NCBI GenBank assembly: GCA_014323795.1
Contig: JACONK010000017.1
Coordinates: forward strand, 1-39,217
Length of the DNA: 39,217 nucleotides
Direction of reading: 5' to 3'
Origin: Paracoccaceae bacterium
GTDB lineage: Bacteria > Pseudomonadota > Alphaproteobacteria > Rhodobacterales > Rhodobacteraceae
Below the pieces are notes generated by a model, which had not been told where the DNA came from, made no database searches, and saw only the letters and a program-made list of their open reading frames with translations. Both the position numbers and the translations under genes were made by a program. Within the stretch, counting starts at the first letter, position 1, and every line of letters starts with the position of its first letter. Positions 1 through 39,217 of the stretch are shown piece by piece.

Positions 1-495
1 GGGGTCGCCGTTTTCATTCCTGGCCAGGCTCACTTCCACGCCTTCCCGGGAGTTTGCGTAGGTGGCCGTGTCCCACCCATCGCCGCCGTCCAGCACATCG
101 GCCCCTTCCCCGCCTTCCAGCGTATCATCACCGCCGGCACCGCCCAGGTCGTCATCCCCTGGACCGCCAATCAGCGTGTCGTTGCCGCCCTTCCCCCAAA
201 GCCGGTCATTCCCGCCCCGGCCATCCAGCATGTTATTCCCGTGGTTGCCTACCAGGCGGTCGTTATATTTCGTGCCCTTCACATGCTGGATGATATTCGG
301 GTCCAATTCTTGCCGGGGCAGGTTCGGGCCTTCCCAGGCCGGTTCAGGCTGGATCTTGCGCTCCGCCTTCGGGGGGTTCGGTTCAGGCTTGTCCGCCAGT
401 TTAACCACCTTCAGCCGAACCCGAAAGCCCCGGTCTTCCGGCTGTGCAATATTTTCAAGGTCAGCGGTCGCGTTGTTTGTGGTCGTATCGGTCAT
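1..495 (-). CDS. RTX calcium-binding repeat protein, 3' part cut by left edge
   Basis: Translated by hand from the ATG at 493-495; the 165 codons down to position 1 are open, so the gene runs off the left edge. A GGGAGG ribosome-binding site lies 8-9 nt upstream. The first ~80 residues are polar, Pro/Glu/Lys-rich and lack a Sec signal. Then come RTX nonapeptides of the GGxGxDxLx type (GRGGNDRLWG, GGPGDDDLGG, GGEGADVLDG), a family that folds into Ca2+-filled parallel beta rolls and is usually exported by type I secretion through a C-terminal signal, here not visible. After the repeats comes a DTATYANSREGVEVSL stretch, a module also present in the gene at 1871-3313. The two proteins align from near their N termini, so they are tandem paralogues. 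Function beyond Ca2+-dependent extracellular or surface protein is unknown. Confidence 0.85.
   Translation of the reverse strand, partial: MTDTTTNNATADLENIAQPEDRGFRVRLKVVKLADKPEPNPPKAERKIQPEPAWEGPNLPRQELDPNIIQHVKGTKYNDRLVGNHGNNMLDGRGGNDRLWGKGGNDTLIGGPGDDDLGGAGGDDTLEGGEGADVLDGGDGWDTATYANSREGVEVSLARNENGDP
135..189. repeat. 55-bp exact direct repeat, second copy at 2965-3019
   Basis: Positions 135-189 and 2965-3019 are identical base for base, and similarity continues on both sides with scattered mismatches. Both copies code for the same RTX repeats in the two paralogous genes. Exact identity including third positions points to recent duplication or gene conversion. Confidence 0.85.
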
Positions 496-632
496 GGCCA
501 AAGCCTCCCATATTTTCCGGCGCATTGCAAGCCGGATTTTTCCGCCCGGGGTTCAGGCGCACAGGTCAGCCCGTCTGCCCCGTGAAACGGATGTATGTTC
601 CCTGCCTGCCCCCGTCAACCGGTAAATTCAAA

Positions 633-668
633 ATATTTCTCCGCATATTTCTCCGCATATTTCTCCGC
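633..668. repeat. 12-bp tandem repeat, three perfect copies
   Basis: The unit atatttctccgc occurs three times back to back in the spacer between two RTX genes. It is AT-richer than its surroundings and lies 138-173 nt upstream of the start of the left-edge RTX gene. On that gene's strand each unit carries a GGAG core, but it is too far from the start to act as its ribosome-binding site. Role unknown. Confidence 0.85.
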
Positions 669-683
669 ACAGGGGGCAAGGGT

Positions 684-736
684 GCCGCACGGACCCCCCC
701 CCCGGCCGGTGCAGGCCGCCGGGGGGTATGTGCGGC
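684..736 (-). terminator. GC-rich hairpin with a C10 tract after an RTX gene
   Basis: The arms gccgcac (684-690) and gtgcggc (730-736) pair perfectly, and inside them a run of ten C (694-703) faces six G (721-726). The hairpin begins about 10 nt past the stop codon of the gene at 747-1775, so it may end or stabilise that transcript. There is no T run after it on the minus strand, so a classic intrinsic terminator is not established. Confidence 0.4.
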
Positions 737-746
737 GCGGGCCGGT

Positions 747-1775
747 TCAGGCGAAGATGAAGTCCGATTCCAGCAGGAGCCACGGGGGCATGTTTTCCAG
801 ATAGATGCTGTTTGTGCCGTCGCCCCAGGTGACCAGTGTGCCGGGCGTCGTGTCCGAGCTATGGCCCTTCTTTTTGGTCAGGGTCAGGTCATCAAAACTG
901 TCCGGTGCTGCCTCCCCCCGGAACACGATTTTATCGCCGTCATCCGTTCTTACGGACTTCATTTTGAACTTGGGCTTCCACTCAACCTTCACGTTGAAGT
1001 CCCATACCTCGTCATGGCCGGAGTTGGCCTGGCTGAACACAAAGGTATCGGCCCCGGGACCGCCGCCTATCGTGTCGTCGCCCCGGCCCCCGTTCAGCGT
1101 GTCGTCGCCAGGGCCACCACCCATGTTGTCATCCCCGGCACCGCCGTGCACAGAGTCGTTGCCGGCACCGCCACTCATGTAGGGATCATCCCCGTGCTGG
1201 CCGCGCAGGATGTCGTCGCCGTCCCTGCCCCACATTTTGTCATTGTCGCGGCGCCCATACAGCGTGTCGTTGCCGTCCCCGCCCCACAGGCCATCATCCC
1301 CGGCACCGCCGATCAGCGTGTCGTGGCCGGCATCGCCATCCAGCAAGTCCTTCCCGCGGGCCCCTTTCAGCAGGTCGTTGCCTTCCCCGCCCTCCAGGAC
1401 GTCATTCCCCGACTGGCCATACAGCGTGTCGTTGCCGGAACCGCCACGCATGAGGTCTCTCTCTGACCCGCCATACAGCGCGTCGTCGCCGGAACCGCCA
1501 TACAGCTCGTCTTTCCCCGACCCGCCATACAGGATGTCATTTCCGCCATAGCCGAACAATTCGTCATCCCCGCCGTGTCCGAATACACGGGCGTTGGCCG
1601 AACTGCCACGGTAAATGTCGTCACGGCCGGTGCCGTGCCCTTCCCAAAAGACCAGGCCGTTTCGGTAATCTTCGAGGGTTTTCAGATACTCCTCCGTCAA
1701 TGCGCCGAATTCATCGTATTTTTCCCCGGTAAAAGGGGAGGTGGTGATGATATAGTCTGTAATAGCAAAGGACAT
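747..1775 (-). CDS. RTX calcium-binding repeat protein, 342 aa
   Basis: The ATG at 1773-1775 follows an AGGAG ribosome-binding site at 8 nt spacing. Residues 1-60 form a short non-repetitive head without a Sec signal. From about residue 65 to 245 there is an almost uninterrupted series of RTX nonapeptides (GGSGKDELYG, GGEGNDLLKG and similar), which in known RTX proteins bind Ca2+ in a beta roll. The last ~90 residues (ADTFVFSQANSGHDEVWDF and on) form the beta-rich C-terminal cap usual for type I secreted RTX proteins. It ends in hydrophobic residues (LLLESDFIFA), as type I signals often do. No protease, lipase or toxin domain is visible. It is the middle of three RTX genes on this strand, 97 bp from the gene on its right. 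A secreted or surface Ca2+-binding protein is inferred. Confidence 0.85.
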   Translation of the reverse strand: MSFAITDYIITTSPFTGEKYDEFGALTEEYLKTLEDYRNGLVFWEGHGTGRDDIYRGSSANARVFGHGGDDELFGYGGNDILYGGSGKDELYGGSGDDALYGGSERDLMRGGSGNDTLYGQSGNDVLEGGEGNDLLKGARGKDLLDGDAGHDTLIGGAGDDGLWGGDGNDTLYGRRDNDKMWGRDGDDILRGQHGDDPYMSGGAGNDSVHGGAGDDNMGGGPGDDTLNGGRGDDTIGGGPGADTFVFSQANSGHDEVWDFNVKVEWKPKFKMKSVRTDDGDKIVFRGEAAPDSFDDLTLTKKKGHSSDTTPGTLVTWGDGTNSIYLENMPPWLLLESDFIFA

Positions 1776-1870
1776 GGTTTTTCTCCTGTTTCAGGTTTGT
1801 GGTCGGGCTGCCCAATCCTGCCTGCGGTTGCGCGGGGCACTCCCCCGGCGGGTGGTCCCTTGTACTCCGG

Positions 1871-3313
1871 TCAGGCCATTTCATTGCCGATGTCTTCGGG
1901 TTTGACGAACTCGAAGTGGACAGACTTCAGATCGTCCCAACTCACCTCTTTCAGGGTGATGCCGGCACCCTCTTTCCAGCGCAGAACTGCGTTCTCTTTT
2001 TCTGATTCCTGCATCAGATTTCTTGATACCCGCATCAGGGTTTCGAAGTCGAGACTGCCGGAAGATATATCAAACTCTATCGTGTCCACCCCGATTTTGA
2101 AGTCGGTGATGGTGTCGCGGCCGTCTTCGTTGACCCGAAACACGAAGGTATCCGCACCGTCTGCGCCGGTGACGGTGCCGCCGCCGGTCAGCAGGTCATT
2201 GCCCGCGCCTCCGTCCAGCCTGTCGCCTCCGTCCTCGCCGTGCAGCCGGTCGTCACCGCCTTGGCCGTAAAGCGTGTCTTTTCCCACGCCGCCATAAAGC
2301 CTGTCGTTGCCGTCCGCAGCAGCGGTCAGCGTGTCCTCGCCCACGCCGCCGTCCAGCGTTTCTTTTCTTCGGCCGTACAGCGTGTCGTCGCCGGTGCCGC
2401 CGGTCAGCGTATCGCTGCCCGCACCGCCGTGCAGCTCGTCGTTGTGGGCATCGCCGTTCAGCACATCGTTGCCCGCACCGCCATCCAGCGTGTCGTTGCC
2501 CCCGCGGCCGTGCAGCTCGTCGTCATCCGCATCGCCGTTCAACACGTCGTTGTGGGCACCGCCGTCCAGCACGTCATCGCCATCGCCGCCGTGCAGCATG
2601 TCTTTGCCGATGCCGCCGTAAAGCCGGTCATCGCCACCAAGGCCGTTGAGTACGTCCTGCCCGGCACCGCCCTCAAGCCAGTTCACACTGTCATCCCCGG
2701 TCAGCGTGTCGTTATGGACGGAGCCGATCAGGTGCTCGATACGCACAAGCGTGTCGCCCGCCGCATCGCCACCGGAGTTTTTGACAGACTTATTCGGATC
2801 AAGACTAACCGTCACGCCATCCGGGGAGTTTGCGTAGGTCGCCGTGTCCCACCCGGCACCGCCGTCCAGAACATCAGCCCCCGGCCCGCCCTCCAGCGTG
2901 TCACGGTCAGCACCCCCGTCCAGGTTGTCCTTGCCGTCCCCGCCGATCAGCGTATCGTGGCCAGCGGCACCGCCCAGGTCGTCATCCCCTGGACCGCCAA
3001 TCAGCGTGTCGTTGCCGCCGGAACCCCAAAGCCGGTCATTCCCGCCACGGCCCTCAATACTGTTATCCCCGTGGTTGCCGTCAATCCGGTCGTTATGTTC
3101 GGTCCCGATCAGGTGTTTGACCAAGGTCAGATCATAGGATTCCGGCGGCTGATTTGCACCTTCCTGATGCAGGTTGTCGCCCTTCCACGGTTCCTTCCCT
3201 TTCGTCTTGCGTTCAGCCCAGGGGGTTTCATCCGGCCTGTTATCCTTTTTCAGCCGGACCCGGACGCCCTTGGCAGGATCACACGCAAAACTGGCGGTGT
3301 CTTTCGCGGTCAT
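1871..3313 (-). CDS. RTX calcium-binding repeat protein, 480 aa
   Basis: An in-frame ATG exists at 3328, but the one at 3311-3313 (MTAKDTASFA) has GGGGGAGG about 6 nt upstream and matches the N terminus of the left-edge paralogue, so it is chosen. After a charged head (~70 residues) come three blocks of RTX nonapeptides. The first two are separated by a DTATYANSPDGVTVSLDPNKS linker with an EHLIGSVHNDTLTG motif. The end (ADTFVFRVNEDGRDTITDFKIG) is the usual C-terminal cap of type I secreted RTX proteins. There is no catalytic domain and no Sec signal. It shares long nucleotide identity with the gene at 1-495, pointing to local duplication. Secretion and Ca2+ binding follow from the family; the biological role is not known. 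Confidence 0.87.
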   Translation of the reverse strand: MTAKDTASFACDPAKGVRVRLKKDNRPDETPWAERKTKGKEPWKGDNLHQEGANQPPESYDLTLVKHLIGTEHNDRIDGNHGDNSIEGRGGNDRLWGSGGNDTLIGGPGDDDLGGAAGHDTLIGGDGKDNLDGGADRDTLEGGPGADVLDGGAGWDTATYANSPDGVTVSLDPNKSVKNSGGDAAGDTLVRIEHLIGSVHNDTLTGDDSVNWLEGGAGQDVLNGLGGDDRLYGGIGKDMLHGGDGDDVLDGGAHNDVLNGDADDDELHGRGGNDTLDGGAGNDVLNGDAHNDELHGGAGSDTLTGGTGDDTLYGRRKETLDGGVGEDTLTAAADGNDRLYGGVGKDTLYGQGGDDRLHGEDGGDRLDGGAGNDLLTGGGTVTGADGADTFVFRVNEDGRDTITDFKIGVDTIEFDISSGSLDFETLMRVSRNLMQESEKENAVLRWKEGAGITLKEVSWDDLKSVHFEFVKPEDIGNEMA

Positions 3314-3505
3314 GTCTGCCTCCCCCATGCGTTACAAGCGGCGTTTACCAGCCCGATTACAGGGACGCAACATCTTTTTTGCCTTGCACCGCCCCCGCCC
3401 CTTTCCGGTGCGCCGCCACAGCCCGGATACCCCCCCGGCCAGGGGGTGCGGGCGTATTCCTTGCGGAAAACAGCCCGCACCGCACGGCGTTCCCCCGTGT
3501 CCCCG

Positions 3506-5734
3506 CTAGCGGCCCTGGCCGATGATGGCGTTCAGCGTCGCGCTCGGCCGCATAACGGCGGCCGCCCTGGCATCATCGTTCAGGTAATACCCGCCGGTAT
3601 CCGCCGCCGCCCCGGCATTGGCACCGAGTTCCGCAAGGATGGCGGCTTCACCCGCGGCCAGTTGCGCCGCCACAGGCGCAAAATGGGCCGCAAGTGCCGC
3701 ATCGCCGGTCTGCGCGGCCAGGGCCTCTGCCCAATACCGGGCGAACCAGTAGTGGCTGGCCCGGTTGTCGGGCTCCCCTGCCGTGCGGCCGGGGGACCGG
3801 TTATGATCCAGAATGCCCTGCGTCGCCAGCTCCGCCGCCGCACCCAGAATGCCCGCCCGGGCATTGCCCTTGCTCCCGGAAAGGAAGGCGAGCGATTCGC
3901 ACAGCGCACAGAACTCACCCATCGAATCCCAGCGCAGGTGGTTTTCGGCCTGCAGCTGCTGCACGTGCTTCGGGGCGGACCCCCCGGCCCCGGTTTCAAA
4001 CAGGCCGCCACCGTTCATCAGCTTGACGATGGACAGCATCCTGGCCGAGGTGCCGAGCTCCAGGATCGGGAAAAGATCGGTCAGGTAATCGCGCAGAACA
4101 TTACCGGTCACCGCAATGCTGTCCCTGCCCGCGGTGATCGTTTCCAGCGACCGGCGCATCGCCTCCCGCGGTGACAGGATCAGAAACCTGCCGGCCACGC
4201 CCGCACCGGCCAGCGCCGGCTTTACGTATCTGATCAGCTCCCTGTCATGGGCACGGGCGGCATCGAGCCAGAAGATCGCCTCTGCCCCTGTCAGGCGCTG
4301 GCGCTCAATGGCCAGCTGTATCCAGTTGTCAATCGGGGCCTTCTTCGCGGTGCATGCGCGCCAGATGTCGCCTGCCTCAACCTCATGCGCATGCAGCGTC
4401 TCGCCGTTTGCAAGCACGATGCGGATGATACCGCCGGCCGGTGCCTCAAACGTTGTGGGATGGGAACCGTATTCCTCCGCCTTTTGCGCCATCAGCCCGA
4501 CATTGGCAACCGCACCCGCCCTAGCCACATCCAGGGCACCGTTGGCCTTGAAGAAATTGATCGCCTCGTCATAGATCGGCGCATGGCAGCGATCCGGAAT
4601 CACGCAGGTGGTATCCCGCCGGGCACCGGTTTCATCCCAACACGTGCCACCCGCACGTATGATGGCGGGCATGGAGGCATCAATGATCACATCGGAGGGA
4701 ACGTGCAGGTTGGTGATGCCCCGGGCACTGTCGACCATATAAAGGGACGGACGGGGGAGCGCGGCTATCCCCGCCCTGATCGCGGCACCATTCGGCATAC
4801 TGTCGATGGCGGCAAGCACATTGCCAAGGCCCAGGTTCGGGGCACCGCCCGCGGCAGTGATGGCCGACCCAAAGGTTTCCCAGACCGGGCCGAGCCACGC
4901 CCTGACCGCGTGGCCGAAAATGATCGGGTCAGAAACCTTCATCATCGTAGCCTTCAGGTGGAACGAAAATATGGTGCCGTCGGAACGCGTTTCCTCAATC
5001 GCCCGCGCCAGAAATGTGGTGAGCGCACGGGCAGACATGAAAGCGGCATCGGCAATGGTACCTTCCGCCAGGGCCCAATTGTCTTTCAGAACGGTAACAG
5101 CACCGCCAGCGGCGACAAATTCAATCCGCGCATCACCTGCCTGCCCCGCAGTGATCGTGGCGGATTTTTCGTTGGCGCAGAAATCGTTGCCGGGCATGGA
5201 CAACACCCTGGTCTTCGATGTTCCATGCCAGGTTCCCATCGAATGCGGATTGGCCCGGGCAAAGTTCTTTACCGCCCGGGCCGCACGCCGGTCAGAATTG
5301 CCCTCCCGCAGAACCGGGTTCACGGCAGACCCCCTGATCGTGTCATAGCGGGCGCGGATTTCCCGGTGCGCATCCGTCTGCGGGTCTTCCGGGTAATCCG
5401 GCAGGGCATAGCCCTTGCCCTGCAGCTCCCCAATCGCCGCGACAAGCTGCGGCACAGAGGCAGAGATATTGGGCAGCTTGATTATATTCGCCCCGGGCGT
5501 TTTCACCAGGGCACCCAATACCGCCAGATCATCGGACCGGCGCCGGCTATCTGTCAGGTAATCCGGAAAGGCCGCAAGAATGCGCCCGGCCAGGGAAATA
5601 TCGCGCACACCGATCCCTATGCCCGCGGCAGCCGCAAAACCGCGGATGATCGGCAGAAGGGAAAGGCGCGCCAATTCGGGTGCCTCGTCAACCCTGGTGA
5701 AGATGATGTCCGGGGTGTGCTCCGGGGTGCCCAT
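3506..5734 (-). CDS. icd: Isocitrate dehydrogenase (NADP), monomeric type
   Basis: Converts isocitrate to 2-oxoglutarate with CO2 release and NADPH formation in the TCA cycle. The 742-aa length and sequence fit the monomeric IDH family (about 740 aa), not the ~400-aa dimeric enzyme. Recognisable stretches are an N-terminal PDIIFTRVDEAPELA segment, a NPVLREGNSDRRA block, KNFARANPHSMGTW (near residue 135), the GNDFCANEKS region, and a C-terminal NYW-like HYWFARYWAEALA. A TTG at 5752 could extend the frame, but the ATG at 5732-5734 has a GAGAGGA site 7 nt upstream and is preferred. It appears monocistronic: the RTX genes downstream are 190 bp away, and a repeat-rich leader lies upstream. Such IDHs are found in only some alphaproteobacteria, so it is a useful taxonomic marker. 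Confidence 0.95.
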   Translation of the reverse strand: MGTPEHTPDIIFTRVDEAPELARLSLLPIIRGFAAAAGIGIGVRDISLAGRILAAFPDYLTDSRRRSDDLAVLGALVKTPGANIIKLPNISASVPQLVAAIGELQGKGYALPDYPEDPQTDAHREIRARYDTIRGSAVNPVLREGNSDRRAARAVKNFARANPHSMGTWHGTSKTRVLSMPGNDFCANEKSATITAGQAGDARIEFVAAGGAVTVLKDNWALAEGTIADAAFMSARALTTFLARAIEETRSDGTIFSFHLKATMMKVSDPIIFGHAVRAWLGPVWETFGSAITAAGGAPNLGLGNVLAAIDSMPNGAAIRAGIAALPRPSLYMVDSARGITNLHVPSDVIIDASMPAIIRAGGTCWDETGARRDTTCVIPDRCHAPIYDEAINFFKANGALDVARAGAVANVGLMAQKAEEYGSHPTTFEAPAGGIIRIVLANGETLHAHEVEAGDIWRACTAKKAPIDNWIQLAIERQRLTGAEAIFWLDAARAHDRELIRYVKPALAGAGVAGRFLILSPREAMRRSLETITAGRDSIAVTGNVLRDYLTDLFPILELGTSARMLSIVKLMNGGGLFETGAGGSAPKHVQQLQAENHLRWDSMGEFCALCESLAFLSGSKGNARAGILGAAAELATQGILDHNRSPGRTAGEPDNRASHYWFARYWAEALAAQTGDAALAAHFAPVAAQLAAGEAAILAELGANAGAAADTGGYYLNDDARAAAVMRPSATLNAIIGQGR

Positions 5735-5770
5735 GGTGTGTTCCTCTCCCAACAGATGCGTATCAGATAT

Positions 5771-5785
5771 GTCCCGGGCCGGGAC
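5771..5785. promoter_or_regulatory. Perfect inverted repeat upstream of icd
   Basis: GTCCCGG-G-CCGGGAC is a 7-bp perfect inverted repeat around one base, ending 37 bp upstream of the icd start codon. Its place in the leader suits an operator or a 5'-UTR hairpin. No regulator is identified. Confidence 0.35.
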
Positions 5786-5828
5786 AGCAGTTTCGGCGAT
5801 GACCTGGCGCAGGCACTCCGCACCCCGT

Positions 5829-6010
5829 CAATGTATACGCCCGGCAATGTATACGCCAGCATACAGGGCGCGGTAAATCCCGGCAACCCAGGCGGTGCGG
5901 GCAACCCAGGCGGCGCGGGCAGCACGGCCACACCAGGGCAACCGCGGACGCCTTCGCCCCGGAGATCCTGCCGGCAATCCGGGCGGCGCGGGCAGCACGG
6001 GCAACCGCGG
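5829..6010. repeat. Compound repeat region in the icd-prmA spacer
   Basis: The 345-bp spacer 5735-6079 holds no convincing gene. It begins with caatgtatacgcc twice (5829 and 5845, each with a GTATAC palindrome). Then the 18-bp unit ggcaacccaggcggtgcg occurs at 5882-5899 and 5900-5917, and a near copy at 5973-5990; the last two are followed by ggcagcacgg and caaccgcgg. On the plus strand the units read as Gly-Asn-Pro-Gly-Gly-Ala, collagen-like, but the copies fall in different frames and no start or ribosome-binding site fits. It is best treated as minisatellite DNA, possibly the remains of a repetitive gene. Confidence 0.6.
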
Positions 6011-6079
6011 CCAATGCCAAAAGGCCTTGTGCGGGTCACCGGCCCCCCTTTGCCCGCAAGCCGTCCCGCCTAGTCCCGC

Positions 6080-6976
6080 CTAGTCCCGCAAAACGCACTC
6101 TTTCTGGCCCGGCTTGCGCAGGCAGAGCGTTGACCAATCCCCGACAATAATGTGATCCGCAAGACTGAACCCCCAGGCACCGTAAACGTCTTTCACGTCT
6201 TCTGCCTGCCCGTTCAGGATGCCTGACAGGATGGCGTAACCGCCCGGCGCGATAGAGGTTGCCATCCCTGGTGCCAACGCCACCAGCGGCCCTTTCATGA
6301 TATTGGCAAAGATCAGATCAAACGCGGATTTGGCACGCAGATCCGGGTGATCGAACCCGGCACATGTTAAGATACGCAGCCGGTCCGCCAACCCGTTGGC
6401 CCGCGCATTGGCACCGGCGACATCCGTCGCCACCGGGTCAATATCGGAGGCAAGCATCACGCCGGGCCAGATTTTGGCCGCCGCCAGTGCCAAAACGGCC
6501 GTACCGCAACCGATGTCGGCCACATTTCGGGCCCGTACGCCGTGCCGATCCAGATTGTGGAGCACCTGCAGACAGCCCTGTGTGGTGCTGTGGTGCCCGG
6601 TGCCAAAGGCCATGGATGCCTCGATCAGCAGTGCCACCCTATCGTCCGGCACAGCATCGGCATCGTGGGCACCATAGAGGAAAAATCGCCCGACCCGGAT
6701 CGGAGCCAGCTCACGGCGCACGTCTGAAACCCAGTCCTTGTCCGGTAAAGTGCTTATAATAAAAGGGTTTGCACCCTGTGTCGCGGCCAGCAGTTCCAGC
6801 GCGATGTCATCGGGGTTTTCCATGAAATAGAGCCTGACCTCCCACAGGCCGGAACCGCCCTCGATTTCAAAGACATCCACGCCAGCCAGTTCCGGGTGCA
6901 CGGCCCATGCCGCGCCAGCGAGTGCCCGGGCCGCCGATTTATTGGCGAGCGTGATCACGGCCGTCCAGGTTGTCAC
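6080..6976 (-). CDS. prmA: Ribosomal protein L11 methyltransferase
   Basis: SAM-dependent methylation of ribosomal protein L11 in the cytoplasm. The 298-aa product has the family's two parts: an N-terminal substrate-binding domain (to about residue 110) and a Rossmann methyltransferase domain. The latter has motif I VADIGCGTAVLALAAA near residue 160, an acidic DIDP loop after the next strand, and FANIMKGPL in place of the usual ANIL motif. The start is a GTG at 6974-6976 and no strong ribosome-binding site is visible, so the start is less certain than the gene. The stop codon lies in a duplicated 10-bp sequence (tagtcccgcc twice, 6071-6090 region). It lies 31 bp downstream of folD on the same strand and is probably cotranscribed with it. 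Confidence 0.92.
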   Translation of the reverse strand: MTTWTAVITLANKSAARALAGAAWAVHPELAGVDVFEIEGGSGLWEVRLYFMENPDDIALELLAATQGANPFIISTLPDKDWVSDVRRELAPIRVGRFFLYGAHDADAVPDDRVALLIEASMAFGTGHHSTTQGCLQVLHNLDRHGVRARNVADIGCGTAVLALAAAKIWPGVMLASDIDPVATDVAGANARANGLADRLRILTCAGFDHPDLRAKSAFDLIFANIMKGPLVALAPGMATSIAPGGYAILSGILNGQAEDVKDVYGAWGFSLADHIIVGDWSTLCLRKPGQKECVLRD

Positions 6977-7007
6977 GGCGCACAGGTATGGAACGTGCGC
7001 ACCGGGG

Positions 7008-7907
7008 TCAAACTGTCAGCCCTTCCGGCTCCGCCAAACCGTTCATGCGGCAGCAGGCAGTGATCGTATTGGCAAGCAGGCATGCGATGGTCATTGGCCC
7101 CACTCCGCCCGGCACAGGCGTGATGGCCCCCGCCTTGGCAGCAACGGAGGCAAAATGGACATCGCCTGCCAGTTTGGTCTTTTCCGGATCATCCGGGTGC
7201 CGGATGCGGTTGATGCCCACGTCGATGACCGTGGCACCTTCACGCACATAGTCGCCGGTTATCATCCCTGGCCGCCCGACAGCCACCACCAGGATGTCGG
7301 CCCTGCGACATACCGCTTCCAGATCTTTCGTGCGGCTATGGGCGATGGTAATCGTGCAGTTGTCTTTCAAAAGCAGGTTCGCCATCGGTTTGCCCACGAT
7401 ATTGGAGCGCCCGACCACAACGGCGTTCATACCGCCAAGCGCACCGTGGTGTTCCCGCAACAGCATCAGACATCCCAGAGGTGTACAGGGAATTATCGAC
7501 CTTTGCCCGGTTGCAAGCAGCCCGACATTTGAAATGTGAAAGCCGTCCACATCCTTTTCCGGGGCGATCGCATTGATTACAACACTCTCGTTCAGGTGCA
7601 CGGGCAGAGGCAGCTGCACCAGGATACCATGCACTGCCGGGTCGCGGTTCAACTGTTCCACAAGCATCAGCAGATCCGCTTCCGACGTGTCCGCGTCAAG
7701 ATTATGCTGGCAGGAATTCATGCCCGCCTCAACCGTCTGCCTTCCCTTGTTGCGAACGTAAACCTGGCTTGCCGGATCTGTGCCCACCTGGATCACGGCA
7801 AGCCCGGGGGTGACGTCGTAGTCCGCTTTCAGCCGTGTCACATGGTCGGCAACTTTGGTGCGGACGGTTGCAGAAAAATCTTTGCCGTCTATGATTCTGG
7901 CGGTCAT
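7008..7907 (-). CDS. folD: Bifunctional methylenetetrahydrofolate dehydrogenase/cyclohydrolase
   Basis: Interconverts 5,10-methylene-, methenyl- and 10-formyl-tetrahydrofolate using NADP. The ATG at 7905-7907 ([11 protein letters not shown]) has AGAGGA 7 nt upstream; an upstream TTG in frame overlaps the previous gene and is rejected. The 299-aa product shows the family signatures: [16 protein letters not shown] with the catalytic Tyr and Lys near residues 50-54, [23 protein letters not shown] for cofactor binding, and the C-terminal [10 protein letters not shown] loop. Only 25 bp separate it from the OsmC-like gene upstream. Fhs, encoded further upstream on the same strand, makes the 10-formyl-THF that FolD uses, so the cluster forms a one-carbon module. 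Confidence 0.96.
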
Positions 7908-7932
7908 GGGGGGTTCCTCTTTGGGCAGATGT

Positions 7933-8391
7933 TCAGGCGTCAATCAGGTTGGTCACGATCTCTGTGATGACGGAATTGGCGATAAAACAGGTATCGTGGG
8001 CCTTGTTATGCAGGCTTTCGAGCACGTCCCGGGGGGGCGGAACGCCTGCAAAGGTCATACGCACGTTCAGATCCACCTTCGACACCCAGAGGCCTTTCGG
8101 TCCGCGAACCATATGACCCATAGCGTTGTCAGTATAGCTTTCCAACTGCAGGCCTGCCTGCCGGGCGAAATCCAGAAACCAAAGCATATGGCACGACGAA
8201 ATGCTGGCGACATAAGCCTCTTCCGGATCCACGGCATCGACCCTGGACAGGGGCAAGGGCACCACATCGGGGGAAGCAGAGGCCGCAACCTCAACACCAC
8301 CATCAAAAAACCAGCGATGCCCGCGCGAGTAGGTGTTTGCGGCATAGTCGCCTTGCGCCTGCCATTCAACGCGGACCATGTGTGTGGACAT
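7933..8391 (-). CDS. OsmC/Ohr family protein
   Basis: This is a 152-aa protein from the ATG at 8389-8391 ([11 protein letters not shown]). Longer in-frame starts exist but add a low-complexity, Arg-rich leader unlike the family. OsmC/Ohr proteins are small dimeric thiol peroxidases. The expected features are here: a [22 protein letters not shown] segment carrying one Cys (the peroxidatic-type position) near the middle, and a C-terminal [15 protein letters not shown] segment with the second Cys. The two cysteines support redox activity. It lies 25 bp ahead of folD and is probably in the same transcript. Whether it reduces organic hydroperoxides or is a YhfA-like member cannot be told from sequence. 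Confidence 0.88.
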
Positions 8392-8399
8392 GGGCGCAG

Positions 8400-8702
8400 C
8401 TACACCTGCCGGGCGAGGATACGTGTTCCGACAGTGCTCATGACCGCCGGTACGCCCCTCCCGAGACCCATGCATCGTAGTAATCCGGTGGCCATCGCCC
8501 GGGGCGCGTAGCACAGGGGGATGTGGCTGCCGGCCCTCAGGTGCATCACCGGGCCGACAGTCCTATCCGCGTCCCGAATTACTGTGCCATTGAGGGCGTT
8601 AAATCCCTGAAAATCCCCCTGGTCGCTTTCGGCAGGCGCAAACATGACCGCTTCCCCGTCAATATTTATTATCACCCATGCCGTGTGCATATTGCACCCC
8701 AT
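8400..8702 (-). CDS. Possible small hypothetical protein, 100 aa
   Basis: The fhs-to-OsmC spacer (8392-8786) holds one open frame that could be a gene. It starts at the ATG at 8700-8702 (MGCNMHTAWVIINIDGEAVMF) and stops 8 bp before the OsmC start. It has the right strand and spacing for the fhs-folD cluster. Against it, there is no clear ribosome-binding site, several rare codons occur, and no family, signal peptide or membrane segment is recognised. If it is not a gene, the spacer is otherwise empty. Confidence 0.27.
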   Translation of the reverse strand: MGCNMHTAWVIINIDGEAVMFAPAESDQGDFQGFNALNGTVIRDADRTVGPVMHLRAGSHIPLCYAPRAMATGLLRCMGLGRGVPAVMSTVGTRILARQV

Positions 8703-8786
8703 GACGCTGACTGGCCGGTTCGGGCTGCCGTCGATCCGCCGCCGCAAGCGAAGGGACGGCGAGGGCGAAAACCACGTGCCCGCGCA

Positions 8787-10463
8787 TCAGAACAGGCCCT
8801 CGATCTGCCCGTCTTCGTTGAGACGGATCGACTCTGCGGCGGGCACACGCGGCAGGCCCGGCATGGTCATGATCTCACCGCAGACCACCACAACGAAGCC
8901 TGCACCAGCACTCAGACGCACTTCGCGGACCGGCAGGGAGTGACCGGCGGGGGCCCCGCGCAGGTTCGGGTCGGTCGAAAAACTGTATTGGGTTTTTGCT
9001 ATGCAGACCGGCAGGTTACCGTAGCCCTGGTCTTCCCATAGTTTCAGTTGATCGCGAATCTTCCTGTCGGCCAGAACATCATCCGCACGGTAGATTCGTC
9101 TGGCAATGGTTTCTATTTTCTCAAACAGGCCCAGATCGTCATCGTAGATCGGGGCGAACTGCGATGCGCCACTGTCGGCGATCTCTGCCACACGGGTGGC
9201 GAGGTCTGCAGCACCTTCGGAGCCGAGCTCCCAGTGGCGTGCCACGATGGCCTCGGATCCTTGTTCAGCCACATAGGCTTTTACGGTTCCCACTTCTGCA
9301 TCCGTGTCGGTAACGAAGCGGTTGATCGCCACGATCACCGGCAGGCCGAAGGACTTTAGATTTTCGATGTGACGACCAAGGTTTGCGCAACCCCTTTTGA
9401 CCGCCGCAACATTCTCGGGATCGAGGTCGGCCTTCGCCACATCGCCGTTCATCTTCATCGCACGGATAGTCGCGACAAGAACGACACAGTCCGGCACGAG
9501 ACCTGCCTTGCGGCACTTTATGTTGAGGAATTTTTCCGCACCGAGGTCGGCACCGAATCCCGCTTCCGTCACGACATAGTCGGCCAGCTTCAAGGCCATC
9601 GTCGTGGCAATGACAGAGTTACAGCCGTGGGCAATGTTGGCAAACGGGCCACCGTGCACAAAGGCCGGATTATTTTCCAGCGTTTGCACCAGGTTCGGCT
9701 GCATCGCGTCCTTCAAAAGCACGGTCATGGCACCATCGGCCCTGATGTCACGGCAGAAGACCGGGGACCGGTCGCTGCGGTAAGCCACGATCATATCGCC
9801 CAGGCGCTGTTGCAGATCTTTCAGATCCCGGGCGAGGCAAAGGATCGCCATGACTTCGGACGCCACAGTAATATCAAAACCGCCCTCACGCGGGAAGCCG
9901 TTGGCCACACCACCGAGCGACAGGTTAATCTGGCGGAGCGCACGGTCATTCATATCCACAACCCGGCGCCACTGGACACGGCGGACGTCGATTCCACACC
10001 GGTTGCCCCAGTAGATATGGTTATCGATCATGGCACTGAGCAGCGCATGGGCGGAGGTGATCGCATGGAAATCACCGGTAAAGTGAAGGTTCATATCCTC
10101 CATCGGTATGACCTGCGCATAACCGCCCCCGGCCGCACCGCCCTTCATGCCGAAGTTCGGGCCAAGCGAGGCCTCGCGAATGCACACGGCAGCCTTCTTG
10201 CCAATCCGGTTCAGGCCATCGCCGAGGCCCACAGTGGTTGTGGTCTTGCCCTCCCCCGCCGGCGTCGGGTTGATCGCGGTAACCAGGATCAGCCTGCCGT
10301 TTTTGCGGGACTGGACGGAGTTGATAAATGCCTGTTCCACCTTGGCCTTGTCATGGCCGTAGGGTAACAGGTGTTCGGGCGGGATGCCCAGTTTGTCGCC
10401 GATTTCCTGAATCGGGCGCTTGTCGGCTGCCCGGGCGATTTCGATGTCGGATTTGTAGGCCAT
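8787..10463 (-). CDS. fhs: Formate--tetrahydrofolate ligase
   Basis: Joins formate to tetrahydrofolate with ATP hydrolysis, giving 10-formyl-THF in the cytoplasm. The start is the ATG at 10461-10463 ([10 protein letters not shown]) with GGGGGAG close upstream, giving 558 aa, the normal family length; upstream in-frame codons add an atypical leader. The ATP-binding loop [14 protein letters not shown] is at about residues 67-80. [25 protein letters not shown] and [22 protein letters not shown] are conserved family blocks, and the end has [12 protein letters not shown]. It leads a minus-strand set with OsmC-like and folD, which supports formate assimilation or oxidation through folate. The 229-bp spacer up to ftsH shows no clear terminator. 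Confidence 0.97.
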
Positions 10464-10692
10464 AGGCTCCCCCCAAGGTGAATCATGCGGCAGATTTCGC
10501 CCGTATGTGTAGCACATGGAAAGGGCCGTGTCTGCCCAGGGCATTTGCGGCTTATTCCGGGCTGTTATCCGCGCCCCACACCTTACGCCATCAGATTTCC
10601 GTCGGACGCGGGCAGAAATCCCGTAACAATATTCATCCTGGCAGCACAGCTCCCGTGCCTGGCACAGGGTTTCCAGGGTTTTTCAGATGCGA

Positions 10693-12618
10693 TCAGGCCG
10701 GGTCAGTTTCCATCCCGCCATCCCTGCGGCGTGATGTCCTGGTTTTGGGGATGGAGAAGACCGACGGCGTACCGCTGCCAATATCCGTATCATCCCCGTC
10801 GCCGTCGCGGCTGAGCGGTTCACCGGCAATCACCTTCGCGATTTCCGCGCCGGTAAGCGTCTCGTATTCCAGCAGGCCCTGGGCCAGGTTTTCAAGATCC
10901 TGTGCCCGCTCTGTCAAAATACGCCTGGCGGTGTCGTAGCCTTCGTCCACCAATTTCCTTACCTTATCGTCGATCAGCTTCTGCGTGATTCCGGAGTGGC
11001 TGGAGGACGGCTGGTAGTTACCGAGATAGCTCTGATGTTCATTGGCATAGTCGATATAGCCGAGATCTTCATCAAAGCCGAATTGCGTCACCATTGCCCG
11101 GGCAATGCGCGTCACCTGCTGGATGTCACTGGCCGCACCAGAGGTAACGTTCTCCCTGCCGAAGATCATCTCTTCAGCCACGCGCCCGCCCATCGCCATA
11201 GCGATCTGAGACTTGTATTTGGTATAGCTGACAGACAGCTGATCTCGTTCCGGCAGGCTAAGTACCAAGCCCAGGGCCCGGCCGCGCGGGATGATTGTCG
11301 CCTTGTGTATCGGGTCGTGCTGCGGGACATTAAGGCCGACTACGGCATGGCCGGCCTCATGGTAGGCAGTCAGTTTTCTCTCATCCTCGGTCATAACCAT
11401 GGACCGCCGTTCGGCCCCCATCATGACCTTGTCCTTGGCGTTTTCGAAATCCTCCATAGTCACGAAACGCTTACCGGTCCGGGCCGCCATCAGAGCTGCT
11501 TCGTTGACCAGGTTAGCAAGGTCCGCACCGGAGAAACCCGGGGTGCCGCGGGCAATAATGCGCAGGTCCACGTCTGCCCCAAGCGGTGTTTTGCGTACGT
11601 GCACATCGAGGATCCTGCGCCGCCCGTTGATATCCGGGTTCGGCACCTGCACCTGGCGGTCAAACCGGCCCGGGCGCAGAAGTGCCGGGTCAAGCACATC
11701 CGGGCGGTTGGTCGCTGCCAGAAGTATCACACCTTCGTTCGCTTCGAAGCCATCCATTTCGACGAGCAGCTGGTTGAGCGTCTGTTCGCGTTCATCATTG
11801 CCACCGCCATATCCGGCACCCCGATGGCGCCCGACGGCATCAATTTCATCGATGAAGACGATGCACGGAGCGTTTTTCTTTGCCTGCTCGAACATGTCAC
11901 GTACACGGGATGCGCCGACACCCACAAACATCTCTACGAAGTCGGAACCGGATATGGTGAAGAACGGGACACCGGCTTCCCCCGCGATTGCGCGGGCCAG
12001 CAGTGTTTTACCGGTACCCGGGGGCCCCACCAGCAGGGCACCCTTTGGAATTTTGCCGCCCAGACGGGAGAATTTCTGCGGATCACGCAGGAATTCAACG
12101 ATCTCTTCAAGCTCTTCCTTGGCTTCATCAATTCCGGCCACATCGTCAAACGTGACCCGCCCGTGGCGTTCATTCAGCAGTTTGGCCTTGGACTTGCCAA
12201 AGCCCAGGGCACCACCGCGGCCACCACCTTGCATGCGGTTCATAAAGAAGATCCAGATGCCGATCAGAATAAGAAACGGCAGCCATATCCCGAGGGCGGA
12301 CAGGAAACCGGACTGCTCTTGCGGTTTGGCGACCACGTCTATGCCTTCGGCGACCAGCAGGTTTACAAGCGCATCGTCCTGCTGCGTCGACCGCGGCTGC
12401 ACGGTGGCGTAGCGATTGCCGTCCGTGGCGATAACCGTGATCATTTCACCATCTATCTGAACCTCGGCAATCTTGCCGTCTTCGACATGGCTGATGAATT
12501 GCGAATAGGTCAGCTGACCATCAGATTGGCCATTTTTCCTGTTGGAGAACATGTTGAACAAGGCCACGATCAACAAAAACAGTACGACCCAAAAGATGAG
12601 ATTTCTGGTATTACCCAA
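10693..12618 (-). CDS. ftsH: ATP-dependent zinc metalloprotease FtsH (TTG start)
   Basis: A membrane-anchored AAA+ protease that degrades misfolded and regulatory membrane and cytosolic proteins. No ATG fits. A TTG at 12616-12618 has AGGAG 8 nt upstream and gives [16 protein letters not shown], the usual N terminus in Rhodobacterales relatives, so it is chosen; product 641 aa. Membrane segments lie at about residues 6-24 and 107-126 with a periplasmic domain between. Walker A GPPGTGKT is at 198-205, Walker B ends in DEID at 257-260, the second region of homology carries the arginine fingers (RPGRFDRQ), and the zinc motif HEAGH is at 420-424. It follows tilS by 84 bp, the usual alphaproteobacterial order. 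Confidence 0.97.
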
Positions 12619-12702
12619 GGCGGTTCTCCTGTTGGCGCAAGGATGGTGTGCCAAACCCTAATTCAGCGTTAGTGTAAAAGATAGGCTGCGGTTGTGGCGA
12701 TT

Positions 12703-13917
12703 TCAATACTTCAGGATGGATGAAAAGAAGCTCTCCGCACCGCCTTTCAAACGGCATGTCCAGGCACCGGCCTTACCCGCAAAGGGCGCACTTAGCAATT
12801 CGCCGTCGCGCCACAGTGAGGGTGAAGCGGCAAGCGCAATCCCGGACCATCCGGTTGCACGCCATTCGGGGCAGTCCCGCATGCCTTTTTTGGTCAGGGG
12901 CGCGACGGTGCCCGCGCTAGGGTCACATACCCACCGGGTATCATATGCGCCGATGTTTTCGGATACCGGCATGACCGCGATTTCGCGCACTATTTCGTAG
13001 AACCGGCCTCGAATTGGGTGTCCCATGCATCCATGCAAGGTATGCGGCCTTTCATCCATCATCGCTGCCCATAACCTGTCGAGCGCATTGGCCCGCGGGC
13101 GGTAATCGGCAGAGGCCACCCAGCAGAGCGTATGGGCAATCAACCGCAGGCGAAGCTCTGCCGGGGCGGCAGACAGCGCGGGGACGTCAAGGGCCACCGA
13201 ACCGATGTTGTATACCTCTGCGACCTGTCGGGCGAGAGCCAGGGTAGCCTCTTCCAGTGCCTGGCGTGCCCGCGCCATGCGGGCGGCGACCTGGCTGAAA
13301 TCTTCTGCGTGGAGACCCAATTCAGATAGCACTTTCAAGATTTTACGAGCTTTTACGCGGTCAAATGCCATGTCGTCGTTTGACGGGTCATCTGCCCAAA
13401 CAACACCCTTATGCCGGAGGTAGGCCCTTAAATCTTCCCGGCACCGGCCCAGCAGGGGACGCCACAGGGTCAATCCGTGACGGCGGCTTTCCATGGCCAT
13501 ACCGGAGAGCCCGTCCACCCCGCTGCCGCGTTTGAGACGCAGCAGAAATGTCTCCGCCTGATCGTTGAGCGTATGGCCGAGAACGAGCGTTCTCAAGCCG
13601 TGTCCCGCGGCCCAGTCCGCGAGCAAGCGGTAACGTGCCTTACGCGCATCTGCCTGCAGATTGCCCCCGGGGACATCTGTCCGGCGCAAAATATCGTGTG
13701 ACACGCCAAGAGCCGTGCACTGTCTTTCTACCTCTGCCGCCTCTTCGGCGGCACCATCACGCAGGCCATGATCCACCGTGGCAACCATAGTTTGCGCACC
13801 CGCATCAAGCAGGCCGTGCAAAAGCGCGAGGCTGTCGCTGCCGCCGGACACAGCGACGCCGACCCTGCCGGGATTACGCATCAGATAGTTCTTGAAAAGA
13901 TCCGCGTTCAGCCGCAT
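12703..13917 (-). CDS. tilS: tRNA(Ile)-lysidine synthase
   Basis: Modifies C34 of tRNA-Ile (CAU) to lysidine using ATP and lysine, so that the tRNA reads AUA codons. The 404-aa protein has the N-type PP-loop SGGSDS at residues 24-29, then VDHGLRDGAAEEA, GHTLNDQAETFLLRL and a DDPSNDD segment typical of TilS. The C-terminal ~150 residues are weakly conserved, as usual. The ATG at 13915-13917 overlaps the end of cpoB by 10 nt, which suggests translational coupling. In many alphaproteobacteria tilS sits between cpoB and ftsH, as here. Confidence 0.95.
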   Translation of the reverse strand: MRLNADLFKNYLMRNPGRVGVAVSGGSDSLALLHGLLDAGAQTMVATVDHGLRDGAAEEAAEVERQCTALGVSHDILRRTDVPGGNLQADARKARYRLLADWAAGHGLRTLVLGHTLNDQAETFLLRLKRGSGVDGLSGMAMESRRHGLTLWRPLLGRCREDLRAYLRHKGVVWADDPSNDDMAFDRVKARKILKVLSELGLHAEDFSQVAARMARARQALEEATLALARQVAEVYNIGSVALDVPALSAAPAELRLRLIAHTLCWVASADYRPRANALDRLWAAMMDERPHTLHGCMGHPIRGRFYEIVREIAVMPVSENIGAYDTRWVCDPSAGTVAPLTKKGMRDCPEWRATGWSGIALAASPSLWRDGELLSAPFAGKAGAWTCRLKGGAESFFSSILKY

Positions 13918-14741
13918 CCCAAGGCTGAAAACCGGCTGTTGGCTGCTGGCACAATGGCGGCTGCCGGGTAGCGCACCGGCACCTCAGAGAACATCAGACA
14001 GGCCTCCTGGGTTTGTCCAAGTTCCCGCAGGCTAAGGCCCAGGCGATAAAGCGCTTCAGGTGCCTTCACGCCTTCCGGGCTACCGGAATAGCTTTCCAGA
14101 AAGGCCCGCGCGGCCTCTTGCCAGTTACCATCGCCAGCCAAGGCAACGCCACGCCAATAATGCGCCTCACCCGTCAACAGCCCCCCGGGAAAGTTTTTAA
14201 TCAGTGATTCGAATTGCGTGGCAGCGGAAACGAAATCCCTGGCTTCGAGGGTGGCCATCGCCTGTTCAAAGGATGCGCGTTCGCTGTCCGTGGCACCTGT
14301 GGTCGCTGTTTCCGCCGACCCTGTGGCTGAGGCCGTATCGGGTGCCGGACCAGTGGCAACTTGCCCGCCAATGGGCATGGTGCGGTCCAACCCGGTCACG
14401 TCGCAGCCCGGTTCCAGCTGGCAGAGGCGAAACTCCAGATCACCGATACGATTGGTGCCGTCTTTGACAACGGATTGAATGGTGAATTCCTTCTGCTCGA
14501 TCAGACCGGTCAGGCGCTGTATTTCCGCCTCAAGCGCATCAATACGCTGCAATGCGGGGGCCGTCTTGTCGTTACCCTGCAAGCCGATGTTGCCAGTGGT
14601 CGACAATTCCCGCTTCAGCGAAAATACCTCGCCATAAACAAACTGCAACTCCTGCCGGATATCAGCCAGCGTTTCCGCATCCTGGGCCAGGGCGACAACC
14701 GGAATGGCTGCACACAGAAGGCCCGGAAGAAACTTGCGCAT
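13908..14741 (-). CDS. cpoB: Cell division coordinator CpoB (YbgF), Tol-Pal associated
   Basis: Periplasmic protein that links Tol-Pal action with peptidoglycan synthesis during constriction in studied bacteria. The ATG at 14739-14741 (MRKFLPGLLCAAIPVVALAQD) gives a clear Sec signal cut after ALA; its A is shared with the pal stop codon (TGATG). The 277-aa protein has an N-terminal coiled-coil region (about 22-100: DIRQELQFVYGEVFSLKREL and on), a Thr/Ala/Gly-rich linker, and a C-terminal TPR domain (about 165-275: FEQAMATLEARDFVSAATQFE and following helices). The order pal-cpoB-tilS-ftsH supports the call. Confidence 0.93.
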   Translation of the reverse strand: MRKFLPGLLCAAIPVVALAQDAETLADIRQELQFVYGEVFSLKRELSTTGNIGLQGNDKTAPALQRIDALEAEIQRLTGLIEQKEFTIQSVVKDGTNRIGDLEFRLCQLEPGCDVTGLDRTMPIGGQVATGPAPDTASATGSAETATTGATDSERASFEQAMATLEARDFVSAATQFESLIKNFPGGLLTGEAHYWRGVALAGDGNWQEAARAFLESYSGSPEGVKAPEALYRLGLSLRELGQTQEACLMFSEVPVRYPAAAIVPAANSRFSALGCG

Positions 14742-15259
14742 CACATCTGCCCCTTGCCCTTGATGCCCTGGAACCCGAGCCCTGCTGTCACCAGTGTAAC
14801 GGCGCGGCGATTTCTGGCATAGCAGATTTCTTCGGAGCATATCGCGATCGGGCGTTCCTTACCGTAGGTCACAATGTCGATGCGGCTTGCGGCGATGCCT
14901 TTGGATACAAGGTAGTCACGCACCGCATTTGCGCGCCGGGCACCAAGGGCGATGTTGTATTCCCGCGTGCCCTGTTCATCCGCATGGCCTTCGATAGTAA
15001 CGGCATAGGCCGTGTTCTGTAAAAGCCAGTTCGATTGCGCATCAAGCGTACCAATGGCAGTCGGGTTCAAGGTGGACTGGTCCACCTCAAAGAATACGCG
15101 ATCAACGATGGTCTGGTTGAAGTAGGCCACCGATGTCGGATCATTCACACTGCCGGAACCGGTGTTCGAACCATCATCGCCCGGTCCGCCACGCAAGTCG
15201 ACGCAGGCGGCAGGCACCATCAGGCAGGTGGCCAGAACCATTGTCTGTTTGAATTTCAT
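14741..15259 (-). CDS. pal: Peptidoglycan-associated lipoprotein Pal
   Basis: Outer-membrane lipoprotein that binds peptidoglycan and TolB. The N terminus (MKFKQTMVLATCLMVPAAC) is a lipoprotein signal with Cys19 the likely lipidated residue; Cys12 is a less likely alternative. After a Gly/Ser/Asp-rich linker (about 20-45) comes the OmpA-like domain: VFFEVDQSTLNPTA, then IEGHADEQGTREYNIALGARRANAVRDYL carrying the conserved Asp and Arg that hold diaminopimelate. The C terminus is GLGFQGIKGKGQM. It is 172 aa, normal length, and lies 61 bp after tolB. Confidence 0.96.
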   Translation of the reverse strand: MKFKQTMVLATCLMVPAACVDLRGGPGDDGSNTGSGSVNDPTSVAYFNQTIVDRVFFEVDQSTLNPTAIGTLDAQSNWLLQNTAYAVTIEGHADEQGTREYNIALGARRANAVRDYLVSKGIAASRIDIVTYGKERPIAICSEEICYARNRRAVTLVTAGLGFQGIKGKGQM

Positions 15260-15320
15260 TGCTCATCCTCCTTGTCACGCTGATATGACGCGTTTGACGC
15301 TTTATAACAGGTCTTAACAG

Positions 15321-16634
15321 TTACTCCAGAAGGTTTGACCACGCAGGGTCTGACCCGAAGGTGGGTGTTGGTACTTTACGCAGGTTCTGGCCAGTCACAT
15401 TAACCGAATAGATTATCGGGCCACCATCTGCGCCGGGAATTTCGCGGAAAAACATGATAACGCGCCCGTTGGGGGACCAGGTCGGCCCCTCTTCCAGCCG
15501 GCTACCGGTTAACAGACGCTCGCCGGAGCCGTCGGTGCGCATCACGCCGATATGGAACCGGTCGTTGAGGATTTTCGTAAAGGCAATCAAATCACCGCGC
15601 GGGGACCAGACCGGGGTTGCATACCGCCCCTCACCCCGGCTGATGCGCTGCGCGTTACCACCGTTTGCGCCCATCACGTAGATCTGCTGCCCGCCCCCGC
15701 GATCCGATTCAAAAACGATCCGGCTGCCGTCCGGGCTGTAGCCGGGCGCGGTTTCAATGGCCGGGGTCCGGGTCAGCCGGGTCTTTTGCCCGGTGGCCAG
15801 ATCAACCGAATAGATGTCCGAGTTCCGCCCGTCCGACAACGACATGATTGCCCTTTGCCCGTCCGGACTGAACCGCGGCGCAAAACTCATGTTGCGATCC
15901 TGGTCGATCAGACGGCGCCTAAGCGTGTCGACATTCATCAGGAAAACCTGCGGTACGCCGGTCTCATAGCTCGTGTAGATAATTTCCCGTGCGTTGGGGG
16001 AAAACCGGGGGGCCAGAACGATGCTGCTGCTGTCGGTCAGGTAGCGGTTGTTGGCACCGTCGTAATCCATCACCGCGAGCCGCTTTTTGCGTGCGTCCTT
16101 CGGACCTTCTTCAGCAATATAGACAATCCGGCTGTCAAAATAGCCCTGCTCGCCCGTCAGGCGGGCATAGATCCTGTCAGCAATCTTGTGGCCAATCCGC
16201 CGCCACGCCCGGGTGGAGGCAGCAAACTGCAGCCCTTCCATCTGGTTTTGGCTAAAAATATCAAACAGCCTGAAGCTGACCACCATTTGATTGTCGTCAG
16301 TGACAGTGACAGCCCCGGTGATCAGTGCATGAACATTGATCACCTTCCAGTCCGCATACTGCACCGGTGCGTTAAAATTAGTGACCCGCCCGATGTGCGC
16401 ATCTGCCGGAATCGCCCGAAAAAGGCCGGAGTTCACAAGATCCGCGGTCACCAACTCTGTCAATTGGCCCGCAAGGGTGTCCGCCGCAGCGGTTTCTGCG
16501 ATGAAACGGGGGATTGCCACCGGCACAGGTTCGATTACACCTTCGGTGATCTCGATCCTCAGGGGGCCGGATTGTGCGTGGGTCATAGACGCACCGAATG
16601 CCAGAAGGCATGCGATAATCAGTTGTCTTGGCAT
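15321..16634 (-). CDS. tolB: Tol-Pal system beta-propeller protein TolB
   Basis: Periplasmic protein that shuttles between Pal and TolA. The ATG at 16632-16634 ([21 protein letters not shown]) gives a Sec signal and has an AGGAGA site 8 nt upstream; a second ATG 39 nt further upstream is less likely. Product 437 aa. The N-terminal alpha/beta domain spans about 22-155, followed by six propeller blades, each with an [15 protein letters not shown]- or [12 protein letters not shown]-like repeat ending in a Ser-Asp/Asn-Gly turn. It lies 41 bp after tolA inside the tolQRAB-pal operon. Confidence 0.96.
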
Positions 16635-16675
16635 ACCGACTCTCCTGCGGCGGGTTTCATGCAGCCCTGTCATCG

Positions 16676-17827
16676 TCAGCGCAACACCATCTTCTGCGGG
16701 TTAAATACCACTTCGAGTGTCTTCCACTGCTCATATTTCTCGCGCGGCAGCTTGTAGGGGGCGCAGCGGAACAGCGCACGGCTGCCTGCCTCGTAGGCCT
16801 GTTTGATCAGTCCCTGCGGGCTGCCGGCGGGTTCGAGCAGCCTGGGGCTGTCGGCCAGTTCACCCTCCGGCGTCAGCTCCACACTCAAAACAACAACCAG
16901 ATTGCCTGCATCCCGCACACCATAGGGGACGTTCCAGCACTCCTGGACAGCCAGAACCAACGCGCCTTTTTCAAACGAGGTCAAGGGCGGGCCCGGGTTG
17001 GCGGAAACCTGCCGGACTATCTTCAGCGCATCGGCAATGGCCTTTGCCTCTGCTGCCTTGCGTGCCTCTTGCGCAACGGTCACTGCCTGCTTTTCCTTAA
17101 CCTCCCGCACCGCAAGGGCGTGCTGCACGATGTCAGCCGGGCGGCCTTTCGGACGGGTCGATTTGATCGGCGCAATACTGTCCGGGGCTGCATCCGGCGT
17201 GATCCGGGTGGTGCTTTCCCTGGGTGCGGTTTCCTCTGTTGTTTCTGCTTGCGCCATCGCTTTCTCGCCGGGCACGGTTGCAGCCTGAATGTCGTTCGAA
17301 ATTTCCGCATCGGGTGCCGGCTTGTCATTCACTCTGTTGTCAATCCGCGGTGCCGGACGCGGTTTGGACCACAAAGGGGCGAACCGGCTGTCGTACACTT
17401 CCCCCAGGCTGTCCTGATGTGACACCAGAGCGTCTGGCACAACGACAGCATTCCCCGTCGCCTCTTGCCCGGTGTCCGCCAATTCCGGTGCTTCTGTCGG
17501 TAGCGGGTCCGGCAGGAAATCCGGCTCTGCCGTCCGGGCTTCCGACGGTCCTGGCACTTCTGGTGTTTCAGGTGCATCCGTTCGCCGGGTTACGGAGGCA
17601 TCCGGCACAGATTCCGCCATCTCCGATGCCACCTGCTGCGAGGCAATCGCCGCATCCGGTACCGGCACCGAACCGGACATGGAATTAAACTCGTCACTTG
17701 TGATGATCGATACCTCGGCGATCCGGATCGCCTGGCTTTCATCACTGTTAAAAAGCGGTCCGCCAAAGATCAAAAGGCCGAGAATGGCCCCGTGCAAAAA
17801 AATAGAAATCCCTGGCCCGGTTTGCAC
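16676..17827 (-). CDS. tolA: TolA, energy-transducing Tol-Pal protein
   Basis: Inner-membrane protein that spans the periplasm and links TolQR to TolB and Pal. A GTG at 17825-17827, three bases after the tolR stop, starts a 383-aa protein. One N-terminal membrane helix (about 5-24) is followed by a long Pro/Glu/Ala/Thr-rich region (about 40-230). This is less helical and more acidic than the Ala/Lys/Glu helix of enterobacterial TolA. A short Lys/Ala/Glu helix ([20 protein letters not shown]) leads into the compact C-terminal domain, which has two Cys (ECWNVP and RCAPYKLP) expected to form a disulfide. Identity rests on position as much as on sequence. Confidence 0.93.
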
Positions 17828-17830
17828 GGC

Positions 17831-18322
17831 TTACTCACCCGCACCTGCGGAAGGTGTGCCATCCAGCATCGGCCCGCCCGGTTCGGTCACCAGCCCGATG
17901 TTGCGGAACCCGCCTGCATTGAGCGCACCCATGATTTCCATTACCCGGGCGTAAGGCACGGCCCCGTCGGCACGGAGAAAGACCCTGGCATCCTTCCGTT
18001 CAGCCGCCACGGTGCGCAGGTGCGGGATTAATTGTTCGCGTTTGATCGGCTCGTTCTGCAATACCAGTTGCCCGTCGGCGGAAATGGCAAGTGCCAGCGG
18101 CTCCTCCTCTTTCCGCGGCAACGGGGCTGCAGCGGTTTTGGGCAGTTGAATCGGTACGCCCACAGTCAGCAAGGGGGCGGCGACCATGAATATTATCAAA
18201 AGTACCAACATCACGTCCACAAAGGGGGTAACATTGATTTCTGACATCGGTTTGCGCCCGGCAGTGCCGCGGCGATTCTTGCGCCCCCCGCCGCCTCCGC
18301 GGTCAATAACCCCGGAACCCAT
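17831..18322 (-). CDS. tolR: TolR, Tol-Pal proton channel subunit
   Basis: ExbD/TolR family protein that uses the proton motive force with TolQ. The ATG at 18320-18322 gives 163 aa with a Gly/Arg-rich cytoplasmic leader and the hallmark MSEINVTPFVDVMLVLLIIFMV. The Asp in this segment, around residue 35, is the conserved proton-handling residue of the single membrane helix. The rest is the periplasmic domain ending VMEIMGALNAGGFRNIGLVTEP. It starts one base after the tolQ stop and ends three bases before the tolA GTG. Confidence 0.97.
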   Translation of the reverse strand: MGSGVIDRGGGGGRKNRRGTAGRKPMSEINVTPFVDVMLVLLIIFMVAAPLLTVGVPIQLPKTAAAPLPRKEEEPLALAISADGQLVLQNEPIKREQLIPHLRTVAAERKDARVFLRADGAVPYARVMEIMGALNAGGFRNIGLVTEPGGPMLDGTPSAGAGE

Positions 18323-18323
18323 G

Positions 18324-19019
18324 TCAGCTGTCCAGCTGGCGCGACAGGATGGTCGCGAATTCGTCGGCAAAACCGTTATAGCTGCCGATGATCTTGTCCG
18401 CATCCGATGACAATTTGTTGTAGAAGATCACCGCCGGAATAGCCGCCAAAAGGCCGAGTGCGGTGGCAAGCAGTGCCTCCGCGATACCCGGGGCCACAAC
18501 AGCCAGGTTGGTATTCTGCCGGATTGCAATTTCTTCAAACGCGTGTTTGATGCCCCAGACAGTGCCGAACAGGCCGACAAAGGGTGCAATAGAGCCCACG
18601 GTCGCCAGGAATGTCAGACCATTGTTCAGCTGCTCCGCCTCCCGGTTTATAGCCACATCCATGGACCGGTCAATTCGCGCCTGGGCACCGGCAATCAGGT
18701 TTCCATCCGACCGGTGCGACCGGTGCCATTCAACCATACCGGCCGCAAAAATCCGCTCCGACGCACCGCGCGGGTTCGGGCCGAGTTTGGCATAAAGCTC
18801 ATCAAGCGGCTCGCCGGACCAGAATGCCCGATCAAAGAGATCACTTTCCCGCCGGGCAATGCGGTAGTTGATGAATTTCTGGATGATGATCCCCCAGGAC
18901 CAGACCGATGATAATGCCAGCACAATCATCACAATCTTAACGGTCAGGGTTGCTCGCAAATAGAGTGCCACAAGAGAGAAATCAATCTCCTGCACACTGG
19001 CAAGGGTTTCTGTTTCCAT
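18324..19019 (-). CDS. tolQ: TolQ, Tol-Pal proton channel subunit
   Basis: MotA/TolQ/ExbB family inner-membrane protein, forming the proton channel with TolR. The ATG at 19017-19019 (METETLASVQEIDFSLVALYLRA) gives 231 aa, the normal length; a longer frame adds an unlikely Arg-rich leader. Three membrane helices are visible: about 15-40 (LTVKIVMIVLALSSVWSWG), 135-160 (NGLTFLATVGSIAPFVGLFGTVWGI, with the conserved Gly/Thr/Pro channel residues) and 175-200 (APGIAEALLATALGLLAAIPAVIFY). It is preceded by ybgC, 120 bp upstream. Confidence 0.97.
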   Translation of the reverse strand: METETLASVQEIDFSLVALYLRATLTVKIVMIVLALSSVWSWGIIIQKFINYRIARRESDLFDRAFWSGEPLDELYAKLGPNPRGASERIFAAGMVEWHRSHRSDGNLIAGAQARIDRSMDVAINREAEQLNNGLTFLATVGSIAPFVGLFGTVWGIKHAFEEIAIRQNTNLAVVAPGIAEALLATALGLLAAIPAVIFYNKLSSDADKIIGSYNGFADEFATILSRQLDS

Positions 19020-19139
19020 TTTCCCGACACACGTCTGCCTCTTGGCCCCGGCTTGGCCCGAGACACGTTTTTGCGGGATAGTAATCCCCGGGCGCACAAA
19101 AAACCACTGTCTCCGGGGTGTTTGAATCTCAAATTACCG

Positions 19140-19532
19140 TCAAAGTCCCAACTTTGCGCGAATTTCTGCCGGGAAACGGGCGGGCTTGCCGCTGTCAGTA
19201 AGGCAGACCACTGTAATTTCAGAGGCAAATAACGCCTCTTCCCCCCGAAATACGTCCTGGAAAAAGATGATACGGGTGCGGCCGGACTGTTCCAGATCAG
19301 TCACAATTGTAAGCGCATCGTCGAACCTGGCGGGCCGCAGGTAGGTCGCCTGCACCTGTCGCACCGCAAAGACAAGTCCCCGGTCCGTCTTCAGCGCACC
19401 CTGGTCTATGCCTGCTTCACGCACGATGGTGGATCGGGCACGTTCGATAAACTTCAGATAATTGGCGTAATAAACAATTCCCGCCATGTCGGTATCTTCG
19501 TAGTAGACGCGGGTTTCAAAACGGTGGGTCAT
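19140..19532 (-). CDS. ybgC: Acyl-CoA thioesterase YbgC
   Basis: Hot-dog fold thioesterase encoded at the head of the tol-pal cluster in many Gram-negative bacteria. The ATG at 19530-19532 has CAGGAG upstream and gives a normal 130 aa. The active-site stretch YYEDTDMAGIVYYANYLKFIERAR is near residues 10-33; the second Asp (D15) is the expected catalytic residue. ATYLRPARFDDALTI is a further family block. It probably shares the promoter of the tol operon. Confidence 0.95.
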   Translation of the reverse strand: MTHRFETRVYYEDTDMAGIVYYANYLKFIERARSTIVREAGIDQGALKTDRGLVFAVRQVQATYLRPARFDDALTIVTDLEQSGRTRIIFFQDVFRGEEALFASEITVVCLTDSGKPARFPAEIRAKLGL

Positions 19533-19886
19533 GCCTGCTCCTGAATTGAGGCCAGTCCACGGCCTTCGGGCCCGGGTGCCGATGCAAAGGGCATAACCTG
19601 AAGGTTGTTGACAGCAAAATTCGGGACCGGGCTGTTGTTTTCGAAAAGAGAGGAGAATCACAGGAAATTTGCACCAGGCCCCGGATCCCGCCCCCCGGTG
19701 ACGCGCCGGTTATGGCAAGCGTCTTGTTAAGTGCTGCATCGGTGCCGTCAGCGTACCATCTTCCACGCCAGGAATAACCGGGGCGAAAGGTGTGTTCCCG
19801 CGGGCAAACCGGCGGGTGCCGCCGGGCGCAGGGAACAGCGGTACCGGGTCATCCGTGACATCAGGCATGCGCAATCGCTGAGTGCA
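19533..19886. other. Spacer upstream of ybgC-tol, no gene seen
   Basis: This 354-bp stretch separates valS from ybgC, both on the minus strand, and should carry the promoter of the ybgC-tol operon. No convincing -35/-10 pair was found. A GC-rich imperfect hairpin (gttccc ... gggaac, about 19795-19838) lies some 50 nt past the valS stop without a T run. Open frames crossing it are shadows. Confidence 0.5.
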
Positions 19887-22800
19887 TTATCCAAGTGCCG
19901 CCACCCGGGCCTGCGCCGCGTGGAGTGTCGCTATTTCCTTGCCCAGGGCTGCCACCCGCGCACGGTTTTCGTCAACCACCTCCTCAGGTGCGTTGGCGAT
20001 GAATTTCTCGTTCGACAGTTTCTTCCGCAATCCGCCCAGCTCCCCTTCAAGCTTGTCCAGAGTCCTGGCAAGGCGTACCTTTTCCGCACCGACGTCTATC
20101 AGATCGGCGATCGGCAGGCAGACAGATCCGCCTTCGACCGCGAGGGTCACCGCACCTTTCGGTGCTGCGTCGGCCGAGGCAATCTCCTCAATCCGGGCGA
20201 GCCGTTTGATCATCGCCTGATTGCGTTCCAGTGCCGCCGACGCCGGCCCATCAAGGCCCAGCAGCACCAGATCGGTCTTCGCGCCCGCGTTCACGCGCAT
20301 CTGCGCCCGGACGGAGCGGATTTGCTCGATCAGATCGATAACCCGGTTCACCTCCCGTTCCGCAAGGGCGTCCACCAGTTCCGCCCCGTAGGCCGGCCAG
20401 TCACCGTGGGCGAGCATCTTCGGCCGCTCCGCGATTTTCGCCCAAATCTCCTCCGTTATGTATGGCATGATCGGGTGCAGCATCAGGAGGCACTGGTCGA
20501 TGACCCATGCCATTGTCGCCCGTGTCTCTGCCTTTTGTGCGCCATCGCCTTGCAACAGAGGCTTGGTGAATTCCACATACCAATCGCAGACCGTGCCCCA
20601 TACAAAGGCATAAAGCGTGTGCGCCGCATCGCCGAACCGGTAGGCACCGAGTGCTGCATCCACCGCCTCCCGCGCTTTGGCCGTTTCTCCCACGATCCAC
20701 CTGTTAACTGTCGTCGCGCAAGTCGCCGGATCAAATTCCGGGTGCGGCTTGCAATCGTTCAGTTCCGCAAATCGTGCGGCGTTCCACAGTTTCGTGCCGA
20801 AGTTGCGGTAGCCCTGAATGCGGCTGGTACTGAGCTTCAGATCCCGCCCCCTGGCCGCCATGGCCGTCAGCGTGAACCGCACTGCGTCCGCGCCGTATTC
20901 GTTTATCAGTTCCAGCGGGTCAAGCACGTTGCCGAGCGATTTGGACATCTTCTTGCCCTTCTCGTCGCGCACCAGCGCGTGCACACAGACTGTGCGGAAG
21001 GGCACCCCTTTCACCACCTCCAGCTGCATCATCATCATACGGGCGACCCAGAAGAAGATGATATCAAAGCCGGTGACGAGCACATCCGTCGGAAAATAGC
21101 GTTTCAGTTCGGGCATATCCCCGGGCCAGCCCAGTGTGCCGACAGGCCAGAGGCCGGAGGAAAACCAGGTATCGAGGACGTCGGGGTCGCGAAAGACTAT
21201 TACCCTGCCACCAATGGTTCCGGAAAGATGAGAGACCGTCGCCTTGTAAATTTTCTCCGACTCCTCCCCGGATAGTTCAGGGTTTTCGGTAAAATGGATC
21301 CTCTGTGCATAATCTTTCCCGTAATACTCTCGCATAAGATGAAGGGCTTCCGCTTCCGACACCGCACAAAAGTGCTTGAGCCGGCTATAGTCTACACTGA
21401 TCGAATCTGATTTTCGCTCCACAACAGCTGGCCCATACCAGACCGGGATCCGGTGGCCCCACCAGAGCTGGCGGGAAATGCACCATGGCTCAATGTTCCT
21501 GAGCCAGTGGAAATAGACCTTCTCAGCCCGTTCCGGCAGGATTTTGGTGTGCCCGTCGCGAACGGCCTGAATCGCCGGGGCAGCCAGTTTTTCGGCATCC
21601 ACAAACCACTGGTCGGTCAGCATTGGCTCAATCACGACCCCGGAGCGGTCACCGAAGGGCTGCATGATCGGTTTCGATTCAACCATTGGCACCAGCGCAT
21701 CAGCACCTTCCGCCCCGGGTTTCAGGGCTGCCTTGCCAAGGGCCGGGTTGTCGGCGCGGGTCATCACGGCCAGGCCTTCAGCGGTGATCGCCCCGACCAC
21801 CTTCCCGCGCGCCTCAAACCGGTCCAGGCCGCGCAGGTGGTCGGGGACAAGGTTCAGTTCATCCACGGACTGTTCCGTGAAGTCTGCCCCTTCCGCGATA
21901 GCCTGGGCCTGTTCGGCCGCAATCGCATAGGGTGCGCCGTCGGCCCGCATCCGGCCCCTGGTATCCATCAGGCGGTACATCGGAATGCCGCCGCGTCTGG
22001 CGACCTGGCAGTCGTTAAAATCATGCGCCCCGGTGATCTTTACGGCACCGGAGCCGAAGTCCGGGTCCGGGTATTCGTCAGTGATAATCGGAATCAGACG
22101 GCGCTGTTCTTTCGGTCCGATCGGGATTTCGCAGAGCTTGCCCACGATGGGTGCGTAGCGTTCATCGCCCGGATGCACGGCAACGGCACCGTCGCCCAGC
22201 ATCGTCTCCGGCCGGGTGGTGGCGATGGAGATGTAGTCGCGCTCCTCTTCCAGCAGGACGTTCCCGTCCTTGTCCTTCTCGGCGTGGGTATAGGTCGCAC
22301 CGCCCGCCAGCGGGTATTTGAAGTGCCACATGTGACCCGCGACCTCTGTGTTTTCCACCTCGAGGTCGGAAATTGCGCTTTCGAAATGCGGATCCCAATT
22401 CACCAGCCGCTTGTCGCGATAGATGAGGCCCTTGTTATAAAGATCCACAAACACCTTCAGGACAGCGTCGTGGAAATTCCCCTCCTCTCCTTCCGGGGCA
22501 TCGGGGGCACCGGACATCGTGAAAGCCTCCCGCGACCAGTCGCAGGAGGCACCGAGCCGTTTCAACTGGCCGATGATCGTCTTGCAGGACTGTTTCTTTT
22601 GTTGCCAGACGCGGTCGGTGAACGCCTTGCGACCCAGTTCCACACGAGTGCCTTCCCCTCGCGCTGCCATCTCGCGCTCCGTCACCATCTGGGTGGCGAT
22701 GCCTGCGTGGTCCGTGCCCGGCTGCCAGAGCGTGTCGAACCCCCGCATCCGGTGCCAACGCACCAGCACATCCTGCAGCGTGGTGTTGAACGCATGCCCC

Positions 22801-22958
22801 ATGTGCAGGCTGCCCGTCACGTTAGGCGGCGGAAGCATGATACAAAAGGCATCGTCCCGGCTGGCGTTGGCTCCGGCGGCAAAGGCGTTGATATCTTCCC
22901 AGGCCCGGGTGATACGGGGTTCTGCCGCTGCGGCGTCAAAAGTCTTTTCCATCGGCAT
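19887..22958 (-). CDS. valS: Valyl-tRNA synthetase
   Basis: Class I synthetase that charges tRNA-Val. From the ATG at 22956-22958 ([21 protein letters not shown]), with a GGAAG site upstream, the product is 1023 aa. A GTG 33 nt upstream and an ATG 6 nt downstream are alternatives. Hallmarks are [14 protein letters not shown] (HIGH box) near residue 40, [11 protein letters not shown] at the start of the editing domain, [31 protein letters not shown], and [11 protein letters not shown] (KMSKS). After the anticodon-binding domain comes a C-terminal coiled coil ([22 protein letters not shown]), typical of bacterial ValRS. It looks complete and monocistronic. Confidence 0.98.
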
Positions 22959-23249
22959 GGGATTGCTTCCGTTGAAACGCGTGTCCGGCACCGTCTAACG
23001 ACTTGCATGGCGAAGGGAAAGACCTGTGCCCTGACGGGCCTGGAAAATCTGTCCCGGCTCATTGCAGGGTGTGGTGCCGCGTTAGATCCATATGGCAGAA
23101 GTATCGCCGGTGTGCCGCGGGCTATTATCTTTGGCATGGCTTGCCCGCATTGCGCCAACGTGGCCCGTGCGTTCGATTTGCCGGGTTGCCAAATCCGCGC
23201 CAGGCCGACATACGGGGCCGATAAACACGGACGCAGCACAAGGATTGCC

Positions 23250-23654
23250 ATGATCGGTCGCCTGAATCACGTCGCCATAGCCGTGCCTGATCTGGACGCG
23301 GCGGCAGACCAATACCGCACTACCCTGGGTGCCAATGTCGGTGCCCCCCGGGAAGAACCCGACCATGGCGTGACGGTTGTTTTCATTGATTTGCCCAACA
23401 CGAAAATCGAGCTGCTCTGCCCCCTGGGCAAAGGTTCCCCCATTGAGGGATTTCTCGCCAAAAATCCGGCGGGCGGCATCCACCACGTCTGCTACGAAGT
23501 CGATGATATCCTGGAGGTTCGGGACCGGCTCAGCGCGGCAGGTGCACGGGTTCTGGGCAATGGGGAACCGAAGATCGGCGCCCATGGCAAACCGGTGTTA
23601 TTCCTGCACCCCAAAGACTTCAACGGGGTGCTGGTGGAGCTGGAACAGGTATGA
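23250..23654 (+). CDS. mce: Methylmalonyl-CoA epimerase
   Basis: Interconverts the R and S forms of methylmalonyl-CoA on the way from propionyl-CoA to succinyl-CoA. The ATG at 23250-23252 (MIGRLNHVAIAVPDLDAAAD) has AAGGA upstream; product 134 aa, the usual length. It is a vicinal oxygen chelate protein: likely metal ligands are His7, His79 (in GGIHHVCYEVDD) and Glu130 near the C terminus (VLVELEQV). Other family blocks are NTKIELLCPLG and KPVLFLHPKDFNGVLVELEQ. Its stop overlaps the DUF1467 gene start (ATGA), so the two are coupled. Confidence 0.95.
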   Translation: MIGRLNHVAIAVPDLDAAADQYRTTLGANVGAPREEPDHGVTVVFIDLPNTKIELLCPLGKGSPIEGFLAKNPAGGIHHVCYEVDDILEVRDRLSAAGARVLGNGEPKIGAHGKPVLFLHPKDFNGVLVELEQV

Positions 23655-23914
23655 CGATCGGTGCGGCACTTGTCCTGTTTGCCATCGTCTGGTTCATGGT
23701 TTTGTTCATCGTGCTGCCCTTGCGGTTGACGACCCAGGGGGAATGTGGCGATGTGGTTCCGGGTACGCCGAAATCCGCACCCGCCAACGTGAACCTGAAA
23801 CGCAAGGTGCTGTGGGTCACAATTGTGTCGGCGGTGATTTGGGCCGGACTGGCGGCGGTCATCGTGACCGGCGTTATCTCAATCGGGCAATTTGATATCT
23901 ACAACGGGATTTAG
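23651..23914 (+). CDS. DUF1467 family membrane protein
   Basis: This 87-aa protein starts in the ATGA overlap with mce. It has two membrane segments (about 5-24, AALVLFAIVWFMVLFIVLPL, and 52-76, VLWVTIVSAVIWAGLAAVIVTGV) around a loop with the family-like GECGDVVPGTPKSAPANVNLKRK. DUF1467 proteins of this size are a regular neighbour of mce in alphaproteobacteria. Function is unknown. Its last 36 bp overlap, tail to tail, the end of the gene on the other strand. Confidence 0.9.
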   Translation: MTIGAALVLFAIVWFMVLFIVLPLRLTTQGECGDVVPGTPKSAPANVNLKRKVLWVTIVSAVIWAGLAAVIVTGVISIGQFDIYNGI

Positions 23915-24709
23915 CCCTTGGCCGCCTGCCAGCAGGCGCAGGGATTCCGCATGGATGCGCGGGTCACCCGCGGCAATAACCTGCCCGCCCTGATGGGCGG
24001 GGCCACCCTGCCAGTTCGTTACGATACCGCCTGCGGCCTTCACCAGGGCAAGGGGGCCATGGATATCATAGGGTGCCATGCCTGCTTCAATCACCAGATC
24101 AACCTGTCCAGACGCGAGCAGGGCATAGGCGTAACAGTCCATGCCGTAGCGCACGAGCCTTGCCGCCGCCGCCACACGCTGAAAGGCGGCCTTCTCTGCC
24201 AGGGTGCCGACCTCTGGAAACGTAGTGAAGAGCGTGGCCAGCCCCAGTGTGGCGCACGGGCGCACCCGGATGCCGCATGTCTGCCCGCCATGGTTCCGAT
24301 ACGCACCGTCCGGCCAGCCCCAGAACCGTTCACGGATGAAGGGCTGATCAATCATGCCGATGGTCGGCCCGGTTTCCGGCCCGACGGCGATCAGCACCCC
24401 CCATGTCGGCGTACCGGAGATAAATCCGCGCGTTCCATCGATGGGGTCAAGCACCCAGGTCAGCCCGGTGCTGCCGGTCTGCCGGCCGAATTCTTCGCCC
24501 AGGACAGCGTCATCCGGTCTGGCCGCAGCCAGGATCTGCCGCATCGCCTCCTCGATCCCGCGGTCGGCGGCTGTGACCGGATCAAACCCGCGGGCATCCT
24601 TGTTTTCCAATCCCTGGTCAGGCAGCCGGAAATACCGCATAGCGACCGGGCGGGCCGCATCTGCCAGGGCATGGGCCACCGAAAGCAGCTCCGCGCCCCG
24701 ATCAGACAC
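23879..24709 (-). CDS. hisN: Inositol monophosphatase family protein, probable histidinol-phosphatase
   Basis: Mg2+-dependent phosphatase of the IMPase/FIG superfamily, 276 aa. The metal-binding motifs are complete: VLGEEFG (Glu72-73), WVLDPIDGTRGFISG (Asp88, Asp91) and, near the C terminus, MAPYDIHGPLALVKAAGG, where D-I-H replaces the more common WD-x-A pattern. Closeness to HisN-type histidinol-phosphate phosphatases is suggested by GTRGFISGTPTWGVLIA and MDCYAYALLASGQVDLVIEAG; inositol or other sugar phosphates are possible substrates. The start is a GTG at 24707-24709 with no strong ribosome-binding site. The 3' end overlaps the DUF1467 gene by 36 bp. Confidence 0.85.
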   Translation of the reverse strand: MSDRGAELLSVAHALADAARPVAMRYFRLPDQGLENKDARGFDPVTAADRGIEEAMRQILAAARPDDAVLGEEFGRQTGSTGLTWVLDPIDGTRGFISGTPTWGVLIAVGPETGPTIGMIDQPFIRERFWGWPDGAYRNHGGQTCGIRVRPCATLGLATLFTTFPEVGTLAEKAAFQRVAAAARLVRYGMDCYAYALLASGQVDLVIEAGMAPYDIHGPLALVKAAGGIVTNWQGGPAHQGGQVIAAGDPRIHAESLRLLAGGQGLNPVVDIKLPD

Positions 24710-25350
24710 GGCGGATATTCAGGGGTGAACAGTTCAGCCGCCGGAGCGTGACGATTCCGGCACGGCTCATGACATAAGTATTCCTGCCATCGGGAAGGGA
24801 AAGACAGGTGGTGCCGCGGGTTATGACGGGGCGAGATGCTTCTGCCATTAAATCCCCGCGTTGTCCGGCCGGCCATTTCCCTGTCCGGAGGATTGCCGGC
24901 GGGCCGGCGAGGTTTAACCCCGTGGCGGGGGCCGCCGGGCGACATGAACAGGTCACGCCACGCATGGCGGCAGGGCAGGCTGACCCGGCCCAGCCCCTGG
25001 GCCGATGCAACCCAATCTGCCCTGTCGGGCCGCCTTCGAGCCCGTGCCGCACCTGATCCCCGGGCACCGGCCCGGGCACCGGATCGTCGGGAGGGATTGG
25101 ACGGAACGTGCCGGCGCGGTTCATATTTTGCCTTGCAATCCTGTATTTGCCGGGCAACCCTGTATTTGCCGGAAACGGGATAGCCGCCTTTGCGCCGATG
25201 TGTCAACCTCACCAGGGCACAAGCGGCCGCAGACGGCGGCACCGCAAAGGCCTGACCCGGGTGCACGAATCCGGCCAATTGATTCAGGGGCATTGCACGA
25301 AGGCGTGTTTTCCGGATTGATTTAGAACCCGGAAACAGAAAGAACAGGCC
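24710..25350. other. GC-rich spacer between divergent genes, no gene seen
   Basis: This 641-bp stretch separates the minus-strand hisN-like gene from the plus-strand oxidoreductase. Overlapping open frames exist on both strands, but they are Arg/Pro-rich and show no family likeness or start signals. It contains a 19-bp tandem repeat at 25135-25172 and GC-rich inverted repeats around 25060-25090 (cccgggcaccggcccgggcaccgg). Confidence 0.5.
25135..25172. repeat. 19-bp tandem duplication
   Basis: gcaatcctgtatttgccgg (25135-25153) is followed directly by the same 19 bp with one change, t to c at the fifth base (25154-25172). It lies in the long spacer between hisN-like and the oxidoreductase. It could be a pair of protein-binding sites or a replication-slippage product. 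Confidence 0.8.
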
Positions 25351-26358
25351 ATGACTATGCGGAAATCAGCCGAACCGTCCCGGATGCGGGCCCGGATGCG
25401 GGGGCAATGTGTCGTGCAATACGGGGCACCCCTGCGCACTGAGGTGCGGGATGTGCCGGCGATAAGTTCCCGGGAAGTGCTGATAAGGGTACGGGCCTGT
25501 GCGCTCAACTTCGGTGATCTGTTGCTGATCAAGGGCAGTTATCAGGAAAAACCGGCACTGCCCTTTGTGTTGGGAATGGAATTTTCGGGGGATATCACCG
25601 CTATCGGTGCCGATGTCAAAGACCTGCGTGTCGGTGACCGGGTGCTGGCCTGCAACGGCACCGGCGGGCTGGCGGATTACGCGGCCGTGGCCGGTGCTGT
25701 CTGCCACAGGATCCCGGACACGATGAGCCACGTCAACGCGGCGGCCTTTCCCGTTGCTTATGGCACGGCCCATGTCGGGCTGGATTACCGGGCGCGCCTT
25801 GTCCCGGGGGAACGACTCATCGTCACGGGGGCCGCAGGCGGTGTCGGGCTGACGGCGGTGGAACTTGGGACGCGCATGGGGGCAGAGGTTGTGGCCGTGG
25901 CCCGGGGTGCCGCGAAGCTTGATATTGCGCGGGCAGCCGGGGCGATTCATACGCTTGACAGTGACACGACCGATTTGCGGGAGGCGGTCAAGGCGCTCGG
26001 CGGGGCCGATGTGGTGTATGACGTTGTGGGCGGTGAGCAGTTTCGCGCCCTGATGCGGGCCACCAACCCGGACGGGCGGCTGATCCCGCTCGGCTTTGCC
26101 TCTGGCACTGTGCCGCAGATCCCGGCAAATCACCTGCTGGTAAAGAACCTGACCGTGATCGGGTATTATTGGGGCGGCTATGCGCGCGTTAACCCGAAGG
26201 TTCTGCACAGTAGCATGAAAACATTGTTGGGATGGTGGGAAGCCGGTGACCTGAACCCGCGCATCAGCCATGTTTTGCCCTTTGATCAGGCCAACGAGGC
26301 CCTTGATCTGCTGCGTACGCGCACGGCCACCGGCAAGGTGGTTGTGGAAATCGGCTGA
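25351..26358 (+). CDS. NADPH:quinone oxidoreductase family protein (MDR)
   Basis: Medium-chain dehydrogenase/reductase of the zinc-free quinone oxidoreductase type, 335 aa. The catalytic domain shows VLIRVRACALNFGDLLLIKGSYQ and PFVLGMEFSGDITAIG. The Rossmann domain has LIVTGAAGGVGLTAVELGTRMGAEVVAVARG, which binds NADPH. No zinc-ligand Cys cluster is present. The ATG at 25351 follows gaacagg. The first ~17 residues (MTMRKSAEPSRMRARMR) look unlike the family, so a start at one of the later in-frame ATGs is possible. Close relatives are often annotated near acyl-CoA metabolism genes, but the true substrate cannot be told. Confidence 0.9.
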   Translation: MTMRKSAEPSRMRARMRGQCVVQYGAPLRTEVRDVPAISSREVLIRVRACALNFGDLLLIKGSYQEKPALPFVLGMEFSGDITAIGADVKDLRVGDRVLACNGTGGLADYAAVAGAVCHRIPDTMSHVNAAAFPVAYGTAHVGLDYRARLVPGERLIVTGAAGGVGLTAVELGTRMGAEVVAVARGAAKLDIARAAGAIHTLDSDTTDLREAVKALGGADVVYDVVGGEQFRALMRATNPDGRLIPLGFASGTVPQIPANHLLVKNLTVIGYYWGGYARVNPKVLHSSMKTLLGWWEAGDLNPRISHVLPFDQANEALDLLRTRTATGKVVVEIG

Positions 26359-26363
26359 CTGTT

Positions 26364-26389
26364 GCGCAGCCCTTGCGCCGCCGTTTTTT
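26364..26389 (+). terminator. Weak intrinsic terminator after the oxidoreductase
   Basis: Arms gcgca (26364-26368) and tgcgc (26374-26378) pair perfectly around gccct. Five bases later there is a run of six T (26384-26389). It starts 5 nt past the stop codon. The short stem and the gap before the T run make it a weak candidate. Confidence 0.35.
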
Positions 26390-26757
26390 GATTCGGGGGG
26401 ATCAGGGGCCGCGGAACCTGCCCGGTTCTGACCCTTCCCCGGATGCAGGCGATTACACATCCGGACGCAACCCGGCAGATGCGGTCCGCGGGAATTTATC
26501 GGGCATGGGAGAATTAAACGGCACGTTTTACGCGGGATATGAAAATGCCAAATCCCGACGTCCCCGAAATGCGGAAGAAAAACCGTCCGGTCCGGTGACA
26601 CCTTGCGTATTATGCGGGGAAGGAACAGGGCATTGAATTTGTCAGCCTGAATTCCATCCTGGGCAGTTTCACATTTCCTTACGCACAGGTCTGGTGCCCG
26701 CCGGTAAAATCCGGGTCATATTGATGGCGGTGCCGCGGCAGGCACGGGGCTGACGGG
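26390..26757. other. Spacer between convergent genes, no gene seen
   Basis: This 368-bp stretch lies between the plus-strand oxidoreductase and the 3' end of the Type ISP gene. It is less GC-rich than its neighbours in the middle. No frame shows a family likeness or a ribosome-binding site. It may be the right-hand junction of the accessory island, but no integrase, att-like repeat or IS end is visible. Confidence 0.45.
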
Positions 26758-27522
26758 TCAGTCCATCTCCAATTCCGGCAGGGTGTTTACGATTTTCATT
26801 GTTTCCAGGCTGATGGTGATGACGCGGCAGAGCAGGTCCAGGGGGTAGCGGGGGTTTTCCATGGTTTCCCGTGCCCAGGCGTTGGCATCGTTCACGATAC
26901 CGCTCTTCCTGTCCGTGCGCAGGCCCTGGCGTTGCATGACCCATTCGATGGCGGGGCGACCGCTGACCACATATTCCCAGGCGGCCGGGGGAATACCGGT
27001 GAGTGTGATGTGATCGTTATAGCGGATGGTTGTGCGGTCCTTGTCGCGGGCGGTGCCGCCGAGGCGCATTTTGGTGACGCGATAAAAGGTGGCCGGGGCC
27101 GATTGGGCCAGGGGGTGCCGTGCCGGGTCGCCTTTCGCAAAGGTGACGGGGAAGGGGGTGGCGGTACAGAAGTTGACGTGCAGATCGCCCAGTTTCTGGC
27201 CGGCAGCGCGCAGCGCGCGGAAGGTTTCCGCATCGGGCGGCGGGGGGATGCGGGGGAGGGTGCGGGTGAGGTTGTTTTTGAAGCGGGTGCGGTAGGCTGG
27301 ATGGTGCAGCAGGCCGTAGATGTAGTGGAACAGATCGGTGTGGGTGAGGGGGGTGTCGGGGCAGGCGGTTTGGAAGCGGGCGCAGGCGGCGGGGGTGATG
27401 GCCGGGCGGCGCGGGGGCCGGATGCGGGACGGGGGTTCGTTTGGCGGGGCGGGATCGTAGAGGTACAGGGGGAAGCACTGGCCGACTTCTATCGCGCCGT
27501 CGCAAGGGATATGATCGGTCAT
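26758..27522 (-). CDS. C-terminal fragment of the Type ISP restriction-modification enzyme
   Basis: The 254-aa frame from the ATG at 27522 (MTDHIPCDGAIEVGQCFPLYLYDP) is the target-recognition/C-terminal part of the upstream gene, not an independent gene. The same frame stays open upstream through ENRVIIVTGPGAKSGFSCL, which is part of the same family block. The family's VYQMP...FP segment ends the other fragment at exactly this point. Recognisable blocks are HYIYGLLHHPAYRTRF, LGDLHVNFC, RYNDHITLTGIPPAAWEYVVSGRPAIEWVM and a YPLDLLCRVITISLETMKIV tail. One extra base in the 27608-27645 tract region would fuse it to the large fragment. Separate translation from the internal ATG is conceivable but has no strong ribosome-binding site. 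Confidence 0.85.
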   Translation of the reverse strand: MTDHIPCDGAIEVGQCFPLYLYDPAPPNEPPSRIRPPRRPAITPAACARFQTACPDTPLTHTDLFHYIYGLLHHPAYRTRFKNNLTRTLPRIPPPPDAETFRALRAAGQKLGDLHVNFCTATPFPVTFAKGDPARHPLAQSAPATFYRVTKMRLGGTARDKDRTTIRYNDHITLTGIPPAAWEYVVSGRPAIEWVMQRQGLRTDRKSGIVNDANAWARETMENPRYPLDLLCRVITISLETMKIVNTLPELEMD

Positions 27523-30500
27523 CAGGCAGGAAAAGCCGGACTTTGCACCTGGGCCGGTGACGATGATGACGCGGTTTTCCGCCGCGTCCCCCTCCCTGTG
27601 CGGGGGGAAGAGGTTGCCACCCCCCCGCCCGTGCGGGGGAAGAGTGCGGGCATTTGGTAGACACAGTTGTTCCAGTATCTGTCAAAATAAAGCCATTGTT
27701 TGGTGAAGGGGCGGTAGAGTGACGGGGTGATTGCGGATGGACGATACGAACCCTTCTTGCCCTTTGCCACGTCCTTCCTTTGCACCCGGTCCCAGCTGAT
27801 GTGTTGCGGGTCGTTGGTAAGGAAGTCTTCGGGCTTTTGGGTTTTGTCGGAGGCTTGGTAGCGATCAACCTCGGCGTTATAGGTTTCGATCATGCGCTTC
27901 ATGTTCGCGGCCAGGGTGGTTTTGCTGGCGTTATAGGCCCAGGCGTCGCGCCTTGTCGCCACGCCCATGGAATAATTCTCAAAAATCCCCTCTTCTGCAC
28001 CGCGCTTGGCGCCGAGGAGGGGGAATTGGTCAAAACCCGGGGCGTTTTGGTTCAGCCAGGTGCCGGCGGCGTCCGGGGTGACGGGCTGCCAGGCGCCGGC
28101 CCGGGTGATGCCATTGATGGATTGGAAGCTGCGCAGTTTGGCCAGTTTCTGCTTTTGGGAAAGGTTGTCGCCAATGTCGTGGAAGTGGATGCGGCCGTGG
28201 TGCGGGGCGGCGGGTTTTTTCACCAGGACGGAGATGGCGACGCTGGTCATGCTGGCCTGGCCAAAGATGTTTTCGCCTTCGCCGGCGGTGCCGCCGGAGA
28301 GCATATTTTTGCGAATGTCGCCGCGCAGGTGAATGATGTAGAGGTCGCTGAATTCGGCGGCGCAGCATTTGCGCAGGCCGTCGGCGGCCTTGCCATCGAT
28401 CCAGCCGGCATTGGTGACGAAGGCAATCACGCCCGACTCGCCAATGCGATCCGAGGCCCAGCGGAGGGCGCGGATGTAACTGTCATACAGGGCGTTTTTC
28501 AGGTGGGCGGTGGACTGCGCGGCGTAGGTGGTGCGGATGCGGGCGTCCAGGCCGGGGTAGGGCCGGTTGGCGGCGTTGTCATTCGCGCTCTTCTGGCCGG
28601 CGGAATATGGCGGGTTGCCGATGATGACGGTGATGTCTGCCGCGGCCTGGCGGGTGCGGCGTTCGGCATTATCGCGGAACAGGCTTTTGGCAACCAGATC
28701 GCGGGCCTGTTCATACATCTGAAAGGTGTCGGTCAGGGTCAGGCCGGGGAAGGGGGTATCATCCGTGCCAGCCTGTTCGGCGCAGGTGGTTTCGATGTTC
28801 ACGGCGGCGATGTAGTAGGCGAGGGGCACGATTTCATTGGCGTGGATCTCCTCAGCGTATTTGCGGGGCAGGTCGGCGGGCGGGAGCAGGCCGGATTGCA
28901 GCAGGCGGGTGATGAAGGTGCCGGTGCCGGTGAAGGGATCCAGGATATGGACGCCGGGGGCGCCCAGGGTGGTGCCGAAATGTTCGGCCAGGGCATCCTG
29001 GGCGGAGTGGAGGATGAAATCCACCACCTCCACCGGGGTGTAGACGATGCCGAGGCGCTGGGCCAGGGTGGGAAAGGCGGTGCGAAAGAAGCGATCATAC
29101 AATTCCAGGATCAGTTTCTGGCGCGCGCCGGCGGTGCTTATGCCCTCTGCCCGCCTGCGCACGCTTTCGTAAAAGCGTTCAAGGCTGTCTGCCTCGCCGG
29201 CGTCCGCGGCCGGGCTGGCCAGTTGGCCGAGGGCGGTGGCCATGGCACGGGACACGGGGTTGCGGGCGGCGGCGGTGCTGCCCTGAAACAGGGCGTCAAA
29301 GACCGGCCGGGTGATCATGTGCTGGGCCAGCATCTCAATGGCCTCGGCTTCGGTGATGGCGGGGTTCAGCTCTTCGTGCAGGTCCGCCAGGAAGGTGGCC
29401 AAGGCCTCCCGTGCCGGGCCGGGCTGTGCGGTGGCGGCGGTGATGCGGGCGATGTGGGCCCCTGCTATGGCGGCGATGTCTGTGGCCCAGTTTTCCCAAT
29501 ATTCGCGGGTGCCGCATTTTTCCACAATTCTGGCCATGATGGCGCGGGTGAAGGACTCCAGGGCGAGTTCGTATTGCGCGGCGGCTTCGTTTAAAGTGCT
29601 GATGTCCGGCCCGGCGGCGGTTCCGCCGCCGATATCGGCGCGGGCGGGTTGGCTGGTGGCGGTGGCGAAATCTGTGGCAATGGCGGTGGTGGGCAGGGCG
29701 GGCAGGAGGATATCCAGTTTATCGCGGATGTCTTCGCCCAGGCCGGCCTGGTTGATGCGGGCATCCAGCCGTTCATCGTGGGCGCGCAGGGCGTTGAGGA
29801 TTTGCCAGACGGTTTGGAAGTGTTCATTGTTGTTCAGGGCCTGGTCGGGTTCGGTACCGGGCGGGATGACGACGGGCAGGATAACGTAGCCCAGGGTTTT
29901 GCCGGGGGCGCGGCGCATGACGCGGCCGACGGCCTGGACCACATCCACCTGGCTTTTGCGGGGGTGCAGAAACATGATGGCATCCAGGGCGGGAACATCG
30001 ACGCCTTCGGACAGCAGTTTGGCGTTGGTCAGGATGCGGCAGGGGGTGTTGTCCGGGGTGGTGGTGCCGTTGCCCGTGTCGGGGTCTTCCCGGAGCCAGC
30101 GCAGGGCGTCTTCGCGCCCGGTGGCGTTGAAGGTGCCGTCAATATGGCGCAGCTCCACCGCCTGGGCCGGGGCATCGGGGGTTGTTGCGGTGTATTCCTG
30201 CACGACGGAGGCGAATTCCTGCCCGATGATTTTGGAGGATTTGATGCTGTTGCAAAAGGCGATGGCGCGCTGCATCGGGCGGCTGCCCTCCCCGGGCATG
30301 TCTGCCTTGGTCAGCGCGCGGTAGCAGCCGATGATTTTCGTGGCGTTATCCGCAGAAAGTTCCGGGCCGTCGCGCATGCGGGCAAGGATGGTGTCGGGGA
30401 TGTGCCCCTCATCGACGGCGAGGACCACCACCTTGTAATCGGTCAGCAGCTGTTCCTGGACCGCCGTGCCGAAGCCCAGGTGAAACAGGGTTGCGCCGAA

Positions 30501-31652
30501 CATGGCGGTGTTATCCATGGAGGCGAGGGTGGCCCCGTGATCATCGGCCTTGCGTTTTGCCGGTTCGGCAAAGATGCGGGGTGTGGCTGTCATATACAGG
30601 CGTTTGCGGGCCTGCACATTTTCATCGCTGTGGATGCGCCGGAAGGCGCTTTCCCCCTGCCCCTGCAGCGTCACGCCGGTGGTGCGGTGCGCCTCATCAC
30701 AAATGGCCAGGTCAAAGGGCGGCAGGCCGTGGTTCTGTTGGGCGGCTGTCAGCACATCGATGGAATGATAGGTGGCGAAGATCACCGTCATCTGCCCGGC
30801 CGGGATCCGGGCCGCCTGGCGGGCCAGCTGTGCCGCATCGGTTGTGGCGGGAACGGCCAGGTCGTGAAGGGTGAGATCCAGGCTGTCCGGGTCCGTCCGT
30901 TTGCCGATTGCGGTATCGGAACAGACAGAAAAGGCGGTGAACGGCCAGGTGCAATCGGTTTTCCAGGCGCGCAGGGTCTGCTGCATCAGGGCCAGGGAAG
31001 GCAGCATATACAGCACCCGGCCGGCCATGCGTTCGGCAATGGCCAGGGCGGTGAAGGTTTTGCCGGTGCCGCAGGCCATGATCAGTTTGCCCCGGTCCGC
31101 CGTTTCCAGGCCCGTTGTGACTGCCTCCAGGGCATCCTTCTGGTGGGGGCGCAATTCTTTCCCTGGGGTCTGGGTGACGGTGCCGTCCTGCAGGAACTGC
31201 TGCCAGTTGAGGCTGCCGGCCTCCAGTTCTGCCAGGGGGATGCGGCGCCAGGGTTTTGACAGCCGGTCCAGGGTGGTTTGCGCGTTTCTGACGGGGCCTT
31301 CGGCGGTTGTGTCGATGAGGATCAGTTCCGCGAAATCCCTGTTTGCGGCGGCGGCGATGAAACTGTCGATGGCGGGTTTATTGATATGCCGTGCCTCCAT
31401 GAATTTGCACTGGATGGCGGCGTGGCCGGTGCCATCGGCCCGGGTGGCCACCAGATCGATCCCGGTATCGGTGCGGGGCAGGCCACGGGTGGCGGCCCAT
31501 GCGCCCCAGGGCTGCACATCGGACCAGAGATCCCTTTGCACCGGGTCGTGCAGCAGCCAGGTGCGCACCACCCTTTCAAAATACGCGCCCTTTTCGCGTT
31601 CTGACCGGGCATGGGTGCGGGCGTTTTCCAGAAGCTGCCGGAGGGAGGGCAT
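27522..31652 (-). CDS. Type ISP restriction-modification enzyme, frameshifted large fragment
   Basis: Single-chain Type ISP enzymes (LlaGI/LlaBIII group) cut unmodified DNA after translocating along it and protect host sites by N6-adenine methylation. The ATG at 31650-31652 has AAAGGACAGG upstream. In order: an Mrr-like PD-(D/E)xK nuclease (GIDLVA Asp66, IQCK Gln81-Lys83); an SF2 helicase with Walker A MACGTGKT (192-199), ICDEAH (317-322), MTATPR (354-359) and QAVGRVMRR (about 580); a helical coupler; a gamma-type methyltransferase with DPFTGTG (about 905) and NPPY (about 1011); then LYRPFTKQWLYFDRYWNNCVYQMPALFP. After this Pro the frame runs into about 35 non-homologous residues and stops. 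All catalytic motifs are intact, but without the C-terminal target-recognition part the enzyme should not recognise its site. Full length after repair is about 1630 codons, normal for the family. Confidence 0.92.
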   Translation of the reverse strand: MPSLRQLLENARTHARSEREKGAYFERVVRTWLLHDPVQRDLWSDVQPWGAWAATRGLPRTDTGIDLVATRADGTGHAAIQCKFMEARHINKPAIDSFIAAAANRDFAELILIDTTAEGPVRNAQTTLDRLSKPWRRIPLAELEAGSLNWQQFLQDGTVTQTPGKELRPHQKDALEAVTTGLETADRGKLIMACGTGKTFTALAIAERMAGRVLYMLPSLALMQQTLRAWKTDCTWPFTAFSVCSDTAIGKRTDPDSLDLTLHDLAVPATTDAAQLARQAARIPAGQMTVIFATYHSIDVLTAAQQNHGLPPFDLAICDEAHRTTGVTLQGQGESAFRRIHSDENVQARKRLYMTATPRIFAEPAKRKADDHGATLASMDNTAMFGATLFHLGFGTAVQEQLLTDYKVVVLAVDEGHIPDTILARMRDGPELSADNATKIIGCYRALTKADMPGEGSRPMQRAIAFCNSIKSSKIIGQEFASVVQEYTATTPDAPAQAVELRHIDGTFNATGREDALRWLREDPDTGNGTTTPDNTPCRILTNAKLLSEGVDVPALDAIMFLHPRKSQVDVVQAVGRVMRRAPGKTLGYVILPVVIPPGTEPDQALNNNEHFQTVWQILNALRAHDERLDARINQAGLGEDIRDKLDILLPALPTTAIATDFATATSQPARADIGGGTAAGPDISTLNEAAAQYELALESFTRAIMARIVEKCGTREYWENWATDIAAIAGAHIARITAATAQPGPAREALATFLADLHEELNPAITEAEAIEMLAQHMITRPVFDALFQGSTAAARNPVSRAMATALGQLASPAADAGEADSLERFYESVRRRAEGISTAGARQKLILELYDRFFRTAFPTLAQRLGIVYTPVEVVDFILHSAQDALAEHFGTTLGAPGVHILDPFTGTGTFITRLLQSGLLPPADLPRKYAEEIHANEIVPLAYYIAAVNIETTCAEQAGTDDTPFPGLTLTDTFQMYEQARDLVAKSLFRDNAERRTRQAAADITVIIGNPPYSAGQKSANDNAANRPYPGLDARIRTTYAAQSTAHLKNALYDSYIRALRWASDRIGESGVIAFVTNAGWIDGKAADGLRKCCAAEFSDLYIIHLRGDIRKNMLSGGTAGEGENIFGQASMTSVAISVLVKKPAAPHHGRIHFHDIGDNLSQKQKLAKLRSFQSINGITRAGAWQPVTPDAAGTWLNQNAPGFDQFPLLGAKRGAEEGIFENYSMGVATRRDAWAYNASKTTLAANMKRMIETYNAEVDRYQASDKTQKPEDFLTNDPQHISWDRVQRKDVAKGKKGSYRPSAITPSLYRPFTKQWLYFDRYWNNCVYQMPALFPRTGGGVATSSPRTGRGTRRKTASSSSPAQVQSPAFPA
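27594..27644. repeat. Direct repeat with C/G tracts at the Type ISP frameshift
   Basis: gtgcggggggaagag (27598-27612, six G) and gtgcgggggaagag (27631-27644, five G) are copies of one element, with a run of seven C between them (27620-27626). On the coding strand the copies are 32 nt apart; one more base makes the unit 33 nt, or 11 codons, and joins the two enzyme fragments in frame. The element is GC-rich and partly palindromic and looks like a small dispersed repeat that entered the gene. Confidence 0.75.
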
Positions 31653-31715
31653 GTTTTCCTGTCCTTTGGGTTTTGGGGCGGCCGATGCACGGGGGCCGCA
31701 GGGGCGGGTACCGGT

Positions 31716-32038
31716 TTATGGCATGATGTGCCCGACTGTCAATGTGGGTACCGTCTGGCCGGCATGGCCAGCTGAGGCCATTTGGGCCTCCCCGGTTTGC
31801 GGAAGCCCCGCCTTTTGTGCAGCCTGGGCATCAAAGCAGGTTACCGCTGCCCCGGTATCTATCAATGCAAGGCCGCTTACGGGGGCAGGCGGGGCCTGGT
31901 TGTGGCGGGTTGCTGCGCATCGCCGGGGGGTGTGCGTGTTACCCGCAGGGGCGGGCCATGGTGTGCCAGGGTTTCCGGGGCGGGTTCAGATTTCCCGTCC
32001 GGGGTTTTGCTTTCATGCCTGGCGTTCAGGATTGGCAT
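31716..32038 (-). pseudogene. Retropepsin-like aspartic protease, frameshifted and truncated
   Basis: The ATG at 32036-32038 overlaps the upstream 87-aa gene by 13 nt and reads MPILNARHESKTPDGKSEP ... AHHGPPLRVTRTPPGDAQQPATT before going out of frame (stop at 31877-31879). A second frame, open from about 31978, reads QAPPAPVSGLALIDTGAAVTCFD, then AQAAQKAGLPQTGEAQMASAGHAG. This holds the Asp-Thr-Gly-Ala active-site loop and surroundings of retropepsin-like (clan AA) aspartic proteases. Adding one base near 31896-31906 joins PATT to QAPPAP. The protein then ends early (TVPTLTVGHIMP), about 110 residues where I expect about 150, so the C-terminal sheet is missing. It lies 63 bp ahead of the Type ISP gene. 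Confidence 0.7.
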
Positions 32039-32289
32039 GGGATGCCCAGGGCAAGCACGGGTACGGTGAATGTCGGGGTGCCTTCCCCCGACAGGCGCAC
32101 AAAAAAGGGGCCGCGGCCGAAGCGGCGCATGCCCTCTGCGATAGCCATTTTTCGGGTTGCAAAATGGCCGATCAGTGCCGCCCCCTTGATCAGCAGGTGG
32201 CGGTTGGTGTGTTTGTGCAGGAATTCATCCCGGCGGGATTCGTAAAACGAGCGTTCCCGGGACAGGGGGTTTTGCGGTTTGTTTGACAT
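32026..32289 (-). CDS. Small conserved protein paired with retropepsin, 87 aa
   Basis: The ATG at 32287-32289 has an ACAGGCAAAAC leader very like the ACAGGAAAAC ahead of the Type ISP gene. The N-terminal half is charged and helical (SRERSFYESRRDEFLHKHTNRH). The core LLIKGAALIGHFATRKMAIAEGMRRFGRGPFFVRLSG resembles the small DUF5678-type domain, in which an 'is this mine' strand and a helix-Phe-Gly segment recur; this is recalled from memory and not tested. The gene overlaps the retropepsin start by 13 nt, which implies translational coupling. From memory, similar small proteins are found next to retropepsin-like genes elsewhere. Molecular function unknown. Confidence 0.72.
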   Translation of the reverse strand: MSNKPQNPLSRERSFYESRRDEFLHKHTNRHLLIKGAALIGHFATRKMAIAEGMRRFGRGPFFVRLSGEGTPTFTVPVLALGIPCQS

Positions 32290-32345
32290 GTTTTGCCTGT
32301 TCTTCGGGATTTTGGTTGGTGGTTGATGCGGGGTGCACCCGGCGT

Positions 32346-32567
32346 TCAGGGGCTTTTCAGGAAAGCCGGAATAACGAGTTGCGCCCGGTGATCCGCGAGT
32401 TTCCGGATATGCTGAAGGGTTTCCCGCCCGGTTTCCGGATCACTGGTTGCAAGGAACCGGGCCAGAGTGTATTGGAGCTGTATGTTGACCTCCTCCAGGC
32501 CGAGGTCGGAAAGCGCATGGGAAGGTGTGCCCGCTGCATCCTCCTTTTCCAGAACAGCATCCGGCAT
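32346..32567 (-). CDS. Small hypothetical protein, 73 aa
   Basis: The ATG at 32565-32567 lies behind AGAAGGAAAG on the minus strand. The product has a polar N terminus (MPDAVLEKEDAAGTPSHA) and two predicted helices (LEEVNIQLQYTLARFLA and GRETLQHIRKLADHRAQLVIPAF). There is no signal peptide, membrane segment or recognised family. It is 56 bp upstream of the 87-aa gene on the same strand, so it probably leads a small operon that reaches the retropepsin remnant and the Type ISP gene. The size and the palindromic promoter region would suit a regulator or antitoxin, but nothing in the sequence proves it. Confidence 0.55.
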   Translation of the reverse strand: MPDAVLEKEDAAGTPSHALSDLGLEEVNIQLQYTLARFLATSDPETGRETLQHIRKLADHRAQLVIPAFLKSP

Positions 32568-32603
32568 ATTCAGTCTTTCCTTCTGTCCAGTGTTTTATCG
32601 TCC

Positions 32604-32648
32604 AGTATAAAGAGCAAGGCAAGGTGCCTTGCAAGGTTTCGCAGTATA
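32604..32648 (-). promoter_or_regulatory. Palindrome between two -10-like boxes ahead of the 73-aa gene
   Basis: GCAAGGCA-agg-TGCCTTGC (32614-32632) is a perfect 8-bp inverted repeat. On the minus strand it lies between two TATACT hexamers, at 32643-32648 and 32604-32609. A TTGCAA (32629-32634) stands 19 bp from the second hexamer and overlaps the palindrome. Placement 50 bp upstream of the start codon suits a repressor-controlled promoter of the small-gene operon. Confidence 0.5.
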
Positions 32649-32704
32649 ACGCGCTACGGCTTGAGGGTGGAAGATATCACAAAGGATATGTTTGAAATCG
32701 TGTG

Positions 32705-32732
32705 ACCGCGCAACAGGGGCTGCGCGGTTTTC
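32705..32732 (+). terminator. Intrinsic terminator-like hairpin on the plus strand, no matching gene
   Basis: ACCGCGCA (32705-32712) and TGCGCGGT (32721-32728) pair perfectly around an 8-nt loop and run into TTTTC. It is a fair intrinsic terminator for plus-strand transcription, yet no plus-strand protein gene ends here. The stretch in front of it (about 32640-32704) may be a short non-coding transcript. Confidence 0.55.
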
Positions 32733-32939
32733 GTTATCAGGCGGCGGCTGATCCGGCGGGCAGCCACCGGACCGGAGAGGATGAAGAGGCCCGCCGGGTC
32801 GCCCGAGGGTGCGGGCCCCCTGGCATAAACAGGGTTGTGCGCCCGGCGTTTCGGGGTGCGGTACCGGTTCTGTTGCCCAAGCATTAGCGGCGGCCCTGCC
32901 AAATATCCGCCTATGTGCACATTCGCCGTCAGATACCCC
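32733..32939. other. Spacer upstream of the Bax-inhibitor gene, no gene seen
   Basis: Between the terminator-like hairpin and the promoter at 32940 there is GC-rich DNA with short inverted repeats (around 32785-32820). No frame with a start signal or family likeness was seen. With its flanks it belongs to the 455-bp gap 32568-33022. Confidence 0.4.
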
Positions 32940-32968
32940 TTGAAAAACGGGAACGGGTAACCGATATT
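32940..32968 (+). promoter_or_regulatory. Sigma70-type promoter of the Bax-inhibitor-1 gene
   Basis: TTGAAA (32940-32945) and GATATT (32963-32968) are 17 bp apart. Downstream, the leader has a CCGCAAA/TTTGCGG hairpin (about 32979-32997) and a GGAG ribosome-binding site ahead of the start at 33023. Confidence 0.6.
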
Positions 32969-33022
32969 CCCTTTTAACCCGCAAAACTGCTTTGCGGCGT
33001 TATGACAACTATGGAGTGAACG

Positions 33023-33808
33023 ATGTCACAATTCGACACAGTCAGACGTGGTGTTGCGGCTGGTGTTGGCGGGCGGGAGGTCGACGAAGGCCTGCGTGCC
33101 CATATGAACAAGGTTTACGGCCTGATGTCCGCCGGCATGGTGATCACCGCGCTGGCAGCCTGGGCCATTGCCGGCCTGGCGGTTACAAGCGACCCGGCCG
33201 GTGCGAGCTACACCCTGCGGGATGGTGAATACCTGACGGGCCTGGGTGAGGCTCTTTACACGACGCCGCTGCGCTGGGTTCTGATGTTCGCCCCGCTGGC
33301 CTTTCTGCTGTTCGGCTGGGGTACCCTGATGCGCCGCGGTTCAGCCTCGGCTGTTCAGACCGGCTTCTTCATCTTTGCCGCCGTGATGGGCATCTCGATG
33401 AGCTCAATCTTTCTGATCTACACCGATTTCTCGATCGTGCAGACGTTCCTGGTGACGGCAATCGCGTTTTCCGGTCTCAGCCTCTACGGCTACACCACGA
33501 ATCGTGATCTGTCGGGCGTGGGCACTTTCCTGATGATGGGTGTGATCGGCCTGATCGTTGCGATGATCATCAACATCTTTCTGCAAAGCCCGGCGATGAT
33601 GTTTGCGATCTCGGTCATCGGTGTGCTGCTTTTCGCGGGCCTGACGGCGTTTTACACGCAGGATATCAAGGCGACCTACATCGCCCATGCCTCCCGCGGT
33701 GATCAGGAATGGCTGGACAAGGCCGCCTCTGACGGGGCGCTGAGCCTCTACATCTCGTTTCTGAACATGTTCCAGTTCCTGCTCTATCTCATAGGGCAAC
33801 GGGAATAG
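33023..33808 (+). CDS. Bax inhibitor-1 / YccA family membrane protein
   Basis: The 261-aa inner-membrane protein starts at an ATG with TATGGAG upstream. Residues 1-28 are cytoplasmic (MSQFDTVRRGVAAGVGGREVDEGLRAHMNKVYGLM, the typical start of alphaproteobacterial members). Six to seven membrane helices follow, among them MVITALAAWAIAGLAV, WVLMFAPLAFLLFGW, AVQTGFFIFAAVMGISMSSIFL, FLVTAIAFSGLSLYGY, FLMMGVIGLIVAMIINIFL and AMMFAISVIGVLLFAGLTAFYTQDIK. The conserved acidic pair region YTQDIK and the end FLNMFQFLLYLIG fit the TMBIM/BI-1 family. Bacterial relatives include a pH-sensitive Ca2+ leak channel (BsYetJ) and the FtsH modulator YccA. Transcription is monocistronic, with a promoter and terminator both visible. 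Confidence 0.94.
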   Translation: MSQFDTVRRGVAAGVGGREVDEGLRAHMNKVYGLMSAGMVITALAAWAIAGLAVTSDPAGASYTLRDGEYLTGLGEALYTTPLRWVLMFAPLAFLLFGWGTLMRRGSASAVQTGFFIFAAVMGISMSSIFLIYTDFSIVQTFLVTAIAFSGLSLYGYTTNRDLSGVGTFLMMGVIGLIVAMIINIFLQSPAMMFAISVIGVLLFAGLTAFYTQDIKATYIAHASRGDQEWLDKAASDGALSLYISFLNMFQFLLYLIGQRE

Positions 33809-33826
33809 GCCTGAACAGCCAGGACA

Positions 33827-33857
33827 AAAGGGCCGGGTTTTACCCGGCCCTTTTTTT
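33827..33857 (+). terminator. Strong intrinsic terminator
   Basis: aaagggccgggt and acccggcccttt form a near-perfect stem around a short T-rich loop, followed by seven T (33851-33857). It lies about 20 nt past the stop of the Bax-inhibitor gene. Confidence 0.93.
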
Positions 33858-34152
33858 GCGGATGCTGAACATCGCTTTCCCTGCGCGGCCCCGGTACGTG
33901 CGGGTGTTGTTTTGGGAGCTGTTGCAGGGCGCGCGCCCGGGTGCGCCCCTCTCCCGGTTCCCGGACGCGCTGCCCGGCATCGTCTTGACGCGCAAGGGCC
34001 GGTGTGCGCGGCTGCCCGGCATCGTCTTGCAGCCTGAACCTTTTGCAGGGGCGGGTGCCGGTTTGCGGCATGCATCCATACAGGTGCCCGGGCGGGGGCA
34101 AGGGTTGCCCCGCTTTTTAATCCACATGTCTGCAAAAAACGATTTTCCGTTT
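33858..34152. other. Spacer between convergent genes, with a 19-bp direct repeat
   Basis: No gene is seen between the terminator and the end of argF. gctgcccggcatcgtcttg occurs at 33969-33987 and again, exactly, at 34011-34029, 42 bp apart; the sequence between is GC-rich. Nothing resembles an att site partnered with an integrase. Confidence 0.6.
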
Positions 34153-35079
34153 TCAAATCCCCAGGCACCAGCGCAGAATTGCCTTTTGCACATGCAGGCG
34201 GTTTTCAGCTTCGTCAAGGATGACCGAATGGGGGCCGTCCATGACCTCTGATGTCGCCTCCTCCCCCCGGTGTGCGGGCAGGCAGTGCATGAAGAGCGCG
34301 CCTTTTTTGGCGCGGGACATAAGCCTGGCGTTCACCTGATAGGGTTTCAGCAGGTTGTGGCGGTTGTGGCAGGCGGTGCGGTTTTCATGCATGCTGACCC
34401 AGGTGTCGGCCACCACGAGGTCGGCCCCTTCAACTGCCCGGGCGGCCACGCGCTCAATCCGCACGTTCACCCCTTCGGCCCGGGCGCCATCGATAAACAC
34501 CTGCTCCGGGTCCAGCTGCGCCGGTCCGGTGTATACGAAATCAAACCCGAACTGCCCGGCGGCATGCAGAAAACTTGCGCACACATTGTTGCCGTCGCCC
34601 GCCCAGACAACCTTTTTGCCCTTAATCGGCCCGCGGTGCTCCTCAAAAGTCATTACGTCCGCCATGATCTGGCAGGGATGCGTGCGGTTCGTCAGGCCGT
34701 TTATCACCGGCACATCCGAATGGTGTGCCAGTTCAAGCAGGCTCGATTCGCTGAACGTGCGCACCATAATCGCATCGACGTAGCGGCTCATGACGCGGGC
34801 GGTGTCTGCGATGGTTTCGCCGTGGCCCAGGTGCATTTCGGTTCCCGACAGGATCATTGACTGCCCGCCCAACTGGCGGATGCCCATGTCAAAAGAGATG
34901 CGTGTGCGCGTGGACGGTTTTTCAAAGATCAGCGCCACCATGCGCCCGGCGAGCGGCCGGTCATCATCTGCCGCACCCTTCGGGCGGCCGGTGCGGGCGT
35001 TCTTCATGGCCAGGGCCTGGTCAAGGATGCGGCGCAGGTCATCCTTCGGGGTTTTATGGATGTCGAGGAAGTGGGTCAT
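34153..35079 (-). CDS. argF: Ornithine carbamoyltransferase
   Basis: Makes citrulline from ornithine and carbamoyl phosphate in arginine synthesis. The 308-aa protein has the carbamoyl-phosphate site STRTR at residues 56-60, the HPCQ motif near 131, a DTWVSM segment in the ornithine domain, and [10 protein letters not shown] near 265-275 with the catalytic Cys. Its ATG overlaps the argD stop (ATGA), so translation is coupled. argD-argF next to gcrA is a common arrangement in Rhodobacterales. Confidence 0.97.
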
Positions 35080-36254
35080 GGCCGTGCCGCGACCCGCTGT
35101 GCTGCCGTGCCAAGCCGGGCGATGCCTTCGTCGATTTCCCCGACCGAGATATTGAGTGCGGGCAGCACCCGGAGCACATTGTCGCCGCCCGGCACGGTCA
35201 GGATACCGGCGTCATAACCGGCGGAAACCATATCCGCATTGGCAACCCTGCATTTAATCCCGATCATAAGGCCGGTGCCGCGGACGAGCGTGAACACGTC
35301 CGGGTATGTTGCCACCAGGCCTTCCAGGCCCTGGCGCAAATGGCCGGAGACAGCGGCCACATGGGCGAGAAAGCCGTCCGCAGTCACCTCATCCATCACC
35401 GCGCAGCCCACGGCACAGGCGAGCGGGTTGCCGCCAAAGGTGGAGCCGTGGGTGCCGGGGCCCATGCCTTTTGCGGCTTCCCCGGTTGCAAGGCAGGCGC
35501 CCAGCGGGAAACCGCCGCCGATTCCCTTCGCAATTGCCATGATATCGGGGGTGATACCCGCCCATTCATGGGCGAAGAGCTTTCCCGTCCGCCCCATGCC
35601 GGACTGGATTTCGTCCAGTATCAGCAGCGCACCGGTTTTGTCGCAGAGGGCGCGCAGCCCGCGCAGGAAGGCATCGGGCAGGGGAATGATCCCGCCTTCG
35701 CCGATGACTGGTTCCGCCACAACAGCGGCCACCGTGCCGTCCAGTGCGGCCTTCACGGCATCGAGATCTGCCGCGGGCAGCTGTTCAAACCCGGGCAGCA
35801 GGGGGCCGAACCCTTTCGTCAGTTTTTCTGTTCCGGCGGCGGAGATCGTGGCCAGGGTGCGCCCGTGAAAGCAGCCTTCAAACGTCAGGATTCTGTGCCG
35901 TTCCGGCCGGCCTTCCGCATGCCAGTATTTGCGCGCGCATTTGATGGCGCATTCCATCGCCTCCGCACCGGAGTTGGCAAAGAACATCGTATCGGCAAAG
36001 GTGTGTGCCACCAGTTTTTCGGCGAGTGCCTGCTGATTTGGCACCTGATAGAGGTTTGAGGTATGCCAGAGCCGGCCGGCCTGGGCCGTCAGGGCCGCCA
36101 CCAGCCGGGGGTGGGCATGGCCCAGGACCGTGACCGCAACGCCGCTGCCGAAATCGAGAAAGCGCCGCCCGTCCGTATCCGTCAGCCAGGAGCCTGCGCC
36201 TTTTTCAAAACCCATGGGCGCACGGGAACAGGTCGGCATGATCGAAGATATCAT
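35076..36254 (-). CDS. argD: Acetylornithine aminotransferase
   Basis: PLP enzyme that makes N-acetylornithine (and possibly succinyldiaminopimelate) in arginine and lysine synthesis. The ATG at 36252-36254 has AAAGGA upstream and gives [19 protein letters not shown], the usual N terminus; 392 aa. [19 protein letters not shown] (about 92-110) binds the cofactor phosphate, [17 protein letters not shown] carries the ring-contacting Asp214, and Lys243 in [14 protein letters not shown] forms the Schiff base. [15 protein letters not shown] follows. It is the first gene of an argD-argF operon, divergent from gcrA across 279 bp. Confidence 0.97.
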
Positions 36255-36462
36255 CGGGGCGATCCTTTTGTGGTCAAGGCCCGACCCTCGGGGGGATGCG
36301 GGGCATAAACAAGGGGATTTGGCAACAGAAAACGGCAGGTGCCAAGGGGCACGGCGCAGGTCAGGGACGTAAACGGCGGAGATGTGCGATCATTTTCATG
36401 GCACTTCCCCCTTAAGGCGACCGCCTGCCGCGGTCAAGACATTTATTATCGGATATCCTTTC

Positions 36463-36490
36463 TTGCAGTCCCTTCCGGTTTTGGTATACA
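36463..36490 (+). promoter_or_regulatory. Sigma70-type promoter of gcrA
   Basis: TTGCAG (36463-36468) and TATACA (36485-36490) are 16 bp apart and lie about 45 bp ahead of the gcrA start. No GANTC (CcrM) site was seen in the immediate promoter. Confidence 0.55.
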
Positions 36491-36533
36491 GTCCGGTGCC
36501 TGTGACAGAACCGATGCCAACAGGGAGAACGGG

Positions 36534-37097
36534 ATGGCCTGGACAGAAGAACGGGTGAAACTGCTGATAACCAGGTGGAAAGAAGGCAGGACTGCATCCC
36601 GGATTGCCGACGAACTTGGCGGTGTGACCCGTAATGCGGTTATCGGCAAGATTAACCGCCTGCGCAGCAGGCCAAATCACGACCTGCCCTACAGGGCCGC
36701 CAGGAAAAAGGCACCGGCCAAACCGGTGGCCAAAAAGGAGGTCAAACCGGAATCCGGGAAGGCCGGATCACTGCCGAAACAGAAAGCCGCCGCAAAAAAA
36801 CCTGCCCCGCCGATGCCCGCACGCAAGGCGATCATCCCGGCGGATCAGCCCCTGCCGCCGCAGCCGTCAAAATTTGAGATCCCGGAAGAGGTGCTGGCAC
36901 AGGTCGCGGCTGTGGAAAAGAAAACCAGGAAGCTCGGGCTGATGGAATTGAGCGAAAAGACCTGCAAATGGCCCATCGGTGATCCGGCAACGAAGGAGTT
37001 CTGGTTTTGTGGGCACGCCGTGCAACAGGGCAAACCGTATTGTGCGGCACATACCGCCATCGCAATCCAGCCCATGAAACCCCGCCGCAGGCCCTGA
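36534..37097 (+). CDS. gcrA: GcrA cell cycle regulator
   Basis: Alphaproteobacterial transcription factor that works with sigma70 at promoters with methylated GANTC sites, as shown in Caulobacter. The ATG at 36534 has AGGGAG upstream; 187 aa. The N-terminal helix-turn-helix domain is plain: MAWTEERVKLLITRWKEGRTASRIADELGGVTRNAVIGKINRLR. A long Lys/Ala/Pro linker (about 50-115) follows. The C-terminal zinc-like knuckle LSEKTCKWPIGDPATKEFWFCGH, with a further PYCAAH, is the sigma70-binding part. It is divergent from argD. Presence of GcrA implies a CcrM methyltransferase elsewhere in the genome. Confidence 0.97.
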   Translation: MAWTEERVKLLITRWKEGRTASRIADELGGVTRNAVIGKINRLRSRPNHDLPYRAARKKAPAKPVAKKEVKPESGKAGSLPKQKAAAKKPAPPMPARKAIIPADQPLPPQPSKFEIPEEVLAQVAAVEKKTRKLGLMELSEKTCKWPIGDPATKEFWFCGHAVQQGKPYCAAHTAIAIQPMKPRRRP

Positions 37098-37131
37098 CGA
37101 ATGGCGGCACCCGGCCCGCGGCCGATCCTGC

Positions 37132-37164
37132 ACCCCTTTGGGGCGGCACGGATGCGGGGTTTTT
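37132..37164 (+). terminator. Possible terminator after gcrA
   Basis: acccc (37132-37136) can pair with ggggt (37156-37160), which runs into five T; a smaller CCCC-TTT-GGGG hairpin is an alternative at its left arm. The stem is short, so this is tentative. Confidence 0.33.
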
Positions 37165-37324
37165 ATATTACCGGTTCGTCTTCGAAATCCGCCCGGGGGT
37201 GCGGGGTGTCTTTGGTGCCGGGTGCTGCCTCCCGGGACATTTTTGTGACGGGGTGTGTGGTGCGGGATGCCTTGTATGCGGGCAACGGCTGCCTGGCTGT
37301 ATTTCAGCAACCGAAGAAAAGGTG

Positions 37325-37750
37325 ATGATCTGTTACACCCTGAAATGCGCAGACGGGCACACCTTTGAAAGCTGGTTCCAGTCTGCCGATGCGTTTGACG
37401 CACTTCATGCCCGGGGCCGGGTGACCTGTTCCGTCTGTGGCACCCCGGCGGTGGAAAAGGCGGTGATGGCCCCGCGGATTACGGGCGCGCGTGACCCGGC
37501 TGTGCCAAAAGGGGCCCTGTCACGCCCGGCCTCGCCTGCCGAACAGGCCCTGGCGGCGCTGCGCCGCAAGGTGGAGGCACACACCGAAGACGTGGGCGAA
37601 AACTTTGCGGCGGAGGCCCGGGCCATCCACGAAGGGGAGGCACCGGAACGCGCCATCCGTGGTGCGGCCAAACCGGAAGAGGCAACATCCCTGATCGAGG
37701 ATGGCATCCCCGTTGCCCCGCTGCCCTGGGGCAACCAGCGCACGAACTGA
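37325..37750 (+). CDS. DUF1178 family protein
   Basis: A 141-aa cytoplasmic protein starting at the ATG after AAAAGGTG. The start MICYTLKCADGHTFESWFQSADAFDAL and the Cys pair CSVCGTPAVEKAVMAPRI (with the first Cys-x-x-His near residue 8-12) form a small zinc-ribbon-like head. The rest is helical and charged, ending EEATSLIEDGIPVAPLPW, a family signature. DUF1178 has no known function. It lies 227 bp after gcrA on the same strand. Confidence 0.92.
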   Translation: MICYTLKCADGHTFESWFQSADAFDALHARGRVTCSVCGTPAVEKAVMAPRITGARDPAVPKGALSRPASPAEQALAALRRKVEAHTEDVGENFAAEARAIHEGEAPERAIRGAAKPEEATSLIEDGIPVAPLPWGNQRTN

Positions 37751-37877
37751 CGCATCGGGGATTGAAGCGCACACCCGGGCCGGGCGATTTGCGCCCGGGC
37801 CGGATGACGGCCCCGCACCGCGCCCTGGCGCGGGGGTGGCCGGGCCAACGGGGCCGGGCCGGTGCAGGGCCTGCGGG

Positions 37878-39217
37878 TTATACAACGAAAAGAGACAGGA
37901 TGGTGGACTCCGATAAATCTTCGTCGTCCACGTCCCACAGCACCAGGGCGTTGCCGTTCAGGGTAATGGTAGTGCTGTCATTTTCACCATCCCCGTCCCT
38001 GTCGTGGGTGGCGATGGTCAAATCATCAAGGTCCAGCCCGGAGTAATGGATGATATCGAAATCCACATCCAAATCGGTGATGACCGTGCCGTCCGCCCAG
38101 TCCTCTTTGAAGACGAAGGTGTCGTAATCACTGCTGCCACCACCTGTCAGCGTGTCGGCCCCGCCTTCGCCCCTGATCCGGTTGCTGCCGTCATCCCCTG
38201 TCAGGGTATCGGCAAAGCGGGAGCCGCGCAAACGCTCAATACTATACAGCCGGTCCCCTTCGGCGGTGCCGCCGGAGTTTACCGTGCCATCGACCAGGCT
38301 GACGGTCACCCCTTCCCTTGAATCGCGGTAATCTGCCGTGTCGCGGCCGCCCCGGCCATAGATCCTGTCGGCCCCTTCGCCACCGCGAAAGGTGTTGTGG
38401 CCGTCTGAATCGTTCGTCCTGCGGTGGCCCTTGAGCACATCATCGAAGGCGGACCCGATGATATGTTCAACATTCTTCAGTTTGTCACCTTCGGCATGGC
38501 CGCCGCGGGCGGTGACAAAGCCGTTCGCGTCCACGCGGGTCGTATCTGTTTCCCATTGACCGGCACCTGTCTTGCGCTGCGTCGCAAGGTCCACCCGCAC
38601 GGCGGCGTCCGAGTGCCGGTAATTGACCGTGTCCCGGTGATCGTCACCCTGACCGTCGCCGCCATTGATGGTATCGGCCCCGGCCCCGCCGATAAAGACG
38701 TTTTTTGAGTTGTTGCCGGTGAGCGTATCGGCGAAGGCGGACCCGATGATGTTTTCAAAGCCGGTGGTCCTATCACCCTGGGCGTGGCCGCCGGAGTTTA
38801 CCGTGCCATCGACCAGGCTGACGGTGACGCCGGCATCGGAGGTGCTGTAATCCAGCCGGTCGCGCCCGTCCCCGCCATCCAGCGAATCGGCCCCGGCACC
38901 GCCCCGGAACAGGTTGTTGCCGGCATCCCCGGTCAGCGTATCGGCGTGGTCTGACCCGATGATATGTTCCATATTTTTCAGCTTGTCGCCGGTGGCATGG
39001 CCGCCGGAGGCGGAAATATAGCCGTCCGAATCCTGCGTGCCGCCGAGGTCTACGGTAACGCCGGCATCCGACCCGGTGTAATCTGCCCAGTCGCGGCCGC
39101 CGCGGCCATCCAGCGTGTCGGCCCCGGCACCGCCCCGAAACAGGTTGCCCCCGTCATCGCCCAGCAGCGTATCGGCGTTGCCGCCGGCGATAACCTCCTC
39201 AATATTGCGCAGGATAT
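37878..39217 (-). CDS. Large modular RTX calcium-binding protein, 5' part cut by right edge
   Basis: The stop is at 37878-37880 and the frame stays open to the last base, so the start lies outside; at least 446 codons. The protein is built from long modules: an RTX pair (GGAGADSLDGGDGRDRLDY), a beta segment SDAGVTVSLVDGTVNSGGHAQGD, an EHIIGSAFADTLTG motif, and again RTX. At least four modules are visible. The C terminus (DYDTFVFKEDWADGTVITDLDVDFDIIHYSGLDLDDLTI ... SESTILSLFVV) is the usual cap and type I secretion signal region of RTX proteins; the ATG at 38972 is internal. Ca2+ binding and export follow from the family. No enzyme domain is visible in the part present. Confidence 0.88.
   Translation of the reverse strand, partial: ILRNIEEVIAGGNADTLLGDDGGNLFRGGAGADTLDGRGGRDWADYTGSDAGVTVDLGGTQDSDGYISASGGHATGDKLKNMEHIIGSDHADTLTGDAGNNLFRGGAGADSLDGGDGRDRLDYSTSDAGVTVSLVDGTVNSGGHAQGDRTTGFENIIGSAFADTLTGNNSKNVFIGGAGADTINGGDGQGDDHRDTVNYRHSDAAVRVDLATQRKTGAGQWETDTTRVDANGFVTARGGHAEGDKLKNVEHIIGSAFDDVLKGHRRTNDSDGHNTFRGGEGADRIYGRGGRDTADYRDSREGVTVSLVDGTVNSGGTAEGDRLYSIERLRGSRFADTLTGDDGSNRIRGEGGADTLTGGGSSDYDTFVFKEDWADGTVITDLDVDFDIIHYSGLDLDDLTIATHDRDGDGENDSTTITLNGNALVLWDVDDEDLSESTILSLFVV
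38268..38306. repeat. 39-bp exact direct repeat inside the RTX gene, second copy at 38787-38825
   Basis: The two copies are identical and 519 bp (173 codons, in frame) apart; they code for the same VTVSLVDGTVNSGG module segment. Near copies of the HIIGS-coding segment lie around 38450, 38740 and 38950. The identity at the DNA level marks module duplication or exchange. Confidence 0.85.

Follow-up and report, generated by a model that had tools for sequence, protein, structure and literature searches.

Why does the Type ISP restriction-modification gene at 26758-31652 (minus strand) lie spread over two reading frames: is the enzyme lost, can it be switched, or was one base misread in the assembly? 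The window, that is, the whole stretch of 39,217 nt analysed here, is contig C17 of a genome of 2.58 Mb in 37 contigs (98% complete). According to Pfam, the large ORF encodes an Mrr_cat_2 nuclease, a ResIII/DEAD/Helicase_C ATPase, an ISP_coupler, an N6 methyltransferase and the first third of Type_ISP_C; the latter profile is split, with positions 2-110 in the large ORF and 109-342 in the other frame (Table 1). Read over both ORFs, the order Mrr-like nuclease, SF2 ATPase, coupler, N6-adenine methyltransferase and Type_ISP_C is that of Type ISP. The large-ORF translation contains, by eye, GIDLV..QCK, ACGTGKT, DEAH, DPFTGTG and NPPY, which we take to be the Type ISP catalytic motifs. Type ISP enzymes are single polypeptides, and here there are two frames with a break at 27589-27635; the gene is a broken copy of the family and not a working member. 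The best PADLOC model, labelled Type IIG, spans 3-1358 and 1358-1640 of its 1646 positions over the two parts, the second-best is labelled Type I, and NCBIfam holds no family named Type ISP. The nearest copy is locus L031 on contig C16 of the MAG GM7ARB1 (genome G101), with 80.5% amino acid identity to the large ORF over 1337 codons and 77.7% to the 3' part over 269 codons.

The gene is flanked on one side by valyl-tRNA synthetase and inositol-phosphatase genes and on the other by Bax1-I, ornithine/aspartate carbamoyltransferase and class-III aminotransferase genes, and no defence family was found among the scanned neighbours (Pfam, and PADLOC on two of them). Small minus-strand ORFs lie upstream of it, at 31719-32594, one of them presumably, by its resemblance, an aspartyl-protease-like fragment. 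These small ORFs had no tblastn match beside the tested homologues, except for a short stretch beside a decayed remnant in G101 that is described below. Elsewhere in the window, many RTX calcium-binding nonapeptide repeats occur in genes at 747-1775, 1871-3328 and 37878-38972, and a C10 at 694-703, longer than any other G/C run there, adjoins the end of the first of these genes (minus strand), with no evident feature downstream of it.

In the initial annotation the large fragment was said to leave the family right after VYQMPALFP, and the ORF at 27522-31652 confirms it; the missing family block, NRVIIVTGPGAKSGFSCL...GQCFPLYLYDP, can be read without interruption in the neighbouring frame until the stop at 26758. 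Family-like sequence stops at the codons LFP (27636-27644) and restarts at DAAEN (from 27588 downwards), and the net gain of 44 nt between them is not divisible by three. The + strand carries, at the junction, C5 (27588-27592), G6 (27602-27607), C7 (27620-27626) and G5 (27635-27639), so that the five-G and six-G runs with seven C between them are present as described. The starts of the two repeat copies are 32 nt apart and the spacing is 33 nt beyond the C/G run, which implies a one-base difference in that run; the arithmetic by which one added base restores the frame is right. The idea of a C/G-tract duplication stood in part: the direct repeat is better than chance would give (none of 500 dinucleotide shuffles equals it), but it is imperfect, with about 24 nt similar and unrelated spacers, and a duplication is what it suggests rather than what is seen. 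A 52-nt stretch with four G/C runs of at least 5 is found in the window at this junction alone, and a 400 kb sample of the genome has none. A hairpin or quasi-palindrome as the cause found no support, the inverted repeat being matched by 36 of 500 shuffles and the folding z being -1.57, with 13 of 200 shuffles equally stable.

Table 1. Features of the split Type ISP gene and its junction (window positions)
Feature	Position	Strand	Remarks
Large ORF of the split gene	27522..31652	-	1376 aa; final 37 residues are out-of-frame read-on
3' part, neighbouring frame	26758..27588	-	Remaining Type_ISP_C (profile 109-342), open to its natural end
Extra GC-rich segment	27589..27635	-	47 nt, from LFP to DAAEN; one codon in homologues, hence net +44 nt
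Repeat copy 1	27622..27644	-	Initial 9 nt are the conserved LFP codons
Repeat copy 2	27588..27612	-	Diverged from copy 1
Longest junction homopolymer	27620..27626	.	C7 on the + strand
G6 run of copy 2	27602..27607	.	Counterpart of the G5 run of copy 1 (27635-27639)

That a Type ISP enzyme is broken in its target-recognition region had been rightly recognised: Type_ISP_C is split in Pfam, and on the solved relative 7lo5 the two parts abut at chain positions 775 and 774. Of the solved chains, LlaBIII (4xqk) and LlaGI (5ffj) match the large part best, and their domain order is that of the split gene; they are single intact chains, whereas the window chain ends inside the recognition core, at about LlaBIII residue 1332, up to which the large ORF (P0001) aligns. 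As given in the available part of PMC4872093, LlaBIII residues 1291-1448 form the recognition core and 1448-1578 the guide, so the truncated product would be without most of the core and without the guide, and target recognition would be lost with them.

Homologue loci were taken from a C-terminal scan as the best 80 of 292 relatives; the scan relies on conserved C-terminal peptides, so that copies without that end are missed. The spacing between FP and N was not measurable in 8 of these 80 loci. Among the 72 measurable ones it is FP-x5-N in 66, six residues in four loci, four in one and eight in one (range 4-8). None of these 72 carries the junction insert, which is absent too from the nearest copy (about 80% identical), where the sequence reads IFPHPGAENRV; one repeat copy alone already exceeds the usual family length at this place. 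Programmed ribosomal frameshifting, which would join the two frames into a full-length enzyme, seems very improbable: the frames do overlap and a G7 run lies inside the overlap, but the arrangement is found in one genome only and in no measurable homologue from the best 80 of 292, and no classic slippery heptamer was seen by eye in the right phase of the overlap.

The same comparison bears on phase variation, in which a gain or loss of C/G-run length or of repeat copies would switch the enzyme and the assembly would represent the off state. The repeat copies are one base apart in the C/G run, the break lies where a change of length alters the frame, and the rest of the frame is clean, all of which speaks for such a switch. 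However, the position of the repeat is unconserved, the 72 measurable homologues (best 80 of 292) being free of the insert, and by arithmetic an in-frame state with both copies would enlarge the 5 residues of the family to about 20.

The length of the runs argues in the same direction. G/C runs of 5, 6, 7 and 8 number 575, 134, 22 and 5 in the 400 kb sample, and, counting the one at the junction, runs of exactly 7 occur 25 times in 439 kb; with 5-7 nt, the junction runs are of a length usual for this genome. Beyond that, the sample holds 5 runs of length 9, none of 10 and 3 of at least 12, compared with 0.8, 0.16 and 0.04 by extrapolation. The excess over geometric decay starts at about 9, and the longest junction run is 7. 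Long runs in excess, with G/C runs of at least 11 at 23 distinct sites (67 overlapping hits) in the genome, would favour a switch, as does Campylobacter jejuni NCTC11168, where 29 loci with G/C tracts of at least 7 are reported, 28 of them assayed as phase-variable (PMC4965091, available part). For random sequence at about 60% GC we estimate by hand roughly 6 sites with runs of at least 11. Thirty-two congeners gave 0-8 raw hits (26 of them none) compared with 67 in the window's genome, counts that are uncorrected for base composition, and some other genera have many more hits than this genome. G/C tracts longer than 2 are described, in the part of PMC2831843 at hand, as generally under-represented in the genomes evaluated there.

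The long runs of the genome (for example C18:75539, C22:47122 and C37:4408; loci L176 and L194-L212) possibly mark a set of switchable genes. In the 21 contexts covered out of the 23, runs of 11-16 lie in ORFs or in intergenic sequence, some of them at or near contig ends or beside N runs, and three of eight ORFs scanned at such runs match Pfam (Proton_antipo_M, HEPN_Swt1 and Sulfotransfer_2).

Within the family, the tracts that would support a switch lie in other copies. In L031, a C18, an N run and a C12 follow one another from position 4808, in the methyltransferase part, which makes a poly-C of at least 18 that is absent from the window's copy. We take the N run inside it for an assembly gap; the gene was assembled in frame across the poly-C, the length of the N run being arbitrary. 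This tract makes L031 a strong candidate for Type ISP switching by slippage, although the gene also has a late in-frame TGA. In L091 the frameshift falls exactly at a G8 (5404-5411), and L106 has a G9 in frame (5207-5215). Against this, runs of at least 8 were found in only 3 of the 80 homologues (best 80 of 292), some of these loci being partial. For the window gene itself we regard phase variation as quite unlikely. The wider proposal, that the Type ISP genes of marine Alphaproteobacteria and some other bacteria would be a slippage-switched defence, with poly-C/G tracts and short GC repeats that grow at differing places of the gene (the window junction, L031, L091 and L106) and with a wider switchable set in this genome, is still more doubtful.

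A one-base assembly or sequencing error in the C/G run would leave a real gene that is intact and has an in-frame repeat. The absence of any further lesion in the gene is what such an error predicts, and elsewhere in the genome contigs end in or close to poly-C/G runs and N runs adjoin such tracts, which indicates that the assembly is weak there. The junction runs, however, are only 5-7 nt long, and 22 of the 30 other window ORFs scanned have Pfam matches, which in the long single-profile ones span practically the full profile (IDH 2-733 of 734, FTHFS 1-556 of 556). Moreover, an error would leave the extra segment of about 44 nt unexplained, no enlarged loop being present in the 72 measurable homologues (best 80 of 292). 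We consider this explanation unlikely.

Apart from the break, there is no stop in the 1614 codons of the gene. Counting stop-forming changes only, the expected number of stops reaches one at 0.007-0.0085 neutral substitutions per site, with a 95% bound of 0.021-0.026, and dS to the nearest copy is 0.31-0.33. The break should therefore be recent relative to the divergence from L031, unless it is reversible or otherwise not permanent, or an error. With respect to L031, dN/dS is 0.40 in the part before the break and 0.50 in the part after it; GC3 is 0.80 and 0.81. Since the two repeat copies differ more than such a recent age allows, the repeat probably predates the frame break, unless the copies had diverged before their arrival.

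For the initial annotation, one and the same shift in all related strains would have spoken against its reading; this is not what was found. In a search of 101 genomes, own included, 7 genomes match at E 1e-50 or better. Two of them (G002 and G003) match at 34-35% identity in the front part only, and four others have a clear Type ISP gene: G022 with a frameshift near residue 929, G093 with one near 1270, G031 with a large internal deletion, and G085 with an open frame. L031 has its in-frame TGA in the C-terminal part. The near relatives are broken by different lesions, and not by the insert of the window gene. In the broader collection (best 80 of 292), contig ends truncate 9 of the 80 loci, and broken and intact copies were counted among the other 71, the assessable ones. 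Nine of these 71 have a visible stop, frameshift or deletion (L031, L049, L055, L066, L069, L071, L083, L091 and L107; L066 is G022 and L083 is G031, and L069 and L071 look like one identical sequence), and three more (L087, L098 and L110) match in the C-terminal portion only and are either broken or differently built. The frame is open over at least 1450 codons in the other 59 of the 71 (best 80 of 292), which speaks against breakage as the rule; two of these, L068 and L084, were classed as open by length and may carry lesions at their ends.

DNA similarity to GM7ARB1, whose sequence is also that of G239, of the same family and another genus, is confined to the gene (26771-31648, 80-86%); the neighbouring genes have counterparts of 68-78% similarity, which are found on other contigs there. 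On contig C20 of G101, at about 12142-12833, there is a second, decayed and rearranged Type ISP remnant (L162), which carries a piece of the upstream flank of the window gene (32515-32646). From these comparisons we infer that the window gene is horizontally acquired.

Regarding the extra segment, no source was found in the own genome, in relatives, in plasmids or in a family search of 248 genomes. The insertion of a dispersed repeat element was discarded: BLAST of a 67-nt element against the own genome returned itself and 11 fragments of 14-21 nt, and its 9 shared 13-mers in the 400 kb sample are ordinary for GC-rich segments of the window (719 controls, mean 9.4, median 5). The 67-nt element had no match in plasmids. 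Apart from the window, matches of 21-33 nt were obtained from nine genomes in the 248-genome family search; one of these matches is to the GM7ARB1 gene (L153, the same sequence as L031), and the others look like unrelated GC-rich places. A module pattern, built from two of the own sites and hence not independent of them, occurs at 3 own sites and at 1 site in 60 relatives. With 2 mismatches allowed it occurs at 9 sites in the own genome, against 4 for the reversed control, and at 5 against 1 in G101.

Among the three possibilities originally offered (a switch, a fixed loss or an assembly error), a recent loss fits best, and a switch finds no support in tract length or in conservation. We assign a probability of about 0.62 to the recent and ordinary loss, through one lesion, of a mobile and often-broken Type ISP gene. 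A GC-rich, partly repeated segment would have grown or inserted in a loop of the recognition core, with a net change of length not divisible by three. Translation would then run off past the first third of the recognition domain, keeping the nuclease, ATPase, coupler and methyltransferase in a truncated product that should not read its DNA target and would thus have lost its activity. The in-frame repeat may have come first and the one-base change in the C/G run later, an order that would explain diverged copies with an otherwise clean frame. Since a single chain with a single recognition domain serves restriction as well as modification, the two would be lost together; the cell would suffer no harm from the break, and genes of this kind could come and go. 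It should be noted that a single clean lesion is equally expected of a reversible switch or of an assembly error, and that the G/C runs clustered at the break, unmatched in 400 kb, are suggestive of something other than ordinary loss.

Known systems resemble the window gene in part. In the homopolymer phase-variable Type IIG and III methyltransferases of Helicobacter pylori and Campylobacter, a C/G run lies at the frame break, as it does here. For the Campylobacter Type IIG enzymes, tract length reportedly changes between strains. To our knowledge, no phase-variable Type ISP enzyme has been described. Length changes between strains are also given for the homopolymer-switched Type IIG and III enzymes of H. 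pylori in the available part of PMC3936762. For the window gene, the comparison covered one genome per species. The Type ISP gene of H. pylori HP0667-HP0668-HP0669 (M.HpyAXVIII) is likewise split by frameshifts in the sequenced strain, as the same part of PMC3936762 reports; these frameshifts, however, reportedly do not stem from sequence repeats, whereas the window break sits at one, and the methyltransferase-specificity part of M.HpyAXVIII is active alone, whereas in the window gene the recognition part itself is cut. Among the literature matches listed, this is the only source whose available part holds the term 'type ISP' (PMC6346686 was set aside).

If the gene were a switch after all, it would be the first known phase-variable Type ISP enzyme, and would place Type ISP beside Types I, III and IIG, in which phase variation is known. 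L031, with its long poly-C, is a better test case for switching than the window gene. Under the preferred reading, a recent ordinary loss, the window gene would be another single-chain restriction gene that spreads alone and is lost by a single lesion, in this case caught early.
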